Source: Microbacterium sp. MYb54 (GTDB lineage Bacteria; Actinomycetota; Actinomycetes; Actinomycetales; Microbacteriaceae). Taken from it: a stretch of DNA of 64,000 nucleotides. The position numbers and the translations under genes were made by a program. Every line of letters begins with the position of its first letter. Within the stretch, counting starts at the first letter, position 1. The notes beneath the pieces were generated by a model. It worked only from the letters and a program-made list of their open reading frames with translations, searched no databases and was not told where the DNA came from. This document shows positions 1-64,000 of this stretch, piece after piece. Location of the stretch: assembly GCF_002979515.1 (NCBI RefSeq), contig NZ_PCPA01000011.1:62001-126000 (forward strand), in the 5' to 3' direction.

Positions 1-165
1 CTCGATCTTCACGAGCAGCGTCTCGTAGCCGGGGGAGTACAGGCTCCGCCACGGCGGTCGGATCACGTATCCGCGGTGGTCGACCGCGGTGTCGCCTGCA
101 TAGGAGTTGTTCGCCTCCTCCTTCGAGAGGTACAGCGGGAAGGTCTGGACGCGCGTGATCTTCAC
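1..165 (-). CDS. Enolase-superfamily (mandelate racemase/sugar-acid dehydratase-like) protein, N-terminus only
   Basis: Only the first 55 codons are inside the window; the gene runs off the left edge. The readable N-terminus begins VKITRVQTFPLYLS and ends near YETLLVKIE, the usual opening of the mandelate racemase/muconate-lactonizing capping domain. Such enzymes often dehydrate sugar acids to 2-keto-3-deoxy acids, which fits the lactonase and KDPG-type aldolase nearby. The GTG at 165 is preferred because GGAG lies 6 nt upstream; an in-frame ATG at 183 has no Shine-Dalgarno. It lies 90 bp behind the IclR gene on the same strand and is probably co-transcribed with it. The catalytic barrel is not visible, so the substrate is unknown. 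Confidence 0.6.
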   Translation of the reverse strand, partial: MKITRVQTFPLYLSKEEANNSYAGDTAVDHRGYVIRPPWRSLYSPGYETLLVKIE

Positions 166-255
166 AGGGGTCTCCAAAGACATCGATGGTCGAGCGGCCG
201 GCGGCGGGGTGCCGCGGTCAGGGGGTCAGAGGGTCGCGAGGCGTCGCGGCGGGGA

Positions 256-1059
256 TCAGAGCGCCGCGAACGCCGATGCGGTGCGGGAGGGGCTGTACCC
301 GAGGGCGACGGAGATCTCGTCGGCGGCCTCGATCAGCTGCAGGGCGAGTTCCTGGTGAGAGGCGTGCAGATCCAGCACCGAGAGAGGCCCGCTGGCCGAG
401 AGGCCGGCGACGATCTCTCCCGCGCGATTGCGGATGGGGGCGGCGATGCACGCACGGCCGAATGCGAGCTCCTCGATCTCGGTCGCATAGCCGCGGCTGC
501 GCGACTCGTCGAGGGCGATCTGCATCGCGGCGCGGTCGACGATCGTGTGCGGGGTGAAGCGCTGGGGCGTCTGCGCGAAGTACTCGTCCACCTGCTCGTC
601 GGTCATACCGGAGAGCAGTGCCTTGCCGATCCCGGTCGCATGCAGCGGACCGGTGCGCCCTGCCATCGCGAACGACTTGGGCGCGAGCGCACCCTCGAAG
701 TTGCAGAGGTAGGTGAAGGTGAAGCCGCTGAGCTCGGCGACGTTCACGCCGATCTCGATCTTGCGGGCGAGGTTCTGCGCGATCTGCCGCGAGGCGCGGA
801 AGATGGGCGAGCCGTTGAGGGCGATCGTGCCGAGCGCCACGGCAGCGGGGCCGAGGCGGTAGAGCCCGGTGCGGGCGTCCTGCACCACGAACCTCATGCG
901 GTCGAGCGCCGACATCATGCGCGAGACGGTGGACTGGCCGAGCCCGGTGAGGGTGCAGAGTTCGGAGACCCTGAGCTCACCCGCCTCTTCGGTGAAGCAT
1001 GCGAGCAACGACATCGCTCGTTCGACGGTCTGGGTGCCGCCCACCGATTCCGATGCCAT
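256..1059 (-). CDS. IclR-family transcriptional regulator
   Basis: A 267-aa protein with an N-terminal winged helix (about residues 10-75, including LTGLGQSTVSRMMSALD) followed by the IclR effector domain with the family features ATGIGKALL and AFGRACIAAPI. IclR proteins bind promoter palindromes as dimers of dimers and sense small organic acids. The start is the ATG at 1059, with AGGAGG about 7 nt upstream; a GTG two codons earlier is possible. It is divergent from the sugar ABC importer at 1289 and is the obvious local regulator of the 1-7895 cluster. The element at 1168-1181, repeated at 6282-6295, is its candidate operator. Effector unknown. Confidence 0.93.
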   Translation of the reverse strand: MASESVGGTQTVERAMSLLACFTEEAGELRVSELCTLTGLGQSTVSRMMSALDRMRFVVQDARTGLYRLGPAAVALGTIALNGSPIFRASRQIAQNLARKIEIGVNVAELSGFTFTYLCNFEGALAPKSFAMAGRTGPLHATGIGKALLSGMTDEQVDEYFAQTPQRFTPHTIVDRAAMQIALDESRSRGYATEIEELAFGRACIAAPIRNRAGEIVAGLSASGPLSVLDLHASHQELALQLIEAADEISVALGYSPSRTASAFAAL

Positions 1060-1167
1060 GGTCACTCCTCCTCAGTACTGCCGCCGCGGATGCGACGCTG
1101 CGGCTGGTCGCCGCTGCCAGTCATCCTATTCAGTGAAATGGCTTCGAGCAACACAAATGTGGGTGTC

Positions 1168-1181
1168 TTATGCATTTTGTG
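1168..1181 (+). promoter_or_regulatory. Candidate IclR operator, copy 1
   Basis: TTATGCATTTTGTG sits between the divergent iclR and ABC importer genes. It matches 13 of 14 bases with 6282-6295 in the cluster's second divergent promoter region. Both lie in AT-rich intergenic DNA and contain the palindrome ATGCAT. Assigning it to the IclR protein at 256-1059 is inference. Confidence 0.5.
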
Positions 1182-1288
1182 GATTTCGCATCCGCATTGT
1201 GGTTGAATAGCCCCACGTCGACGTCGACGACTGTGACGACGATGCGCAGGGCCCCACGCGGGGTCGTCTCTACGGGAAAGTGACTGCA

Positions 1289-2227
1289 ATGCAACAAGCC
1301 ATACTCGAGCGGCCCGCCGAGAGCGAGCAGAAGGCCGTCGAGCCACGCTCAGGGCGACGCTCCACGCTCGGCGCGAAGGATCGCACCTTCGGATTCATGA
1401 TCGCACTTCCCGCGGTCCTCCTGTTCCTCGTGATCGCGATCTTCCCCCTCGTGTCGAGCATCTTCACGAGCCTCTTCGATCAGTCGCTGCTACGCCCGGA
1501 GCGCACCTTCGTCGGCCTCGACAACTATGCGGCCGTCTGGGAGGAGTTCTTCGCCCGACTCGGCACGACTCTCGTGTTCGCCTCGCTCGCGACGGTCTTC
1601 CCCCTCGTGCTCGGTGTGGCACTCGCGTTGCTGCTGAACGCCCGCATGCGTGGTCGCAACATCCTGCGCGGTGCTCTGATGCTCCCGTGGCTGCTGCCCG
1701 GCGTCGTCGTCTCCTTCCTCTGGGCGTGGATCTTCAATGACAGCTACGGCGTCGTCAACCACGTCCTCACAACGTTCGGACTGCCCGAGATCAGCATGCT
1801 CGGCACCCCCACCGGTGCCATGGCGGCCGTCGTCATCGCCAAGACCTGGCACTCGTTCCCGTGGATCATGGTCGTCGCCCTCGCCGTGCTCCAGACGCTG
1901 CCGAGCGAGCAGATCGAGGCCGCCACGATCGACGGAGCAACCCGCGCGCAGCGGTTCCGTCACATCTCGCTGCCGCACATCGCCGGCCCGGTCACCCTCG
2001 TCGCGGTGCTGGAGTTCATCTACAACTTCGGCAACTTCGACACGATCTTCGTGATGACCGGCGGCGGGCCGGGCAACTCGACGACGACGCTCGCGGTCAG
2101 CCTCTACGATCTCGCGTTCGGCAGCTACGAACTCGGCAAGGCTTCCGCGATGGGTGCCCTCTGGCTCGTCCTGCTCGCGATCATCACGAGCGGATACCTG
2201 TTCCTCAACCGTCGGCTGGAGAAGTGA
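1289..2227 (+). CDS. Carbohydrate ABC transporter permease (MalF-like)
   Basis: A 312-aa inner-membrane permease of the CUT1 sugar-importer family. Six hydrophobic segments are visible, beginning around residues 36-60, and the EAA loop that docks the ATPase is at about 210-217 (EAATIDGA). The ATG at 1289 has GGGAAAG 8 nt upstream; an in-frame GTG at 1280 overlaps that site and is less likely. The stop overlaps the next permease start (TGATG), so the pair is translationally coupled. The substrate is probably the sugar or sugar acid degraded by the surrounding genes. No ATPase follows, so a shared MsiK-type ATPase elsewhere is expected. Confidence 0.93.
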   Translation: MQQAILERPAESEQKAVEPRSGRRSTLGAKDRTFGFMIALPAVLLFLVIAIFPLVSSIFTSLFDQSLLRPERTFVGLDNYAAVWEEFFARLGTTLVFASLATVFPLVLGVALALLLNARMRGRNILRGALMLPWLLPGVVVSFLWAWIFNDSYGVVNHVLTTFGLPEISMLGTPTGAMAAVVIAKTWHSFPWIMVVALAVLQTLPSEQIEAATIDGATRAQRFRHISLPHIAGPVTLVAVLEFIYNFGNFDTIFVMTGGGPGNSTTTLAVSLYDLAFGSYELGKASAMGALWLVLLAIITSGYLFLNRRLEK

Positions 2228-3084
2228 TGCGCCGTAGTCGTGATGTCGGGGAGTCGATCATCCGCCCCCACCTGTCCATCCCGGGACGCGTCCTGCTCCT
2301 GCTGCTGGCCCTGTTCGGCCTGCTGCCGGTCTACTGGCTCACGGCGACCGCGTTCACGAGGAAGGAAGACGTCTTCTCCGCGGATCGTCCGTTCTTCCCG
2401 GTCAATCCGACGATCGAGAACTTCGTCGGCTTCTTCCAGAACGACCTGCTGCTGAAGAACCTCCTGAACAGCATCATCGTCTCCACCGGCACCGCCCTGC
2501 TCGCGGTCCTGGTCGGCGGTCTGATGGCGTACTCGCTCTCGAAGTTCCGCTACCGCGGACGCAACGCCATCATGTTCATGTTCCTCATCGGACAGCTGAT
2601 CCCCGGTGCCCTGCTGCTCATCTCGCTGTACCTGATGCTGAGCTCCGCCGGACTGCTCTACACCTACACGGCGCTGATCATCTCGTTCACGACTTTCACG
2701 CTGCCGCTCGCAGTGTTCCTGCTGAAGGGCATCATCGACGCCCTGCCCGATGACATCCTCGAGGCTGCGAAGGTGGACGGACTCTCGCGCACCGGGACGA
2801 TCTTCCGCATCGTGTTCCCGCTCGTGGTCCCCGGTCTCATCACCGCGGGCATGTTCGCCTTCATGCGCGGCTGGAGCGATCTCCTCTTCGCGCTCACGCT
2901 CGCCGGCCCCGACAAGCAGACGCTTCCGGCGGGACTGACCCAGGCGTTCATCCGAGAAGGCACGGCCGACTGGCCGGCGCTGATGGCGGCATCGCTCATC
3001 ACCTCCCTCCCGCTCGTCATCATCTTCGTCCTCCTGCAGCGCTACTTCGTCTCCGGCCTCGCGGCCGGAGCGGTCAAGGGGTAG
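2227..3084 (+). CDS. Carbohydrate ABC transporter permease (MalG-like)
   Basis: A 285-aa permease partner of the preceding gene. The first membrane span is at about residues 21-42, and the EAA loop reads EAAKVDGL at about 179-186, followed by the usual C-terminal spans. The ATG at 2227 overlaps the upstream stop by one base. MalF/MalG-type pairs form the heterodimeric channel of CUT1 importers in the cytoplasmic membrane. Its binding protein follows after 49 bp. The stretch upstream of the ATG in the same frame overlaps the other permease and is not real coding sequence. Confidence 0.93.
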   Translation: MRRSRDVGESIIRPHLSIPGRVLLLLLALFGLLPVYWLTATAFTRKEDVFSADRPFFPVNPTIENFVGFFQNDLLLKNLLNSIIVSTGTALLAVLVGGLMAYSLSKFRYRGRNAIMFMFLIGQLIPGALLLISLYLMLSSAGLLYTYTALIISFTTFTLPLAVFLLKGIIDALPDDILEAAKVDGLSRTGTIFRIVFPLVVPGLITAGMFAFMRGWSDLLFALTLAGPDKQTLPAGLTQAFIREGTADWPALMAASLITSLPLVIIFVLLQRYFVSGLAAGAVKG

Positions 3085-3133
3085 TCATGCGTCCCGAACA
3101 GCTCGTCCCCCTCATCCCGAAGGAGCACTCCTC

Positions 3134-4447
3134 ATGAACATCTCGAACTCGCAGCTGAGCCGCCGAGCCTTCCTCGGAGGCGGTACTGTCCTCGCCGCGT
3201 TCGGAGCGCTCGCGCTCGCCGGCTGTGCGACGCCCGCTGCCCCCGGCACCGGCGCCGGTGCCACGGCAGCAGCCGCGACCAAGGCCAAGACCATCAACTT
3301 CTACGGCAACTCGCTCGGCGAGGAGGCCCTGAAGTCGGCGTGGCAGGGGATCCTCGACGGCTTCTCGAAGCAGGAGGGCGTCAAGGTCGCCCCGGTCATC
3401 TACCCGTACGACCAGGCAGCCACGCAGCTGGCCCTGACCGGACGCTCCGGCAACCTCATGGGTGTCGGTCAGTCCGGCGGGTGGCAGGTGCTCACCCCGA
3501 TGAACGTGCTCGCAGACCTCACCGACCTCGCCAAGGGGCTGGGCATCCCGCAGGGTGTGCTCGACTCCTACACGATGGACGGCAAGCTGCTCGTGCTGCC
3601 GCTGACGGCTGCCGGCATCGGCATCATCACCAACGGCGAGATCGCGAAGAGCGTCGGCATCAAGTCGGGCATGACCGTGGAGCAGTTCGCCACCGCGCTC
3701 GAGAAGATCAAGAAGCAGGACTCCTCGCTGATCCCGTACGCGGCGGTCACCAAGAACCCGGACCTCAAGGACGCCGTGCCGTGGATGTGGGGCTTCGGCA
3801 GCGAGGTCGTCACCGACGACCTGAAGTGCACACTGGGAGACGCCGAGAGCGTCAAGGCCGTCACCTGGTACAAGTCGCTGCAGGATGCCGGCCTCACGCA
3901 GACGAACGTGGCGCGCAGCGATGCCCGCATCCTGTTCGCGAGTGGCAGGGCAGCCCTGTACGACGACGCACCGCTCGCGTCGACCTTCGTCAAGACGAAC
4001 GGCGCGGCGCAGGACATCATCGACAACATCGGTGCCATCTCGCGCCCGACCGCCGGTGGCAAGGAATCGTTCAACCGGGCCTGGGGCAGCGGTGTCTTCG
4101 CGACGGCTGGCGAGGGCGAGCTCACGAGCCGTGACTTCATCCTCTACGCGGCGACCAACGTCGAGGCGGCGACCGCGCTGTACGAGAACTCGGCGGTCGC
4201 TCCTGCCGCCAAGACCGTGGCCGACAAGATCCCCGCTCTCGCGGCCGACAAGTTCCAGGGCGCGTTCCGCACCGAGGTCTCCGAGCACGCTCGCGGGGCC
4301 GCATGGGACCGCGTCGCCGTCACGGCCCAGATCGACGCCGCCATCGGCGCTGGTGTCGCGACGATCCTCGCCGGTCAGGTCGAGGCGCAGGCCGGCCTCA
4401 ACGCCCTGAAGAAGGAAGTGCAGGGGCTGCTCGACGCCAACTCCTGA
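3134..4447 (+). CDS. Extracellular sugar-binding lipoprotein of the ABC importer (probable Tat substrate)
   Basis: A 437-aa solute-binding protein. The N-terminus carries a twin-arginine motif SRRAFLG at residues 9-15, a hydrophobic stretch, and a lipobox ending LAGC with the lipidated cysteine at 31, followed by an Ala/Gly/Pro linker. The mature part resembles family-1 carbohydrate-binding proteins. It should be exported folded, anchored outside the membrane, and deliver ligand to the two permeases encoded just upstream. The start has AAGGAG about 10 nt before it. A 13-bp stem-loop at 4468-4510 follows the gene. Ligand identity cannot be read from the sequence. Confidence 0.92.
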   Translation: MNISNSQLSRRAFLGGGTVLAAFGALALAGCATPAAPGTGAGATAAAATKAKTINFYGNSLGEEALKSAWQGILDGFSKQEGVKVAPVIYPYDQAATQLALTGRSGNLMGVGQSGGWQVLTPMNVLADLTDLAKGLGIPQGVLDSYTMDGKLLVLPLTAAGIGIITNGEIAKSVGIKSGMTVEQFATALEKIKKQDSSLIPYAAVTKNPDLKDAVPWMWGFGSEVVTDDLKCTLGDAESVKAVTWYKSLQDAGLTQTNVARSDARILFASGRAALYDDAPLASTFVKTNGAAQDIIDNIGAISRPTAGGKESFNRAWGSGVFATAGEGELTSRDFILYAATNVEAATALYENSAVAPAAKTVADKIPALAADKFQGAFRTEVSEHARGAAWDRVAVTAQIDAAIGAGVATILAGQVEAQAGLNALKKEVQGLLDANS

Positions 4448-4467
4448 CCTGTCGCCTGCTTCGAATC

Positions 4468-4510
4468 GCGTGAATGGCCGTGTTCCCTCCGGGGATGCGG
4501 CCATTCACGC
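4468..4510 (+). terminator. Stem-loop terminator after the ABC importer operon
   Basis: GCGTGAATGGCCG (4468-4480) pairs perfectly with CGGCCATTCACGC (4498-4510), a 13-bp stem with a 17-nt loop and no U tract. It lies between the convergent importer and SDR operons and may act in both directions. Confidence 0.6.
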
Positions 4511-4547
4511 GCTTCGTACGTCTGCGGTGAGGTACAAGAACCACGAC

Positions 4548-4581
4548 GAAGGCCGCGTCCCGACAAGGGGACGCGGCCTTC
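4548..4581 (-). terminator. Stem-loop terminator of the SDR/DapA-like operon
   Basis: GAAGGCCGCGTCCC (4548-4561) pairs perfectly with GGGACGCGGCCTTC (4568-4581), a 14-bp GC-rich stem with a 6-nt loop, 19 bp beyond the SDR stop on the minus strand. Confidence 0.75.
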
Positions 4582-4599
4582 ATCGTGCGAACCGGCGGT

Positions 4600-5319
4600 T
4601 CAGAGCCAGCGGTCGCGCAGTACGGGCTTCAGCCAGGCGGCGGGGGATGAGATCGACAGGCCGCCGTCGACGGGGATCGACGCTCCGGTGATGAAGGACG
4701 CGGCGTCGGAGGCGAGGAACGCGACGACTGAGGCCACTTCCTCCGGCCGGCCGATGCGTCCGAGGGGGTAGCCCTCGCTCTCGCCGGTGTCGATCGCTGA
4801 GATGCTTCCCGGCTGCACGGCGTTGACGCGGATGCCCTGGGGGCCGTAGTCGAGGGCCAGCTGTCGTACGAGGCCGTCGACGCCCGCCTTGGCGGCCGCG
4901 TAGGCCGGCAGGGCGGGGGCTGCGAGCGACGAGTTGACCGACGTCACGGCGACGATCGACGAGCCCCGCGTGAGGCGCGAGAGTGCCGCCCTCGCCACGA
5001 AGAACGCCGAGTCGAGAGTGGCGCCCAGCGCGCCGCGCCAGTCCTCGTCGCTCGTGGCTTCCGCGCGCGCGATCGGCATGCGGCCGGCCGCGAGCACGAC
5101 GACGTCGAGTCGACCCAGCGCCTGCTCCGCATCGGCGACGGCGCGGTCGGCCGCCTCGGGCCTGCTGCAGTCCGCGACGAGGTACCGCTCGAAGACCGGA
5201 TCCGACGACTCCTCGAGCCCCACTCCGACGACGGCATCGCCGCCATCGGTGAAGGCGCGGGCGATCGCGAGACCGATGTCGGAGTTGCCGCCGATCAGCA
5301 GCACGCCGCGGCGGGTCAC
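4600..5319 (-). CDS. SDR-family NAD(P)-dependent sugar dehydrogenase/oxidoreductase
   Basis: A 239-aa classical short-chain dehydrogenase. The nucleotide-binding glycine motif is GGNSDIG (10-16), the usual NNAG is replaced by LAAGR (76-80), the catalytic serine is about 127 in VTSVNS, and the Tyr-Lys pair is Y140/K144 (YAAAK). The GTG start at 5319 overlaps the stop of the upstream DapA-like gene (GTGA); a longer frame extends into that gene and is rejected. In this cluster it probably oxidises a sugar to its lactone ahead of the SMP-30 lactonase, or reduces a keto-sugar intermediate. Substrate is inferred only from context. Confidence 0.88.
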   Translation of the reverse strand: MTRRGVLLIGGNSDIGLAIARAFTDGGDAVVGVGLEESSDPVFERYLVADCSRPEAADRAVADAEQALGRLDVVVLAAGRMPIARAEATSDEDWRGALGATLDSAFFVARAALSRLTRGSSIVAVTSVNSSLAAPALPAYAAAKAGVDGLVRQLALDYGPQGIRVNAVQPGSISAIDTGESEGYPLGRIGRPEEVASVVAFLASDAASFITGASIPVDGGLSISSPAAWLKPVLRDRWL

Positions 5320-6233
5320 ACGCGCACCGTGGCGGGGATCGGCGGAAGGGCGAGCTCGTCGATCACGAGCTTGACCGATGCGCGGCTTCCGGCGTCCAGC
5401 CGCGAGGCCGGATAGCGCACGGTCGCGTGGTCGATGATGCCGCGCGCGACGAGAATCTCCTTGTGCACCGCCCACGCGATGCCGCCTTGCAGACCGATGA
5501 GCACGAGAGGGAGCATACGACGGAACTCGGCGCGCGCCTCGTCGACGCGCCCCTCCACGAACTGCGCGAGCACCGGACCGAGCAGGTCGGGGAACTCGCA
5601 GGCCGGCATCGTGCCGACGGCGCCCCTGGCGTACTCCTCCAGGCAGAACTGCGCGTTCTGTCCGCCGAGCACCGCGAAGTCCGGGTCGTCGATCGCCGAG
5701 ACGACGGCGCCGACCTTGGGGGCGGTCGGCGGCGCTTCGACCTTGACGGAGTCGACGCCCTCCAGGCGGGCGATCTCGGCGATCAGCGACGGCGCCATCG
5801 CGACACCGGTGACGCCGGGGGCATCCTGCACCATGACCGAGAGGGAGGTGGCGTCGGCGACGTCGCCGTAGAAGTCCACGAGCGTCCCTGCCGGCGGCTT
5901 CACCATGAACGGCGGCAGCACCATGAGCGCGTTCGCGCCGCCCTCTTCCGCGAGGAGTGCCTGCTCGATCGAGGTCGCCGTGGAGGTGCCGTTGACGCCG
6001 GCGATCACGGGGATCCGGCCGTCGACCACGCGGACGACGTCGTCCAGGATCGTGCGCCGCTCCTCGGTGGTGAGGGCGAAGCCCTCGCTCGCCATGCCGA
6101 AGACGGCGACGCCGTCGACCCCGGATGCGAGCTGGAACTCGACCAGTCGACGCAGGCTTTCGCGGTCGAGGGCGCCCGACTCGTCGAAAGGAGTTGCCAG
6201 GATGGGCATCAAGCCGTGGAGTGTCGGAGCCAT
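5316..6233 (-). CDS. Dihydrodipicolinate synthase (DapA/NAL)-family lyase, atypical active site
   Basis: A 305-aa class I aldolase-fold protein starting MAPTLHGLMPILATPFD. The Schiff-base lysine is K164 (DSVKVE). The strand that normally carries the catalytic tyrosine (YNVP in DapA) reads VMVQDAP, placing Gln136 where Tyr is expected, so this is unlikely to be lysine-pathway DapA. Family members include 2-keto-3-deoxy sugar-acid aldolases and dehydratases, which fits the cluster. The ATG at 6233 is preferred, with GGGGAAA about 6 nt upstream; 15 extra in-frame codons reach into the promoter. Translationally coupled to the SDR. A candidate IclR element is 49 bp upstream. Confidence 0.85.
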   Translation of the reverse strand: MAPTLHGLMPILATPFDESGALDRESLRRLVEFQLASGVDGVAVFGMASEGFALTTEERRTILDDVVRVVDGRIPVIAGVNGTSTATSIEQALLAEEGGANALMVLPPFMVKPPAGTLVDFYGDVADATSLSVMVQDAPGVTGVAMAPSLIAEIARLEGVDSVKVEAPPTAPKVGAVVSAIDDPDFAVLGGQNAQFCLEEYARGAVGTMPACEFPDLLGPVLAQFVEGRVDEARAEFRRMLPLVLIGLQGGIAWAVHKEILVARGIIDHATVRYPASRLDAGSRASVKLVIDELALPPIPATVRV

Positions 6234-6281
6234 CAGCTGTTTCCCCGCTTCATCATCGTGTATCCACATTTCTCGCAAGTG

Positions 6282-6295
6282 TTATGCATATTGTG
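6282..6295 (+). promoter_or_regulatory. Candidate IclR operator, copy 2
   Basis: TTATGCATATTGTG lies between the divergent DapA-like and SMP-30 genes and matches the site at 1168-1181 in 13 of 14 bases. Its position between two catabolic operons suggests one regulator controls both transport and catabolism. Inference. Confidence 0.5.
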
Positions 6296-6345
6296 AGATA
6301 GTCTGCCACATAACGGTTACGAGCTACCAGCGAAGGATGACCCGG

Positions 6346-7254
6346 ATGTCGCACACCCAGACCGCCCGAACCGTCGAGATCCTCTCCGACGCCCGATATG
6401 TCCAGGCCGAGTCGCCGCGTTGGGACGGTCGCGACGGGAGCCTCGCCTGGATCGACATGGCCACCGGGTCTCTGCACCGCGGTCGGTTCGAGCAGGGGAA
6501 GCTCGTTCCCGTGGACGCAGTGGTCGTCGGTGCGCAGATCGGCGCTCCGGTCCCGCTCGCGCAGCCGGGGGCGGGCTGGCTCGTCGGCGTCGATCGCCGC
6601 GTGGTGCACGTGAGTGACGACGGGGTCGTCACCCCGGTCACGGATGACATCGCGGGGCCGGGCGACTACATGAACGACGGCGGCGGTGACCCGTCCGGGC
6701 GCTTCTGGGTGGGCAGTCAGTCGATGCCCCGTGACCCGCACTGCACGCTGTGGAGCATCGGCCCAGACGCGGAGCCGATCGCGCGCCTCGACGGGGTGAC
6801 CGTCTCCAACGGCCTCTCCTTCGATCGCACCGGCTCGACGCTGTATTACATCGACACGCTTCCGCACCGCAGCATCGAGGCGTTCGACGTGGCACCCGAC
6901 GGTGAGCTCTCGAACCGCCGCACCGTGTGCCGGGTCGAGGGCGGCAACCCCGACGGCATGGCGATCGACCTCGACGGCATGCTCTGGGTCGCGGTGTGGG
7001 ATGCCTCCGAGGTGCGTCGCTACTCGCCCGCGGGCGAGCTCGTCGAGACGATCGTCCTGCCGGCGAAGCGGCCCACCGCCGTGGCACTCGTCGACCGACT
7101 GCTCGTGATCACGACGGCCAGCATCGGGCTGACGGATCCCACCGACGCCGACGGCGCACTGCTCGGCGTGCAGGTCGATGTCGGCGGTGCGCCCGCTTTC
7201 CCGTGGGGCGGCAGGGCGCCGATCGTCGACGGCGAAGAGGCGGCAGCGCTGTGA
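6346..7254 (+). CDS. SMP-30/gluconolactonase-family lactonase
   Basis: A 302-aa six-bladed beta-propeller hydrolase. Expected metal and substrate residues are visible: E22 in AESPRW, N110/D111 in YMNDGG, N155 in VSNGLSFD and D203 in GNPDGMAID. These proteins open sugar lactones to sugar acids using a divalent metal. The ATG at 6346 has AAGGA 8 nt upstream; an in-frame ATG at 6337 is possible, and the longer frame from 5905 crosses the divergent gene and is rejected. It overlaps the aldolase gene by GTGA. In the route it should act between the dehydrogenase and the dehydratase. Confidence 0.9.
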   Translation: MSHTQTARTVEILSDARYVQAESPRWDGRDGSLAWIDMATGSLHRGRFEQGKLVPVDAVVVGAQIGAPVPLAQPGAGWLVGVDRRVVHVSDDGVVTPVTDDIAGPGDYMNDGGGDPSGRFWVGSQSMPRDPHCTLWSIGPDAEPIARLDGVTVSNGLSFDRTGSTLYYIDTLPHRSIEAFDVAPDGELSNRRTVCRVEGGNPDGMAIDLDGMLWVAVWDASEVRRYSPAGELVETIVLPAKRPTAVALVDRLLVITTASIGLTDPTDADGALLGVQVDVGGAPAFPWGGRAPIVDGEEAAAL

Positions 7255-7895
7255 GCACCGTCGACAACGCGCAGCTGCAGGAGCGGCTGCGCAGCACGCG
7301 GCTCGTCGCGATCCTCCGCGGGACCGACGTCGACGCCACGATCGCTGCAGCACGGACGCTTCTGGAGACGGGGGTGCTCACCCTCGAGATCGCACTCACC
7401 CTGCAGGACGCGGAGGAGGCGATCGCCCAGGTGGTGCAGGATGCTCCGCCCGGGGCGCTGATCGGCGCCGGCACGGTGCTCGACGAGGCAGACGTCGATC
7501 GGGCGGTCGCCGCCGGAGCGCAGTTCATGGTGACGCCCGCCCTCAGCGCCTCCGTCCCCTATGCGGTCAGCCAGGGCATCGGCGTGCTTCCGGGCGTCTA
7601 CACGCCCACCGAGATCCAGCGGGGCCACGACCTCGGCAGCGCGGCCGTGAAGCTGTTCCCGGCATCGGCGCTCGGCTCCGGCTTCATCCGCGCCGTACGA
7701 GATCCCTTCCCACAGGCGCGGATCATCCCCGTGGGAGGAGTGAGCGTCGACACCGTGGGCGAGTTCCTCTCCGCAGGCGCCTTCGGCATCGGAGTGGGAG
7801 GGCCCCTCGTCGGCGATGCCGCGACCCCCGGCGGCGACCTCGAGGCTCTCGCCATCCGCGCCAGGGCGTTCGTGCAGGCCGTGCAGACGGGTTGA
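7251..7895 (+). CDS. eda: KDPG/KHG-type 2-keto-3-deoxy-(phospho)gluconate aldolase
   Basis: A 214-aa class I aldolase. Diagnostic motifs are LEIAL with E46 as general acid/base, GAGTV (72-76), PGVYTPTE (114-121) and AAVKLFPAS with Schiff-base lysine K134. It cleaves 2-keto-3-deoxy-6-phosphogluconate or a non-phosphorylated analogue to pyruvate plus an aldehyde. The GTG at 7251 overlaps the lactonase stop, so the pair is coupled. The cluster also holds a DapA-family lyase, so the true substrate could be 2-keto-3-deoxygalactonate or a related acid. No KDG kinase is present in this cluster, though one could lie left of the window. Confidence 0.9.
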   Translation: MSTVDNAQLQERLRSTRLVAILRGTDVDATIAAARTLLETGVLTLEIALTLQDAEEAIAQVVQDAPPGALIGAGTVLDEADVDRAVAAGAQFMVTPALSASVPYAVSQGIGVLPGVYTPTEIQRGHDLGSAAVKLFPASALGSGFIRAVRDPFPQARIIPVGGVSVDTVGEFLSAGAFGIGVGGPLVGDAATPGGDLEALAIRARAFVQAVQTG

Positions 7896-7998
7896 CCGGC
7901 CAACTCCATAGGTCTCTCATCACCGGTCCCTCGATCTCGCATATGCGCGATTCCTAACGTCGATCTCGCCCCGCGATGGCCGCGGCGGAAGGAGAGAG

Positions 7999-9462
7999 AT
8001 GTACGGAACATATCTGCGGCGCGAACTCGCCGGCCGCAAGAAGCAGACGGTGATCGTCGCGATCGGGCTGGCGATCGCGATCGCCCTCGTGATCGTCGTC
8101 AACGCCCTCACCGCAGGAGTGCGCGATGCGCAGGCGCAGGCCCTCGCCTCCGTCTACGGGGTCGGCACCGATCTCACCGTGACGGGCGCGGCCGCCGAGC
8201 CCGGCCAGGGTGAGGGGCCGCGCTTCGACTTCGACGCGGATGCGGGCGAGAGCGACGGCGAGACCACCACGCTCGCACAGTCCACGCTGCGGACCGACTT
8301 CCTGCGCGGCACTCTCGACTCGTCGGTACTCGACACCGTCGCCGCCACGGACGGCGTAGCGGCAGCATCCGGGGCATTGAGTCTCACGAATTCCACATTC
8401 TCCGGCGAGGTGCCCAGCGGCGGATTCGCGCAGCAGGACGGCGAGCAGCCGGCCGCTCCCGAGGAAGGACAGTCGCCACCGGAGGGCGGACAGGGCGGCG
8501 GCGGAGGCTCCTTCGGAGTCGACTCCTTCTCGGTGCTCGGGATCGATCCCGCAGCAACCTCGGTCGGTCCGCTCGCGTCGGCCGAGGTGACGGACGGCCG
8601 CGGATTCGATGCTGATGACGCCGAAGCACTCGTCGCCCTCGTCGACAGCACCTACGCCGGTACGAACGAGATCGCGGTGGGAGACACGATCGATGTCGCC
8701 GGCTCCGATGTCGAGGTCGTCGGCATCCTCGGCTCGACCTCGGACAGTGCGGACACAGCCGCGAACGTCTATCTGCCGCTGAGTACCGCGCAGACGCTCG
8801 CCGGAGTGGACGACGTCATCTCCACCGTCTACGTGCAGGCTGATTCGGCCGAATCCATCGACGCGGTGCAGTCCGCGCTGGCCGACGAGCTCCCCGACGC
8901 GACGGTGACCTCGCAGTCCGAGCTCGCCTCGACCGTCTCGGGTTCCCTCTCCAGCGCGACCACGCTGATCACGAACCTCGGCACGTGGCTCTCGATCATC
9001 GTGCTCGCCGTCGCTGTGCTGCTCTCGGTGCTGCTCACGCTGTCCGGCGTCGGGCGTCGCACGAGGGAGTTCGGAACGCTCAAGGCGATCGGCTGGTCGA
9101 ATGGCCGGGTCGTGCGTCAGGTCGCGGGCGAGTCGATGGTGCAGGGACTCATCGGGGGAGCGGTCGGCCTCGTCCTCGGCATCGCCGGCATCGTGCTGAT
9201 CAATGTCCTGAGGCCCACTGTCGCCGCGAGCGGCGCAGGTCAGGGCGTAGGCCCCGGCGGTATGGGCGGCGGCCCCACCGGCGGTGGCGCGATGTTCCAG
9301 AGCCAGCAGGCCGCAGACATCGTCCTGCAGGCGCCGTTCACACCCTGGGTTCTGGTGGCGGCCGTCGGCCTCGCGGTGCTCGGTGGTCTGGTCGCCGGTG
9401 CGTTCGGCGGCTGGCGTGCTGCGCGCCTGAGCCCGGCGGAAGCACTGCGCTCGGTCGCATGA
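7999..9462 (+). CDS. MacB/FtsX-type ABC transporter permease
   Basis: A 487-aa permease. One N-terminal membrane span (about 18-38) is followed by a roughly 280-residue extracellular MacB-like domain, then the FtsX core with spans near 330-350, 385-405 and 450-475. Two flexible insertions stand out: a Pro/Gln/Gly-rich stretch near 140-172 and a Gly-rich stretch near 410-430. Such permeases work with a LolD/MacB-like ATPase, here encoded 58 bp downstream, to export peptides or drugs or to transmit stress. Start has GGAAGGAGAGAG immediately before ATG. No sensor gene adjoins, so the substrate is unknown. Confidence 0.88.
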   Translation: MYGTYLRRELAGRKKQTVIVAIGLAIAIALVIVVNALTAGVRDAQAQALASVYGVGTDLTVTGAAAEPGQGEGPRFDFDADAGESDGETTTLAQSTLRTDFLRGTLDSSVLDTVAATDGVAAASGALSLTNSTFSGEVPSGGFAQQDGEQPAAPEEGQSPPEGGQGGGGGSFGVDSFSVLGIDPAATSVGPLASAEVTDGRGFDADDAEALVALVDSTYAGTNEIAVGDTIDVAGSDVEVVGILGSTSDSADTAANVYLPLSTAQTLAGVDDVISTVYVQADSAESIDAVQSALADELPDATVTSQSELASTVSGSLSSATTLITNLGTWLSIIVLAVAVLLSVLLTLSGVGRRTREFGTLKAIGWSNGRVVRQVAGESMVQGLIGGAVGLVLGIAGIVLINVLRPTVAASGAGQGVGPGGMGGGPTGGGAMFQSQQAADIVLQAPFTPWVLVAAVGLAVLGGLVAGAFGGWRAARLSPAEALRSVA

Positions 9463-9520
9463 GCGCTGCCCGCACGAGCAGAACCGACTGAACCCGACAT
9501 TCCACGAGAAGGAGAAGCAC

Positions 9521-10246
9521 ATGACCATGGCAGACCTCGACCAGACGGCGCCGCGGACCGAGAACGAGCAGCCGCTCTATCGTGTCGCGGGCGTCACCAG
9601 GACCTACGCCCAGAAGGGGCGCATCGTGAAGGCGCTGATGGGCGTGGACCTCGACATCATGCCCGGCGAGTTCGTCACGATCCAGGGCCCGACCGGAGGA
9701 GGGAAGTCGACCCTGCTGCAGTTGCTCGGTGCACTCGACACCCCGTCGACCGGGTCGCTCCTGCTGGACGGCAGAGAGCTCGCATCGGCGTCGGCGAAGG
9801 AGCTCGGCCGCATCAGGGCGGAGGAGATCGGGTTCGTGTTCCAGGGGTTCAACCTGATCCCCACGCTCACCGCGACGCAGAACGTCGACATGGCGCTCGA
9901 GCCGCTCGGAGTCGACAAGGCGCAGCGCCGCACCAGGGTCGCCGAAGCTCTCGCCCACGTCGGCCTCGATGACAGAGGCGACCATCTGCCCACCGAACTC
10001 TCCGGAGGCCAGCAGCAGCGCGTCGCGATCGCACGAGCCATCGTCAAGAAGCCTCGCGTGCTCCTCGCCGATGAGCCGACCGGAAATCTCGACGAGAGCA
10101 TGCGCGACGAGATCCTGACGCTGCTCGAATCGCTGTGCGCCGAGGGGATCACCATCATCGTGGTGACGCATGACTCCGCGGTGGCGCAACGTGCGACACG
10201 TCGACTGCGCCTCACCAAGGGCGTGGTGCAGGACATCACGAAGTAG
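9521..10246 (+). CDS. MacB/LolD-type ABC transporter ATP-binding protein
   Basis: A 241-aa single ABC ATPase partner of the preceding FtsX-type permease. It shows Walker [10 protein letters not shown], signature LSGGQQQR and Walker B VLLADEP. Start ATG 9521 has AAGGAG 7 nt upstream; a second ATG two codons later is possible. The pair forms a compact two-gene exporter operon closed by the stem-loop at 10275-10310. ATP hydrolysis would drive the MacB-like mechanotransmission rather than classical import. The exported compound cannot be inferred. Confidence 0.93.
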
Positions 10247-10274
10247 GGGAGCACGACCATCGTCGTGTGACGCA

Positions 10275-10310
10275 CGAAGGGCCGGGCACCTCGCGGTACC
10301 CGGCCCTTCG
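10275..10310. terminator. Bidirectional stem-loop terminator
   Basis: CGAAGGGCCGGG (10275-10286) pairs perfectly with CCCGGCCCTTCG (10299-10310), a 12-bp stem with a 12-nt loop between convergent ABC ATPase and gnd genes. Confidence 0.75.
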
Positions 10311-10321
10311 ACGGCAAGTCG

Positions 10322-11776
10322 TCAGTGCGTGTCTTCGGCCTCGATCTCGGTGCGGTCGCCCGACCACAGCGTGTGGAAGGTGCCCGGCTTGTCGATGCGC
10401 TTGTAGGTGTGCGCACCGAAGAAGTCGCGCTGTCCCTGCACGAGGGCGGCGGGGAGACGGTCGGCGCGGATGCCGTCGTAGTACGACAGCGACGAAGAGA
10501 ACGCCGGAGCCGGGATACCCGCCTGTGCGGCGGTCACGACGACGCGGCGCCACGAGGCCTGGCCACGGGTGAGCGCCTCGGCGAAGTACGGGGCGGTCAT
10601 CAGCACGGGCAGGTCGGGGGTCGCGGCGTAGGCGTCGGCGATGCGGTTGAGGAACTGGGCGCGGATGATGCAGCCGCCGCGCCAGATCTTCGAGATCGCA
10701 CCGAGGTCGATGTTCCAGCCGTACTCGGCCGCACCCGCGCGGATCTCGTCGAAGCCCTGCGAGTAGGCGACGATCTTCGACGCGTAGAGAGCCAGGCGCA
10801 CGTCCTCGATGAACTGATCGGTGTCGGAGGCCGAGACCGTGAACTCCTCGTCGGGCCCGGGAAGGGCGCCGGCGACGGCACGCTGCTCGGGGTGCGAGGA
10901 GAGCGAGCGGGCGAAGGTCGCCTCGGCGATGCCGGAGACGGGGACGCCGAGCGACAGTGCGGTCTGCACGGTCCAGGCCCCGGTGCCCTTGGCGCCCGCC
11001 TGGTCGAGGATCACGTCGACGAGCGGCTTGCCGGTCTCGGCATCCACCTGGCGGAGCACCTCGGCGGTGATCTCGATCAGGTACGACTCGAGTTCGCCCT
11101 TGTTCCACTCGGCGAAGATCTCGGCGATCTCCGCGGGCGACTTGCCGGTGCCGCGGCGGATGAGGTCGTAGGCCTCGGCGATGAGCTGCATGTCGGCGTA
11201 CTCGATGCCGTTGTGCACCATCTTGACGAAGTGGCCCGCGCCGTCGTGGCCGACGTGCGTGACGCACGGCTCGCCCTCGGCGATCGCGGCGATCGAACGC
11301 AGGATCGGTCCGAGCGTGATCCACGACTCGTCCGAACCGCCGGGCATGATCGACGGGCCGAGCAGTGCGCCCTCTTCGCCGCCCGAGATGCCGGCGCCGA
11401 CGAAGTTGATGCCGGTCTCGCGGACCGCCTTCTCCCGGCGGATGGTGTCGGGGAAGTACGCGTTGCCGCCGTCGACGATGATGTCGCCCGGCTCGAACAC
11501 CTCGACCAGCGAGTTGATCACGGCGTCGGTCGGGCCGCCGGCCTTGACCATGATGATCGCGGTCCGCGGCTTCTGCAGCGAGTCCGCGAACTCCTGGTAG
11601 GTGTGGGCGGGGACGAATCCGGCCTCGGGGTGCTCGTCGAGGAGAGTCTGGGTCTTCTCGTAGCTGCGGTTGAAGATCGCCACCGTGTTTCCCTCGCGGC
11701 TGGCGAGGTTGCGGGCGAGATTCGATCCCATGACGGCGAGTCCGACGACTCCGATGTTCGCTGATGCTTCGGGCAC
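10322..11776 (-). CDS. gnd: 6-phosphogluconate dehydrogenase (decarboxylating)
   Basis: A 484-aa enzyme of the oxidative pentose-phosphate pathway converting 6-phosphogluconate to ribulose-5-phosphate, CO2 and NADPH. The N-terminal dinucleotide motif is [12 protein letters not shown] and the active-site segment [12 protein letters not shown] carries K185 and N189. Length is that of the long dimeric form. The GTG start at 11776 has GAGGAG 7 nt upstream. Its place next to the idonate/gluconate genes, whose final enzyme is gluconokinase, suggests it serves as the outlet of that pathway. Confidence 0.97.
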
Positions 11777-11832
11777 AGAAGGCTCCTCGATCGTGAAGAA
11801 GGGGTGGTTTCAGCGTATCGCTGTACGGGAGG

Positions 11833-12723
11833 TCAGTGGCCACCTGTGTCACGAGAGGCGATGAAGCGTCGCGACACGGCGATGTCGCGGTCGCCGAGCC
11901 CGGCGGCGACCAGCTCGTCGAAGGCCGCCCGCAGAGTGGGCAGCAGTACGGGGGACGTTCCGGTGGCGTCGGCGATGTCGGCCGCGAAGCCGAGGTCCTT
12001 CACCATGTACTGCGCGATGCCGCTGGGGGAGTCGTCGCCGGTGACGAGCTTCTCGCGGCGACTGTCGAGCAGCCGCGATCCGGCGTATCCACCCGACAGG
12101 AGCGACCACAGCGCGTCGAGGTCGAGGCCGGATCGCTCGGCGAGCACGGTGGCCTCGCCGAGCGCCATGATCGTCGCGGAGACCACGAGCTGGTTGCAGG
12201 CCTTGGCGACTTCTCCTGCCCCGAGCGGGCCGAGAAGGACGGGGGTGCCGCACGGAGCGAGTACTCCCGCCGCGACGGCAGCATCATCCGGATCGCCGCC
12301 GAGCATGATCGAGAGGGTTCCGGCGATCGCTCCGTCTTCGCCACCCGAGACCGGGCAGTCCACGAACCTGACGCGTCCGCCCGTCTGTGCCCCCACCCGC
12401 TCCGCGAGAGTGCGGACGGCAGGTGCAGACGATGTCGAGCCGATGAGGACGAGCAGGTCGCCGGCGTCGGAGAGCAGGCCGTCGGGGCCGTCGAGCATGG
12501 CTTCGAACGGAGGGAGGTCCGGCAGCATCATGAGCAGGACGTCTACTCTGGAGGCGAGCTCGCGTGGTGTCTCCGCCCAGGAGGCCCCGGCGGCCAGCAG
12601 CTCCGGCTGGGGGCGGCGTGCGTGGATGACGAGACGGCCGTGTGCGGCGAGCAGGTGGTCGGCCATGGGGCGGCCCATCGCGCCCAGACCCACTGCGCCG
12701 ACGGTGACGGATGAGTTGTCCAT
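11833..12723 (-). CDS. Beta-hydroxyacid dehydrogenase (3-hydroxyisobutyrate/tartronate-semialdehyde reductase family)
   Basis: A 296-aa NAD(P)-dependent oxidoreductase. It has GLGAMGRPMA (12-21), the substrate motif DCPVSGGEDGA (122-132) and catalytic lysine K174 with N177 in GEVAKACNQL. Relatives act on 3-hydroxyisobutyrate, glycerate, threonate or similar short hydroxyacids. The ATG at 12723 is supported by TACCGT ending 6 nt upstream, a leaderless arrangement; the longer frame to 12933 invades the divergent gene. It is divergent from the D-2-hydroxyacid dehydrogenase, and the shared 32-bp element at 12743-12774 lies between them. Exact substrate unknown. Confidence 0.88.
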   Translation of the reverse strand: MDNSSVTVGAVGLGAMGRPMADHLLAAHGRLVIHARRPQPELLAAGASWAETPRELASRVDVLLMMLPDLPPFEAMLDGPDGLLSDAGDLLVLIGSTSSAPAVRTLAERVGAQTGGRVRFVDCPVSGGEDGAIAGTLSIMLGGDPDDAAVAAGVLAPCGTPVLLGPLGAGEVAKACNQLVVSATIMALGEATVLAERSGLDLDALWSLLSGGYAGSRLLDSRREKLVTGDDSPSGIAQYMVKDLGFAADIADATGTSPVLLPTLRAAFDELVAAGLGDRDIAVSRRFIASRDTGGH

Positions 12724-12729
12724 GCGCAC

Positions 12730-12735
12730 ACGGTA
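12730..12735 (-). promoter_or_regulatory. Leaderless -10 box of the beta-hydroxyacid dehydrogenase gene
   Basis: TACCGT on the minus strand ends 6 nt before the ATG at 12723, placing the transcription start at the start codon. No clear -35 is seen. Confidence 0.5.
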
Positions 12736-12742
12736 GCAATAA

Positions 12743-12774
12743 TCCAACAGATAGAACAGTGTCCAGCGGAATGG
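12743..12774 (+). repeat. 32-bp intergenic element, copy A (candidate IclR operator)
   Basis: This segment between divergent dehydrogenase genes aligns without gaps to 14805-14836 at 22 of 32 positions. Invariant blocks are TCCAA (1-5), GAAC (12-15), TCCAGCGG (20-27) and TGG (30-32). The half TCCA-N6-TGGA is an imperfect palindrome in this copy. Binding by the IclR protein at 13937 is inference. Confidence 0.5.
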
Positions 12775-12822
12775 ATCTGGGCTAAGGTGAGGCATCCAAG
12801 ACTTCCCGAGGAAGGGATCAGT

Positions 12823-13881
12823 ATGACGGGGACCGAGAAGAAGCTGCGCGCCGTCGTGGCGGTACCACTGCCGGAAGATCTGTGTCGACTGATCGAGGAG
12901 CTCGAGCCTCGGGTCGAGGTGCTCCGCGATCACTCGCTCATGCCCCCGATGCGCGGCCCCGCAGACTGGTCCGGCGACCCGGAGTACGCCCGCACCCCGA
13001 GCCAGCAGCAGGCGTTCGACGATCTGGTCGACTCCGCCGACGTGCTGTTCGGGATCCCCGATGTGGATGCCGCGGCACTGGCTCGCACCGTGTCAGCGAA
13101 CCCGCGTCTGCGTTGGGTCATGACGACTGCTGCGGGCGGCGGATCCTCGGTGAAGGCGGCCGGTCTCGATCGCGAAGACCTCGATCGCATCGTGTTCACC
13201 ACGAGTGCTGGTGTGCACGGCGGTCCGCTCGCGGAGTTCGCGGTGTTCGGGGTCATGGCGGGCGCGAAGAACTTCCCACGCCTCATCGCCGATCAGAGCA
13301 CTCGCACCTGGCCCGACCGCTGGGAGATGCGTCAGCTCGATGAGATGACCGTGCTGGTCGTCGGCCTCGGCGGCATCGGCGGGGAATGCGCTCGGCGCTT
13401 CCATGCGCTCGGCGCCAGGGTCTGGGGCACGACCCGCTCGGGAGAGCCGGTGGCGGGCGTCGACCGCCTGGTGCCGCTGGATGAGCTGACCGAGGCGGTG
13501 GCCCACGTCGATGCGATCGTGGTCACGCTTCCCGGCACGGCGCAGACCCACCATCTGATCGGCGCCGACGTGTTCGACGCTGTGAAGCCGGGCGCGATCA
13601 TCACCAACGTGGGTCGCGGCACCGTGATCGACGAGAGCGCCCTTCTCGGTGCGCTCGACGACGGCCGCGTGGCCTTCGCCGCCCTCGACGTGTTCGAGCA
13701 GGAGCCGCTCGACGACGCCTCGCCTCTGTGGACGCACCCGAACGTGCTCGTCAGCCCGCACACCGCGGCGCTGAGCTCGAAGGAGGAGGAGCGGATCGCC
13801 CGCCGCTTCGCCGAGAACGCGGCGCGCCTGCTCGATGGCCAGCCGCTGACCGCCGTGGTCGATACGGTCGAGTTCTACTGA
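12823..13881 (+). CDS. D-isomer-specific 2-hydroxyacid dehydrogenase
   Basis: A 352-aa NAD(P)-dependent dehydrogenase. The Rossmann motif is GLGGIG (181-186), with catalytic R265 (VGRGTVID), E294 (FEQEPL) and H313 (SPHTA). The family reduces 2-keto acids such as glyoxylate, hydroxypyruvate or 2-ketogluconate. Here a role in reducing a 2-keto sugar acid to idonate or gluconate is plausible because an idonate/gluconate operon follows. The ATG at 12823 has GAAGGG about 7 nt upstream; the frame extension to 12787 is not needed. An 11-bp stem-loop follows at 13884-13912, before the IclR gene. Confidence 0.9.
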   Translation: MTGTEKKLRAVVAVPLPEDLCRLIEELEPRVEVLRDHSLMPPMRGPADWSGDPEYARTPSQQQAFDDLVDSADVLFGIPDVDAAALARTVSANPRLRWVMTTAAGGGSSVKAAGLDREDLDRIVFTTSAGVHGGPLAEFAVFGVMAGAKNFPRLIADQSTRTWPDRWEMRQLDEMTVLVVGLGGIGGECARRFHALGARVWGTTRSGEPVAGVDRLVPLDELTEAVAHVDAIVVTLPGTAQTHHLIGADVFDAVKPGAIITNVGRGTVIDESALLGALDDGRVAFAALDVFEQEPLDDASPLWTHPNVLVSPHTAALSSKEEERIARRFAENAARLLDGQPLTAVVDTVEFY

Positions 13882-13883
13882 TC

Positions 13884-13912
13884 GTCGCGCAGGCGGTTAC
13901 TGCCTGCGCGAC
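13884..13912 (+). terminator. Stem-loop after the 2-hydroxyacid dehydrogenase gene
   Basis: GTCGCGCAGGC (13884-13894) and GCCTGCGCGAC (13902-13912) form a perfect 11-bp stem with a 7-nt loop. It starts 3 nt after the stop and lies 24 bp before the IclR start, so it may separate the two transcripts or attenuate read-through. Confidence 0.6.
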
Positions 13913-13936
13913 TCCCCGATGGCGGAAGGCTCGGCC

Positions 13937-14725
13937 ATGGATGACGACACCCGCGAAGGGCGCGACCCTGCGCCGGCCGTGACCCGGAGCATCCGCCTGC
14001 TCGGCATCCTCGCCGAGGCGGGCGGTCCGCGCACCCTCACCGAGCTCGCGGGAGATCTGGGGCTGGCGAAGTCGTCGACCGCGAACCTGTGCCTCGCGCT
14101 CGAAGCGGGCGGCATGGTCGATCGCACCGCGCAGGGCTATCGCCTCGGAGTGCGCACGGCGGAACTGGGCGGCGCGTTCGCTGCACAGTTCAACCAGGTG
14201 CGCGAGTTCTACAGCGTCTGCGAGGCCTCGCCGCAGCTGGCGTCCGAGCTCGTCCAGGTCGCGATGCTCGACGGCTCGGATGCGCTGTACCTCGCCAGGC
14301 ACGAGGGTTCGCGCTCGCTGCGCCTGGGCACCCCGTTGGGCTCGCGGCTTCCCGCGCCGCTGTCGGCGACGGGGCGCGCGCTCCTCGCCGCGATGAGCGA
14401 TGCGGAGGTCGTGGAGCTCCTCGGCGAGGATGCTGTCTTCCCGCAGTTGACCGAGCGCAGCGCGACGACGATGTCCGGGCTCCTCGAGGTTCTGGCCACG
14501 GCTCGTCGCCGCGGCTGGGCGCTCGATGCGGAGGAGTCCTTCCGCGGCATCGTCGGCGTAGCGGTACCCCTGGAAGGCTGGGCCCCGACCGATCCGCCGC
14601 TCGCCCTCGGCGTCGCCATCCGTGCTGCCGAGGCCGACTACGAGCGCATCGAGCGCGTCGGCGAGGCGCTGCGCGAAGCCGCCGCCGCGCTGACGAATCC
14701 CTTCAGCTCCGCCGTTCGGCGCTGA
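13937..14725 (+). CDS. IclR-family transcriptional regulator of the idonate/gluconate cluster
   Basis: A 262-aa regulator with an N-terminal helix-turn-helix (LAKSSTANLCLALEAGG region, about 40-60) and an IclR effector domain (LSATGRALLAAMS, RRRGWALDAEE). The ATG at 13937 has GGAAGG 8 nt upstream and is chosen over the ATG at 13919, which lacks a ribosome site. It sits between the 2-hydroxyacid dehydrogenase and the transport/catabolic operon. The two 32-bp elements at 12743 and 14805 bracket it and are its candidate targets. The effector may be idonate, gluconate or a keto derivative; this is inference from neighbours. Confidence 0.92.
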   Translation: MDDDTREGRDPAPAVTRSIRLLGILAEAGGPRTLTELAGDLGLAKSSTANLCLALEAGGMVDRTAQGYRLGVRTAELGGAFAAQFNQVREFYSVCEASPQLASELVQVAMLDGSDALYLARHEGSRSLRLGTPLGSRLPAPLSATGRALLAAMSDAEVVELLGEDAVFPQLTERSATTMSGLLEVLATARRRGWALDAEESFRGIVGVAVPLEGWAPTDPPLALGVAIRAAEADYERIERVGEALREAAAALTNPFSSAVRR

Positions 14726-14804
14726 CTCCTCTCGTCCGTCCGCCCGCCGCCCCTCGAGGGGAGGGGGCGGTTTCCTGTGCGCACCTGAGACGCGTTGAAA
14801 AGTG

Positions 14805-14836
14805 TCCAAAGGGTTGAACGCAATCCAGCGGGCTGG
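14805..14836 (+). repeat. 32-bp intergenic element, copy B (candidate IclR operator)
   Basis: It matches copy A (12743-12774) at 22 of 32 positions, including TCCAGCGG. This copy covers the -35 box and the full spacer of the promoter at 14814-14842, so a bound regulator would be expected to repress the transporter operon. Confidence 0.5.
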
Positions 14837-14842
14837 TAATGT
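14814..14842 (+). promoter_or_regulatory. Sigma-70-like promoter of the MFS/idonate operon
   Basis: TTGAAC (14814-14819), a 17-bp spacer and TAATGT (14837-14842) give a good housekeeping promoter about 42 bp before the GTG start at 14884. It is embedded in the 32-bp element. Confidence 0.65.
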
Positions 14843-14883
14843 CGGGGTCGCGCCGCAGGCGAAGCCGATCGAAGGAGATGGCA

Positions 14884-16296
14884 GTGACCGACCCCCGCAC
14901 CTCAGCCCGTGCAGTGTCCGATGACCCGGAATACGCGGCGAATCTGCGCCGCGCGACACTCGCGTCGAGCATCGGCAGCGCACTGGAGTACTTCGACTTC
15001 GCGCTCTACGGCCTCTCGACGGCGCTGATCTTCAACGTCCTCTTCTTCCCGCAGGACGACCCGGCCATGGCCACGGTCGCCGCATTCGCGACCTTCGGCG
15101 TCGGCTTCCTCGCGCGCCCGTTCGGCGGTCTCTTCTTCGGAGTGCTCGGCGACAAGCTCGGTCGCAAGTGGGTCCTGGTCGCGACCATCGTGCTGATGGG
15201 CGGTGCCTCGACAGCGATCGGCCTCCTGCCCACCTACGCCGCGATCGGCGTCTGGGCACCGATCCTGCTGGTGCTGATGCGTCTCCTGCAGGGCTTCGGC
15301 GCAGGTGCCGAGCAGGCGGGGGCGACGGTACTGATGGCCGAGTATGCACCGGTCAAGCGCCGCGGCTTCTTCTCCGCTCTGCCGTTCGTCGGCATCCAGG
15401 CGGGCACGCTGCTCGCGGCCGTCGTCTTCGGCCTGATCACGCTGCTCCCCGAGGATCAGCTACTGAGCTGGGGCTGGCGCGTGCCGTTCCTCGCTTCGTT
15501 CGCACTCATCCTCCTCGCCCTGTTCATCCGGATGCGGCTGCGTGAGACGCCGACGTTCGTCGAGCTCGAGAAGCACGAGCAGGTGGCCGACCGCCCGATC
15601 AAGGAGATCTTCACGCACGGGCTGCCCGGCGTGATCGTCGGTGTGGGGCTGCGGATGGCCGAGAACGGCGGGTCGTACATGTTCCAGACGCTGGGACTGG
15701 CGTTCTTCGTCACGGTCGTCGGCGAGAGCGCCGACAAGAGCCTGCTCACGTGGGGCGTCACCCTCGGGTCGCTGATCGGCGTCTTCTCGGTGCCGTTCAC
15801 CGGACACCTCTCCGACCGCTTCGGACGCCGCACGGTGTACCGCTTCGGGGCGGTCTTCATGCTCGTCTACACATTCCCCGCCTGGTGGCTTCTCTCGCTC
15901 GGCAACTACGCCATCGCCATCGGCGTCATCGCGATCGGAATCGGGGTCGCCGTGAACAGCATGCTCGGCCCGCAGTGCGCCATGCTCCCCGAGCTCTTCG
16001 GCAACCGTCACCGCTATCTCGGGGTGGCGATGGCTCGCGAGATCTCCGCTGTGCTCGCCGGCGGTCTCGCCGGTGTCCTCGGCGCATATCTGATCGCGGT
16101 GAGCGGCGGCAACTGGGTGCTCCTGGCCATCTACATGGCCGTGCTCGCCCTCATCACGGTCGCCTCGACGTTCCTGGCCCCCGAGACCCTTCGCCGTGAC
16201 CTCACCCGCGTCGACGACGCGATCAAGGTCTCTCGCGCCGAGGGCGGCGACGATGTGTTCGCCACCACCGTGTCGATCAAGGCCGTCGGTCGATGA
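14884..16296 (+). CDS. MFS transporter, metabolite:H+ symporter type
   Basis: A 470-aa twelve-span major-facilitator protein. The signature GVLGDKLGRKWVL between spans 2 and 3 and RLLQGFGAGAEQAGA are typical of the MHS branch (ShiA/KgtP/ProP-like), which imports organic acids with protons. GTG 14884 is chosen because AAGGAG ends 6 nt upstream; an ATG at 14878 directly abuts that site. It is first in an operon with idnO-like, FAH-like, idnD-like and gntK-like genes, so it probably imports idonate, gluconate or a keto-gluconate. Its stop overlaps the next start (ATGA). Confidence 0.92.
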   Translation: MTDPRTSARAVSDDPEYAANLRRATLASSIGSALEYFDFALYGLSTALIFNVLFFPQDDPAMATVAAFATFGVGFLARPFGGLFFGVLGDKLGRKWVLVATIVLMGGASTAIGLLPTYAAIGVWAPILLVLMRLLQGFGAGAEQAGATVLMAEYAPVKRRGFFSALPFVGIQAGTLLAAVVFGLITLLPEDQLLSWGWRVPFLASFALILLALFIRMRLRETPTFVELEKHEQVADRPIKEIFTHGLPGVIVGVGLRMAENGGSYMFQTLGLAFFVTVVGESADKSLLTWGVTLGSLIGVFSVPFTGHLSDRFGRRTVYRFGAVFMLVYTFPAWWLLSLGNYAIAIGVIAIGIGVAVNSMLGPQCAMLPELFGNRHRYLGVAMAREISAVLAGGLAGVLGAYLIAVSGGNWVLLAIYMAVLALITVASTFLAPETLRRDLTRVDDAIKVSRAEGGDDVFATTVSIKAVGR

Positions 16297-17078
16297 CCGC
16301 GCTGCCGGCGGGGCTGGCCGCCTTCGACCTGACGGGGCGCACGGCGCTCGTGACCGGATCGGGCCAGGGCATCGGCAGGACGCTCGCGGAAGGCCTCGCC
16401 GGCGCCGGCGCGACCGTGATCGTGCACGGGCGGGATGCGGCGAAGGCGCACGCAGCGGCGACCGAGATCGCTCAGACCACCGGCGCCACCGTCCGCAGCG
16501 TCGTCTTCGACGTCACCGACTCCGCGGCGGTCGACACCGGGATGGGTGAGGTCGAGGCTCTGGTCGGCACACCGGACATCCTCGTGAACAACGCGGGAGT
16601 CCAGCGCCGGGCGCCGATCGCGGAGTTCACCGACGAAGACTGGGATGTGCTCGTACAGACGAACCTCGCCAGCGTCTTCCGGCTGTCCCGCCGGATCGCC
16701 GCGGGCATGATCGCCCGGGGCTCGGGCAAGATCATCCAGATCGGCAGCGTGCAGTCGCAGCTCGCCCGCCCCTCGATCGCTGCCTACTCGGCCACCAAGG
16801 GCGCGATCGTGATGTTCACGAAGGGGCTGTGCGCCGACCTCGCCCCGCACGGCATCCAGGCGAACGCGATCGCTCCCGGCTACTTCGCGACCGAGCTCAC
16901 GCAGGCCCTCGTCGCCGACGAGGAGTTCTCGGCGTGGGTCCGCGGGCGCACCCCGGCCGGCCGATGGGGAGACACTCGGGATCTGGTCGGTGCGCTGCTG
17001 TTCCTCGCCAGCGGCGCGAGCGATTTCGTGAACGGGCAGACCCTGTTCGTCGACGGCGGCATGACGGCGGTCGTCTGA
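16293..17078 (+). CDS. idnO: SDR-family gluconate 5-dehydrogenase (5-keto-D-gluconate reductase)-like protein
   Basis: A 261-aa classical SDR with TGSGQGIG (21-28), NNAG, serine in GSVQSQ and YSATK. The N-terminal FDLTGRTALVTG opening is typical of gluconate 5-dehydrogenase. The proposed reaction is reduction of 5-keto-D-gluconate to D-gluconate, consistent with idnD-like and gntK-like genes in the same operon. ATG 16293 overlaps the transporter stop and the 3' end overlaps the next gene, so the run is coupled. The symbol rests on operon context plus family resemblance; 2-dehydro-3-deoxygluconate 5-dehydrogenase is an alternative. Confidence 0.82.
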   Translation: MTALPAGLAAFDLTGRTALVTGSGQGIGRTLAEGLAGAGATVIVHGRDAAKAHAAATEIAQTTGATVRSVVFDVTDSAAVDTGMGEVEALVGTPDILVNNAGVQRRAPIAEFTDEDWDVLVQTNLASVFRLSRRIAAGMIARGSGKIIQIGSVQSQLARPSIAAYSATKGAIVMFTKGLCADLAPHGIQANAIAPGYFATELTQALVADEEFSAWVRGRTPAGRWGDTRDLVGALLFLASGASDFVNGQTLFVDGGMTAVV

Positions 17079-17809
17079 TGCGGCTCGGGCGCATCGCCTC
17101 GGACGACGGTCCTCGCTGGGTCCGTCAGGCAGCTGGCGGGCCGGTCCCGATCTCCGACCCCTTCGTCGCCTTCGCTCAAGGGCAGGCCCCGCACGATGTG
17201 GGGGAGGTCATCGAGGGCGCGGCCATCGCGCCGGTCGACCCCGTCGTCATCGTCGGCATCGCCCAGAACGGGCCGGGGCACGCCTCGCCTGTGCAGGCCT
17301 GGCTCAAGAGCCCTCGGACCGTGATCGGCAGCGGCGCGGAGGTCCTCCTGCGTCGCGACGCCGGCGGACAGGTCGCCGAGGGGGAGATCGCGGTCGTGAT
17401 CGGACGCCCCACCCACGGGCTGACGGCATCGAACGCGCACGAGTACGTGCTCGGCGTCACTGCCGTGAACGATCTCTCGAGCCCGGAGCGCGCCGAATTC
17501 GATCCGCGCAACTTCGAGTCGAAATCGGGGGAGGGCTACACTCCGCTCGGCCCCTGGATCGACACCGCGGCAGGAATCGACGACGTGAGCCTCGAGGTGG
17601 AGGTCGATGGGCATCTCGTCGCCGAGACCGGAAGCCGCGAGTTGCCGATGCCGATCAGGGAGTGCCTGGCGTACGTCGCCGGGTGGTCCCCGCTCGGTCC
17701 GGGAGACGTCGTCATGACCGGTGCCCCGCACTCGCAGGCACCGGTGCGGCCGGGGCAGCGCGTGACGATCAGGGTGGCCGGAATCGAGCTGGTCACCGCT
17801 TTCGTGTGA
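17078..17809 (+). CDS. Fumarylacetoacetate hydrolase (FAH)-family protein
   Basis: A 243-aa FAH-fold protein. Metal-ligand regions are recognisable: E101 and E103 in VAEGEIAVVIGR, D132 in VNDLSS, and K149 in ESKSGEGYTPLGPWI. The usual RNYxxH segment is replaced by GIAQNGPGHA near 60-69. Family members hydrolyse or decarboxylate beta-diketo or keto-deoxy acids, including diketo-deoxy sugar acids. ATG 17078 overlaps the preceding stop by one base; the upstream frame extension lies inside idnO. Its role in an idonate operon is not obvious and may indicate a second substrate or a side-product clean-up step. Confidence 0.82.
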   Translation: MRLGRIASDDGPRWVRQAAGGPVPISDPFVAFAQGQAPHDVGEVIEGAAIAPVDPVVIVGIAQNGPGHASPVQAWLKSPRTVIGSGAEVLLRRDAGGQVAEGEIAVVIGRPTHGLTASNAHEYVLGVTAVNDLSSPERAEFDPRNFESKSGEGYTPLGPWIDTAAGIDDVSLEVEVDGHLVAETGSRELPMPIRECLAYVAGWSPLGPGDVVMTGAPHSQAPVRPGQRVTIRVAGIELVTAFV

Positions 17810-17825
17810 CCGAGGAAGGAGCGCG

Positions 17826-18863
17826 GTGAACAACCTCGCCGTGGTGGCGCATGCCGCCGAGGATCTGCGGATCGAAGACATCGGCGCCCCGGTGCCCCGA
17901 ACCGACGAGGCCGTCGTGGCCATCGCCTACGGCGGCATCTGCGGGTCCGACCTGCACTACTGGCGGCACGGGGCCGCGGGCGCCTCGGTGCTGCGCGAGC
18001 CGATGATCCTCGGTCATGAGGTCTCGGGTGTCGTCGCCGTCGCGGCCGCAGACGGGTCCGGCCCTGACGTAGGCACCCCCGTGGCCGTGCATCCCCTCAC
18101 GGCGCACGGCGATGGTCGCACGCCGTGGCCCGAGGGGCATCCGAACCTCGCTCCCGCCTCCACCTACCTCGGTTCCGCGATGCATCTGCCCCACACCCAG
18201 GGAGCTTTCGCGCGTCGAGTCGCGCTGCCATCGCGTCTGCTGCATCCGCTTCCCGCCGGACTCGACTTGAAGACCGCGGCGCTCGCCGAGCCGGCAGCCG
18301 TCGCGTGGCATGCTCTGCAGCGTGCCGGCGAAGTGAAGGGACGAAGCGTCGTCGTCATCGGCGCAGGTCCCATCGGCCAGCTCGTCGCTGCCGTCGCGCA
18401 ACGCGGCGGCGCGACTTCCGTGACCGTCACCGATCTGCAGCAGCGGCCGCGCGACATCGCCGCAGCACGCGGTATCCGAGCGATCGATGCACGGGCTGAG
18501 TTGGAGATCTCCGACCTGCACGCCGATGTCGTCATCGAATCGAGTGGGACAGCGCCCGGCCTCGTGGCCGCGGTCTCGGCGGCGGTGCGAGGCGGCACGG
18601 TCGTACTGCTCGGTCTCCAGCGCGGGGGAGAGGTGCCCGCTCCCATGGCCACCGCCATCACCCGCGAGCTCACGCTGCGGGGGTCGTTCCGCTTCGGCGC
18701 GGAGTTCGACGACGTGATCGCCGCCCTCGCCGATGGCAGCCTCGACGTCAGAGGTATCATCAGCCAGGTGCTGCCGGTGGATGATGCGCTCGACGCCTTC
18801 GCCCTGGCCGCCGACCCTGCGAGTTCCTGCAAGGTGCTCATCGACTTCGGCCTGGAGGAGTGA
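17826..18863 (+). CDS. idnD: L-idonate 5-dehydrogenase-like zinc alcohol dehydrogenase
   Basis: A 345-aa medium-chain dehydrogenase. The catalytic zinc ligands are present: C39 (GICGSD), H64/E65 (GHE) and E155 (LAEPAAVA). GICGSDLHYWRHGAAG and TYLGSAMHLPH closely resemble L-idonate 5-dehydrogenase, which oxidises L-idonate to 5-ketogluconate. The lobe that in relatives holds four structural-zinc cysteines (about 90-112) has none here. The Rossmann motif follows near 175-185 (VVIGAGPIGQL). GTG 17826 follows AAGGAG. The product would pass to the IdnO-like SDR and then to the gluconokinase encoded next. Confidence 0.85.
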   Translation: MNNLAVVAHAAEDLRIEDIGAPVPRTDEAVVAIAYGGICGSDLHYWRHGAAGASVLREPMILGHEVSGVVAVAAADGSGPDVGTPVAVHPLTAHGDGRTPWPEGHPNLAPASTYLGSAMHLPHTQGAFARRVALPSRLLHPLPAGLDLKTAALAEPAAVAWHALQRAGEVKGRSVVVIGAGPIGQLVAAVAQRGGATSVTVTDLQQRPRDIAAARGIRAIDARAELEISDLHADVVIESSGTAPGLVAAVSAAVRGGTVVLLGLQRGGEVPAPMATAITRELTLRGSFRFGAEFDDVIAALADGSLDVRGIISQVLPVDDALDAFALAADPASSCKVLIDFGLEE

Positions 18864-18865
18864 GT

Positions 18866-19354
18866 GTGCGCATCGTCGTGATGGGCCCGAGCGGCTCAGG
18901 GAAGTCGACGGTGGGCGCGTTCCTCGCCGACACCCTCGGCGCCCGATTCGTCGACGGCGATGATCTGCATCCTGCCGCGAACGTGCGCAAGATGGCGGCC
19001 GGAATCCCCCTGGACGACACGGATCGGCAGCCCTGGCTCCGTCTCGTCGGGAAGTCGTTGCAGGAGGAGGAGCGAATCGTCATCGCATGCTCGGCGCTCC
19101 GGCGCAGCTATCGCGACCTCATCAGGACCGAGGCACCCGAGACGTTCTTCGCAGAGCTCGCGATCGGGCGGGCGGTGCTCGAGGAACGGATGCGGGTGCG
19201 CGCCGATCACTTCATGCCCGCAGCGCTCTTGGACTCCCAGCTGCAGACACTCGAGTCGCTCGAAGCCGACGAATACGGGATCCGCGTCGACGAGTCGGCG
19301 GATGTGCAGACGGCCTCAGCCGTCATCGTCACGGCGGCGCGATTACCGCGCTGA
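18866..19354 (+). CDS. gntK: Gluconokinase
   Basis: A 162-aa P-loop kinase of the GntK family: Walker A GPSGSGKST at 7-15, the substrate segment DGDDLHPAANVRKMAAGIPL and ACSALRRSYRD. It phosphorylates D-gluconate to 6-phosphogluconate in the cytoplasm, completing the idonate-gluconate route; gnd lies about 7 kb away in the same window. GTG 18866 is preferred, with GGAGG 7 nt upstream; a GTG two codons earlier overlaps the upstream stop. It is the last gene of the operon. Confidence 0.95.
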   Translation: MRIVVMGPSGSGKSTVGAFLADTLGARFVDGDDLHPAANVRKMAAGIPLDDTDRQPWLRLVGKSLQEEERIVIACSALRRSYRDLIRTEAPETFFAELAIGRAVLEERMRVRADHFMPAALLDSQLQTLESLEADEYGIRVDESADVQTASAVIVTAARLPR

Positions 19355-19371
19355 GCCGTGGAAAGCGGACG

Positions 19372-19497
19372 TCAGTCCTTGCGGTAGCCCGAGCGGCCCA
19401 TGGAGAAGAGAGCGCCGAGGCTGCCGACGACGGCGCACACCGACATGGCACCGATCAGCCAGAGGAGTGCGTGCGAGAGGAAGGCGCCGTCGAGCAT
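19372..19497 (-). CDS. 41-aa single-span membrane microprotein
   Basis: A short open frame from ATG 19497 to TGA 19372. The protein has a hydrophobic core (ALLWLIGAMSVCAVVGSLGA, about residues 10-29) and a basic tail RSGYRKD, so it would be a one-span protein with a cytoplasmic C-terminus by the positive-inside rule. GGAG lies about 8 nt before the ATG, and a possible -10 box TAGGCT is further upstream. It fills the gap between gluconokinase and rplY and converges on gluconokinase. Function unknown. Confidence 0.6.
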   Translation of the reverse strand: MLDGAFLSHALLWLIGAMSVCAVVGSLGALFSMGRSGYRKD

Positions 19498-19556
19498 GGG
19501 GGTTCTCCGTGTTCTGCAGAAAAGGACCGGTGTCCTCAGCCTACCGGGTCATCCGG

Positions 19557-19720
19557 TACCATTGAGGCTGTACCTCGGCGAGGGATGCTTCTGCGCGTGC
19601 GCGAACATCCGTAATCGACGCGGCGAAGCAAGCCCGGTGGCTTTCCTCACGCGTCAGCGAGTTCGAAAATTCCAAGACCACCGCGCGGCCCATTCGCTGC
19701 GTGCCCCGAAGGAGAACCCC
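19557..19720 (+). promoter_or_regulatory. rplY promoter and long structured 5' leader
   Basis: TACCAT (19557-19562) is a plausible -10 box, which would give a leader of about 150 nt before rplY. Within it, 19583-19610 folds into a hairpin closed by GGATG/CATCC with GCGC-gt-GCGC at its tip. Ribosomal-protein leaders are often autogenous sites; that use here is inference. Confidence 0.4.
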
Positions 19721-20320
19721 ATGTCTGAAGACACCAAGGTCCAGGCCGAGCTCCGCGAGAGCTTCGGCAAGGGCTTCGCCCGCCGCCTCCGCGCTGCCGG
19801 CAAGATCCCCGCCGTCATCTACGGCCACGGCACCGAGCCGGTGCACGTCGCACTGCCGGGTCACCAGGTCTCGCTCATCATCCGTCGCGCCAACGCGCTG
19901 CTGGAGCTCGACATCGAGGGCAAGGGCCAGCTCGCCCTCGTCAAGGACGTCCAGCGTGACCCGGTGCACCAGATCATCGAGCACATCGACCTGCTCGTGG
20001 TGAAGAAGGGTGAGAAGGTCGCCATCGACGTCCCGATCATCGTCACCGGCGAGTCCGCCTCCGGCACCATCGTGAACCTCGACGCGACCACGCTGTCGAT
20101 CGAGGCCGAGGCCACGCACATCCCGCAGAACATCGAGGTCTCCGTCGAGGGACTCGAAGAGGGCGCGCACATCACCGCCGCCGACGTCGTGCTCCCCAAG
20201 GGCTCCACGCTGCTCTCCGACCCCGAGGTGCTCGTCGTCGCGGTGTCCGTCCCGGCAGCACCCACCGAGGATGACGCTGAGGCCGCGACCGAGGCAGTCG
20301 AAGAGGCCGCCGCGGAGTGA
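19721..20320 (+). CDS. rplY: 50S ribosomal protein L25/general stress protein Ctc
   Basis: A 199-aa two-domain L25 (TL5/Ctc type). The N-terminal 5S-rRNA-binding domain (about 1-95) includes RESFGKGFARRLR and GKIPAVIYGHG, the C-terminal beta domain spans about 100-185, and the tail is acidic and Ala/Glu-rich. It binds 5S rRNA in the large subunit. AAGGAG lies 7 nt before ATG 19721. It is followed by an unusually strong 16-bp stem-loop and then pth, a common rplY-pth pairing. Confidence 0.97.
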   Translation: MSEDTKVQAELRESFGKGFARRLRAAGKIPAVIYGHGTEPVHVALPGHQVSLIIRRANALLELDIEGKGQLALVKDVQRDPVHQIIEHIDLLVVKKGEKVAIDVPIIVTGESASGTIVNLDATTLSIEAEATHIPQNIEVSVEGLEEGAHITAADVVLPKGSTLLSDPEVLVVAVSVPAAPTEDDAEAATEAVEEAAAE

Positions 20321-20337
20321 TCTCCGACTGATTCATC

Positions 20338-20372
20338 ACAGAGGGGACGCGATCCGATCGCGTCCCCTCTGT
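20338..20372 (+). terminator. Strong stem-loop terminator after rplY
   Basis: ACAGAGGGGACGCGAT (20338-20353) and ATCGCGTCCCCTCTGT (20357-20372) form a perfect 16-bp stem with a 3-nt loop. A TATCCT box for pth starts a few bases downstream. Confidence 0.85.
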
Positions 20373-20419
20373 CGTATCCTGACCGAGTCCCTGCGCCCGG
20401 GCAGTGAGAGGACGACGAC

Positions 20420-21001
20420 ATGGCATCGACTTGGCTCGTGGTGGGGCTCGGAAACCCCGGCCCGCGGTACGAGGCCACGCGGCACAACATCGGCCAGATG
20501 GTGGTCGACGAGATCGCGGGGCGGCGGGGCGAGGCGTTCCGCGAGCACAAGGGTGGTGCGCGCGTGGTCGAGACCTGGCTGCGTCCCGGTGCGGACAAGC
20601 TGGTGCTGGCCAAGCCGAACACGTTCATGAACGTGTCGGGCACGCCGGTAGCAGCGCTCGCACGGTTCTATTCGGTGCCCGCCGAGCAGGTCGTCGTCGT
20701 GCACGACGAGCTCGACATCCCGTTCGACACGGTCAAGCTCAAGACGGGCGGCGGACACGGCGGACACAATGGTGTCCGCGATGTCGCTCGCGCCCTGGGC
20801 ACGGCCGACTTCCCGCGTGTGCGGGTGGGCATCGGGCGTCCCGTCGGGCGTCAGGATCCCGCGGACTGGGTGCTCGCGCCGTTCGGCAAGGATGAGCGGC
20901 CGAATCTGCCGATCCTCATCGCCGATGCCGCCGACGCGGTCGAGCTTCTCGTCGGTGAAGGTCTGCTCGCAGCTCAGCAGAAGCACCACGCGCCGCGTTG
21001 A
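20420..21001 (+). CDS. pth: Peptidyl-tRNA hydrolase
   Basis: A 193-aa Pth1 enzyme that releases tRNA from prematurely dropped peptidyl-tRNA. Family motifs are VVGLGNPGPRYEATRHNIG with the catalytic histidine in RHN, KPNTFMNVSG with the binding asparagine, HDELDIP with the aspartate, and GGGHGGHNG. Start ATG 20420 has GAGAGGA about 7 nt upstream. A -10-like TATCCT sits just past the rplY terminator, so it probably has its own promoter. It is convergent with the proline-rich membrane protein gene. Confidence 0.98.
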   Translation: MASTWLVVGLGNPGPRYEATRHNIGQMVVDEIAGRRGEAFREHKGGARVVETWLRPGADKLVLAKPNTFMNVSGTPVAALARFYSVPAEQVVVVHDELDIPFDTVKLKTGGGHGGHNGVRDVARALGTADFPRVRVGIGRPVGRQDPADWVLAPFGKDERPNLPILIADAADAVELLVGEGLLAAQQKHHAPR

Positions 21002-21034
21002 TGCGGGCGTTGACGCTCTGACTGATCGCCTCGA

Positions 21035-21808
21035 TCAGGCTGTGTAGCCTGCGAAACCGGCGGCGCTCCCGGCGCCCAGGGCGATGACGAGGACCACGAA
21101 GAAGATCACGACGGCGAGCACGGCCACCACGAGGGCGGCGATACCGGCGCCGCGACCCTGCTTCTTGCGGATCGCGATGATGCCGATCACGATCGCCGCG
21201 ATGCCGAGGATCGTCCCCGTCCAGAAGGAGAGCTCCGCCCACAGCACCTGATCGCGTGCGGGGGAGAGGATGCTGAGATCGCTGGTGCTGGTCGTGATCC
21301 CCTGCGGGAGGAGACGCCCGATCGCGAAGGCGCTGATCCCCGCGATGATCGGGGTCACGACTGCGGCGATGAGCGCGAGGATCAACGCGAGTGTTCCCAG
21401 GAAGCCGGATCGCCGTGTCGTGGTGTCGGGAACCGCATAGGCGCCGGTAGGGGCGGCGTAGCCGCCGACGGGAACCTGGTAGGCCCCGGGAGGCGCTGCC
21501 TGATACCCGGAGGCGGGAGCCGCTGCCGGATACCCCGGTGCTGTCGGATATGCCGGTGCCACCGGATACGTAGGCGCTGCAGGGTGCATGGGCGCTGCAG
21601 GAAGCGTCTGACCTGTCGGGGGGACCGGTGCGACCGACGGTGCCGGGAAGGTCGGTGGAGCCGGGAAAGACTGCGGCGCAGGGAATGCCGGGGGAGGCGG
21701 AACAGCGCCGGACGGCGTCGCGGGCGCTGACGGCGCCGATGTCGCGGGTGGCACCGGTGCTTCGGGTGTCACGTCGCCGGACGGGGGAGGCAGCTGCGGA
21801 TCAGTCAC
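21035..21808 (-). CDS. Proline-rich membrane protein (DUF4190-like)
   Basis: A 257-aa protein. Roughly residues 1-140 are low-complexity and rich in Pro/Ala/Gly/Tyr with repeated P-x-A-P and GYPAA/GAYQV units; the second half has hydrophobic segments (GFLGTLALILALIAAVV, a long span near TILGIAAIVIGIIA and a C-terminal span). Such proteins are common in actinobacteria, often near cell-envelope functions, and lack a defined role. GTG 21808 is chosen because TAGGAT ends 7 nt upstream, giving a leaderless start; ATG 21817 overlaps that box. A much longer frame upstream lies inside trpS and is not coding. Confidence 0.75.
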   Translation of the reverse strand: MTDPQLPPPSGDVTPEAPVPPATSAPSAPATPSGAVPPPPAFPAPQSFPAPPTFPAPSVAPVPPTGQTLPAAPMHPAAPTYPVAPAYPTAPGYPAAAPASGYQAAPPGAYQVPVGGYAAPTGAYAVPDTTTRRSGFLGTLALILALIAAVVTPIIAGISAFAIGRLLPQGITTSTSDLSILSPARDQVLWAELSFWTGTILGIAAIVIGIIAIRKKQGRGAGIAALVVAVLAVVIFFVVLVIALGAGSAAGFAGYTA

Positions 21809-21815
21809 GACCCCC

Positions 21816-21821
21816 ATCCTA
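21816..21821 (-). promoter_or_regulatory. Leaderless -10 box of the proline-rich protein gene
   Basis: Minus-strand TAGGAT ends 7 nt before the GTG at 21808, lying in the gap after the trpS stop. Confidence 0.5.
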
Positions 21822-21830
21822 AGGCGAGGC

Positions 21831-22835
21831 TCAGACGCGGCGGAGCAGGCCCACGCGGTCGTACACGTTCGACAGGGTCGCGTCGGCGACGGCATCGGCG
21901 CGACCGGCGTTCTCGGCCAGGATGCGGTCGAGTTCGGCGGGATCGTCGAGCAGCTCGAGCGCACGCGTCCGCACCGGCTCGAACTCGTCCACGACGACCT
22001 CGGCGAGACCCTTCTTGAAGTCGCCGTATCCTCGACCCGCGTACTCGTCCTCGATCGAGGCGACCTGACGCCCGGTGAGGGCCGCGTAGATCGTGAGCAG
22101 GTTCGAGACGCCGGGCTTGTTCTCCCGGTCGAAGCGCACCGAGCCCTCGTTGTCTGTGACTGCTCGCATGACCTTCTTCGCGGACTTCGCCGGATCGTCG
22201 AGCATCCACAGCACGCCGGCGTCGCTCTCTGACGACTTCGACATCTTGGCGGTCGGGTTCTGCAGGTCGTAGATGCGAGCGGTCGCCTTCTGGATGACCG
22301 GCATCGGCACGGTGAAGGTCTCTCCGAACCGCGAGTTGAAGCGCTCGGCGAGGTCTCGTGTGAGCTCGACGTGCTGCTTCTGGTCGTCGCCCACCGGCAC
22401 GACGTCGGTCTGGTAGAGCAGGATGTCGGCGGCCATGAGCACCGGGTAGGTGAACAGTCCGACGCTCGTCGCATCGGCCCCGTAACGGGTCGACTTGTCC
22501 TTGAACTGCGTCATCCGGCTGGCCTCGCCGAAGCCGGTGATGGTGCTGAGGATCCAGGCGAGCTCGGCATGTGCGCGCACGTGCGACTGCACGTACAGCG
22601 TGGACAGCGAGGGCTCGATGCCGGCGGCGATGTACTGCGCTGCCGTGCGGCGCGTCTTCTCGCGAAGCTCTGCCGGGTCCTGGGAAACCGTGATGGCGTG
22701 CAGGTCGACGACCGAGAAGTAGGCATCGTAGGAGCTCTGCAGGTCCCGCCACTGGAGCAGCGCGCCGATGTAGTTGCCGATCTGGAGGGAGTCGGCGGAT
22801 GGCTGCATTCCGGAGTAAAGGCGAGGTTTCGTCAC
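21831..22835 (-). CDS. trpS: Tryptophanyl-tRNA synthetase
   Basis: A 334-aa class I aminoacyl-tRNA synthetase charging tRNA-Trp. The HIGH-like motif is in [10 protein letters not shown] (16-25) and the KMSKS loop in TAKMSKSS. Length and the opening [16 protein letters not shown] match bacterial TrpS. GTG 22835 is preferred because a minus-strand TAGGAT box ends 7 nt upstream, indicating a leaderless message; the frame continues upstream for hundreds of codons opposite the SRPBCC gene and is rejected there. It is divergent from that gene. Confidence 0.97.
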
Positions 22836-22842
22836 GGGATCA

Positions 22843-22848
22843 ATCCTA
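22843..22848 (-). promoter_or_regulatory. Leaderless -10 box of trpS
   Basis: Minus-strand TAGGAT ends 7 nt before the trpS GTG. Confidence 0.5.
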
Positions 22849-22868
22849 TGGGGTGAGTGCGGTGCCCC

Positions 22869-22874
22869 TACGAT
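22869..22874 (+). promoter_or_regulatory. Leaderless -10 box of the SRPBCC-DUF4166 gene
   Basis: TACGAT ends 6 nt before ATG 22881, supporting that start over the GTG at 22857. Confidence 0.5.
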
Positions 22875-22880
22875 GGGCGC

Positions 22881-24188
22881 ATGCCCTCCCCTTCCCCTCG
22901 CCCACGGACGCGAGGGGATCGGGCCCTCTACGTCGAGATCCTTATCAGGGCGCCCCTCGACGAGGTGTGGCGGCTCACCCAGGACCCGGCTTCGCACGCG
23001 CGCTGGGATGCGCGCTTCAGCGACATCGTGCCGCAGCGCACCAGAGCAGACGGCGCGCAGGATTTCCGCTACGAGCTCGATCTGGTCGTGCACACTATCC
23101 GCGGAACCGGTGTCTCGCTCGCCACGAAGGAGAGCAGCACGGGGGAGCGCACCTCTGCGCTGCTCTTCGACACGGACGACGCGCTCTCGCCGCTGGGCAC
23201 GGGGCGCGGCTATTGGCGCTACGTGCCGACGCCCGACGGCGTACGGTTCCTCACTGGTTACGACTACACCCCAGGATGGGGATGGCTCGGGCGGGTGGTC
23301 GATCCGCTGATCACCCGACGCTTCATCTGGTGGCTCACGGCGCGAAGCTTCGACCGTCTGCGGTTGTGGGCCGAGGAGGGGATCGTGCCGGAGGACACCA
23401 GCGGGTGGCGGTCGTTGCGCCGAGGGTACCGGCCCCGCGCCAGGAACTGCCTCTCCCGACCGCCCGATCATGGAGAGCGCACCGAAATCGCTCGAAGGGA
23501 TCGCATGACGACGGGGAGCGGCATCTTCGAGCGTGCGCTCGGAGACGACTTCGCACGGCTCCATCCGCAGCTGCAGCGCCGCTTCGGGGTCGGCGTGGAC
23601 GCCGGGTACGGATGCATCGGTCGCGGGGTGATGACGCAGGTGCGCCGGGGGCCGTGGTGGACCCTGCCGTTCCTGCTGATCGGGACGTTTCGCAACATCC
23701 TGTTCCCCGAGCGCGGGCAGGATGTGCCGTTCCGGATCGACAACCACGCCTATGTCGACGACTTCGGTCGCGAGACCGTGACGTTCGTGCGGACGATGGA
23801 CGTGCGCCCCGGTCGCCGCCGACGTTTCGACGCGACGATGATCTACAGCGATGCACGCCGGCGGGTTGTCGATTACCTGGGCACCCACCAGCACCTCGCC
23901 GTCGACCTCGACCTCGCCGTCACCGACGACGGGGGACTCCTGCTCACCTCGGGCGCTCAGCGCTTCTACGAGGGGCGGATCGCCTTCCGTTTCCCGATGG
24001 TGTTCAGCGGACGCGCGCGGCTCATCGAGCGCTACGACGACGAGCAGGAGCGGTATCTGATCGACCTCGAGATCCACAACGACATCTTCGGGTTCCTGTT
24101 CGGCTATCGGGGCGCGTTCACCTGCGAGTTCGTCGACGGGCCGGCACCGGCGACCGTGAAGCCGTATCGCGAGGAGCTCCGGGAGTGA
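22881..24188 (+). CDS. SRPBCC-domain protein fused to a DUF4166-type domain
   Basis: A 435-aa open frame with two modules. Residues about 15-170 resemble a SRPBCC/polyketide-cyclase-like lipid-binding fold ([21 protein letters not shown] opening, [15 protein letters not shown] end). After an Arg-rich linker, residues about 212-432 are DUF4166-like ([48 protein letters not shown]). An internal ATG at 23505 preceded by GAAGGGA sits exactly at the start of the second module, so the second part may also be made alone, or this may be two ancestral genes fused. The start is supported by a leaderless -10 box. A second DUF4166-like gene overlaps its end. Functions unknown. Confidence 0.7.
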
Positions 24189-24862
24189 CCGTGCGCGGAG
24201 CGGCGTTCCTCGAGGCGCTGGGGGAGGAAGCGGTGAGGCTTCACCCGGAGATCCTCGCCCAGATGCGCGTCGAGGCGGAGCGCGACAGCGCAGACGGCGT
24301 GTTCGCGGTCGCGGGCAGCAGGTTCGGGCGCCTCGCAGGACTGGCGTCGCCGGTGGTCGGCCCAGGGCTGCTTGTGACGAGGTTCGCACGGGACGTGCCG
24401 TTCCGGATCGACACCGTGTCCGGCAGATCGCGGTCGGGACGGGCGACGCTCGTCACGCTTCGCGAGTTCCGTTTCCCGGGCGGAACCCAGCACGTCACCG
24501 ATCGACTTTTCGCGACCGGGCGTCCCGGCGTCGTCCAGAACTCACTGGGTGCCCGTGGTCGGGTGCAGATGCTCGAGGAGTGCACGGTGACCGACGAGGG
24601 TGCGATGCGGATGCGCACCCTCGCCGTCGCGCTGCGTGTGGGCCGGCGGCGGATCGTACTTCGCGGCATCCTTCGCCTCGACGTCGAGCTCGTCGACGGC
24701 TGGGATGAGGCCCGTCATCGACGCACCGTCGAGATGCGCGCGACGAGCCCCGTTCTCGGGACGGTCCTGGAGTATCGCGGGTGGTACCGCTATCCGGACG
24801 GCCCCGACTCAGGCGTAACTGCTGCTGACGCGGGTGACGCCAGCTCTGATCAGTACCGGTAG
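24185..24862 (+). CDS. DUF4166-type protein, tandem paralogue
   Basis: A 225-aa protein resembling the C-terminal module of the upstream gene: [20 protein letters not shown] corresponds to the opening of that module, and [12 protein letters not shown] and [13 protein letters not shown] recur in the same order. GTG 24185 overlaps the upstream stop by GTGA, so the pair is coupled; GTG 24191 is an alternative with GGGAG 5 nt upstream. The last 13 bp overlap the convergent xth gene. No catalytic residues are recognised. Confidence 0.72.
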
Positions 24863-25689
24863 TCGACGACCACGGGGGCGTGGTCGCTCCAGCGCTGGTC
24901 GTAGGCCGCTGCACGGGCGACATGATAGGTCTCGACGCGCTCGGCGAGTGCGGGGGTCGCGAGGTGGTAGTCGATGCGCCATCCGGAGTCGTTGTCGAAC
25001 GCCTGCCCCCGCATGGACCACCAGGTGTACGGGCCATCGATCTCGCCGTGGAACTTCCGGCCCACGTCGACCCAGCCGAGGCCGGTGCCCACGGTGCCGT
25101 CGACACCGGAGACCTCTGCCCCCTCTTCGCCGAGGAACCGATCGAAGTAGGCCCGCTCGCGGGGGAGGAAGCCGGCCTTCTTGCGGTTGCCTCGCCAGTT
25201 CTTGATGTCGAGCTCGCGGTGTCCGACGTTGAGGTCGCCGGTCACGAGCGCGAGTGCGCCATCGGCACGGAGTTCTCGCAATCTCGTCCCGAAGGCGTCG
25301 AGGAACTTCCACTTCTCGTCCTGCTTCGGGGTGTCGGCCTCGCCCGAGTGCACGTACGCACTCACGACGGTGAGCGGGCGGTCGCCGATCAGGTAGTCGG
25401 CCTCGATCCAGCGACCCTTGGAATCGAAGTCCTCTGGGCCGAAGTCGGTGCGTGAAGCCAGCGCCGGCGTGCGGCTCGCGATGGCGACTCCGGCACGGCC
25501 TTTCGCTGTGGCCTCGTCGTGCACGAACGACCAGCCGGGGAGTGCGGCCTCGAGGTGCTCGTCCTGCCCCCGGACCTCCTGGAGGGTGAGGATGTCGACG
25601 CCGGCGTCATCCAGCCAGGAGCTCATCCCGTTGCGAGCCGCCGCTCGGATTCCGTTGACATTGACCGTGGCGATACGCAGATGGGGCAT
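24850..25689 (-). CDS. xth: Exodeoxyribonuclease III / AP endonuclease
   Basis: A 279-aa EEP-superfamily nuclease of base-excision repair. Motifs in order are RIATVNVNGIRAA with metal-ligand Asn, LQEVRGQDE with catalytic Glu, SAYVHSGE, TGDLNVGHRELDIKN with the Asp-Asn pair, GWRIDYHLATP and the C-terminal [10 protein letters not shown] with the catalytic Asp-His. ATG 25689 is preferred because TAGGCT on the minus strand ends 7 nt upstream; the frame extension to 25902 lies within the YihY gene. It converges with the DUF4166 gene, overlapping it by 13 bp. Confidence 0.95.
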   Translation of the reverse strand: MPHLRIATVNVNGIRAAARNGMSSWLDDAGVDILTLQEVRGQDEHLEAALPGWSFVHDEATAKGRAGVAIASRTPALASRTDFGPEDFDSKGRWIEADYLIGDRPLTVVSAYVHSGEADTPKQDEKWKFLDAFGTRLRELRADGALALVTGDLNVGHRELDIKNWRGNRKKAGFLPRERAYFDRFLGEEGAEVSGVDGTVGTGLGWVDVGRKFHGEIDGPYTWWSMRGQAFDNDSGWRIDYHLATPALAERVETYHVARAAAYDQRWSDHAPVVVDYRY

Positions 25690-25696
25690 GCCCACA

Positions 25697-25702
25697 AGCC
25701 TA
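25697..25702 (-). promoter_or_regulatory. Leaderless -10 box of xth
   Basis: Minus-strand TAGGCT ends 7 nt before the ATG of xth and overlaps the last codon and stop of the YihY gene. Confidence 0.45.
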
Positions 25703-26908
25703 ACGAGCGCCGCCGACATCCCGTCCCGGTCGGTGCAGTTCCGTGAGCAGACGCTGAGCGAGCGGAGTGCTCGGATCGGCAGGTGGGGGAGGCGATGACT
25801 CGAGGTCGGCGAGCTCCTCCTCCGCGTCTCGCACGGCCCGTCCTGCAGCCCAGGCGCGGTACCAGGGCGCGCTCTCGCGCGCAGCATGGGCCTCGCGCAC
25901 ACGGATGCGTGCCGCGGTCAGCAGGGTCTGATACTCGGCGATCCGCCGTTCGGCCTCGGTCTGCTGCAGCAGGGGCAGATCGCGGTCCTTCGCCGCGACG
26001 GCGATCCACGACGAGGCCACCAGCATCACGACGCCGTTGAGGCGGAACCAGAGCAGCAGACCGATGAAGATCGCGAAGGTGGCGAGCAGCGGGTTGGAGG
26101 GGGTGTAGCTCAGCAGGAATCCTGCGCCGAACTGCAGGATGGTCATCGCGCCACCACCGAGGAGGGCGCCGGGCCAGATGGTGCGCCACCGCAGCGACGT
26201 TCCCGTGAGGAACCGGACCATGGCGGCGAGGGCCGCCGACATGATCGCGAACGAGACCAGGACGGTGCCGATGTGGATGCTGATGTTCACTCCGCTGGAA
26301 TCGGACTCCCAGCCGAGCAGACTGAGGGCCCAGCTCAGCACCCCGGCGCTCGCGGAGCTGAGGATCGAACCCACGATGAGGGAGACGCCGAAGATCAAGG
26401 CGGCGAGCAGATCGCGGGCCTTCAGGATCACGTAGCTGCGTCGGTCGGGCGGCAGCCCGAAGATGTCCCTGACCGCACGGCGCGAGAACGTGACCCAGCC
26501 GATCGCGGTCCAGATCACGGTGCCGAGGGCGATCAGGCCGGTGACGCTCAGAACCCCGGTGGTGCTCGCGGCGATGTCCTGTACCTGCTCAGGCGTGACG
26601 ACTCCGCCGCTCTCCTGGATCAGATTGGGGATGTAGCTGTTGATGACGGCGATCAGCCCGTTGACGGCCTCTTCGCTGCCGCCGAGCCAGAGGCCCGCGA
26701 TGGCGAAGGCGAGGTAGATCGCCGCGAAGATGGCGAAGAGCGCCTGATAGCTCACCCCTGCAGCGAGGAGGAAGCCGTTGTGCTGCAGGAAGTGACGCCA
26801 GACGCGGACGGGGAACAGCCCGAGCGTGCGCTGCGTCAGCGCCGTCGCGCGTTCGACGGCCGCATCGAGGCGACCGGACTCGGTCGCGGAGCCATCGGGA
26901 TCAGCCAC
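25700..26908 (-). CDS. YihY/BrkB-family membrane protein
   Basis: A 402-aa polytopic protein of the YihY/virulence-factor BrkB family. About six membrane spans lie between residues 45 and 290, starting with FLLAAGVSYQALFAIFAAIYLAF split over the first span, then LFGVSLIVGSIL and LLATFAIFIGLLLWFRLNGVVM. The C-terminal 110 residues are cytoplasmic, charged and probably helical. The family's role is unsettled. GTG 26908 has a minus-strand TAGGGT box ending 6 nt upstream. The xth gene follows 10 bp after its stop. Confidence 0.88.
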   Translation of the reverse strand: MADPDGSATESGRLDAAVERATALTQRTLGLFPVRVWRHFLQHNGFLLAAGVSYQALFAIFAAIYLAFAIAGLWLGGSEEAVNGLIAVINSYIPNLIQESGGVVTPEQVQDIAASTTGVLSVTGLIALGTVIWTAIGWVTFSRRAVRDIFGLPPDRRSYVILKARDLLAALIFGVSLIVGSILSSASAGVLSWALSLLGWESDSSGVNISIHIGTVLVSFAIMSAALAAMVRFLTGTSLRWRTIWPGALLGGGAMTILQFGAGFLLSYTPSNPLLATFAIFIGLLLWFRLNGVVMLVASSWIAVAAKDRDLPLLQQTEAERRIAEYQTLLTAARIRVREAHAARESAPWYRAWAAGRAVRDAEEELADLESSPPPPADPSTPLAQRLLTELHRPGRDVGGAR

Positions 26909-26914
26909 GTCCCT

Positions 26915-26920
26915 ACCCTA
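26915..26920 (-). promoter_or_regulatory. Leaderless -10 box of the YihY gene
   Basis: Minus-strand TAGGGT ends 6 nt before the GTG at 26908. Confidence 0.45.
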
Positions 26921-26957
26921 TCCAAGCGATGGAGCGGGCGAGAGCAGGCGCACACAC

Positions 26958-26995
26958 GAGAACAGGCGGTCCCCGGAAGGGAACCGCCTGTTCTC
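26958..26995 (-). terminator. Stem-loop terminator of the sdhCDAB operon
   Basis: GAGAACAGGCGGT (26958-26970) pairs with ACCGCCTGTTCTC (26983-26995), a 13-bp stem 22 bp beyond the sdhB stop. Confidence 0.8.
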
Positions 26996-27017
26996 ATACG
27001 AATGCCTGAGCCGGGCG

Positions 27018-27785
27018 TCAGGGACGGCCGCGCAGGATCGCCTGCTTGACCTCGGCGATCGCCTTGGTCACCTCGATGCCGCGAGGGCAGGCCTCGGAGC
27101 AGTTGAAGGTGGTGCGGCAGCGCCACACGCCTTCCTTGTCGTTGAGGATGTCGAGACGGACCGCCGCGTTGTCGTCGCGCGAGTCGAAGATGAAGCGGTG
27201 CGCGTTGACGATCGCCGCCGGGCCGAAGTACTGGCCGTCGGTCCAGAACACGGGGCACGACGAGGTGCACGCGGCGCAGAGGATGCACTTGGTGGTGTCG
27301 TCGAAGATCTCGCGGTCGGCGATGGTCTGGACGCGCTCCTTGCCCTTCTCCGGCACGGAGCTGGCGACGAGGAACGGCTGCACCTCGCGGAAGGAGGCGA
27401 AGAACGGCTCCATGTCGACGACGAGGTCCTTCTCGAGCGGCAGACCCTTGATCGCCTCGACGTAGATCGGCTTCGAGATGTCGAGGTCCTTGATCAGCGT
27501 CTTGCAGGCGAGGCGGTTGCGGCCGTTGATGCGCATGGCGTCGGAGCCGCAGATGCCGTGCGCACAGGAGCGGCGGAAGGTCAGCGAGCCGTCGACCTCC
27601 CACTTGATCTTGTGCAGGGCGTCGAGCACACGGTCGGTGGAGTAGAGCTCCACGTCGTAGTCGACCCAGTGCGGCTCGGAGTCGACCTCCGGGTTGAACC
27701 GGCGGATGTTGAAGGTGACGATGAAGGACTGGATCGCAGTCTCTTCGGTCGTGTCGGCAGGTGACTCTGCGATGGCGGTGGACAT
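27018..27785 (-). CDS. sdhB: Succinate dehydrogenase iron-sulfur subunit
   Basis: A 255-aa electron-transfer subunit of complex II. The [2Fe-2S] site is C74, C79, D82 and C94 (SCAHGICGSD, LAC), with Asp at the third ligand as in several bacterial SdhB. The [4Fe-4S]/[3Fe-4S] ligands are in CILCAACTSSCP and CSEACPRGI. It passes electrons from SdhA to the membrane anchor. ATG 27785 has GAGGAAG 8 nt upstream, inside the end of sdhA; the two genes are 2 bp apart. Last gene of the operon. Confidence 0.98.
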   Translation of the reverse strand: MSTAIAESPADTTEETAIQSFIVTFNIRRFNPEVDSEPHWVDYDVELYSTDRVLDALHKIKWEVDGSLTFRRSCAHGICGSDAMRINGRNRLACKTLIKDLDISKPIYVEAIKGLPLEKDLVVDMEPFFASFREVQPFLVASSVPEKGKERVQTIADREIFDDTTKCILCAACTSSCPVFWTDGQYFGPAAIVNAHRFIFDSRDDNAAVRLDILNDKEGVWRCRTTFNCSEACPRGIEVTKAIAEVKQAILRGRP

Positions 27786-27787
27786 GC

Positions 27788-29614
27788 TCAGTACTTCCTC
27801 TCCATCGGCGGGTAGTTCAACTCGCCCTGCTCGTTCTTCGTGAACACCACCGGCTTCCAACCGAGCTTGATGTGGTCGCCCGGGTCGGAGGAGTGGGCGT
27901 CACCGGTCAGGTAGGCCATGGTGTGCTGCATGTAGTTCTCGTCGTCGCGCTTGGGGAAGTCGTCGCGCATGTGGCCACCGCGGCTCTCCTCACGGTTCTG
28001 CGCGGCGTAGACGACGACCTCGGCGATGTCGAGCAGGAAGCCCAGCTCCACGGCCTCGAGCAGGTCGGTGTTGAAGCGCTGACCCTTGTCGTCGACGTGG
28101 ATGTTCTTGTAGCGCTCGCGCAGTTCGGCGATGACACCGAGAACGTGCTGGAGGGAGTCGTGCGTGCGGAAGACCTGCGCGCCCTTGTCCATCTCGTCCT
28201 GCAGCGTCTTGCGCAGCACGGCGATGCGCTCGGTGCCCTGGTTGTTGCGCAGGCCCTCGAGCATGTCGGACACGAACGCGGCGGGGTTCTCGGGAAGCGG
28301 GACGAACTCGGCCGTCTTGACGTACTCCACGGCGTTGCGGCCGCTGCGCTTTCCGAACACGTTGATGTCGAGCAGCGAGTTGGTGCCGAGGCGGTTGGCG
28401 CCGTGCACCGAGACGCACGCGCACTCGCCGGCGGCGTAGAGGCCGGGGACGATCGTGTCGTTGTCTGCGAGCACCTCGCCGTTGTTGTTGGTCGGGATGC
28501 CGCCCATCGCGTAGTGGGCGGTCGGCATCACCGGAACGGGCTCGACGACCGGGTCGACGCCCAGATACGTGCGTGCGAACTCGGTGATGTCGGGGAGCTT
28601 GGTCTCGAGGACCTCTGCGCCCAGGTGCGTGCAGTCCAGCAGCACGTAGTCCTTGTGCGGGCCCGCACCACGGCCCTCGGCGACCTCTTGCACCATGCAG
28701 CGCGCGACGATGTCACGGGGGGCGAGGTCCTTGATGGTGGGGGCGTAGCGCTCCATGAAGCGCTCACCGGAGGCGTTGCGCAGGATCGCGCCCTCGCCTC
28801 GTGCTCCTTCGGTGAGGAGGATGCCGAGGCCGGCGAGCCCGGTCGGGTGGAACTGGAAGAACTCCAGGTCTTCGAGGGGGAGGCCCTTGCGCCAGACGAT
28901 GCCGACGCCGTCACCCGTGAGGGTGTGCGCGTTCGAGGTGGTCTTGAAGATCTTGCCGAAGCCGCCGGTCGCGAAGATCACGGCCTTGGCCTGGAACACG
29001 TGCAGTTCGCCGGTCGACAGGTCGTAGGCGACGACGCCGGACACCTGAGTCTTGCCGTCGGCATCCTTCACCGTCAGCAGGTCGAGCACGTAGAACTCGT
29101 TGAAGAAGTTGATGCCGAGCTTGACGCAGTTCTGGAACAGCGTCTGCAGGATCATGTGGCCGGTGCGGTCGGCGGCGTAGCAGGCGCGACGGACCGGGGT
29201 CTTGCCGTGCTCTGCCGTGTGCCCGCCGAAGCGACGCTGGTCGATCTTCCCCTCGGGCGTGCGGTTGAACGGGAGCCCCATGTTCTCGAGGTCGATGACC
29301 GCTTCGATGGCCTCCTTCGCGAGGATCTCGGCCGCGTCCTGGTCGACGAGGTAGTCGCCGCCCTTGACGGTGTCGAAGGTGTGCCACTCCCAGCTGTCTT
29401 CCTCGACGTTCGCAAGCGCCGCCGCCATGCCGCCCTGGGCAGCACCCGTGTGGGAGCGCGTGGGGTACAGCTTGGAGATCACGGCGGTCTTCGCGCCGGG
29501 GCCGGCTTCGATCGCGGCGCGCATGCCGGCACCGCCGGCACCCACGATCACGATGTCGAACTGGTGGTAGTGCACGCCGTCACGGACGACGGAATCCTGC
29601 GTCTCGGTAGTCAC
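27788..29614 (-). CDS. sdhA: Succinate dehydrogenase flavoprotein subunit
   Basis: A 608-aa catalytic subunit oxidising succinate to fumarate. It shows the FAD motif [13 protein letters not shown] (23-33), the covalent-FAD histidine H55 in [10 protein letters not shown], the active-site HPTGL and [12 protein letters not shown] segments, and the C-terminal QHTMAY. The GTG at 29614 has AGAAGG about 10 nt upstream and is 17 bp after the sdhD stop. The frame extends upstream through sdhD without a stop, but that part does not resemble SdhA. Confidence 0.98.
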
Positions 29615-29631
29615 TTCTCGTATGCCTTCTT

Positions 29632-30081
29632 CTAGTTCCCGACGATCGCGGCGCATTCGGACCACAGGACGCTGTCCGGGGTCACACCCAGGCACGGGTC
29701 GAACGTGAAGACGACGAGCGTGCCGAGGATGATGAGCAGGCCGGCGGCCAGCCCGAGCGCCCAGACCAGCGCCTTGCGCGCCGTCCTGTTCGTCACGTAG
29801 TCGTTCACGATGGTGCGCATGCCGTTCGCGCCGTGGATGAGTGCGAGCCACAGCATCAGCACGTCCCACCACTGCCAGAACGGCGTGGCGAACTTGCCGG
29901 CGATGAATGCGAAGTCGAGGGCGTGGATGCCTTCGCCGACCATCAGATTCACGAAGAGGTGGCCGAAGATCAGCACGACGAGCACGACGCCCGAGACGCG
30001 CATGAAGATCCAGCCCCACTTCTCGAGGTTGACTCCGCGGCGGCGGCGTACGGGGGCGGCGGCGATGGTCTGCGCGGACAT
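29632..30081 (-). CDS. sdhD: Succinate dehydrogenase hydrophobic membrane anchor subunit
   Basis: A 149-aa three-span membrane protein. The N-terminal Arg-rich segment is followed by spans near 29-50 (heme/quinone region with GHLFVNLMV), 72-92 ([13 protein letters not shown]) and 108-130. It anchors the SdhAB dimer and helps form the quinone site. ATG 30081 overlaps the sdhC stop (ATGA), giving coupled translation. Confidence 0.95.
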
Positions 30082-30515
30082 CAGTGTCCCCCTCCGAATC
30101 CGGCGAACGCGAGCATCAGGTGGCGGGGCACGAAGCCGGCCATGATGATGCCCCACACCAGCAGGACGCCCCAGAACAGCTGACGCTGGTACTTGGCACC
30201 CTTCGACCAGAAGTCGACGGCGATGATGCGCAGGCCGTTCATCGCGTGGAACACGATGCCGGCCACGAGCACGACCTCACCGAGGGCCATGATCGGATTC
30301 TTGTACGTGCCGATGACGGCGTTGTACGCCTCCGGCGACACCCTGATCAGTGCCGTGTCGAGCACGTGCACCAACAGGAAGAAGAAGATGGCGACTCCGG
30401 TGATGCGGTGAAGCACCCACGACCACATGCCTTCGCGACCCCGATAGAGGGTGCCGCGGGGGGTCTTGGACGTGGTTTCCGAAATCGACGGTGTCAAGCG
30501 GGCGCTTGTGGACAC
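30081..30515 (-). CDS. sdhC: Succinate dehydrogenase cytochrome b556 subunit
   Basis: A 144-aa membrane anchor with three spans. Motifs include [19 protein letters not shown] with conserved Ser-His-Arg, and the axial heme histidine region [13 protein letters not shown] 30515 has GGAGGA 6 nt upstream. It is the first gene of sdhCDAB and is divergent from manC. The complex couples the TCA cycle to the quinone pool. Confidence 0.96.
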
Positions 30516-30661
30516 GGTCGTCCTCCCTGGATCGATGTGACTCGGTCGCGTGCGCTGCGCTTGTCAGGCACGCCCGATCGCTGTCCATCCTATTCCTGTC
30601 AGATCACTGGGAGCGACGAAGGGGAGCCTAACTATCTCGATGTCGAGACGTTCCGTGCGGC

Positions 30662-30667
30662 TACCCT
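30662..30667 (+). promoter_or_regulatory. Leaderless -10 box of manC
   Basis: TACCCT ends 6 nt before the GTG at 30674, where no good ribosome-binding site is seen. Confidence 0.5.
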
Positions 30668-30673
30668 GGCAGG

Positions 30674-31789
30674 GTGAGCGCACCCATCAAAGATTTCTAC
30701 GCAGTGATTCCCGCAGGCGGCATCGGCAGCAGGTTGTGGCCGCTCTCGCGTGCCGATGCACCGAAGTTCCTGCACGATCTGACCGGATCGGGGCATTCGC
30801 TGCTGCGTGACACCTGGGACCGCCTCGTACCGCTTGCGGGCCCTGATCGAATCGCAGTGGTCACCGGGCGCGCCCATCGTGCCGCGGTCGAGGGGGAGCT
30901 TCCCGGTATCGCCGATCTGAACGTGTTCCTCGAGTCGGAGCCGCGCGAGTCCGCGGCCGCGATCGGACTCGCCGCCGCGATCCTGCACCGGCGCGACCCT
31001 GATGTGATCATCGGTTCGTTCAGCGCCGACCACGTGATCCGCAGCACGCGGGTCTTCGAGTTCGCGGTGCGCGACGCAGTGGAGGTGGCGCGCGAGGGAT
31101 ACATCTGCACGATCGGCATCACACCGACAGAACCTGCGATCGGCTTCGGCTATATAAAGATGGGTCCCGAGCTCGTGGTCGACGGCGCGCGCGAGGCCGC
31201 CCTCGTCGAGACCTTCGTCGAGAAGCCCGACCTGGAGACGGCGACGGAGTACATCGCCGATCGCGGGTACCTCTGGAACGCGGGCATGTTCATCGCAAAG
31301 GCGAGCGTGCTGCTGGAGGAGTTGGCAGCGAACGAGCCCGACCTGCACGCCGGGCTGCTCGAGCTGGCCGAGGCCTGGGATGATCGCGAGCGGCGTGGGC
31401 CGGCAGTCGACCGGATCTGGCCGCGCCTGAAGAAGATCGCGATCGACTACGCGGTCGCAGAGCCCGCCGCCCGTCGGGGACGCCTCGCCGTGGTGCCCGG
31501 TCATTTCGACTGGGACGATGTGGGCGACTTCGCGTCGCTGACCAAGCTCATCAACAACGGCCGCAAGAACGACCTGGCCGTGCTCGGTCCGAACGCGCGG
31601 GTCCTCACGGACGGCGCGAGCGGGATCCTCGTCAGTCAGACCTCCCGCGTCATCAGCCTGGTGGGGGTGAAGGACATCGTCGTGGTCGACACTCCCGACG
31701 CCCTGCTGGTCACCACGGTGGAGCACGCGCAGAGGGTGAAGGGCGTCGTGGAGTCGCTCAAGCTGTCCGGTCGCGGGGACGTGCTCTGA
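30674..31789 (+). CDS. manC: Mannose-1-phosphate guanylyltransferase
   Basis: A 371-aa nucleotidyltransferase making GDP-mannose from GTP and mannose-1-phosphate for glycans and glycolipids. The pyrophosphorylase signature PAGGIGSRLWPLSR lies near residues 13-26; FVEKP, the WNAGMFI segment and FDWDDVGD are in the expected order. It lacks the isomerase domain of bifunctional ManC/AlgA. GTG 30674 is supported by a leaderless -10 box. It is flanked by the stem-loop at 31797-31826, so it is probably monocistronic. Confidence 0.94.
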   Translation: MSAPIKDFYAVIPAGGIGSRLWPLSRADAPKFLHDLTGSGHSLLRDTWDRLVPLAGPDRIAVVTGRAHRAAVEGELPGIADLNVFLESEPRESAAAIGLAAAILHRRDPDVIIGSFSADHVIRSTRVFEFAVRDAVEVAREGYICTIGITPTEPAIGFGYIKMGPELVVDGAREAALVETFVEKPDLETATEYIADRGYLWNAGMFIAKASVLLEELAANEPDLHAGLLELAEAWDDRERRGPAVDRIWPRLKKIAIDYAVAEPAARRGRLAVVPGHFDWDDVGDFASLTKLINNGRKNDLAVLGPNARVLTDGASGILVSQTSRVISLVGVKDIVVVDTPDALLVTTVEHAQRVKGVVESLKLSGRGDVL

Positions 31790-31796
31790 GGCGTGC

Positions 31797-31826
31797 GCCG
31801 ATGAGCACGGTCTCACGCTCATCGGC
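31797..31826 (+). terminator. Stem-loop after manC
   Basis: GCCGATGAG (31797-31805) pairs with CTCATCGGC (31818-31826), a 9-bp stem with a 12-nt loop. Confidence 0.55.
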
Positions 31827-31876
31827 TGACTTGATTTCAGCTTGGTAACCATTGGCCAGCACGTACGGCACGGGCG

Positions 31877-31905
31877 TGCACAAAAGCCGAAACAGTAGGT
31901 AACTT
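31877..31905 (+). promoter_or_regulatory. Candidate promoter of the nucleoside uptake operon
   Basis: TGCACA (31877-31882), 17-bp spacer, TAACTT (31900-31905). The -35 is weak. It would give a leader of about 38 nt before the TTG start at 31950. Confidence 0.35.
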
Positions 31906-31949
31906 TGATCGATCCGCGATGGCCGCGGTTTCGTTGAGGGAGGCATCAG

Positions 31950-33062
31950 TTGACCATCTCCACCACCAAGAAGCTGCTCGGCGTCACCGTCGCCGCTGGC
32001 GTCATCTTCGCACTCGCCGGCTGCGGCCAGGCGCCGACAGACAAGCCCGCCGGCTCCGGCGAGCCGGTCGCCTCCGACTTCCTCCCGTGCCTCGTCTCCG
32101 ACGCCGGCGGTTGGAACGACAAGTCGTTCAACCAGTCCGCCAAGGAGGGCATGGACAGCGCCGCCAAGGAGCTGGACATCAAGCCGCTCGAGTTCGAGTC
32201 GGCGAATGACAACGACTACGCGCCCAACCTCGAGACCGCGGTCTCCGAGGGCTGCTCGCTCATCGTCTCGGTCGGCTTCAAGCTGTCCGCCGCCACGGTC
32301 GAGTCGGCTCTCGCGAACCCCGACATCGACTACGCGATCATCGATGACTGGGCTGACAACGACTTCGACGGCAACGTCGATGCTCCGAACATCAAGCCGC
32401 TGGTCTTCGACACGGCTCAGGCCGCCTACCTCGGTGGCTACGCTGCTGCGTCATGGTCCGCTCAGAGCGGTGTCAACAAGGTCGGCACGTTCGGCGGAAT
32501 GCAGATCCCGTCGGTCGCCGTGTTCATGGACGGCTACCAGCTCGGCGTCGAGAAGTACAACGAGGACAAGTCCGCAGCGGTCGAGGTCTTCGGCTGGGAC
32601 GAGGCCACGCAGAAGGGCTCCTTCACGGGCGGCTTCGACGCGAACGACACCGCCAAGCAGACCGCGCAGGGCGTGCTCGACCAGGGCGTCGACGTGATCC
32701 TCCCGGTCGGCGGACCCGTCTACCAGAGTGCGGCTGCGGCGATCGCCGACAGCGGCAAGGACACCCTGATGCTCGGCGTCGACAGCGACCTCGCCGTCGC
32801 AGACCCGAGTGTGGCGGGCATCACCCTCGTCTCGATCATGAAGGCGATCGACGTTGCAGTGAAGGACGCGACCGTCGCCGCCGCCAAGGGCGAGTTCGAC
32901 CCGGCTCCGTACGTGGGCACGCTCGAGAACGAGGGCGTCAAGCTCTCCGGCTTCGGTGACTTCGAGTCCCAGCTCCCCGACGGTCTGCTCGACGAGCTCA
33001 AGGCCCTCCAGGAGAAGATCATCTCCGGCGACATCAAGGTGGAGTCCCCGAACTCCCCGTAA
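31950..33062 (+). CDS. BMP-family nucleoside-binding lipoprotein
   Basis: A 370-aa BmpA/PnrA-like solute-binding lipoprotein. The signal peptide ends in lipobox LAGC with lipidated Cys25, followed by a Pro/Gly/Ser linker. The mature domain shows GGWNDKSFNQSAKEG and GGFDANDTAKQTAQG patterns of purine-nucleoside-binding proteins. The start is TTG at 31950, decided by GGAGG 6 nt upstream; no better ATG or GTG precedes the signal sequence. It leads an operon with the ATPase, two permeases and nucleoside-degrading enzymes. Confidence 0.93.
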   Translation: MTISTTKKLLGVTVAAGVIFALAGCGQAPTDKPAGSGEPVASDFLPCLVSDAGGWNDKSFNQSAKEGMDSAAKELDIKPLEFESANDNDYAPNLETAVSEGCSLIVSVGFKLSAATVESALANPDIDYAIIDDWADNDFDGNVDAPNIKPLVFDTAQAAYLGGYAAASWSAQSGVNKVGTFGGMQIPSVAVFMDGYQLGVEKYNEDKSAAVEVFGWDEATQKGSFTGGFDANDTAKQTAQGVLDQGVDVILPVGGPVYQSAAAAIADSGKDTLMLGVDSDLAVADPSVAGITLVSIMKAIDVAVKDATVAAAKGEFDPAPYVGTLENEGVKLSGFGDFESQLPDGLLDELKALQEKIISGDIKVESPNSP

Positions 33063-33077
33063 CACGTCGCAGGTCCA

Positions 33078-33118
33078 GCACGGGGCGAGTGGTGAGCAGG
33101 CTGCCACTCGCCCCGTGC
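33078..33118 (+). terminator. Intercistronic stem-loop between binding protein and ATPase genes
   Basis: GCACGGGGCGAGTGG (33078-33092) and CCACTCGCCCCGTGC (33104-33118) form a perfect 15-bp stem with an 11-nt loop, 15 nt after the BMP stop. Such structures often stabilise the binding-protein message and reduce expression of downstream permease genes. Confidence 0.7.
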
Positions 33119-33146
33119 CGTGGCCGGACGATGATTTTCCCGGATG

Positions 33147-33172
33147 ACTCTTCTGGATAACTCTTCTGGATA
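33147..33172 (+). repeat. Perfect 13-bp tandem direct repeat
   Basis: ACTCTTCTGGATA occurs twice back to back (33147-33159 and 33160-33172), ending 10 bp before the ATPase start. It may be a regulatory or slippage-prone sequence. Confidence 0.8.
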
Positions 33173-33182
33173 AGGTGCAGAT

Positions 33183-34697
33183 ATGAAGCTCGAACTTCGC
33201 GGCATCACCAAACGCTTCGGTACCCTCGTTGCCAACGACCACATCGATCTGGTGGTCCAACCGGGTGAGATCCACGCGCTGCTCGGTGAGAACGGCGCAG
33301 GCAAGTCCACCCTCATGAATGTCCTGTACGGCCTGTATCAGGCCGACGAGGGCGAGATCCTCCTCGATGACGAGGTGCAGCGCTTCCGCGGTCCCGGTGA
33401 CGCGATGGCTGCGGGGATCGGCATGGTCCACCAGCACTTCATGCTCGTCCCGGTGTTCACCGTGGCGGAGAACGTGATGCTCGGGCACGAGCAGACCAAG
33501 GCCCTCGGCAGGCTCGACATCGCGAAGGCGCGAGAGCACGTGCGGTCGGTCGCGGCCCGCTTCGGTTTCGACATCGACCCCGACGCGCTCGTCGGCGATC
33601 TTCCCGTCGGCGTGCAGCAGCGCGTCGAGATCATCAAGGCGCTGTCACGCGACGCGAAGGTGCTCGTGTTCGATGAGCCCACCGCTGTGCTCACCCCGCA
33701 GGAGACCGACGAGCTGATGAGCATCATGCGTCAGCTGCGCGACGAGGGCACGGCGATCGTGTTCATCACGCACAAGCTGCGTGAGGTCCGCGAGGTCGCC
33801 GACAAGATCACCATCGTCCGCCTCGGCCGCGTTGTCGGCGAGGCATCGCCGACCGCGACCAACGCCGAACTCGCCTCGCTCATGGTCGGCCGGGCTGTCG
33901 AGTTGACGGTGCACAAGGACGCCCCCCGCCTCGGCGAAGGCGGTTTCGAGGTCAAGGGACTGCGCGTGCTGACCCCCACCGGCGCGATCGTCGTCGATGA
34001 CGTCGACTTCGCCGTCCGACCGGGAGAGGTGCTCGCGATCGCGGGCGTCCAGGGCAACGGTCAGACCGAGCTGGTGGAGGCCATCGTCGGTCTCGCCGCT
34101 CGTGTGGAGGGAAGCATCACACTCGACGGCAAGGAGCTCGTCGGCAAGAGCGTGCGCGCCATCCTCGACGCCGGCGTCGGCTTCGTCCCGGAGGACCGCA
34201 CGGAAGACGGCTTGGTCGCCGGCTTCTCCGTCGCGGAGAACCTGATCCTCGATCGTTCGGACGATCCCGCGTTCAGCCGCGCCGGTACGCTCCGGCGTGG
34301 GGCGCTCGACGAGTTCGCCCGTGCTCGCATCACCGAGTACGACATCCGTACCCAGGGTCCGGAGACCGCTGCGGGCACGCTGTCCGGCGGAAACCAGCAG
34401 AAGGTCGTCATCGCCAGGGAGATGAGCCGCGATCTGCGCCTTCTCGTCGCGGCACAGCCGACCCGTGGTGTGGACGTCGGATCGATCGAGTTCATCCACA
34501 AGCGGATCATCGAGACACGCGACTCGGGCGTCCCCGTGATCGTCGTCTCCACTGAGCTCGACGAGGTCGCAGCTCTCGCCGATCGGATCGCGGTCATGTA
34601 CCGCGGCACGATCGTCGGCATCGTCCCCGGCGACACGCCTCGGGAGACGCTCGGACTCATGATGGCCGGAGCGGCCGAAGGGGAGGTGGCCGCGTGA
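33183..34697 (+). CDS. Nucleoside ABC transporter ATP-binding protein (double ABC)
   Basis: A 504-aa protein with two ABC domains in RbsA/NupA style. Domain 1 has Walker A GENGAGKST (35-43), DLPVGVQQR in place of the signature and Walker B VLVFDEPTA. Domain 2 has a degenerate Walker A (GVQGNGQTEL) and an LSGGNQQK signature, as usual for this family. It energises import through the next two permeases. The stop overlaps the next start by GTGA. A 13-bp tandem repeat lies just upstream and the ribosome site is AAGGTG. Confidence 0.94.
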   Translation: MKLELRGITKRFGTLVANDHIDLVVQPGEIHALLGENGAGKSTLMNVLYGLYQADEGEILLDDEVQRFRGPGDAMAAGIGMVHQHFMLVPVFTVAENVMLGHEQTKALGRLDIAKAREHVRSVAARFGFDIDPDALVGDLPVGVQQRVEIIKALSRDAKVLVFDEPTAVLTPQETDELMSIMRQLRDEGTAIVFITHKLREVREVADKITIVRLGRVVGEASPTATNAELASLMVGRAVELTVHKDAPRLGEGGFEVKGLRVLTPTGAIVVDDVDFAVRPGEVLAIAGVQGNGQTELVEAIVGLAARVEGSITLDGKELVGKSVRAILDAGVGFVPEDRTEDGLVAGFSVAENLILDRSDDPAFSRAGTLRRGALDEFARARITEYDIRTQGPETAAGTLSGGNQQKVVIAREMSRDLRLLVAAQPTRGVDVGSIEFIHKRIIETRDSGVPVIVVSTELDEVAALADRIAVMYRGTIVGIVPGDTPRETLGLMMAGAAEGEVAA

Positions 34698-36013
34698 GCG
34701 GAGCGACACCCGGCGCAGGAGATGTGACCAAGGGGATCCCACCGCAGGAGCTCGCGACGAGCACCGGCACGGTCCCGCGCGACCCGTCGGACGTGCCGCC
34801 GCCCCCGCGCGGCAACGTCATCCTCAAGGAGATCCTCCGCGGCAATGCGGTCACCACGATCCTCGCGATCGTTCTGGCGCTCATCGTCGGCGGCATCCTG
34901 ATCGCCTTCACGAACGAAGACGTGCAGGCGGCATCCGTCTACTTCTTCGCGCAGCCCGGTGACACGTTCGTCGCCGCCTGGAACGCCGTCTACAACGGCT
35001 ATGAGGCGCTGTTCCGCGGAGCGATCTTCAACGCCCGCGGAGCGGACTTCGCGGCCCAGATCCGTCCGCTGACGAACACCCTCGGCTTCGCGGCTCCTCT
35101 GATCGCCGCCGGCCTCGGCGTCGCCCTGGCCTTCCGCGTCGGCCTGTTCAACATCGGTGCCCGCGGCCAGATGCTCATCGGCGTCGCGGTCGCGGCGCTG
35201 CTGACCTTCTCGCTCGACCTGCCGATCTGGCTGCACATCCCGGTCACGCTCATCGCGGGTATCGCGGGCGGTGCGCTCTGGGGCGCGATCGCCGGACTCA
35301 TCAAGGCGCGCACGGGTGCGCACGAGGTGATCCTCACGATCATGCTCAACTACATCGCGTACTACCTGCTGCTGTGGATGATCCGCACGCCTGGCCTGCT
35401 GCAGAAGCCGGGCACCAACCAGGCGCTCGGATCGGCCACGCCGCAGAGCGCGCAGTTCCCGACGCTGCTCGGCCCGCAGTTCCCGCTGCTCGACCTCGGC
35501 TTCGTGATCGTCATCGTGGCGACCCTGTTCGTGTGGTGGCTCATCGAGCGGTCCTCGCTCGGCATGCGCATGCGCGCCGTGGGTGAGAACCCGCACGCCG
35601 CACGCGCCGCCGGCATCAGCGTGCAGCGCATCTACGTCTACGCGATGCTGTTCGCCGGTGGTCTTGCGGGCCTCGCCGGCATGAACCAGATCCAGGGCGC
35701 GGTCACCACCGGTGTCACCGAGACCATCGACGCCGGCATCGGCTTCGACGCGATCACCGTCGCCCTCCTCGGGCGCAGCCGCGCCTGGGGGACGTTCGCC
35801 GCCGGCATCCTGTTCGGCGCGCTCAAGGCAGGATCGTTCTCGATGCAGGCGCAGGACATCCCGGTCGACATCGTTCTCGTCGTGCAGTCGCTCGTGGTGC
35901 TGTTCATCGCCGCGCCGCCGCTGCTGCGCACGGTGTTCTTCCTCCCGAAGACCGATATCGAGAAGGCTGCCAGGCTGAGAGCCAAGGCCTCGAAGAAGGC
36001 GGTGGCGGCATGA
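34694..36013 (+). CDS. Nucleoside ABC transporter permease 1
   Basis: A 439-aa membrane permease of the BMP/branched-chain-like family. A Pro-rich cytoplasmic N-terminus of about 45 residues precedes multiple spans; the family segments FRVGLFNIGARGQM and SLGMRMRAVGENPHAARAAGI are present. GTG 34694 overlaps the ATPase stop, and its own stop overlaps the next permease (ATGA). The C-terminal KAARLRAKASKK is basic. It pairs with permease 2 to form the channel. Confidence 0.93.
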   Translation: MSGATPGAGDVTKGIPPQELATSTGTVPRDPSDVPPPPRGNVILKEILRGNAVTTILAIVLALIVGGILIAFTNEDVQAASVYFFAQPGDTFVAAWNAVYNGYEALFRGAIFNARGADFAAQIRPLTNTLGFAAPLIAAGLGVALAFRVGLFNIGARGQMLIGVAVAALLTFSLDLPIWLHIPVTLIAGIAGGALWGAIAGLIKARTGAHEVILTIMLNYIAYYLLLWMIRTPGLLQKPGTNQALGSATPQSAQFPTLLGPQFPLLDLGFVIVIVATLFVWWLIERSSLGMRMRAVGENPHAARAAGISVQRIYVYAMLFAGGLAGLAGMNQIQGAVTTGVTETIDAGIGFDAITVALLGRSRAWGTFAAGILFGALKAGSFSMQAQDIPVDIVLVVQSLVVLFIAAPPLLRTVFFLPKTDIEKAARLRAKASKKAVAA

Positions 36014-37296
36014 TGTCCCTCGTGCAGACCCAGGCCGCTGACGGCACGGTGCAGCTTGCGACCGTGAAGGAGCGGCACCTCAAGGCGCCGATCGTCCTGG
36101 CGGGCGCCACCGTGCTCCTCGCGCTGTTGTTCCTGTTCGTGCCGCGTGACGGCATCAGCACCTTCCGGCTCTCCGACCAGTCGTCTGCGCTCGCGCTGCC
36201 CGATGTCGCACTGCCCACGGCCTCGACGTTCTGGGTCGTCCTCGGAATCCTCGTGGTCCTGACGGTCGGAGCGTTCCTCCGCGCGTGGACCTACCGCACG
36301 CCTTCGCTGTGGCTGGTCATCGCCTACAGCGTGCTGGCTGTCTTCGCGTTCCTCGTCTGGGCCTCGGCCGGCGGACTCGTGCCGGTCACGAGCCTGCTGT
36401 TCGGCGCGGTCTCGCTCTCGGTGCCGCTGGTGTTCGGCGCCCTGGGCGGCGTCATCGGCGAGCGTGCCGGTGTCGTGAACGTCGCCATCGAGGGGCAGCT
36501 GCTTCTCGGGGCATTCTCCGCTGCTCTTCTCTCGAGCATCACCGGCAACCCGTTCGTGGGTCTGGTCGGCGCGATGATCGGCGGCGTCCTGGTAGCCAGC
36601 GTCCTCGCCGCGTTCGCGATCAAGTACCTCGTCGAGCAGGTGATCGTCGGTGTCGTGCTCAACGTCCTGGTCACCGGTCTCACCGGGTTCCTCTACGGTG
36701 CGCTGCTCGCGCCGAACGAGGCGACGCTGAACACACCGGTGCGGTTCCCGCGCGTCGAGATCCCGGTGCTGAGCGACATCCCCATCATCGGGCCGGTGCT
36801 CTTCAACCAGACGTTCATCGGGTACCTGATGTTCATCACCGTCGCCGTCGTGGCCTGGGGGCTGTATCGCACCCGGTGGGGTCTGCGGCTGCGTGCCGTC
36901 GGCGAGCACCCGCAGGCCGCCGACACCGTGGGCATCAAGGTCAACCCGACCAGGTTCTGGAACGTGCTGCTCGCCGGCGCGATCGCCGGTATGGGAGGGG
37001 CGTACTTCACGCTCGTCTCGGTACCGCAGTTCGGCAAGGACATGACGGCCGGGCTCGGCTTCATCGCCCTCGCCGCTGTGATCTTCGGTCGCTGGGATCC
37101 GATCCGCGCGACGCTCGCGGCGCTGTTGTTCGGTTTCGCCACCAACCTGCAGAACCTGCTGTCGATCCTGAAGACACCCATTCCGGGCGAGTTCATGCTG
37201 ATGCTGCCCTACGTCGTGACGTTGCTCGCGGTCGCCGGGTTCGCAGGTCAGATCAAGGCGCCTGCCGCCGACGGCAAGCCCTACATCAAGTCGTAG
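36010..37296 (+). CDS. Nucleoside ABC transporter permease 2
   Basis: A 428-aa permease paralogous to the preceding one, with spans from about residue 28 onwards, the GERAGVVNVAIEGQ motif near 150 and WGLRLRAVGEHPQAADTVGI near 290. ATG 36010 overlaps the upstream stop; a second ATG follows directly. The cytidine deaminase gene begins 28 bp downstream, tying uptake to nucleoside breakdown. Substrate is inferred as nucleosides from the BMP protein and enzyme neighbours. Confidence 0.93.
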   Translation: MMSLVQTQAADGTVQLATVKERHLKAPIVLAGATVLLALLFLFVPRDGISTFRLSDQSSALALPDVALPTASTFWVVLGILVVLTVGAFLRAWTYRTPSLWLVIAYSVLAVFAFLVWASAGGLVPVTSLLFGAVSLSVPLVFGALGGVIGERAGVVNVAIEGQLLLGAFSAALLSSITGNPFVGLVGAMIGGVLVASVLAAFAIKYLVEQVIVGVVLNVLVTGLTGFLYGALLAPNEATLNTPVRFPRVEIPVLSDIPIIGPVLFNQTFIGYLMFITVAVVAWGLYRTRWGLRLRAVGEHPQAADTVGIKVNPTRFWNVLLAGAIAGMGGAYFTLVSVPQFGKDMTAGLGFIALAAVIFGRWDPIRATLAALLFGFATNLQNLLSILKTPIPGEFMLMLPYVVTLLAVAGFAGQIKAPAADGKPYIKS

Positions 37297-37323
37297 CCCT
37301 GCCGGAAAGAGAGAATCATCGCA

Positions 37324-37722
37324 ATGACGGACATCGACTGGGATGAACTGCGCCAGGTCGCAACGGACGCCATGACGAAGGCCTACGCGCCGTACTCGCG
37401 CTATCGCGTGGGTGCGGCGGCCCTCGTCGGCGACGGTCGTATCGTGGCCGGCTGCAACGTGGAGAACGCGTCGTACGGCGTGACGCTCTGTGCGGAGTGC
37501 GCGCTGGTCGGTGACCTGCACATGTCTGGCGGCGGGCAGCTCGTCGCCTTCGTGTGCGTCAACAACGAGGGGCAGACGATCATGCCGTGCGGTCGCTGTC
37601 GCCAGCTGCTGTTCGAGCATGCGATGCCCGGGATGCTGCTCGAGACGGTCTCCGGCATCCGCACGATCGACGAGGTGCTGCCCGATGCATTCGGGCCGCG
37701 CGACCTGGAGGAAGCACGATGA
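37324..37722 (+). CDS. cdd: Cytidine deaminase
   Basis: A 132-aa small homotetrameric-type cytidine deaminase converting (deoxy)cytidine to (deoxy)uridine. Zinc ligands C56, C89 and C92 and catalytic E58 are visible in TLCAECA and MPCGRCRQ; the substrate motif NVENASYG lies at 45-52. Start ATG 37324 has GGAAAGAGAG upstream. The stop overlaps deoA (ATGA), so the two are coupled. It is part of the nucleoside uptake/salvage operon. Confidence 0.97.
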   Translation: MTDIDWDELRQVATDAMTKAYAPYSRYRVGAAALVGDGRIVAGCNVENASYGVTLCAECALVGDLHMSGGGQLVAFVCVNNEGQTIMPCGRCRQLLFEHAMPGMLLETVSGIRTIDEVLPDAFGPRDLEEAR

Positions 37723-39032
37723 CCGCTGGACAGGCTCAGGGAGCCATCGAACCGTTCGACGCGATCGATGTGATCCGTGCCAAGCGCGACGGCGGTGCAG
37801 TGCCCGAGGCGGCGCTGCGCTGGATGATCGATGCCTACACTCGCGGCTACGTCTCGGATGCGCAGATGGCGTCGTTCGCTATGGCGATCTTCCAGCGCGG
37901 CATGGAGCGCGACGAGATCCGGGTGCTCACCGACGCGATGATCGCGTCGGGGGAGCGGATGAGCTTCGCATCCCTCGGGAAGCGCACCGTCGACAAGCAC
38001 TCCACCGGCGGCGTCGGCGACAAGATCACGCTGCCGCTCGCGCCTCTGGTCGCCTCGTTCGGCGTGGCCGTCCCGCAGCTGAGCGGTCGCGGTCTCGGTC
38101 ACACGGGTGGCACGCTCGACAAGCTCGAGTCGATCCCCGGCTGGCGTGCGGCCCTCAGCAACGAGGAGATGTTCGCTCAGATGCAGGGCGACGTGGGTGC
38201 GGTCATCTGCGCTGCCGGCTCCGGCCTCGCCCCCGCAGACAAGAAGCTGTATGCACTCCGCGACGTCACCGGCACGGTCGAGGCGATCCCGCTGATCGCC
38301 TCGAGCATCATGTCGAAGAAGATCGCCGAGGGCACGGACGCTCTCGTTCTCGACGTGAAGTTCGGATCCGGTGCATTCATGCAGGACATCGATCGCGCCC
38401 GTGAGCTGGCTCGCACGATGGTCGCGCTCGGCACCGACTCCGGCGTCGCGACGACCGCGCTGCTGACCGACATGAACGTTCCGCTCGGGCTCGCCATCGG
38501 CAACGCGAACGAGGTCCGCGAGTCGGTGGAGATCCTCGCCGGTGGCGGACCGTCCGATGTGCGTGAGCTGACGCTCGCGCTGGCGCGTGAGATGCTCGCC
38601 CTCGCCGGGCACCCGGATGCCGACGTGGAGGCCGCCCTCGATGACGGCCGCGCGATGGACACCTGGAAGGCGATGATCAGGGCGCAGGACGGCGACCCGG
38701 ATGCCGCGCTGCCGACGGCTCGCGAGACCCACCAGGTGCTGGCGCCGGCGGATGGTGTCATCACGCGCATGGATGCCCTTCCCTTCGGGGTCGCCGCCTG
38801 GCGTCTCGGTGCGGGGCGCGCCAGGGCGCAGGATCCTGTGGTCTTCGAGGCGGGCATCGATCTGCACGCCAAGCCGGGTGACCGAGTCGTTGCCGGGCAG
38901 CCGCTTTTCACGCTCTCCGCCGCCGACGATGCACGGTTCGGCCGAGCGCTCGACGCGCTCGAGGGCTCGTGGGAGATCGGCGACGAGGCTCCGGCCACCG
39001 GTCCGATCGTGCGTGAGCGCATCACGGCGTGA
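37719..39032 (+). CDS. deoA: Thymidine (pyrimidine-nucleoside) phosphorylase
   Basis: A 437-aa phosphorylase cleaving thymidine or deoxyuridine to base and deoxyribose-1-phosphate. The family signature SGRGLGHTGGTLDKLES, the phosphate loop KHSTGGVGDK and the catalytic lysine in SSIMSKKIAEG are present; the N-terminal helical and C-terminal domains are complete. ATG 37719 has GGAGGAAG upstream and overlaps the cdd stop; the frame extension into cdd is not coding. Confidence 0.96.
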   Translation: MTAGQAQGAIEPFDAIDVIRAKRDGGAVPEAALRWMIDAYTRGYVSDAQMASFAMAIFQRGMERDEIRVLTDAMIASGERMSFASLGKRTVDKHSTGGVGDKITLPLAPLVASFGVAVPQLSGRGLGHTGGTLDKLESIPGWRAALSNEEMFAQMQGDVGAVICAAGSGLAPADKKLYALRDVTGTVEAIPLIASSIMSKKIAEGTDALVLDVKFGSGAFMQDIDRARELARTMVALGTDSGVATTALLTDMNVPLGLAIGNANEVRESVEILAGGGPSDVRELTLALAREMLALAGHPDADVEAALDDGRAMDTWKAMIRAQDGDPDAALPTARETHQVLAPADGVITRMDALPFGVAAWRLGAGRARAQDPVVFEAGIDLHAKPGDRVVAGQPLFTLSAADDARFGRALDALEGSWEIGDEAPATGPIVRERITA

Positions 39033-39082
39033 CCGCGGACCAGTAGCCTGAACTGAGCACATCCGCGACCGAGAGGATCACC

Positions 39083-40198
39083 ATGTCGATCGATGCGAAC
39101 GGCGACGTCACGCTTCAGGGCGTCTCCCTGCGGAGCCTGCCCAAGGTGTCGCTGCACGACCACCTCGACGGCGCGCTGCGGCCCGCCACGATCATCGAGC
39201 TCGCGGACGCGATCGGCCTGGAGATCCCGGAGTCGAAGCCGGCAGCGCTCGGTTCCTGGTTCGCGAAGCAGAGCGACTCCGGTTCGCTTGTCGAGTACCT
39301 CAAGACCTTCGATCTCACGACTGCCGTGATGCAGACCGAGGAGGGGCTGACCCGCGTCGCGCGCGAGTTCGTCCAGGACCTGGCGGCCGACGGCGTGATC
39401 TACGGCGAGGTGCGCTGGGCTCCCGAGCAGCACCTGGCTCGCGGCCTCACGCTCGAGCAGACCGTCGAGGCCGTGCAGAAGGGCATCGAGGAGGGCGAGG
39501 ACGCCGCTGACCGTGGCGGTCGCAGCATCCGCGTCGGCCAGTTGATCACGGCCATGCGCCACACCGATCGCGCCCTCGAGATCGCGGAACTCGCGATCGA
39601 CTTCCGTGGGCGCGGTGCTGTCGGGTTCGACATCGCCGGCCCTGAAGACGGCTTCCCGCCCTCGAACCACCGCAAGGCGTTCGACTACCTGGCCGAGAAC
39701 TTCTTCCCCGTCACGGTGCACGCGGGAGAGGCGGCGGGCCCTGCCTCCATCCGCTCGGCCCTGATCGACGGACGCGCGCTGCGACTCGGTCACGGCGTGC
39801 GCATCGCCGAAGACCTCGAAGTCATCACTCAGGAGGGCGACGAGGTGCAGGTGCAGTTCGGCGATCTCGCGCGCTGGGTGCGCGACCGTGAGATCCCGCT
39901 CGAGCTCTCGCCGTCGTCGAACCTGCAGACCGGTGCGATCGCCGCGTGGGGCAACACGATGGTGGATCACCCCTTCGACCTGCTCTACCAGCTCGGATTC
40001 GCGGTCACCGTGAACGTCGACAACCGCACCATGAGCGCCACCTCTCTCACGCGTGAACTCGCTCTCCTGGTCGAGGCGTTCGAGTACGACCTCGACGACC
40101 TCGAGACCTTCCAGTTCAATGCCGCGGCCGCCGCGTTCCTCCCGGTCGAGGAGCGCGAGGAGCTCGTGGAGATGATCGCCGAAGGCTTCGACGCCTGA
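39083..40198 (+). CDS. add: Adenosine deaminase
   Basis: A 371-aa metal-dependent deaminase converting (deoxy)adenosine to (deoxy)inosine. Zinc ligands and catalytic residues are visible: H25/H27 in SLHDHLDG, H213 and E216 in VHAGEAAG, H237 in RLGHGVR and D313 in NVDNRTMS. The last normally reads TDDP, so the following residue differs from many homologues. GAGAGGATC precedes ATG 39083. The product would feed purine nucleoside phosphorylase, encoded elsewhere in the window (punA). Confidence 0.95.
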   Translation: MSIDANGDVTLQGVSLRSLPKVSLHDHLDGALRPATIIELADAIGLEIPESKPAALGSWFAKQSDSGSLVEYLKTFDLTTAVMQTEEGLTRVAREFVQDLAADGVIYGEVRWAPEQHLARGLTLEQTVEAVQKGIEEGEDAADRGGRSIRVGQLITAMRHTDRALEIAELAIDFRGRGAVGFDIAGPEDGFPPSNHRKAFDYLAENFFPVTVHAGEAAGPASIRSALIDGRALRLGHGVRIAEDLEVITQEGDEVQVQFGDLARWVRDREIPLELSPSSNLQTGAIAAWGNTMVDHPFDLLYQLGFAVTVNVDNRTMSATSLTRELALLVEAFEYDLDDLETFQFNAAAAAFLPVEEREELVEMIAEGFDA

Positions 40199-40200
40199 TC

Positions 40201-41310
40201 ATGGCTTCCGGGGGGAAGAAGCGGCGCGGACGCACCGCGGTCATCGTCAGCGCCATCGCGGCGGTCGTCGTGCTCGCGGGTGGCACCGCGGCCTTCGCCT
40301 GGCTGAATCGCACGCCGGAGAACACCGTTCCGAAGGCGCAGTCCGCGCCCATCGAGCATCCGCTGACGCCGGCGGAGCAGGTCGTGGCGGACGCGAACGA
40401 TCCGCGCGCCTGCGCAGTCACCTTCACGGGCGAAGGCGCCCCTGCAGACCCGATGCTGCAGTTCCAGGACGCCCTTTACCAGGGGCTCCCGATCCCGCAG
40501 CTCGACGGTCGGGTGTTCGCCGGGTGGTATGCGAGTGCAGCGGATGCGGGAGCCTTCACGGTCACCGCTCGCGTGAACGGTGCCGACCCCGTCGTGTGTG
40601 CAGACCAGCAGGTCGAGCTCTTCGCCGCGTGGAAGACCCCGGAGGAGAACGCAGCTGAGGACGTGCGGGTGCCCATCCTCATGTACCACCAGTTCACGGC
40701 CAACCCCGAGGGGGAGAAGGGCTGGCTGCGCGGCAATTACGCGTACATCGGCGACTTCGACGCGCAGATGAACCACATCGCGACGACGGGCTTCTACCTG
40801 CCCACCTGGGACGAGCTCAGCGCTTTCATCGACGGTCGGCTCTCGCTTCCCGCCAAGAGTGTGATCATCACCGATGACGACGCCGACCAGTCGTGGTTCG
40901 ACCTCGCGGTGCCGGTCGTCGACAAGTACAAGCTGCTCAGCACGTCGTTCATGATCACGGCCTATCGGCAGGACCCGGCGCCGTCGATCTACGTGCAGCG
41001 CCGCTCGCACACGCACGACATGCACCAGGCGGGCGACAACGGCAAGGGGCGGATGGTCAACTGGACCGCCGACCAGATCGCGGCCGACCTCAAGACGTCG
41101 GCCGACATCCTCGGTGTCGGTCAGGTCGTCGCCTACCCGTACGGGCACTACAACGACACCACCAAGCAAGGCGTCGCCCAGGCCGGGTACGAGATGGGAC
41201 GCACCATCGAGCCCGGATACGTGAAGATCGGCACCGACAAGCTCGCTCTTCCCGTCGTGCGCATCGACTACGGCATGGGGTTGGACGCGCTGGTCTCGCG
41301 CATCAGCTGA
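40201..41310 (+). CDS. Membrane-anchored polysaccharide deacetylase with an InlB-type beta-grasp repeat
   Basis: A 369-aa extracytoplasmic protein. A basic N-terminus and hydrophobic segment (about 12-35) form a signal anchor. Residues about 71-145 resemble a single InlB B-repeat/Flg_new unit (AVTFTGEG, GRVFAGWYAS, VELFAAWK). The NodB-like deacetylase domain follows from about 157 (VPILMYHQF), with the Asp pair at 225-227 (ITDDDADQS) and the His cluster SHTHDMH (269-275). Substrate may be peptidoglycan or another N-acetylated glycan. It starts 2 nt after the add stop and lacks a strong ribosome site, so may be read from the same message. Confidence 0.82.
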   Translation: MASGGKKRRGRTAVIVSAIAAVVVLAGGTAAFAWLNRTPENTVPKAQSAPIEHPLTPAEQVVADANDPRACAVTFTGEGAPADPMLQFQDALYQGLPIPQLDGRVFAGWYASAADAGAFTVTARVNGADPVVCADQQVELFAAWKTPEENAAEDVRVPILMYHQFTANPEGEKGWLRGNYAYIGDFDAQMNHIATTGFYLPTWDELSAFIDGRLSLPAKSVIITDDDADQSWFDLAVPVVDKYKLLSTSFMITAYRQDPAPSIYVQRRSHTHDMHQAGDNGKGRMVNWTADQIAADLKTSADILGVGQVVAYPYGHYNDTTKQGVAQAGYEMGRTIEPGYVKIGTDKLALPVVRIDYGMGLDALVSRIS

Positions 41311-41336
41311 GCGCGAGCGCACGGCAGGATGGTGCC

Positions 41337-42218
41337 ATGCCCTCCGTCTCCGCATCCGCCTCTGTCTTCATCGTCGGGCCGGCATCCTGGAACAGGATCG
41401 TCGTGCTCGATCGGCTGCCCGAGCCCGTGCCGCACATGCAGTTCGCCGAAGAGACCTGGGAGACGGTCGGAGGCACGAGTGCGGGCAAAGCGCTCAGCCT
41501 GACCGCGCTGGGTCGATCCACACAGCTCCATGCCATCGCCGGGACGGATGCGGAGGGCGCGCGCGTGCGCGAAGCCCTGAGTGCCGCCGGCGTGCAGGCG
41601 CACTGGCACGACGGTGTCACCGAGCGGCATCTGAACCTGATGACGCGGCAGGGTCGCCGCGTCTCGCTCTACCTGTCCCTCCCCCAGGCGTCGGAAGGGG
41701 AGCAGGATGCCTGGATGCGCGACCGGATGACGGCGGCCGACGCGGTCGTGCTCGATCTCGCGGCGGAACCCTTGCGTGTGCTGCCTCTCGCCCGGGAGAC
41801 CGGCACACCGATCTGGGTGGATGTGCACGACTACGACGGCACTGCGCAATACCATCGGCCGTTTCTCGAGGCCGCACACGCGGTGTTCTGCAACGCCGAC
41901 CGGCTCGATGACCCGGTCGCGTTCCTGCGATCACGCATCGCGGCGGGGGCGGGACTGGCTGTATGCACGCTGGGGGCCGACGGTGCGGTGGCAGTCGACG
42001 AAGACGGCGCGGTGCACAGGGTTCCTGCGGTGCCCGTCGAGATCGTCGACACGAACGGCGCGGGCGATGCCTTCCTGGCCGGCGTGCTCGATGCGCGCCT
42101 CGACGGGGCCGGCATCACCGCCGCGCTCGAAGCGGGGGCGCGATCAGCGGCGTCGGTGCTGCGCACGCGGCACCTGCATCCGCTGCTCGATGTGGTCCTC
42201 GGGGTCGCGGGGGAGTGA
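41337..42218 (+). CDS. PfkB-family carbohydrate/nucleoside kinase
   Basis: A 293-aa ribokinase-fold kinase. The C-terminal PfkB signature DTNGAGDAFLAGV carries catalytic base D244, and the N-terminal GGTSAGKALSLTALG substrate/Gly motif is at 45-60. Relatives phosphorylate ribose, fructose, KDG or nucleosides; position after nucleoside-salvage genes makes ribose or deoxyribose plausible but unproven. ATG 41337 is preceded by CAGGAT 6 nt upstream, resembling a leaderless start. The upstream frame extension lies in the deacetylase gene and is rejected. Confidence 0.85.
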   Translation: MPSVSASASVFIVGPASWNRIVVLDRLPEPVPHMQFAEETWETVGGTSAGKALSLTALGRSTQLHAIAGTDAEGARVREALSAAGVQAHWHDGVTERHLNLMTRQGRRVSLYLSLPQASEGEQDAWMRDRMTAADAVVLDLAAEPLRVLPLARETGTPIWVDVHDYDGTAQYHRPFLEAAHAVFCNADRLDDPVAFLRSRIAAGAGLAVCTLGADGAVAVDEDGAVHRVPAVPVEIVDTNGAGDAFLAGVLDARLDGAGITAALEAGARSAASVLRTRHLHPLLDVVLGVAGE

Positions 42219-42221
42219 GGC

Positions 42222-42965
42222 TCAGGGCGTGAGCGGGGCGAGGAAGGCTTCGGTCAGGCGCGTGACCTCGGCGTGCATGTCGTCGCTCGAGATCGTAGGG
42301 GTGCCGTCGCCGTCCTGCGGGCCGTAGTCGCCGAAGGAGGCGTGCGAAGCTCCCTCGATCTCCTCCATGTCGGCATCGGCAGGGAGCTGGTCCCGTGCAT
42401 CGGCGATCTTCTGCGGGGTGGACAGCCCGTCTTCGCTGCCGGACAGGCTGAGCACCGGGAGTCCGGACTCGGACAGGTCGTTGGCACAGTACGAGGCGAA
42501 CAGCACGAGCGCATCGGCGTCAGACGCGAGCTGGCACGCGCGCACCCCGCCCAGGGAGTGTCCGCCGACGCTCCAGACATCGACGTCGGGCGCTGCGGAG
42601 GTGAAGGCGTCGAGGCCTCGCGGATCGAAGAACGCCAGGTTCAGCCACGGGCGTGTGATCACGACCGTGACGCCGTCTTCTGCCAGCCCCTGCAGGATCG
42701 CGGCGTACGCCCAGGGATCGACCTTGGCACCGGGGATGAAGACGAGGCCGAGGTCCGACTCTCCCTCGGCGGGAGCGAGCACGATGCCCTGGTCGGCATC
42801 GGTCACGGTGATCGCCGGGTTCTCCCGCACGGTCGCGAGCGGCTCCGGCTCCGCGGGCATGACCCCGAGCTGGGTCCACGCGAGCACTCCGCCCACGGCG
42901 AGCACCAGCACGATCGTGATGCTCCACAGCACGCGCTTCAGGATCCGGCGAGACTTCTTCTGCAC
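42222..42965 (-). CDS. Membrane-anchored alpha/beta hydrolase
   Basis: A 247-aa alpha/beta-hydrolase. A basic N-terminus and one span (about 12-32) anchor it with the catalytic domain outside. The nucleophile elbow is GGHSLGG with S137, the acid is D179 (SGSEDGLS) and the histidine is H208 (GASHASFGDYG). Relatives include dienelactone-hydrolase-like esterases. GTG 42965 has a minus-strand TAGCGT box ending 6 nt upstream, so it is probably leaderless. It is convergent with the PfkB gene, 3 bp apart. Substrate unknown. Confidence 0.85.
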   Translation of the reverse strand: MQKKSRRILKRVLWSITIVLVLAVGGVLAWTQLGVMPAEPEPLATVRENPAITVTDADQGIVLAPAEGESDLGLVFIPGAKVDPWAYAAILQGLAEDGVTVVITRPWLNLAFFDPRGLDAFTSAAPDVDVWSVGGHSLGGVRACQLASDADALVLFASYCANDLSESGLPVLSLSGSEDGLSTPQKIADARDQLPADADMEEIEGASHASFGDYGPQDGDGTPTISSDDMHAEVTRLTEAFLAPLTP

Positions 42966-42971
42966 GAGACA

Positions 42972-42977
42972 ACGCTA
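42972..42977 (-). promoter_or_regulatory. Leaderless -10 box of the alpha/beta hydrolase gene
   Basis: Minus-strand TAGCGT ends 6 nt before the GTG at 42965. Confidence 0.45.
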
Positions 42978-43020
42978 CTCCGCGCTGCGGCGCGACATTC
43001 CGCTCGTCACCGGGTGGAGG

Positions 43021-44313
43021 TCACGCCGGCGTCTCCAGGACTGTCTTCTCGCGTCGCACGGCACCTCGATAGGCGTCTTTGTTGACGTAGTACGCCATCC
43101 GGTCCAGGCCCAGGTAGTGATAGCCGCCGGTGACATCGGGCCAGGGCGTTCCGGTCACCCGGTCGCGGAACCGGGCCGCGCGCGCGGGGTCCTCTTCGAC
43201 GGCTCCGAGATAGGCGGCGAGCAGATCGGCCTGCTCGTAGCGGCCCTGCCAGCCGATACCCGATGCTTCGATCATGCCCATCACGTAGAGGCCGTTGAAC
43301 GATGCGGGGAAGACGTTGAGGAACAGGCGGGGCGAGGCGCCGCGCCAGTGCAGGTGCTTCCGGTCGACGAACGGGTAGTCGAGCGTGTAGCCGGTGGCGA
43401 GCAGCACGAGGTCGTAGTCGTCGGAGGTGCCGTCGCGGAAGTGCACGGTCGCCCCGTCGAAGCGGTCGATGTCGGGGCGGATGCGCAGATCGCCTTGTCC
43501 GAGGTGATTCAGGATCATGGTGTTCACGATCGGGTGCGACTCATAGATGCGATAGTCGGGCTTCGGGAAGCCGAACCGGACCGGGTCGCCCGTGAAGGCC
43601 CGCAGCACGCGACTGTCGACCGCCTGCTTGATGCGCGCCGGCAGTGGACGGCCCTGGTTGAGGGTGTCGCTGGGCTTGCCGAAGAGATAGCGGGGTACGA
43701 AGTAGTAGCCGCGGCGGACGCTCATGTCGACGGAGACCGCATGATGCACGGCATCCACCGCGATGTCGCAGCCGGAGTTGCCCGCGCCGATCAGCAGCAC
43801 CCGCTTGCCCTTCAACTGGTCGGGCGACTTGTAGGCGCTTGTGTGCAGCACCTCTCCCGCGAACTCTCCGGGGAACGTCGGCACATTCGGCTTGGCGAGC
43901 GTCCCATTCGCGAGCACGACTCCCGCGTACCGACGGGTCTCCTCGCCGCCGGGGCCGGTGCTGGTGAGATCCCAGCCGTCATCGCGCTGTTCGAGGCGGG
44001 TGACCCTGGTGTCGAAGCGGAACAGCGAGGAGAGTGCGAAGTGCCGGGCGTACTCCTCGAAGTACTGCTTGAGCACTCGGTGGCCGGGGTAGTCGACCCG
44101 CGACTTCATCGGGAACTCGGCGAACTCGGTGGTGGTGCGCGAGGAGATGAGATGCGCCGACTCGTACATCGTGCTGCGGGGATTCTCGATGTCCCACAGT
44201 CCGCCGACGCCATGCGACGACTCGTAACCGTCAACGGCGATCCCGCGCTTCTGCAGCGCGCGTGCCGCAGCGAGGCCCGATGGCCCCGCGCCGATCACGG
44301 CATATCTGTTCAT
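43021..44313 (-). CDS. Flavin-containing monooxygenase
   Basis: A 430-aa class B flavoprotein monooxygenase. The FAD motif GAGPSGLAAARAL is at 8-20, the NADPH motif GAGNSGCDIA lies in the middle, a variant of the FMO fingerprint appears as FPGEFAGEVLHTSAY, and the LATGY motif precedes the C-terminus. It oxygenates a nitrogen, sulfur or ketone substrate using NADPH and O2. ATG 44313 has GGGGAG about 6 nt upstream; the frame extension crosses the mtl terminator. It lies directly behind that terminator and is therefore probably transcribed separately. Confidence 0.9.
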   Translation of the reverse strand: MNRYAVIGAGPSGLAAARALQKRGIAVDGYESSHGVGGLWDIENPRSTMYESAHLISSRTTTEFAEFPMKSRVDYPGHRVLKQYFEEYARHFALSSLFRFDTRVTRLEQRDDGWDLTSTGPGGEETRRYAGVVLANGTLAKPNVPTFPGEFAGEVLHTSAYKSPDQLKGKRVLLIGAGNSGCDIAVDAVHHAVSVDMSVRRGYYFVPRYLFGKPSDTLNQGRPLPARIKQAVDSRVLRAFTGDPVRFGFPKPDYRIYESHPIVNTMILNHLGQGDLRIRPDIDRFDGATVHFRDGTSDDYDLVLLATGYTLDYPFVDRKHLHWRGASPRLFLNVFPASFNGLYVMGMIEASGIGWQGRYEQADLLAAYLGAVEEDPARAARFRDRVTGTPWPDVTGGYHYLGLDRMAYYVNKDAYRGAVRREKTVLETPA

Positions 44314-44340
44314 CTGGCTCCCCGCACATCGCCGTGCTCG

Positions 44341-44384
44341 AAAAACGCCCCCGCCCACCGATCGTATCGGCAGGGCGGGGGCGT
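44341..44384 (-). terminator. Intrinsic terminator of the mannitol PTS operon
   Basis: On the minus strand, ACGCCCCCGCCC (44384-44373) and GGGCGGGGGCGT (44356-44345) pair over 12 bp, with an inner CCGAT/ATCGG stem, followed by TTTTT (44345-44341). It is the most canonical rho-independent terminator in the window. Confidence 0.9.
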
Positions 44385-44398
44385 CGATGAGAGGTGGG

Positions 44399-45556
44399 TC
44401 AGGCGACCTCGATGCCTTGCTGCCGCGCCGCGACAGCATCCCGGATCAGCGGGAACAGCGGGTGCTCGGGGTCGAGGCCCGTCGTCCGCGTGGTGAACCC
44501 GGCAGGATCCTCGGTGCGAAGAAGCTGCTGCAGTTCGACCGACTGCTCGTCGGCCGGGTCGTCGAAATCGAGTGCCGCCGACACTGCGGCGACCAGTGCG
44601 ACGCTCGGCAGCCCGCGTTCGGCGGCCATGGCAGCCGGTCCGACGAAGCGCTCATGCCGCGAGATCTTGCGCAGCGGCTGGCGTCCGACCCGCTGCACCG
44701 TGTCGATGAGCGCGGGGTTGCGGAACCGGTCGAGGATCGTCGCGCGATAGGCCGCGAGATCCTCAGGGTCCAGGCCGTGCTCGGCGACCAGAACTGCCGA
44801 GGTCTCCTCGAGAGCCGCCGACACGCTCGCCGCGATGGCGGGATCGGCCAGGGCGTCCGAGATGCGTTCGATGCCGGCGCGGGCTCCGAAGTAGGCCGTC
44901 GCCGCATGGCCCGTGTTCACCGTGAAGAGCTTGCGCTCGATGTACGGGGCCAGATCGTCGACGAAGTGCGCGCCCGGGATGTTCGGCAGCTCGCCACCGA
45001 AAGGCCCGGACTCGATCGCCCACTCGAAGTAGGGCTCGACCGTGACGTCGACGCCTGATCCCTCCGGCTGTGCGGGCACGATGCGGTCCACCGCGGTGTT
45101 CGCGAAGACCGCGCGGGCGAGCAGCTTCTCGGCATCCGCCCCAGCCGCCGATGCGACCTCGCGGCGCAGCAGATCGGTGGCGCCGATCGCGTTCTCGCAG
45201 GCCATCACCTGCAGCGGTGCGGCCTCGGGGGAGCGCAGTGCCAGTCCCGCGACGATCGACGGAGCAACGAACCGCAGCACGGTCGGCCCGACCGCGGTCG
45301 TGACGACATCGGCCGAGGCGACCTCTTCCGCCACCGCTGCGGGATCCGTCCGGCTGTTCACCGCCCGGAAGCCGGTGACGACGTGATCGGTCCCTCCGGG
45401 GCCGGCTTCGTGCACGGTGTACGAGTCGACAGCGTTGATCGCATCGACCAGCGCGTCGGCGACGTCCGAGAACACGACCTCGTACCCGCCTTCGCGCAGC
45501 AGGAGACCGACGAACCCGCGCCCGATGTTGCCTGCCCCGAAGTGGACCGCCTTCAT
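44399..45556 (-). CDS. mtlD: Mannitol-1-phosphate 5-dehydrogenase
   Basis: A 385-aa long-chain polyol dehydrogenase oxidising mannitol-1-phosphate to fructose-6-phosphate with NAD. N-terminal [14 protein letters not shown] binds the cofactor, and the catalytic segment [16 protein letters not shown] follows centrally. ATG 45556 overlaps the mtlF stop (ATGA). It is the last gene of the PTS operon and is followed by a U-tract terminator. Confidence 0.97.
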
Positions 45557-45987
45557 CCCTCGTTCACCTCCGAGAGGAGGGCGTAGAGCTCCTCCGCGGT
45601 CTTCGCCGCGGACAGCCGGGCCACGTCGTCCTCCTCGGAGAACAGGATCGCGATCCGGGAGAGGATCTCCAGGTGTTCGTCGCCCACTCCGGCGATGCCG
45701 ATCACGAAGGTCGCAGGATCCCCTGCCCAGTCGACACCGCCGTCGTAGCGGACGACCGACAGGGCCGAGGCGAGGATCGTGTCCTTCGCGTCGTTGGTGC
45801 CGTGCGGGATCGCCAGGCCGTTGCCCATGAAGGTCGACACGGTCTCCTCGCGCTGCCGCATCGCGTCGACGTATGCCGGCGTGACGGCTTCGGCGGCGAC
45901 GAGGATGTCCGTCGCCTCCTGGAGGGCTTCATCCCGCGTCGCCCCTCCGGGGTGGATACGGACCTGCTCGGGGCTGAGAACGCTCAT
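45553..45987 (-). CDS. mtlF: PTS mannitol-specific EIIA component
   Basis: A 144-aa free-standing EIIA of the mannitol/fructose family. The phosphorylation site is H62 in GLAIPHGT, and the helical C-terminus is intact. It relays phosphate from HPr to the EIIB domain of MtlA and is likely also a phosphodonor for the EIIA-like and PRD domains of MtlR. Both ends overlap neighbours by ATGA. Confidence 0.95.
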
Positions 45988-47618
45988 TCGTTTTCCTTTC
46001 GCTGTTCGCGCACCATTTCGACGACCTCTTCGTACTTGGGCGAGTTCATGAAGTTGTCGACCGACACGTGGACCGAGTTCGGCGACTTCGCCTCGGCGCG
46101 CTCGGTGAGCTGCTGCTGCGTGATCACCACGTCGGCTGTTCCGTCGAGGTTCGCGATCGCCTGGTTGGTGACCGTGATGTCCTCGATGCCGGCCTTCTTC
46201 AGCTTGTTGCGGAGCACACTGGCGCCCATGGCGGACGACCCCATGCCGGCGTCGCAGGCGAACACGATGCGCTCGATCGGTGCGGTGACGAGCGCGGTCG
46301 TGCTCGGGGTCGCAGCCGACTCGGGGGCCGTGGTCGCGGTCGACGTGCGCAGCGCGTCCATGGCGGCGGACGACTTGCCCTTGTTCGCCTCGGTCTGCGC
46401 GATCGCGGCGCCGAAGGTATCGCCCTCGGCCTCGAGGTCACGCTTGCGCGACGCCCGCAGGATCACTCCGGTGATGAGGAACGTGACGGTCGCGGCGATG
46501 ATCACAGACAGGTACACGACCAGCAGGTTGGGGACGCCCGGTCCGATGGCGGCCGCGCTCACGGCGATGATGCTTCCGGGGGCTGCCGGGAACGCCAGAC
46601 CCCCGCCGAGGACCATGTTCGTGGTGACTCCGGCCGCGCCACCCGCGATGAGGGCGAGGATGGTGGTCGGCTTGCTCAGTGCATACGGGAAGTAGATCTC
46701 GTGGATGCCGCCGAAGAACTGGATGATCGCAGCACCCGGTGCGGAGGCCTTCGCCGCGCCGACACCGAAGAAGGTGAAGGCGAGAAGCAGTCCGAGGCCC
46801 GGGCCGGGGTTCGCCTCGATGAGGAAGAGGATCGACTTGCCGGCCTCGGCGGCCTGCTCGATGCCGAGCGGGGTGAACACGCCGTGGTTGATGGCGTTGT
46901 TCAGGAACAGCACCTTGGCCGGCTCGACGATGATCGACACGAGCGGCAGCAGATTCAGCGAGACGAGCCAGTCGACGGCCGTACCGAGCGCCGCACTGAT
47001 GCCGAGCATCACGGGTCCGAACACGAAGAAGCCGACGATCGCGAGGATCATGCCGAGGATGCCGGCGGAGAAGTTGTTGACCAGCATCTCGAAGCCGGGG
47101 CGGATCTTGCCCTCCCAGATCCGGTCGACCTGCTTCATGATCCAGGCTGCGATCGGCCCCATGATCATGGCGCCGAGGAACATCGGGATGTTCGTGCCGA
47201 CGATCACACCGACCGTGGCGATGGAGGCGACCACGCCGCCGCGCTCGCCGTAGACCATACGGCCGGCGGTGTTGGCGATCAGCAGCGGCAGCAGGTACGT
47301 GACCATCGGGCCCACGAGGCCGACGTAGGCGAGGATGTTGCCGTCAGCGCCCTCGGCGACCGTCGTCATGGCTCCCTGCCAGCCGAGGATCACGGAATCG
47401 CCGCCGCCGCCGAGGATCTCGGACACTCCGGCCCAGTGCCAGCCGAACGGGCTCTCTGCACCGAAGAACCCCTTGGGGATGAAGAGCATCGTGATGAAGC
47501 CCCAGGCGATGAAGGCCGCGATGTTCGGCATGATCATGCCGGACAGGAATGTGCCGAAGCGCTGCACTCCTACGCGGAGGCCGCCAGGTTTGGTGGCGGC
47601 AGGTGACGTCGTCGTCAT
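45984..47618 (-). CDS. mtlA: PTS mannitol transporter EIICB component
   Basis: A 544-aa membrane permease and kinase. The IIC domain (about 15-390) carries FLSGMIMPNIAAFIAWG and the mannitol motif GGIHEIYFPY (303-312). A linker rich in Ala/Thr/Ser (about 415-447) leads to a IIB domain with phosphocysteine C455 in FACDAGMGSSAMG. It has no fused IIA, which mtlF supplies. ATG 47618 overlaps the ptsI stop, and the ribosome site is weak, so coupling from ptsI is likely important. Confidence 0.96.
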   Translation of the reverse strand: MTTTSPAATKPGGLRVGVQRFGTFLSGMIMPNIAAFIAWGFITMLFIPKGFFGAESPFGWHWAGVSEILGGGGDSVILGWQGAMTTVAEGADGNILAYVGLVGPMVTYLLPLLIANTAGRMVYGERGGVVASIATVGVIVGTNIPMFLGAMIMGPIAAWIMKQVDRIWEGKIRPGFEMLVNNFSAGILGMILAIVGFFVFGPVMLGISAALGTAVDWLVSLNLLPLVSIIVEPAKVLFLNNAINHGVFTPLGIEQAAEAGKSILFLIEANPGPGLGLLLAFTFFGVGAAKASAPGAAIIQFFGGIHEIYFPYALSKPTTILALIAGGAAGVTTNMVLGGGLAFPAAPGSIIAVSAAAIGPGVPNLLVVYLSVIIAATVTFLITGVILRASRKRDLEAEGDTFGAAIAQTEANKGKSSAAMDALRTSTATTAPESAATPSTTALVTAPIERIVFACDAGMGSSAMGASVLRNKLKKAGIEDITVTNQAIANLDGTADVVITQQQLTERAEAKSPNSVHVSVDNFMNSPKYEEVVEMVREQRKENE

Positions 47619-49300
47619 GATGTCGTCTCTTTCTTGTGGAGGGGGAGTTCCGCGGCGAGAGTCGCCACGGCGGTTCGGGCGGAGGAGGCGTCGTCGGCAG
47701 CCAGGGCGGCCTGGGCGAGGCTCCGCGCCTCGGACGGAGTGCGCTCGGACAGCGCGTGTCGCACATCGGCCAGGGCCGACGGCGCCATCGAGAGGCTGGT
47801 GGCGCCGAGCCCGACCAGGACCACGGCGAGCAGCGGATCGGCCGCAGCCTCGCCACAGATGCCGACGGGCTTGCCGAGACGGGCACCCGCATCGCCGACC
47901 TCGCGCACGAGGCGGAGGACGGCAGGGTGCCACGGGTCCTGGAAACCGGCGACGGAGCCGAGCATGCGGTCGGCGGCCATCGTGTACTGCGTGAGGTCGT
48001 TGGTGCCGATCGAGGCGAAGTCGGCGTGCGCGAGCACGCGGTCGGCGAGCAGCGCGCTTGCCGGGATCTCCACCATGACGCCGGCCGTCTTCAGTCCGTA
48101 CTCGCGGGCGAGGCCCGTGAAGTAGATGGTCTCCTCGACCGTGGCCACCATGGGAGCCATCACCCAGAGGTCGGCCTCGGTCGCAGCGTCGGCTTCTGCG
48201 AGAGCGGTGAGCTGCTCGCGCAGGATGTCCTCACTCGCCCGCAGCGCCCGCAGCCCGCGAAGACCGAGCGCCGGGTTCTCCTCGTGCGCGTCGTTGAGGA
48301 ACGCGAGGGGCTTGTCGGCGCCGGCATCCAGCATCCGGACCACGACCTTCTTGCCGGGGAATGCCGCCAGCAGCTCGCGATACGACTCGCGCTGCTGGGC
48401 GATCGTCGGTGCCTGCGCGGAGGAGAGGAACAGGAACTCGGTGCGGAACAGCCCGACGCCCTCGGCCCCCCGAACGACCGCATCGGCCGCGTCTGCAGGC
48501 TTCCCCAGATTCGCGAGCAGCGCGACAGGCGTGCCGTCGGCGAGAGCGCCGGGAGTAGGTGGGGCGGAGTCCGCCGATTGGCGAGCGGCGGCGCGTTCGG
48601 TGGCGCGGGCCTTCTCGTCATCCGTCGGCTCGCGCGTGACGACGCCGCTGGCGGCGTCGACGATCACGGTCTCGCCCGTGGCGAGCAGCGCGCCGTCGGC
48701 GACTCCGACGATCGCGACGATTCCCTTCTCCCTGGCGAGGATCGCCGTGTGAGATGTCGGGCCGCCGTCGGAGGTGATCAGAGCGAGCACCTGGTCGAGG
48801 TCGAGGAGTGCGGTGTCGGCGGGGGCGAGATCGCGGGCGACGAGAACGAATGGGTGCCCCGGATTCGGGACGCCGGGAGCGTCGACGCCGCGAAGACGGG
48901 CGAGCACGCGCTGTGCGATGTCATCGAGGTCGGCTGCGCGCTCGCCGAGGTAGCCGCCGACGGCTTCGAGAGTCGCGCGGAAACCGGCGAATGCATCGTG
49001 CACGGCCCACTCCGCGGTCGCGCCGGCATCGATCCGGGTGTCGACCTCGTCTTGAAGAGTCGGGTCCTCGGCGATCATCGCCTGAGCTTCGAGAACCTCC
49101 TGCGCGGAGCCGCCTGCGGCCTCCCCTCGCGCATTCAGCTCGTTCGCGACGATCGAGACCGCCTCACGCACCCTGGCGCGTTCGGCGTCTGCGCCCACAC
49201 TGCTCGGCGTGTTCTCCGGAGCGGCCATCGCCTCGGCCATGCGGACGACCGCGCCCTGGGCCACCCCGAGACCGATCCCCACACCGCGCAACTCGCTCAT
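47615..49300 (-). CDS. ptsI: PTS enzyme I (phosphoenolpyruvate-protein phosphotransferase)
   Basis: A 561-aa enzyme I that transfers phosphate from PEP to HPr. The phosphohistidine is H184 in GGPTSHTAILAR; the C-terminal PEP-binding barrel shows FRTEFLFL, the Cys motif GICGEAAADP and the FASIGTNDLTQY signature. Unusually it is embedded in the mannitol operon between ptsH and mtlA with 4-bp overlaps on both sides, so general PTS components are expressed together with this permease. Confidence 0.97.
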   Translation of the reverse strand: MSELRGVGIGLGVAQGAVVRMAEAMAAPENTPSSVGADAERARVREAVSIVANELNARGEAAGGSAQEVLEAQAMIAEDPTLQDEVDTRIDAGATAEWAVHDAFAGFRATLEAVGGYLGERAADLDDIAQRVLARLRGVDAPGVPNPGHPFVLVARDLAPADTALLDLDQVLALITSDGGPTSHTAILAREKGIVAIVGVADGALLATGETVIVDAASGVVTREPTDDEKARATERAAARQSADSAPPTPGALADGTPVALLANLGKPADAADAVVRGAEGVGLFRTEFLFLSSAQAPTIAQQRESYRELLAAFPGKKVVVRMLDAGADKPLAFLNDAHEENPALGLRGLRALRASEDILREQLTALAEADAATEADLWVMAPMVATVEETIYFTGLAREYGLKTAGVMVEIPASALLADRVLAHADFASIGTNDLTQYTMAADRMLGSVAGFQDPWHPAVLRLVREVGDAGARLGKPVGICGEAAADPLLAVVLVGLGATSLSMAPSALADVRHALSERTPSEARSLAQAALAADDASSARTAVATLAAELPLHKKETTS

Positions 49301-49578
49301 CCGGCAGCGTCCTGATCGTGGTCGGTGGTGAGGAGCTCGGTGAGCGTGTCGAGGACGCTCTCGGCGCCGTCGCCGTCAGCCGTGAGAGTCACGTAGTCGC
49401 CGTACTCGATGGCGAGGGCGATGACTCCGAGGATGCTGGCGGCATTCACCGGCTTGCCCGAGTCCTTGGCGATCGTCACGGGGATGCCGGACTCCTTCGC
49501 CGCCTGTGCGAAGAGCTTCGCCGGGCGGGCGTGCAATCCGTGTGACGAGCCGATCCGGACGGTGCGAGTGGCGGTCAT
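49297..49578 (-). CDS. ptsH: PTS phosphocarrier HPr (mannitol operon copy)
   Basis: A 93-aa HPr. The active-site histidine is H16 in SSHGLHARPA and the regulatory-serine position is S48 in VNAASILG, though HPr kinase is not expected in actinobacteria. It carries phosphate from enzyme I to EIIA proteins. ATG 49578 overlaps the EIIB-like stop and its own stop overlaps ptsI. A second, divergent HPr is encoded at 51992-52255. Confidence 0.95.
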   Translation of the reverse strand: MTATRTVRIGSSHGLHARPAKLFAQAAKESGIPVTIAKDSGKPVNAASILGVIALAIEYGDYVTLTADGDGAESVLDTLTELLTTDHDQDAAG

Positions 49579-49892
49579 GATGTTCCTTTCGGGGTTTCGC
49601 CGGCGGCGGCGAGGATCGATCGAGCGAGGTCGAGCGTGCGTGAGCCATCGCGATCGGCGAAGACGTCGTCGGGGAGTACCGCGACGGGCGTGCCCGCGTG
49701 GCTGCGGATGCTATCCAGTCGGTCGCTCAGATGGGGGCCGATGAGGACGAGGTCGTGGTCGGAACCGGCGACGGAACTCTCCATCCCTGCCGCAGCGTCC
49801 CAGTCGAGGCCTGCTGCGGCTGCCGCGCTGCGGAGCCGCTGTGCGACGAACGTGCTCGACGCTCCCGCGCCACACACCACGAGAATCCTCAT
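49575..49892 (-). CDS. Stand-alone PTS EIIB-like protein
   Basis: A 105-aa protein starting MRILVVCGAGASSTF with phosphocysteine C8 in the loop of the lactose/cellobiose-type IIB fold. It is the first gene of the mannitol operon, although MtlA already has its own IIB domain. ATG 49892 has AGGAAGGG about 9 nt upstream; the longer frame to 50042 crosses the regulatory region. It has no adjacent cognate IIC, so it may serve another permease or act as a phosphorylation-dependent signal for MtlR. Confidence 0.82.
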   Translation of the reverse strand: MRILVVCGAGASSTFVAQRLRSAAAAAGLDWDAAAGMESSVAGSDHDLVLIGPHLSDRLDSIRSHAGTPVAVLPDDVFADRDGSRTLDLARSILAAAGETPKGTS

Positions 49893-49948
49893 TGATGCCC
49901 ACCCTTCCTGAGAACAGTCTGGGAACCGCTCAGGGGTCCGCGCCAACA

Positions 49949-49982
49949 CGTTCCTTTCCGCCCCCGCGGAACGCACCGTTCC
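49949..49982. promoter_or_regulatory. Inverted-repeat cluster between mannitol operon and mtlR
   Basis: CGTTCC (49949-49954), GGAACG (49968-49973) and CGTTCC (49977-49982) alternate, and TTCCGCCC occurs twice 23 bp apart. It lies in the divergent region and is a candidate MtlR site; assignment is inference. Confidence 0.4.
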
Positions 49983-50059
49983 GCCCGAGGGTGCCGGGCA
50001 GCTGACATCATGGAGAACACGTCGAGACAGTGCGGTCAGCACGCGGGAAGGGGAGCATC

Positions 50060-51982
50060 ATGTCGCGCCAGCGCCAGGACCAGCTCCTCGCGGCGCTCCT
50101 GCGCCAGGAAGGATGGGCGACGGCGGCGAGCCTCGCCGACCTGATGGGGGTCACCCCTCGCAGCATCCGCTCCTACGTCGCGGCGCTGAACGCCCGAACT
50201 CCCGGGGCCGCCGTGATCGAGTCGGGCCCCGCCGGCTATCGTGCAGGATCCGGCGCCCGCGGTGCGCTGCGGATGCGTCAGACCGGTGAGTCCGCACCGC
50301 GAGACCGCCTGCACACGCTGGTGCGCCTGCTTCTGGATGAGCCCGCGGGGATCGACGTGTTCGACACCGCCGAGGATCTGCACGTCAGCGAGGCGACCCT
50401 CGAGGCTGATCTGGTGCGCGTGCGGGGCCTGCTCGACGGCACGGACCTCGTCCTCGAACGGGTCAGGGAGAACGTGCGCCTGCGAGGCAACGAGGCGGCG
50501 CAGCGACGCCTTCTCAGCAGGCTCGCCCACGACGAGATGGACGACGCCTCCTTCCATCCCGAGACCTTCCGCCGTGCACTCTCCGGGTCTGCGGTCGCTG
50601 CCAGCGCGGTCGGGCCGTTCAAGTCTTCGCTGGTGCGCGAGCTCGGCGAACTCGGCTATTACGTGAACGAGCTCGCGATCTCGGACGTACTGCTGCACAT
50701 CGCGATCGCGGCGGAGCGGGTCGCCGCGGGTCACACCCTCGAGTCGACCCCCGCGGGTACTCGTGAGGAGATCCCGCGCGTCGGAACAGTCATCGCACGT
50801 CTCGCCGATGAGCACTTCTCGGTCGTGCTCGGCGAGGGGGACAGCGGCCACCTCGCGTCTCTCGTGCTCACCCGCATCGTCGCACCGGGTGAGGACGCCA
50901 CCCGCGAGGTCGCTCGCAGCGGGGTGGATCCGGCGGTCGAGGAAGCGGTGCGCGACGAGATCGCCCGGGCCGCCGAAGACTTCCAGGTCGATCTGGTCGA
51001 CGAGACGTTCGTCCTGCGTCTCGCGCTGCACGTGCAGAACCTGCTGCGGCGGGCAGAGGAGAGTGCGCTCACCCGCAACCCGCTCACCCGTTCGCTCAAG
51101 ACGACCTATCCGATGATCTTCGAGGTCGCGGTGTCGATCGCAAGCGGTCTCCACGACCGTCTCGGCACACCGATCCACGACGACGAGATCGCCTACATCG
51201 CCATGCACGTGGGCGGACGCCTCGAACGCAGCCGCAAGGCCGAGTCGATCCTCACCGCCACCATCGTCTGCCCGGGCTACCACGAGCTGCATGAGCTGCT
51301 CCGCTCCAGCGTCGACCGCTCACTGGGCTCCGCGATCGAGGTGACGACAGTCGTCACCAACGTCGACCCCGACTGGACCTCGTTCGACACCGACCTCGTG
51401 CTCAGCACGATCGAACCGGGATCCTCCGGCGACCGCTTCGTGCGCATCCAGCCGTTCCTCACCGATGCCGACGTCGACCGTATCCAGCAGGCGGCGGCCC
51501 GCGTGCGGCGGGGGCGCAGGCTCACCCGCCTCCGTGACGAACTGGCCCGCTACTTCCTCGCCGACGCCTACGTCTTCCCGCTCCCCGACGAGGGGGAGGA
51601 GGCGATCATCCGCCGCCTCGGAGGACTCCTGGTGCGGGCAGGGCTCATCGGTGAGGACTACATCGACAACACCATCGTGCGCGAGCGGATGTCGTCGACA
51701 GCGTTCACGGATGCTCTCGCCGTCCCCCACGCCCTGCAGATGACCGCGACTCGCACCGCTATCGCGATCGGTGTGGCCGACGGGTCGGCAGCGTGGGGCG
51801 GAGGGCGCGTGCAGGTCGTCGCGCTCGCCGCGTTCAGCGAGAGCGACCGCGCGGCGTTCCAGACAGTGTTCGAGCAGCTGGTCGAAGTGTTCAGCGAGCG
51901 TGAGAGCGTGCATCGCATCGTCCGGAAGGGGACGACGTTCGAAGCCTTCCTCGATGAGCTCGTCGCCGTGATCGACGGCTGA
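50060..51982 (+). CDS. mtlR: PRD-containing transcriptional activator MtlR with EIIB- and EIIA-like domains
   Basis: A 640-aa BglG/MtlR-family regulator. The N-terminal HTH (5-60, VTPRSIRSYV) is followed by a second HTH-like region (85-145), PRD1 (about 185-285, H213), PRD2 (about 295-395, H324 and H383), an EIIB-like domain with C404 (IVCPGYH) and a C-terminal EIIA domain with H557 (LAVPH). Phosphorylation by HPr and EII proteins would set activity according to mannitol flux. ATG 50060 has GGGGAG about 6 nt upstream. It is divergent from the mannitol operon. The Cys and His sites all appear intact. Confidence 0.93.
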   Translation: MSRQRQDQLLAALLRQEGWATAASLADLMGVTPRSIRSYVAALNARTPGAAVIESGPAGYRAGSGARGALRMRQTGESAPRDRLHTLVRLLLDEPAGIDVFDTAEDLHVSEATLEADLVRVRGLLDGTDLVLERVRENVRLRGNEAAQRRLLSRLAHDEMDDASFHPETFRRALSGSAVAASAVGPFKSSLVRELGELGYYVNELAISDVLLHIAIAAERVAAGHTLESTPAGTREEIPRVGTVIARLADEHFSVVLGEGDSGHLASLVLTRIVAPGEDATREVARSGVDPAVEEAVRDEIARAAEDFQVDLVDETFVLRLALHVQNLLRRAEESALTRNPLTRSLKTTYPMIFEVAVSIASGLHDRLGTPIHDDEIAYIAMHVGGRLERSRKAESILTATIVCPGYHELHELLRSSVDRSLGSAIEVTTVVTNVDPDWTSFDTDLVLSTIEPGSSGDRFVRIQPFLTDADVDRIQQAAARVRRGRRLTRLRDELARYFLADAYVFPLPDEGEEAIIRRLGGLLVRAGLIGEDYIDNTIVRERMSSTAFTDALAVPHALQMTATRTAIAIGVADGSAAWGGGRVQVVALAAFSESDRAAFQTVFEQLVEVFSERESVHRIVRKGTTFEAFLDELVAVIDG

Positions 51983-51991
51983 GCGCAGCCC

Positions 51992-52255
51992 TCACTCCCC
52001 GGGAGCGAGCACCTCCGCCAGTTGATCGAGGACGGCTTCCGAGGTCGCGGATGCCGCCGTCTCGAGCACGACCGCGTCACCGGCGGCGATCCCGAGGTCC
52101 ATCACCGCCAGCACGCTGCTCAGATCGACCGTGGTGCCGTCGGCAGTGCGCAGCGTGACCGTCTCGCTATGAGATTGCACGAGGCGGACCAGCTCGGCGA
52201 CCGGACGCGCATGAATCCCGTTGTGCGCGCTGACGACGACACGTCGGATCGACAT
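51992..52255 (-). CDS. Second HPr-family phosphocarrier protein
   Basis: An 87-aa HPr-like protein with H15 in HNGIHARPVAEL and Ser46/47 in VDLSSVLAVMDL. Conserved Arg and Pro after the histidine suggest it is phosphorylatable. ATG 52255 lies 3 bp after the phosphomutase stop, so it is probably co-transcribed with punA and the phosphomutase gene. It converges on mtlR, 9 bp apart. Sequence differs widely from the mannitol-operon HPr. Confidence 0.9.
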   Translation of the reverse strand: MSIRRVVVSAHNGIHARPVAELVRLVQSHSETVTLRTADGTTVDLSSVLAVMDLGIAAGDAVVLETAASATSEAVLDQLAEVLAPGE

Positions 52256-52257
52256 GA

Positions 52258-53928
52258 TCAGGAGCGCTCGTCGAGCAGGTCTCGTACCCCGGCTTCGAGC
52301 TCCGCCACCGCGGCGCGAGCGCCGTCGGACGACTCCGCGCGGGCGTCGATGTAGACCTTGAGCTTCGGTTCCGTGCCGCTGGGTCGCACGATCACACGGC
52401 ACCCGTCGCCGAGCCGATACCGCAGGACATCGCCCGACGGCTGGCCTGGTGCGGCATGCAGCAGATCCTCCGCCGAGGTGATCGAACGTCCGGCGATGTG
52501 GGTCGGCGGGATGGTGCGCAGTGCGAGCATCACGTTGCCGATGACAGCGAGATCCTCGACGCGCACCGACACCTGGCCGCTGGCGAAGTGGCCGTAGGTG
52601 TCGCCGAGCTCATCGAGCAGGTCGGCGAGCGTGACTCCGCGATCACGGGCTTCGGCGGCGAGGCCGAGGATGGCGACCGCGGCCGAGATTCCGTCCTTGT
52701 CACGGACGGACTCCGGGTTCACCAGGTAGCCCAGAGCCTCCTCGAATCCGAAGACGATGCCGGGGGCCCGGGAGATCCATTTGAAGCCCGTGAGGGTCTC
52801 GTGGAAGTCCAGCCCGTGGTGGGCGGCGACGGCGCCGAGGCCTGGGGAGGAGACGAGAGAGCATGCGAGCGAAGCGCCGGGGGTGCCGGCCGCCGCACGG
52901 GCGGCTCTCGCGCCGAGGAGGAGGCCGACCTCGTTGCCGGTGAGGCGACGCCAGCCGTCCGCTGCTGCGGCGTCGGGGACGGCGACGGCCAGGCGATCCG
53001 CATCGGGATCGTTGGCGAGGATGAAGTCCGCCTTCACGCGGCGGGCCCTCGCGAAGGCGAGGTCCATCGCGCCCGGTTCCTCCGGATTCGGGAACGACAC
53101 GGTGCGGAACGTGGCGTCGGGGGAGAGCTGCTCGTCGACGACGAACGGCTGCGGGTATCCGGCGTCCTTCACGATGCGGGACAGCGTCTCCCAGCCGACC
53201 CCGTGCATCGCGGTGTAGACCCACCGCATCCCCGTGGTGCCGGCGGGGGCAGGGGCCACGGCCGCGGTCGCGGCGATGTAGGCCTCGACGACCTCTTCAC
53301 CCGCGGTCTCGTAGTCGGTGGAGCGTGGCAGCGCCGAGACGGATCCCTCGTCGGCCGTGCGCTGGATATGTGCGGCGATCTCGGCATCGGCCGGTGCGAC
53401 GATCTGTGATCCCTGATCGCCGCCGCCGAGGTACACCTTGTAGCCGTTGTCGTTGGGCGGGTTGTGGCTCGCGGTCACCATCACGCCGGCGTCGGCGCCG
53501 AAGTGACGCACGGCGAAGGCGAGGACAGGTGTCGGCAGCAGGCGGGGGAGCAGGATCGCGCGGAGACCCGCACCGGCGAACAGCTCGGCGGAATCCGTGG
53601 CGAACACGCGGGAGTTGCGGCGTCCGTCGTAGCCGATCACCACCGTCGGTGTCCCGCCGTCCGCCTTCTCGCGCAGGTAGGCGGCGAATCCGGCGGCAGC
53701 CTGGGCGACGAGCACCCGGTTCATCCGGTTGCTGCCGGCGCCGAGCTCGCCGCGCAGGCCCGCGGTGCCGAAGGCGAGGCGCGTGCGGAAACGGTCTTCC
53801 AGGTCGGCGATCGCGACCTCGTCGCCGGCGGAGGCGCGCGTGATCACACCGGCCAGCTCGTCGCGCGTCTCGTGATCCGGGTCCTGTCGCAGCCAGTCGC
53901 GGGCCTGGACGAGCAACTCCTCGTTCAC
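52258..53928 (-). CDS. Alpha-D-phosphohexomutase-family phosphomutase (phosphomannomutase/phosphoglucomutase or phosphopentomutase)
   Basis: A 556-aa phosphosugar mutase. The phosphoserine loop is VTASHNPPND with S154, the metal loop DPDADR follows centrally, and the C-terminal phosphate-binding motif RPSGTEPKLK is near residue 525. Length and N-terminal FGTAGLRGELGAGSNRMN fit the Pgm2/PmmB group. GTG 53928 overlaps the punA stop by GTGA. Coupling to purine nucleoside phosphorylase suggests it converts (deoxy)ribose-1-phosphate to the 5-phosphate; hexose mutase activity is the alternative. Confidence 0.9.
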   Translation of the reverse strand: MNEELLVQARDWLRQDPDHETRDELAGVITRASAGDEVAIADLEDRFRTRLAFGTAGLRGELGAGSNRMNRVLVAQAAAGFAAYLREKADGGTPTVVIGYDGRRNSRVFATDSAELFAGAGLRAILLPRLLPTPVLAFAVRHFGADAGVMVTASHNPPNDNGYKVYLGGGDQGSQIVAPADAEIAAHIQRTADEGSVSALPRSTDYETAGEEVVEAYIAATAAVAPAPAGTTGMRWVYTAMHGVGWETLSRIVKDAGYPQPFVVDEQLSPDATFRTVSFPNPEEPGAMDLAFARARRVKADFILANDPDADRLAVAVPDAAAADGWRRLTGNEVGLLLGARAARAAAGTPGASLACSLVSSPGLGAVAAHHGLDFHETLTGFKWISRAPGIVFGFEEALGYLVNPESVRDKDGISAAVAILGLAAEARDRGVTLADLLDELGDTYGHFASGQVSVRVEDLAVIGNVMLALRTIPPTHIAGRSITSAEDLLHAAPGQPSGDVLRYRLGDGCRVIVRPSGTEPKLKVYIDARAESSDGARAAVAELEAGVRDLLDERS

Positions 53929-54758
53929 AGTGCCTCGACCACCCTGGCCAGGAGCGCGGAGATCACCGGCTCGGCCTCACGTCCGGCTTCGATCACCTCG
54001 GCGTGGCTGAGCGGGCTCTGCTGGATGCCGGCGGCGAGGTTCGTGATGAGCGAGAAGCCGAGGATCTCCATGCCGGCTTCGCGGGCAGCGATCGCCTCGA
54101 GCGCGGTCGACATCCCGACGATGTGGCCCCCGATGTGCTTCGCCATCTGCACCTCGGCAGGGGTCTCGTAGTGCGGGCCGCGGAACTGCGTGTACACGCC
54201 CTCGTCGAGCATCGGGTCGATCGTGCGGGCGATGTCGCGGAGGCGCTTCGCGTAGAGATCGGTCAGATCGATGAAGGTCGCGCCTTCGAGCGGGGAGTCG
54301 GCGGTGAGGTTGATGTGATCGCTGATGAGCACGGGCTGGCCGGGCGTCCACGTCTCGCGGATGCCGCCGGCGCCGTTGGTGAGCACCATGATCTTGGCTC
54401 CGGTCGCGGCAGCGGTGCGGACGCTGTGCACGACTCGTCGCACGCCGTGGTCTTCGTAGTAGTGGGTGCGCGCGCCGATCACGAGGACGTTCTTGCCGCC
54501 GGGGGTGCGGATGCTGCGCAGAGTGCCGACGTGGCCCTCGAGCGCGGGCTTGGAGAAGCCGGTGACCTCGGTCGCGGGGATGGTCGCGACGGTCTCGCCG
54601 ATGATGTCGGCGGCCTTGCCCCATCCGCTGCCGAGGGTGAGGGCGATGTCATGATTCTCGACGCCGGTCAGTCGGGCGATGTCGGCTGCGGCCTGCGCTG
54701 CGACCTCGAACGGGTTCGCGGTCGGGTCGTCGAGGGGGTTGCTGTGCGTTTCGGGCAT
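53925..54758 (-). CDS. punA: Purine-nucleoside phosphorylase (trimeric type)
   Basis: A 277-aa low-molecular-mass PNP cleaving inosine and guanosine nucleosides to base plus (deoxy)ribose-1-phosphate. Motifs are LTLGSGWGKAAD for phosphate binding, LEGHVGTL, VLTNGAGGIRETW, RGPHYETPAEVQM and the base-binding FSLITNLAAGI. ATG 54758 has a minus-strand TAGAGT box ending 6 nt upstream, indicating a leaderless message. It is divergent from the LpdA-like gene and coupled to the phosphomutase. Confidence 0.95.
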   Translation of the reverse strand: MPETHSNPLDDPTANPFEVAAQAAADIARLTGVENHDIALTLGSGWGKAADIIGETVATIPATEVTGFSKPALEGHVGTLRSIRTPGGKNVLVIGARTHYYEDHGVRRVVHSVRTAAATGAKIMVLTNGAGGIRETWTPGQPVLISDHINLTADSPLEGATFIDLTDLYAKRLRDIARTIDPMLDEGVYTQFRGPHYETPAEVQMAKHIGGHIVGMSTALEAIAAREAGMEILGFSLITNLAAGIQQSPLSHAEVIEAGREAEPVISALLARVVEAL

Positions 54759-54764
54759 GGATCC

Positions 54765-54770
54765 ACTCTA
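54765..54770 (-). promoter_or_regulatory. Leaderless -10 box of punA
   Basis: Minus-strand TAGAGT ends 6 nt before the ATG at 54758. Confidence 0.5.
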
Positions 54771-54806
54771 GGAAGGTGCAGGCTCGGGGGCCAGGATTGC
54801 GCGAGA

Positions 54807-56255
54807 ATGGATTCCATGTCTTCCACCACATTCGAGCGCACTCAGCGCGTCGCCGTCCTCGGCGGCGGTCCCGGCGGTTACGAGGCGGCTCTCGCGGCAG
54901 CCCAGCTCGGGGCCGAGGTCACCCTGGTCGAGCGTGTGGGCGTCGGCGGATCGGCCGTCCTCACCGACGTCGTGCCCTCGAAGAGCCTGATCGCCACCGC
55001 CGATGCGGCCGTCGCCATCTCCGAGGCGAGCGACCTCGGCGTGAACTTCTACGCCAAGGGCGATCGCTCGAGGCCCCTCAAGCCCGAGATCGCGATCAAC
55101 CTCGCAGCCGTCAACAAGCGTCTCCTCTCACTCGCCGGCCAGCAGTCGGAGGACATGCGCGCGACGCTGCTCGAAGCCGGGGTGCGCATCCTGTCCGGTC
55201 ACGGCCGGCTGGAGGGGCCCACCGCGATCATCGTGTCGACGGGCCAGGGAGGCACGGACTTCGACCGGGTCGAGGCCGACACGATCATCGTGGCCGTCGG
55301 CGCCTCACCGCGGGAGCTGGACTCCGCGAAGCCCGACGGAAAGCGCATCCTGACCTGGACGCAGCTGTACGACATGAAGGCGCTCCCCGAGCACCTCATC
55401 GTGGTCGGCTCGGGTGTGACGGGTGCGGAGTTCGCCTCTGCGTACATGAACCTGGGAGCGAAGGTCACACTCGTCTCCAGTCGTGAGCAGGTGCTTCCCG
55501 GCGAGGACAAGGACGCAGCGAGCGTTCTGGAGAAGGTCTTCAAGCGTGGCGGCATGCAGGTGCTCTCGAAGTCTCGCGCCGACAAGGTCGAGGTCACCGA
55601 CGACGGGGTCACCGTCACGCTGTCGGATGGACGCACGGTCGACGGCAGCCACTGCCTCATGGCGGTCGGGTCGATCCCGAACACCGCGGGCATCGGCCTG
55701 GAGGAGGCCGGTGTCGAACTCGACGAGTCGGGGCACGTCCGCGTGAACCGGGTCGCGCGCACGTCGGTGCCGAACGTCTACGCCGTCGGCGACTGCACGA
55801 ACTTCTTCCCGCTGGCATCCGTCGCCTCGATGCAGGGGCGCACGGCCGTCTTCCACGCGCTCGGCGACATCGTCATCCCGCTCGAGCAGATCAAGATCAC
55901 CTCGAACATCTTCACCGCGCCCGAGATCGCCACGGTCGGATACGGAGAGAAGGACGTCGAGGACGGTGTGGCCGATGGCCTCGTCTACAAGCTCCCGCTC
56001 GCGGCGAATCCCCGCGCGAAGATGATGGGCATCAAGGACGGCTTCGTCAAGCTCATCGCGCGCAAGGGATCGGGCACCGTGATCGGCGGCGTGATCGTGG
56101 CGCCGAAGGCCTCGGAGCTGATCTACCCGATCGCGGTCGCCGTCGAGCGTCGTCTCACGGTCGACCAGGTATCGCGGGTCTTCGCGGCGTACCCCTCGCT
56201 GTCCAGCAGCATCACCGATGCGAGCAGAGCGATGCACCTCGTGAACATCTCCTGA
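54807..56255 (+). CDS. lpdA: LpdA-like NAD(P)H quinone reductase/disulfide-reductase-fold flavoprotein without redox cysteines
   Basis: A 482-aa two-dinucleotide-binding flavoprotein. The FAD motif LGGGPGGYEAALAAAQLG lies at 18-35 and the NAD motif GSGVTGAEFASAYMNLG near 200. The segment aligning with GGTCLNVGCIPSK reads GGSAVLTDVVPSK, so both redox cysteines are absent (A50, V55), and the C-terminal HPTxxE is replaced by AAYPSLSSS. It therefore cannot be a classical lipoamide dehydrogenase. The mycobacterial LpdA (Rv3303c) is a known quinone reductase of this branch. ATG 54807 or ATG 54816 could be the start; the longer upstream frame is antisense to punA. Confidence 0.88.
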   Translation: MDSMSSTTFERTQRVAVLGGGPGGYEAALAAAQLGAEVTLVERVGVGGSAVLTDVVPSKSLIATADAAVAISEASDLGVNFYAKGDRSRPLKPEIAINLAAVNKRLLSLAGQQSEDMRATLLEAGVRILSGHGRLEGPTAIIVSTGQGGTDFDRVEADTIIVAVGASPRELDSAKPDGKRILTWTQLYDMKALPEHLIVVGSGVTGAEFASAYMNLGAKVTLVSSREQVLPGEDKDAASVLEKVFKRGGMQVLSKSRADKVEVTDDGVTVTLSDGRTVDGSHCLMAVGSIPNTAGIGLEEAGVELDESGHVRVNRVARTSVPNVYAVGDCTNFFPLASVASMQGRTAVFHALGDIVIPLEQIKITSNIFTAPEIATVGYGEKDVEDGVADGLVYKLPLAANPRAKMMGIKDGFVKLIARKGSGTVIGGVIVAPKASELIYPIAVAVERRLTVDQVSRVFAAYPSLSSSITDASRAMHLVNIS

Positions 56256-56267
56256 TCTCAGGAGACA

Positions 56268-56305
56268 TGCGAAAGGCGCCCCACCGCGGTGGGGCGCCTT
56301 TCGCA
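56268..56305. terminator. Bidirectional stem-loop terminator
   Basis: TGCGAAAGGCGCCCCACC (56268-56285) pairs perfectly with GGTGGGGCGCCTTTCGCA (56288-56305), an 18-bp stem between the convergent LpdA-like and carboxylase genes. Confidence 0.9.
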
Positions 56306-56319
56306 TAGGTGCGGGTGCG

Positions 56320-58086
56320 TCAGCTGATCGTGAGCAGCTGGTGCCCTGCGGAGACCGTGGTGCCGGCATCCGCGCTGATGTTGCCGACGACGCCGTCCTT
56401 GTGCGCCTGCAGCGGCTGCTCCATCTTCATGGCCTCGAGCACGACGACCAGATCGCCCTTCACCACCTGCTGTCCGTCGGCGACGGCGATCTTGACGACG
56501 GTCGCCTGCATGGGCGATTTGACAGCGTCACCGGATGCTCCGGCGTTGGCGGTGGTGGCGTGGCTGCGACGCGACGGCGGCACGGCTGCGGGGCGTCCCG
56601 CGGTGCCGGCGGCGACCGCGACCCGGTCGGGGAGACTCACTTCGAGTCGCTTGCCCGAGACCTCGACGACGACCGTGTGGCGCGACTCGGCAGCGGTCGG
56701 TGCCTCGAGCTCGCCGTCCCACGCCGGGATGTCGTTGACGAACTCGGTCTCGATCCAGCGCGTGAAGACGCCGAACTCGCCGTTCTCGGCCGTGAACGCG
56801 GGGTCGCGGACGACCTTGCGGTGGAACGGGATGACGGTGGGGAGGCCTGCGACCTCGAACTCGTCGAGTGCGCGGCGCGAGCGCTCGAGCGCTTCCGCCC
56901 GATCCTTGCCGGTCACGATGATCTTCGCGAGCAGCGAGTCGAATGCGCCGGAGACCGAGTCGCCCGCCGTGACACCGGAGTCGAGACGGATGCCTGGACC
57001 TCCGAATGTCTTGAACACGTGGATCGGGCCGGGCTGGGGCAGGAATCCGCGACCCGGGTCTTCGCCGTTGATGCGGAACTCGATCGAGTGCCCCTGGGGT
57101 TCGGGGTCGGCGTAGTCGATGGTGCCGCCGGCGGCGATGCGGAACTGCTCGCGCACCAGGTCGATGCCGGTGACCTCTTCGGAGACAGGGTGCTCGACCT
57201 GCAGGCGGGTGTTCACCTCGAGGAACGAGACCGTGCCGTCGGCGCCGATCAGGAACTCGCAGGTGCCAGCACCGACGTAGCCGACCTCCTTGAGGATGGC
57301 CTTGGATGCCGAGTAGAGGAGGTCGTTCTGCTCCTCCGTGAGGAACGGCGCCGGTGCCTCCTCGACGAGCTTCTGGTGGCGACGCTGCAGTGAGCAGTCG
57401 CGTGTGGAGATGACGACGACGTTGCCTTCGGCGTCGGCCAGGCACTGGGTCTCGACGTGACGCGGCTTGTCGAGGTACTTCTCGACGAAGCACTCGCCAC
57501 GACCGAAGGCGGTGACCGCCTCGCGCGTGGCGGACTCGAAGAGCTCGGCGACCTCGTCGAGCTCGCGGGCGACCTTGAGGCCGCGGCCGCCGCCGCCGTA
57601 CGCCGCCTTGATGGCGATCGGCAGGCCGAACTCCTTCGCGAAGGCGATGACCTCATCGGCTCCGGCGACGGGCCCGGGCGTGCCGGGAGCGAGGGGAGCG
57701 CCGACCTTCTCGGCGACGTGACGCGCGGTCACCTTGTCGCCGAGGGCCTCGATCGCATCCGGTGACGGGCCGATCCAGGTCATGCCCGCATTGATGACCG
57801 CGCGCGCGAACTCGGCGTTCTCGGCGAGGAAGCCGTATCCGGGGTGCACGGCATCGGCACCGGCACGACGGGCGATCGAGAGGATCTTCTCGATCTGGAG
57901 GTAGGTCTCGGCGCTGGTCGAGCCTCCGAGGGCATAGGCCTCGTCGGCGAGGCGGGTGTGGAGGGCATCACGGTCCTGGTCGGCGTAGACGGCGACCGAG
58001 GCGATCCCGGAGTCACGGGCGGCGCGGATGATGCGGACGGCGATCTCGCCGCGGTTGGCGATGAGCACCTTGGCGATAGCAGGCAT
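56320..58086 (-). CDS. accA3: Acyl-CoA carboxylase alpha subunit (biotin carboxylase + biotin carboxyl carrier)
   Basis: A 588-aa fusion. Biotin carboxylase occupies about 1-450 ([40 protein letters not shown]), a linker lies near 470-515, and the biotinyl domain is C-terminal with biotin-lysine K554 in EAMKMEQ. It carboxylates biotin for an acetyl-/propionyl-CoA carboxylase whose beta subunit is not in the window. ATG 58086 has a minus-strand TAGGCT box ending 7 nt upstream. The symbol follows the actinobacterial AccA3 type and its closeness to maf; other alpha subunits remain possible. Confidence 0.93.
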
Positions 58087-58093
58087 GGTTGCC

Positions 58094-58099
58094 AGCCTA
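58094..58099 (-). promoter_or_regulatory. Leaderless -10 box of the carboxylase alpha gene
   Basis: Minus-strand TAGGCT ends 7 nt before the ATG at 58086. Confidence 0.5.
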
Positions 58100-58164
58100 G
58101 CGAGTAGGACCTTGATCCTTTTGACGACTCTCCACAAGAAAGACGCGGAAACGTGGAGGGGAGT

Positions 58165-58803
58165 CTACGACCAGAGGTCTGTCCATCGGACGCCGAGCTC
58201 CCCGGCCAGGCGGCGGACGGTCGAGAGGGACATGCCGACCACGGTCGAGGGGTCGCCGTCCACCCGCGTGATGAAGGCGCCGCCCAGGCTGTCGACGGTG
58301 AAGGCGCCGGCCACGTGCAGCGGCTCTCCCGAGGCGACGTACGCGGCGATCTCGGCGTCGCTCACGTCTTCGGCGAAGGTCACTGCCGCTTCGGCCACGG
58401 CAGTCGCCTCGGTGGGCGGTGTTCCAGGAGAGACCCGGAACACCGAGTGCCCCGAATGCAGGATCCCGGTGGCGCCACGCATCTCCTGCCAGCGCCTGGT
58501 CGCCTCCTCCGGTGTGTACGGCTTGCCGTAGACCCGCCCGCCGAGCGCGAACATCGAGTCACCGCCGATCACGAGACCGTCGAAGGCACCCTCCTCCGAC
58601 AGGCGGTGGGCGACGGCGGCGGCCTTGGCGCGGGCGAGCAGCAGCACGAGCTCCTCGGGTGCGAGGGGCTCGCCGCGGTCGGCCTCCGCGGCTGCGGCGA
58701 CGGCATCCTCATCGACGTCCGGAGACAGCGTGAGCGGTTCGATGCCCGCCTGCCGCAGGAGCATGAGTCGGGCAGGGGAGGTGGAGGCGAGGCAGACGCG
58801 CAT
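58165..58803 (-). CDS. maf: Maf-like nucleoside triphosphate pyrophosphatase
   Basis: A 212-aa Maf-fold enzyme removing pyrophosphate from dTTP/UTP or modified nucleotides. The N-terminal LASTSPARLMLLRQAGI loop binds phosphate, GGDSMFALGGRVYGKP carries the catalytic Asp, and the C-terminal GAFTVDSLGG is conserved. ATG 58803 is supported by a minus-strand TACGGT box ending 7 nt upstream; GTGs at 58809 and 58812 precede it. It is divergent from the RNA methyltransferase, with only 23 bp between start codons. Confidence 0.93.
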   Translation of the reverse strand: MRVCLASTSPARLMLLRQAGIEPLTLSPDVDEDAVAAAAEADRGEPLAPEELVLLLARAKAAAVAHRLSEEGAFDGLVIGGDSMFALGGRVYGKPYTPEEATRRWQEMRGATGILHSGHSVFRVSPGTPPTEATAVAEAAVTFAEDVSDAEIAAYVASGEPLHVAGAFTVDSLGGAFITRVDGDPSTVVGMSLSTVRRLAGELGVRWTDLWS

Positions 58804-58810
58804 GTCCACC

Positions 58811-58816
58811 ACCGTA
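58811..58816 (-). promoter_or_regulatory. Leaderless -10 box of maf
   Basis: Minus-strand TACGGT ends 7 nt before the maf ATG. Its first two bases coincide with those of the divergent box TATCCT at 58815-58820. Confidence 0.5.
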
Positions 58817-58820
58817 TCCT
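58815..58820 (+). promoter_or_regulatory. Leaderless -10 box of the RNA methyltransferase gene
   Basis: TATCCT ends 6 nt before ATG 58827 and overlaps the maf -10 box by two base pairs. Confidence 0.5.
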
Positions 58821-58826
58821 CGAAGA

Positions 58827-60074
58827 ATGACTTCCTCCCCAGCCGACGTGCTCGAACTCGACATCACCGGCATCGCACACGGGGGCACCTTCATCGCCCG
58901 CCACGAGGGACGCGTCGTCTTCGTCTCCGATGCGATCCCCGGTGAACGCGTCCGCGCGCGGATCATCGCTCCTCAGGAAGGCGCGGATGCCGCGACCCGC
59001 AGCTTCTGGCGCGCGGAGACCATCGAGGTGCTGGATGCCTCGGAGCATCGGCGCCCGCATGTGTGGGCCGAGGCCGACGTATCGCGTGACCCCGCGGACC
59101 GGCCGGGCGGCGCAGACCTCGGGCACATCGACCTCGACCACCAGCGCGAGCTGAAGCGCCGCGTGCTTTCGGAAGCACTCGACCGGTTCGCAGGTTTAGG
59201 GCTCTCCGCGCCGGAGATCGAATCCGTCGAGTCGGGTGACGGTCTCGGCTGGCGCACGCGCGTCACCCTGCACGTCGACGAGACGGGAGTTGCCGGCCCG
59301 TTCGCCGCCCGCAGCCACCGCGTGATCCCGGTGACCTCGCATCCGCTCGCCCGCCCCGCCATCGCCGAGGCCGCTCTCGCGCTTCATGGAGAGGCGCCTG
59401 GCCGTATCGAACTCGTCGAGCCCGCAGACGGCGAGGTCCGCGTCATCCGGCGCGAGGAGACCGAGCGCGCTCCGCGAGTGCAGCGAGGCTTCCGCAAGCG
59501 TCCGACCCCCGAGGTGATCCACGAGATGGTCAACGACCGTCGCTTCGAGGTCGATGCCACGGGGTTCTGGCAGGTGCATCCGAGAGCTGCGTCCGTCCTC
59601 GATGCCGCTGTGTACGGCATCCTCGACGGGTACGTCGACGACCAGAAGACGCACTACGACCTGTACGGCGGAGTCGGCCTCTTCGCCGCGACACTCGCCG
59701 ACCTCGGCGGGACCGACATCGTGACCGTCGAGTCCAGCGCGCGGGCCACGCAGCATGCTGCGGCGAACCTCGCCCCGCTCGAGGTGAAGGCGGTGACGGA
59801 GCGCGTCGACCGCTTCCTGACATCGCAGAAGGCATCGGGACGCACCGGAGCGGTCGTGCTCGACCCGCCGCGCGCCGGTGCGGGCCGCCAGGTCGTGGAG
59901 GCGGTGCATGCGCTCGCGCCGGAGGCCATCGCCTACGTCGCGTGCGATCCGGTCGCGCTCGCACGTGACCTCGGCACCTTCCGGACGCTCGGATGGAATG
60001 TCGACCGCCTGCGTGGCTTCGATCTGTTCCCGCACTCGCACCACTTCGAGGTCGTCGCGCTGCTCACTCGGTGA
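58827..60074 (+). CDS. TrmA/RlmD-family (uracil-5-)RNA methyltransferase
   Basis: A 415-aa SAM-dependent methyltransferase. An N-terminal TRAM-like RNA-binding domain (about 8-70) precedes the catalytic core with LYGGVGLFAATLA for SAM, DPPRAGAG, and nucleophile Cys in YVACDPVALARDL. These enzymes make m5U in tRNA or rRNA. The Fe-S cysteines of RlmD are not apparent in the N-terminal part. ATG 58827 is preceded by a leaderless -10 box. Target base not assignable from sequence alone. Confidence 0.9.
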   Translation: MTSSPADVLELDITGIAHGGTFIARHEGRVVFVSDAIPGERVRARIIAPQEGADAATRSFWRAETIEVLDASEHRRPHVWAEADVSRDPADRPGGADLGHIDLDHQRELKRRVLSEALDRFAGLGLSAPEIESVESGDGLGWRTRVTLHVDETGVAGPFAARSHRVIPVTSHPLARPAIAEAALALHGEAPGRIELVEPADGEVRVIRREETERAPRVQRGFRKRPTPEVIHEMVNDRRFEVDATGFWQVHPRAASVLDAAVYGILDGYVDDQKTHYDLYGGVGLFAATLADLGGTDIVTVESSARATQHAAANLAPLEVKAVTERVDRFLTSQKASGRTGAVVLDPPRAGAGRQVVEAVHALAPEAIAYVACDPVALARDLGTFRTLGWNVDRLRGFDLFPHSHHFEVVALLTR

Positions 60075-60078
60075 GCGA

Positions 60079-60097
60079 TCCTCCGCGCCGCGGAGGA
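60079..60097 (+). terminator. Short stem-loop after the methyltransferase gene
   Basis: TCCTCCGC and GCGGAGGA form an 8-bp stem with a 3-nt loop 4 nt after the stop, just before the response-regulator promoter. Confidence 0.45.
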
Positions 60098-60102
60098 CTC
60101 AG

Positions 60103-60108
60103 TAGGCT
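60103..60108 (+). promoter_or_regulatory. Leaderless -10 box of the response-regulator operon
   Basis: TAGGCT ends 6 nt before ATG 60115. Confidence 0.5.
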
Positions 60109-60114
60109 GGGTGG

Positions 60115-60774
60115 ATGAGCACGGTCGCACTCATCGACGATCACGAGTCCGTTCGCCTCGGCCTCGAGGCCGCGTGCGCGCGTGACTCGCAGACCGTCGT
60201 GTTCTCGGGCAGCACGGTGGTCTCCTACCTCGAATGGCGGAAGGCATCCACTGCTGCCCCCGCCGACGTGGTCGTCCTCGACCTCACGCTCGGCGACGGG
60301 ACGACCGTCACCGAGAACGTGAGGTCTCTCGTGAACGACGGTGCGAGTGTCGTGATCCACAGCGTCGCCGATCGGCCGGCCGCGGTGCGTGAAGCGCTCT
60401 CCGCCGGGGCAGCCGGAGTCGTCAGCAAGTCCTCCGCGCTCGACGACGTCCTCGATGCGATCCGCACCGTCGCGCAGGGGGAGGCCCTCAACAACGTCGA
60501 ATGGGCGAGCGCGGTCGACGGTGACCGCGCCTTCGCCGACGCACAGCTCGCCACCCGCGAGCGCGAGGTGCTCCGACTGTACGCCACAGGGTTGCCGCTG
60601 AAGGCGGTAGCCGAACGTCTGGGCGTCGCCTACTCCACCGCCAAGGAGAACATCACCCGCATCCGTGTGAAGTACGTCGAGGTCGGACGCCCCGCGCCGA
60701 CCAAGGTCGACCTCCTGCGCAGAGCGATGGAGGACGGGATCGTCACGGCGGATGAGGCGCCGAGTGCCCGCTGA
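60115..60774 (+). CDS. NarL/LuxR-type response regulator
   Basis: A 219-aa two-component regulator. The receiver (1-125) has acidic residues D8/D9, phospho-acceptor D56 (VVLDLTLG) and K105. The C-terminal LuxR helix-turn-helix (about 146-190) includes ATREREVLRLYATG. It is followed, with 11-bp overlap, by a histidine kinase gene and then a membrane protein gene. The leaderless -10 box sets the start. Regulon unknown. Confidence 0.92.
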   Translation: MSTVALIDDHESVRLGLEAACARDSQTVVFSGSTVVSYLEWRKASTAAPADVVVLDLTLGDGTTVTENVRSLVNDGASVVIHSVADRPAAVREALSAGAAGVVSKSSALDDVLDAIRTVAQGEALNNVEWASAVDGDRAFADAQLATREREVLRLYATGLPLKAVAERLGVAYSTAKENITRIRVKYVEVGRPAPTKVDLLRRAMEDGIVTADEAPSAR

Positions 60775-61999
60775 GCCGCTCAGCATCCGTGACGCCTGGA
60801 GCAAGATCCCCTCTCCCGGCAGCACCGAGACCGCATTCGAGCGCTTCACAGGCAAGCGTATGGAGCGGATCCTCGCGATCGTCGTCGCCATCGGTTCGGC
60901 GGTGCTCGGTGCACAGGCGCTGATCGCCGCGATGAACGGGCTGTCGCAGGCCGACACGGCGCACATCGTGATGCTCTTCGTGGTGTTCGTGCCACTCGCC
61001 GCGATGCTGGTGGCCTGCGTGAGCGGTCGAGGCGTACGGATCTTCGCCGGCATCTTCGCGGTCGTCTACGTGCTTGCGCTCGCCGCCTGGCCGACGGTCG
61101 TCGACCCGTCGGACAAGGGGGCAGGTGATCAGCCCTGGATCTTCTTCCTCGTCAACGTCGGGGTCGTCGCGGCGATGCTCGCGTTCCCGCTGCGCGTCCA
61201 GGTCGCCTGGGCGGTGGGGATGCCGTTCGTCTACGGGTACGTGCGGCTCGTGCAGGGGGAGTTCTCGCGCGACTTCTGGGTGACGACCGCTTTCGACGTG
61301 TCGTTCACGCTCATACTCGGTGTCGTCATCGTCTCGCTCGGGTGGATGTTCCGCTCCGTCGCCGCAGGCGTGGACGAGGCCAGGGGGCAGGCGGTGTCGT
61401 CCTATTCGACAGCTGCAGCGGCGGCTGCGGCCGAAGAGGAGAGGGCGGCGATGTCGGCGCTGATGCACGACAGCGTTCTCGCCGCGTTGATTGCGGCCGA
61501 GCGCGCGGAGAGCGAGCGTGCCAAGGAACTCGCCGTGGCCATGGCCCGTGAGGCGCTCACCCGGCTGGCGAACACCGAGGCCGCCGTCGCGCAGGAGGGA
61601 AGCGACGAACCTGTCGGTACGGCGCAGATCGTCGTCGAGCTGCGCCGGGCGTTGTCGGAGTTCGGTGCCGACGCGATCGTCGAGGAGCGCGGAGGCATCG
61701 GGCTCATTCCCGGCCGCGCGGCTCGTGCTCTGGTCCTCGCCGCACGGCAAGCGGTCGGCAACTCGGTAACCCATGCCAACGGGCGCGGGCTGCACATCAT
61801 CGCCGAAGGGCATGGCGATGAGGGGATCGGAGTGACGGTGTCTGACACCGGACCAGGTTTCGACGTGGAAGCGATCGGTGCAGATCGTCTCGGGATCCGC
61901 GCGTCGATCTTCGCTCGCATGGCTGGCGTCGCCGGTACCGCTGACGTCCACTCCGATGAGCACGGCACGACCGTCACTCTCGGATGGGAGCGCTCGTGA
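60764..61999 (+). CDS. Membrane sensor histidine kinase
   Basis: A 411-aa kinase. About five to six membrane spans lie between residues 35 and 197, followed by an Ala-rich helix and the phosphoacceptor region SALMHDSVLAAL with H235. The ATPase domain has an N-box (NSVTHANG) and G-box DTGPGFD (361-367). GTG 60764 has GAGG about 7 nt upstream; ATG 60752 is an alternative. It overlaps the response regulator gene and the downstream membrane gene (GTGA), so the three are coupled. No recognisable sensory domain beyond the spans. Confidence 0.9.
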   Translation: MPAEPLSIRDAWSKIPSPGSTETAFERFTGKRMERILAIVVAIGSAVLGAQALIAAMNGLSQADTAHIVMLFVVFVPLAAMLVACVSGRGVRIFAGIFAVVYVLALAAWPTVVDPSDKGAGDQPWIFFLVNVGVVAAMLAFPLRVQVAWAVGMPFVYGYVRLVQGEFSRDFWVTTAFDVSFTLILGVVIVSLGWMFRSVAAGVDEARGQAVSSYSTAAAAAAAEEERAAMSALMHDSVLAALIAAERAESERAKELAVAMAREALTRLANTEAAVAQEGSDEPVGTAQIVVELRRALSEFGADAIVEERGGIGLIPGRAARALVLAARQAVGNSVTHANGRGLHIIAEGHGDEGIGVTVSDTGPGFDVEAIGADRLGIRASIFARMAGVAGTADVHSDEHGTTVTLGWERS

Positions 62000-62988
62000 A
62001 CCGCACCGTACGCAGCGTCGCGACCTCGCTCGCCGTCGGATTCGCGCTGTACTTCGTCGCGCGCGGCATCTGGTGGATCGAGCAGCCGACGGCGCCGCTG
62101 CTGATGGTCCTCGCGATCGGCATCTACCTCGTCGTGGTGAACATCGCGATCCTGGGTGACGGCTCTTCGGTGCGGATGCCGCTGTGGTCGGCAGTCGTAT
62201 CGCTGTTGGCGAGCGCGGTCATCCCCGCACTGGTCACGTTCTCTCTCGAGCCCTTCGACCGCACCGCGCCGTTCGCGACCTGGTATATCGGCGGCCTGGG
62301 TCTGCTCGCGGTCGTGTGCATCGTTCGTCGCAGGTTCCTGATCGGCTGGCTGACGCTTGCCGTGCTCATCGTGGCTGCATCCGCCTATCTGGGCTTCGGA
62401 GTCGCGCTCAACCTCGGCCTGGTCGGATCGATCATGTGGGTCGCCGTCGCGAGGCTCCTCGTGATGTTCTGGGATCGCGCCGTCCGCGACACCGAGCGAC
62501 TCGCCGAGATCCAGCAGGCGGTCTCGGCCTGGCACGCCACGCAACGGGTGCGTCAGCGTGAGCGGCGGCTTCGCACCCAGTTCGCGCTGGCCGTCGCAGG
62601 CCCTGTGCTGAGTCGTGTCGTGGCGGCTCGCGGCGCGTTGACCGATCCCGAGAGGCTGGATGCCCGGCTGGCCGAAGGGCGGCTGCGTGACGAGCTGCGC
62701 GGAGCGGACCTGCTCAACGACGCTGTGCGCAACGCGATCGAGACGGCCCGCCGACGCGGCGCTGTCGTCACCGTGTTCGACGAGGGTGGATTCGACGGAA
62801 TCGACGAGGCGCGTCGCAGGGAGATCAGGGACGAGCTGGCGGCCGTGCTCACCCGCGCGCAGACCGCTCGACTCATCATCCGCTCGGCGCGGGATCCTCG
62901 CGTCGCGGTGACCGTGGTCGGACGAGCGGGATCGCGCTCGCCCGGCGATGATGACGCGGTGGATCTCTGGCACGAGATTCCACGCTGA
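61996..62988 (+). CDS. Kinase-associated membrane protein of unknown function
   Basis: A 330-aa protein. Four to five membrane spans occupy about 8-155, followed by a roughly 170-residue cytoplasmic region rich in Arg and Glu (RVRQRERRLRTQF). The tail (LRDELRGADLLNDAVRNAIE, RRRGAVVTVFDEGG) vaguely resembles orphan sensor modules, but no H-box, N-box or G-box can be identified. GTG 61996 overlaps the kinase stop and has GGGAG upstream. Its coupling to the kinase suggests a partner in sensing. Followed by a stem-loop. Confidence 0.75.
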   Translation: MNRTVRSVATSLAVGFALYFVARGIWWIEQPTAPLLMVLAIGIYLVVVNIAILGDGSSVRMPLWSAVVSLLASAVIPALVTFSLEPFDRTAPFATWYIGGLGLLAVVCIVRRRFLIGWLTLAVLIVAASAYLGFGVALNLGLVGSIMWVAVARLLVMFWDRAVRDTERLAEIQQAVSAWHATQRVRQRERRLRTQFALAVAGPVLSRVVAARGALTDPERLDARLAEGRLRDELRGADLLNDAVRNAIETARRRGAVVTVFDEGGFDGIDEARRREIRDELAAVLTRAQTARLIIRSARDPRVAVTVVGRAGSRSPGDDDAVDLWHEIPR

Positions 62989-63079
62989 GGCGCCGGCATC
63001 CGACGACGGCCTCGATCGGCGCAGAAACGTCCTCGGCTCCGGCCTGGGGAGGCGACCGGAGTCGAGGATGATGAGAGTG

Positions 63080-63112
63080 GGAGAGGGGCGGCGAATCCGC
63101 CAGCCCCTCTCC
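63080..63112 (+). terminator. Stem-loop terminator of the two-component operon
   Basis: GGAGAGGGGC (63080-63089) and GCCCCTCTCC (63103-63112) form a 10-bp stem with an inner GGCG/CGCC pairing. The rest of 62989-63287 shows no gene. Confidence 0.7.
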
Positions 63113-63287
63113 GTGCGGACAGTTACCCGAAAACCATCCGCTGGTGGCCGATCTACGTCTGTCTACCCTGGGACAGAGAGACCAGCCGAACGCGAAGCGT
63201 CTCCATCAGTCTGACGGTTCATCCAAACGTTGTCTGTAGGTATTTTGGGGGACACGATTTTGGCCCGCGATGGGGGATCATTGGACG

Positions 63288-64000
63288 ATGGGAATGCGTC
63301 GGGGCACAAATCTTCCGCGGATGGGCGACTTCAACCAGTCCGTGATCCTGGAGGCCATTCGGCAGTCCGGACCGGGGCTGAGCCGGATCGAGCTCGCCAC
63401 GGCGACCGGACTCTCCGCGCAGACGGTCACGAATATCACTCGGAGACTCCTCGATGACGGGTTCATCCGGGAGGCGGGGCGCACGATCAACGGTCCCGGC
63501 AAGCCTCGAGTGACGTTGCGACTCGTCGCAGACAGTCGTTTCGCGGTGGGGGTGCACCTGGATCCGGCGTTGATGACTTTCGTGCTGCTCGATCTGTCAG
63601 GCGCAGTGGTACGGCGGCTGAGTGTGCGCACCCCGGCGAAGGATCCGCGGCGGATCGTCGAAGCCATGGCCGCGACGATCGACGAGCTGATCGTGGCCTC
63701 GGGCGTGGACCGGACGCGGATCGCCGGGGTCGGGGTCGCAGCTCCCGGCCCGCTCGACGCGGAGAAGGGCACCGTCATCGATCCGCCGAAACTGCTCGGC
63801 TGGCACCGTGTTCCGCTGCGCGCAGTCCTCGCGGAGGCGACAGGCCTCCCCGTGGTGCTGGAGAAGGACACGACCTCCGCCGCGGTCGGCGAGCTCTGGA
63901 CTCGGCGGGAGTCGGCGGACGATTCGTTCGTCTTCGTCTACCTCGGGACCGGTATCGGTGCGGCCCTGGCGAGAGACGGTGAGGCGGTCAGGGGGAGCAC
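63288..64000 (+). CDS. ROK-family transcriptional regulator, N-terminal part
   Basis: The first 237 codons of a gene cut by the right edge. The N-terminal winged helix (LSRIELATATGLSAQTVTN region, about 30-60) is followed by a ROK sugar-kinase-like domain with GVGVAAPGPLD, LEKDTTSAAVGELW and YLGTGIGAAL. Such proteins repress sugar-use genes or act as kinases; the HTH argues for regulation. ATG 63288 is a tentative start; in-frame ATGs at 63270 and 63294 are alternatives and none has an ideal ribosome site. Confidence 0.85.
   Translation, partial: MGMRRGTNLPRMGDFNQSVILEAIRQSGPGLSRIELATATGLSAQTVTNITRRLLDDGFIREAGRTINGPGKPRVTLRLVADSRFAVGVHLDPALMTFVLLDLSGAVVRRLSVRTPAKDPRRIVEAMAATIDELIVASGVDRTRIAGVGVAAPGPLDAEKGTVIDPPKLLGWHRVPLRAVLAEATGLPVVLEKDTTSAAVGELWTRRESADDSFVFVYLGTGIGAALARDGEAVRGS

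Follow-up and report, generated by a model that had tools for sequence, protein, structure and literature searches.

The third gene of a three-gene signalling unit in Microbacterium sp. MYb54 appears to encode a full-length but catalytically dead paralogue of the histidine kinase encoded beside it. Such pseudo-histidine kinases are a known kind of protein, with RetS, RocA and DivL as examples. We put at about 0.7 the probability that the third protein is of this kind and that it would form a complex with the live kinase and gate it, the complex and the gating being the deduced parts of this reading. In the window (the whole stretch of 64,000 nucleotides that was analysed), three open reading frames lie on the forward strand in the order response regulator, histidine kinase and third membrane protein, confirming the three-gene unit proposed in an earlier note on this DNA. 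The features of the unit are:

60115..60774, + strand: response regulator of NarL/LuxR type (receiver plus HTH), 219 aa, from Pfam
60764..61999, + strand: sensor histidine kinase, 411 aa from GTG, with membrane part, DHp and catalytic domain, from HATPase_c and the model
61466..61468, + strand: kinase codon for His235, the aligned phospho-acceptor (LMHDSVL), His in 119/121 kinases
61760..61762, + strand: codon of the N-box Asn333 of the kinase, Asn in 119/121
61844..61858, + strand: kinase G1 box DTGPG, residues D361-G365, Asp in 121/121
61996..62988, + strand: third gene, probable pseudo-histidine kinase, 330 aa from GTG, from the ORF, profile comparison and model
62008..62466, + strand: six membrane helices predicted at about residues 5-157 of the third protein, from the model, hydropathy and loop charges
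62467..62712, + strand: predicted coiled coil plus pseudo-DHp hairpin, together spanning about residues 158-239, from the model and hhalign
62683..62703, + strand: LRDELRG motif, residues 230-236 of the third protein, from conservation among relatives
62713..62985, + strand: predicted pseudo-catalytic domain spanning about residues 240-330, in the order helix, strand, helix, three strands, from the model and VIA
62779..62790, + strand: DEGG motif, residues 262-265 of the third protein, mostly DEGG or DDGG in relatives

The kinase was assigned a start at GTG 60764, the start used by close relatives, with ATG 60752 as a possible alternative and a stop at 61997-61999. The third gene likely starts at GTG 61996, which gives a 4-nt overlap with the kinase stop (GTGA), and ends at 62986-62988; a start at ATG 61984 (16-nt overlap) is possible, and the overlap reported earlier is present with either codon. 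When starts were assigned by the nearest codon, the two genes overlapped in 29 of 30 same-genus loci, the window locus among them, the exception being L029 (+35).

The first gene encodes a NarL/LuxR response regulator, with a receiver, a LuxR-type HTH and a phospho-Asp (Asp56). It matched Pfam Response_reg (E 4.7e-11, 43.3 bits against a cut-off of 30.2) and GerE (E 1.5e-05, 24.9 bits against 23.5), and the receiver residues D8, D9, D56, S83 and K105 were found in 57/57 sequences. MadR (NCBIfam NF047785) was rejected as its identity, at 62.1 bits against a curated cut-off of 300. The second gene encodes a histidine kinase in which the His, N-box Asn, G1 Asp, G2 Gly (119/121 kinase sequences) and fold are intact. 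Its Pfam HATPase_c score, 24.8 bits, was slightly under the cut-off of 26.4; its model matched histidine kinases, with a best Foldseek E of 1.6e-06 and VIA Z scores of 14.9 to VraS and 14.5 to DesK. MacS (NCBIfam NF047322) was set aside as an identity for the kinase at 50.4 bits against a curated 300. Two g38 genomes have a kinase copy with the His and without the N-box Asn, and two g180 genomes have one in which Arg replaces the His and the N-box is intact.

The third protein is predicted to cross the membrane six times, by the model and by hydropathy with loop charges, instead of the four to five spans first counted; loops between the helices are short, and both the N and the C end lie inside. 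The model also places helices at residues 134-210 and 217-239. The earlier statement that the tail contains no recognised domain holds for Pfam and NCBIfam, but not for profile comparison and fold. Nothing was recognised in the protein in either database, and a search of 30 relatives against Pfam gave a best E of 0.0025, in one member. When 37 tails were searched with E values up to 1 allowed, HATPase_c was absent from the 25 families listed of the 34 that matched. Matches to SseC, Usp, a cation:proton antiporter, DUF2955 and other Pfam or NCBIfam families were weak, varied among members, and were attributed to chance. PDB sequence searches returned the DosT ATP-binding domain at non-significant E values of 0.1 and 0.14; in the second search, a transmembrane protease fragment (E 0.015) outscored that domain.

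Profile comparison supports homology between the third protein and histidine kinases. A profile of 121 third proteins aligned by hhalign with a profile of 121 kinases at probability 95.5 and score 69.7, co-linearly across the boundary between membrane part and tail (columns 109-322 on kinase columns 138-370), and with VAGPVL of the third protein on LMHDSVL of the kinase. Reversed full-length profiles still scored 37.0 and 37.5, 100 block-shuffled kinase profiles gave a mean of 20.3 (sd 4.0, maximum 38.8), and 50 column-shuffled ones scored at most 17.0. The signal required broad sets; narrow profiles of 30 same-genus sequences each left the homology unseen, at probability 0.3. The predicted structures of the two proteins have their elements in the same order up to the missing lid, the third-protein model (pTM 0.58) having been built from 30 same-genus sequences. 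Histidine kinases filled the first seven rows of its Foldseek search, but the best E was 0.15 and none reached 0.001. Among the 50 VIA matches listed, 30 were histidine kinases or a phytochrome kinase-like domain, and 21 of those 30 had alignments that began near residue 236-240 and ended at 330; residues 238-330 fell on DesK 3ehh at 2.9 A over 85 residues (Z 7.3). VIA Z scores to kinases were no higher than 7.7, a range that a common arrangement can reach, and the top row was an unrelated helical match. The best reading of the tail, in which the earlier note recognised no domain, is a DHp and catalytic domain that have degenerated and are without the catalytic residues. The earlier note's own counter-indication, a known enzyme fold, was thus encountered in part, as a degenerate kinase-like tail suggested by the model, VIA and hhalign.

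The third protein lacks the phospho-acceptor His, N-box Asn, G1 DxGxG motif and lid of an active histidine kinase. His occupied the three aligned phospho-acceptor columns in 0, 1 and 2 of 121 third proteins, and Asn the N-box column in 1/121. The G1 Asp was found in 0/121 at two columns and in 5/121 one column later, and [DN]xGxG occurred anywhere in the last 110 residues in 3/121. In the window protein's model the ATP lid and G2 segment are gone, with 11 residues between the last two strands; the third proteins L095, L098 and L099 retain a longer C-terminal segment. Alignment of the catalytic columns leaves some room, because a scattered His lies within 16 residues around the aligned phospho-acceptor place in 19/121 sequences, and an Asn anywhere in the 11-residue N-box stretch in 18/121. 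The arginines of LRDELRG are conserved in distant relatives.

We sampled 199 genomes from 85 genera of the host family, Microbacteriaceae. Relatives of the third gene were found in 148 of these genomes at E up to 0.001, in 145 at E 1e-19 or better, and in 61/85 genera. This distribution, together with dN/dS values of 0.089, 0.160 and 0.216 against three relatives, indicates that the third gene is no mere chance ORF. The order of kinase and third gene was kept in 56/56 genera examined, a count conditional on the third gene's presence, as these genera were chosen from the 61 with a match; the third gene was also present in 144/144 family genomes with a strong kinase match. These searches scored 9-10 candidates per genome; L105 (third-protein match absent at 1e-5) and L102 (a 10-base placeholder) were excluded from the linkage counts, and some named loci are genomes already entered under other locus handles. 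Such linkage refutes the possibility that the third gene is rarely linked to the kinase, and makes an accessory sensor or regulator the natural reading. The earlier note had suggested an accessory sensor or kinase inhibitor of an undescribed type; the linkage supports the accessory role, but an undescribed type is not supported.

Five natural fusions, among them L165 ORF 2583-4907 and L086 ORF 3676-6015, join kinase and third protein in single ORFs of 756-786 aa, and the distance correlation between the two proteins was 0.896 (partial correlation 0.744 given a neighbour gene), both values standing without a null distribution. Eight genomes of 1.1-1.7 Mb keep the third gene with a live kinase, with 7-10 receiver-domain matches each versus 37 in the window genome. 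Third-gene matches in two of the small genomes were odd: that of G210 contains a stop, and that of G149 starts late. A plasmid copy was found in Pseudarthrobacter. Relatives of the third protein are scattered elsewhere in the phylum, the weakest rows of that search, short stretches at E values of about 1e-5 to 1e-3, being possible chance matches. The unit sits inside an acyl-CoA carboxylase locus; neighbour-gene clustering was read by hand with antisense frames included, and the carboxyltransferase motif was absent from the stretch examined in 8/56 genera.

We propose that the third protein and the kinase would pair within the membrane and through their coiled-coil and DHp hairpins, at a subunit ratio close to 1:1 that translational coupling, and in some cases fusion, would set. 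Having neither phospho-acceptor nor ATP site, the dead subunit would alter the shape of the complex; this change would gate the live kinase's autophosphorylation or phosphatase activity, the dead subunit may share in sensing, and the response regulator would then act on genes. We lean towards an obligate co-sensor over an optional brake, because the kinase never occurred without the third protein in the genomes sampled.

There is close to an even chance that the third protein is an obligate activator or co-sensor as in FasBC, the kinase being weak as a homodimer and working as a hetero-oligomer. Strict co-occurrence, gene overlap and fusions favour this arrangement, and kinases without the N-box Asn (g38) or the His (g180) would be expected if the partners share work; the live kinase nevertheless retains every catalytic residue and could act as a homodimer. 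In group A Streptococcus, FasB and FasC are six-span kinase-like proteins encoded in one operon with one regulator, and by two-hybrid they interact with each other and show no self-interaction (PMC12675982; here and below, PMC sources stand for the portions of their text that were available). The gene make-up of FasBCA matches that of the window unit. However, the His of FasC is likely autophosphorylated and both Fas proteins have a putative catalytic domain (PMC12675982), whereas the third protein, from another phylum, has no His, N-box, G1 or ATP lid.

It is unlikely that the third protein is a RetS-like inhibitor, a dead kinase that blocks the live one or speeds its dephosphorylation until a signal relieves it. 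RetS of Pseudomonas aeruginosa also regulates another kinase, GacS, has a degenerate HATPase domain and inhibits GacS autophosphorylation via the catalytic core (PMC5992135), and the residue losses of the third protein are comparable. Unlike the third protein, RetS contains receiver domains (PMC5992135), and it acts partly through them. A mere brake, moreover, need not accompany the kinase everywhere (144/144 genomes), though a brake is still compatible with this pattern. Less probable again is a third protein that homodimerises, serving as a separate sensor or as a scaffold that binds the response regulator and not the kinase. DHp hairpins of other kinases do bind receivers, and the distance correlation of the third protein with the regulator was 0.878; but in the five fusions its partner is the kinase and not the regulator, and its correlation with the kinase was still 0.510 once the regulator correlation was removed (again without a null distribution). 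An unrelated alpha/beta domain on a membrane anchor, Usp-like for example and resembling kinases by convergence, would accommodate the weak Foldseek scores and a weak Usp match (E 0.05, 1/37 members), but is very improbable given a co-linear membrane-to-tail profile match far above shuffles and a modelled order of elements in the tail that suits a GHKL domain.

The preferred reading, a dead kinase paralogue that pairs with and gates a live kinase, has further parallels. DivL, whose catalytic fold is retained, has the hybrid kinase CckA as its target and is not known to belong to a coupled three-gene unit. TcrA is a split-kinase system; literature searches on MadRS, MacRS and TcrA with Rv0600c/Rv0601c gave no match to the three-gene arrangement, and we found no paper describing a coupled, family-wide form of pseudo-histidine kinase. 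The available portions of PMC9739842 (MacRS), PMC12471899 and PMC6106888 contained nothing decisive on the three-gene unit. Caulobacter DivL is, like the third protein, a regulator made from a kinase fold (PMC4211667). RocA of group A Streptococcus is a six-span pseudokinase that acts through the membrane kinase CovS, an interaction demonstrated in the membrane and not by two-hybrid; it keeps a dispensable His and is accessory to CovR/S (PMC7028121), whereas the third gene overlaps the kinase gene and is present wherever the kinase is. In Corynebacterium glutamicum, the paralogous actinobacterial kinases ChrS and HrrS heterodimerise, and loss of the ChrS catalytic domain alters signalling; this pseudokinase, however, arose by a frameshift in laboratory evolution and represents no natural family, and the two-hybrid heterodimer signal of truncated ChrS was non-significant (PMC9491836). 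TapA, which accompanies the actinobacterial kinase MtrB, was rejected as a counterpart, being a SteA-related accessory protein of another family (PMC12338722).

Pseudo-histidine kinases have so far been few, mostly the subjects of individual studies; here they probably form an unannotated family, whose many natural sequences, some fused, would allow study of the gating of a live kinase by a dead one. Tentatively, and at less than even odds, the unit may be a true three-component sensor in most of the family and in scattered relatives across the phylum, with one live and one dead kind of membrane kinase joined in an obligate hetero-oligomer. The dead one would have shed its ATP lid and gained new conserved surfaces (LRDELRG, RxRG, DEGG) with which it docks on the live catalytic domain and gates it. 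Since the unit lies within an acyl-CoA carboxylase locus, it may read membrane state and tune lipid synthesis.

The unit lies within an acyl-CoA carboxylase locus of a 4.25 Mb genome (the window covering positions 62001-126000), a setting common to most of the genera examined. The unit and its neighbours are as follows.

56320-58137, minus strand: biotin carboxylase, upstream of the unit
58165-58812, minus strand: Maf gene, upstream
58827-60074, plus strand: methyltransferase, upstream
60115-60774, plus strand: response regulator ORF
about 60764-61999, plus strand: kinase ORF
61996-62988, plus strand: third-gene ORF, from its likely start
after the unit, downstream: ROK gene
beyond the window end, downstream: carboxyltransferase (at locus L103, 11188-12864, minus strand)

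The third gene likely starts at GTG 61996, within a GTGA that also contains the kinase stop; the start could instead be ATG 61984. The two genes overlap at 29 of 30 same-genus loci, and the closest named records of the third protein are from Microbacterium (identity up to 92%). Of 57 family loci, 55 have the methyltransferase upstream and 56 a Maf-like frame; a carboxyltransferase motif lies downstream on the opposite strand in 48/56. This carboxylase setting hints at a possible role for the unit in membrane lipid control; the resemblance to DesK is at the level of fold.

The regulator scored above the Pfam cut-offs for the receiver and LuxR-type HTH domains, and five receiver residues are conserved in 57/57 sequences. 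The kinase HATPase_c score fell slightly below the Pfam cut-off; its predicted model gave clear histidine kinase matches (Foldseek best E 1.6e-06; VIA Z 14.9 with VraS and 14.5 with DesK), and its catalytic residues are retained across 121 sequences (His 119, N-box Asn 119, G1 Asp 121, G2 Gly 119). Judged by the NCBIfam cut-offs, the kinase is not a MacS and the regulator not a MadR.

The third protein had no domain above the Pfam or NCBIfam cut-offs. Thirty same-genus third proteins reached at best E 0.0025 against Pfam, in one member, and 37 diverse tails gave only scattered weak domain matches among the 25 of 34 families listed. AlphaFold (mean pLDDT 87.8, pTM 0.58) predicted these elements.

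residues 5-25, 34-53, 63-83, 96-110 and 114-132: helices
residues 134-210: long helix, a sixth membrane helix at its start, continuing as a coiled coil
residues 217-239: second hairpin helix
C-terminal end, in order: helix 242-253, strand 257-262, helix 271-287, strands 292-297, 303-310 and 322-329

From the hairpin onward, the order of elements is identical in the kinase and third-protein models, the kinase having in addition a helix (374-388) and one more strand near its end. Because the order matches apart from these extras, the predicted third protein looks like the neighbouring kinase without the ATP-lid region.

Narrow profiles of the third protein and kinase gave no homology signal. With hhalign, the 37 diverse tails scored 32.1 against 120 kinase DHp-catalytic regions (reversed controls 14.3 and 11.5), and full-length sets of 121 sequences each, drawn from loci L001-L165, scored 69.7 (probability 95.5; reversed controls 37.0 and 37.5) over 206 columns that begin in the membrane part and extend into the catalytic domain. 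Block-shuffled kinase profiles (n=100) averaged 20.3 (sd 4.0, maximum 38.8), and column-shuffled ones (n=50) scored no higher than 17.0. In Foldseek the best E for the third-protein model was a weak 0.15; the top seven rows were all histidine kinases. In VIA, residues 238-330 superposed with the catalytic domain of DesK at 2.9 A over 85 residues (Z 7.3). The top row was an unrelated helical match. Of the 50 matches listed, 30 were to histidine kinases or to the kinase-like domain of a phytochrome; 21 of these spanned about 236-330, and nine began at 138-162 with large rmsd. These model-based fold searches agree with kinase homology, weakly if taken alone.

The catalytic residues are missing from the third protein. 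The kinase motif LMHDSVL is aligned to VAGPVL, and the three columns aligned to the phospho-acceptor hold His in 0/121, 1/121 and 2/121 sequences; the N-box column holds Asn in 1/121, and the two G1 columns hold Asp in 0/121, with 5/121 in the next column. At shifting positions, His occurs anywhere in the 16 residues around the phospho-acceptor place in 19/121, and Asn anywhere in the 11-residue N-box stretch in 18/121. Other motifs, LRDE.RG and R.RG, are kept out to distant relatives, as is D(D/E)GG in most. The C-terminal segment is longer in L095, L098 and L099, which we read as a possible sign that the loss had been gradual.

Regulator, kinase and third gene are adjacent on one strand in 56/56 genera (one locus per genus, out of 61 with a third-gene match). 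At 80 named loci the kinase adjoins the third gene in 79, with the regulator as well in 78, both misses being at contig starts. A kinase match adjoins the third gene at all 17 more distant loci (L105 left out), the regulator being found in 13. Among 199 family genomes, with 9-10 candidates scored in each, the kinase was matched strongly (E no higher than 1e-40) in 144, every one of which also carried a third-gene match at 1e-19 or better. In one more genome (G233) the third gene accompanies a kinase match at 1.6e-31, three (G104, G130, G237) have weak third-gene matches only, and 51 of the 199 gave none. In wider sampling, distribution is patchy: 24/296 genomes of the class, 14 of these from Microbacteriaceae itself, and 25/396 of the phylum, some matches being weak. 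At five loci (L086, L088, L101, L164, L165) kinase and third gene occupy one stop-free frame of 756-786 aa. Four of these are additional copies, their genomes having the unfused pair too; the fifth, L088, represents a distant member, and none of the five is orthologous to the window's unit.

Against three relatives, dN/dS of the third gene was 0.089-0.216 and that of the kinase 0.088-0.135. Distances of the two genes correlated at 0.896 (54 genera); controlling for the neighbouring methyltransferase left a partial correlation of 0.744, and controlling for the regulator one of 0.510. The corresponding values with the methyltransferase were 0.219 for the third gene and 0.097 for the kinase. These correlations, which lack a null distribution, only point the same way.

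Several loci show variants of the unit. An Antarctic Pseudarthrobacter psychrotolerans plasmid (L276 1757-4807) has the same three-gene order, annotated as a LuxR C-terminal-related regulator, an ATP-binding protein and a hypothetical protein (third-gene match 29.9% over 60%); it is typed non-mobilizable, with a conjugative-transfer-type gene near the unit. In genus g38 (L162, L163) two units stand in tandem, one in each locus having a kinase with His kept, N-box Asn changed to Ala and G2 changed, as if it needed the ATP site of another kinase. In genus g180 (L094 5245-6432, L104 5527-6681) a second kinase-third pair, with no regulator of its own found there, lies beside the first; its kinase has Arg for the phospho-His and keeps N-box and G1, an apparent complement of the g38 loss. 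The unit is retained in eight genomes of 1.1-1.7 Mb (G067, G070, G138, G149, G152, G200, G210, G213; completeness 78% for G138 and 84% for G200), which have 7-10 receiver-domain matches each versus 37 in the window's genome. Their third-protein matches stop at profile position 308-319 of 341, and that of G210 has an internal stop.

We consider it probable (about 0.7) that the third gene encodes a catalytically dead paralogue of the neighbouring kinase, complexed with it and gating it. The dead protein would bind the live kinase and, within the complex, gate it, as linkage, overlap, fusion and known cases suggest. FasB and FasC each bind the other and neither binds itself (PMC12675982), ChrS and HrrS heterodimerise (PMC9491836), RetS inhibits GacS (PMC5992135), and RocA, a six-span pseudokinase, works via CovS, with two-hybrid assays giving no contact (PMC7028121).

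Literature on pseudo-, degenerate or inactive histidine kinases, Microbacteriaceae pseudokinases and actinobacterial three-component systems showed no match for this arrangement among the open-licence matches listed; other literature may describe it. Pseudo-histidine kinases are already known (RocA, RetS), and the form for which those matches included no paper is the family-wide, kinase-coupled unit of three genes. In the genomes sampled the kinase did not turn up on its own, which makes us lean towards the third protein being an obligate co-sensor rather than a brake that the kinase could do without.
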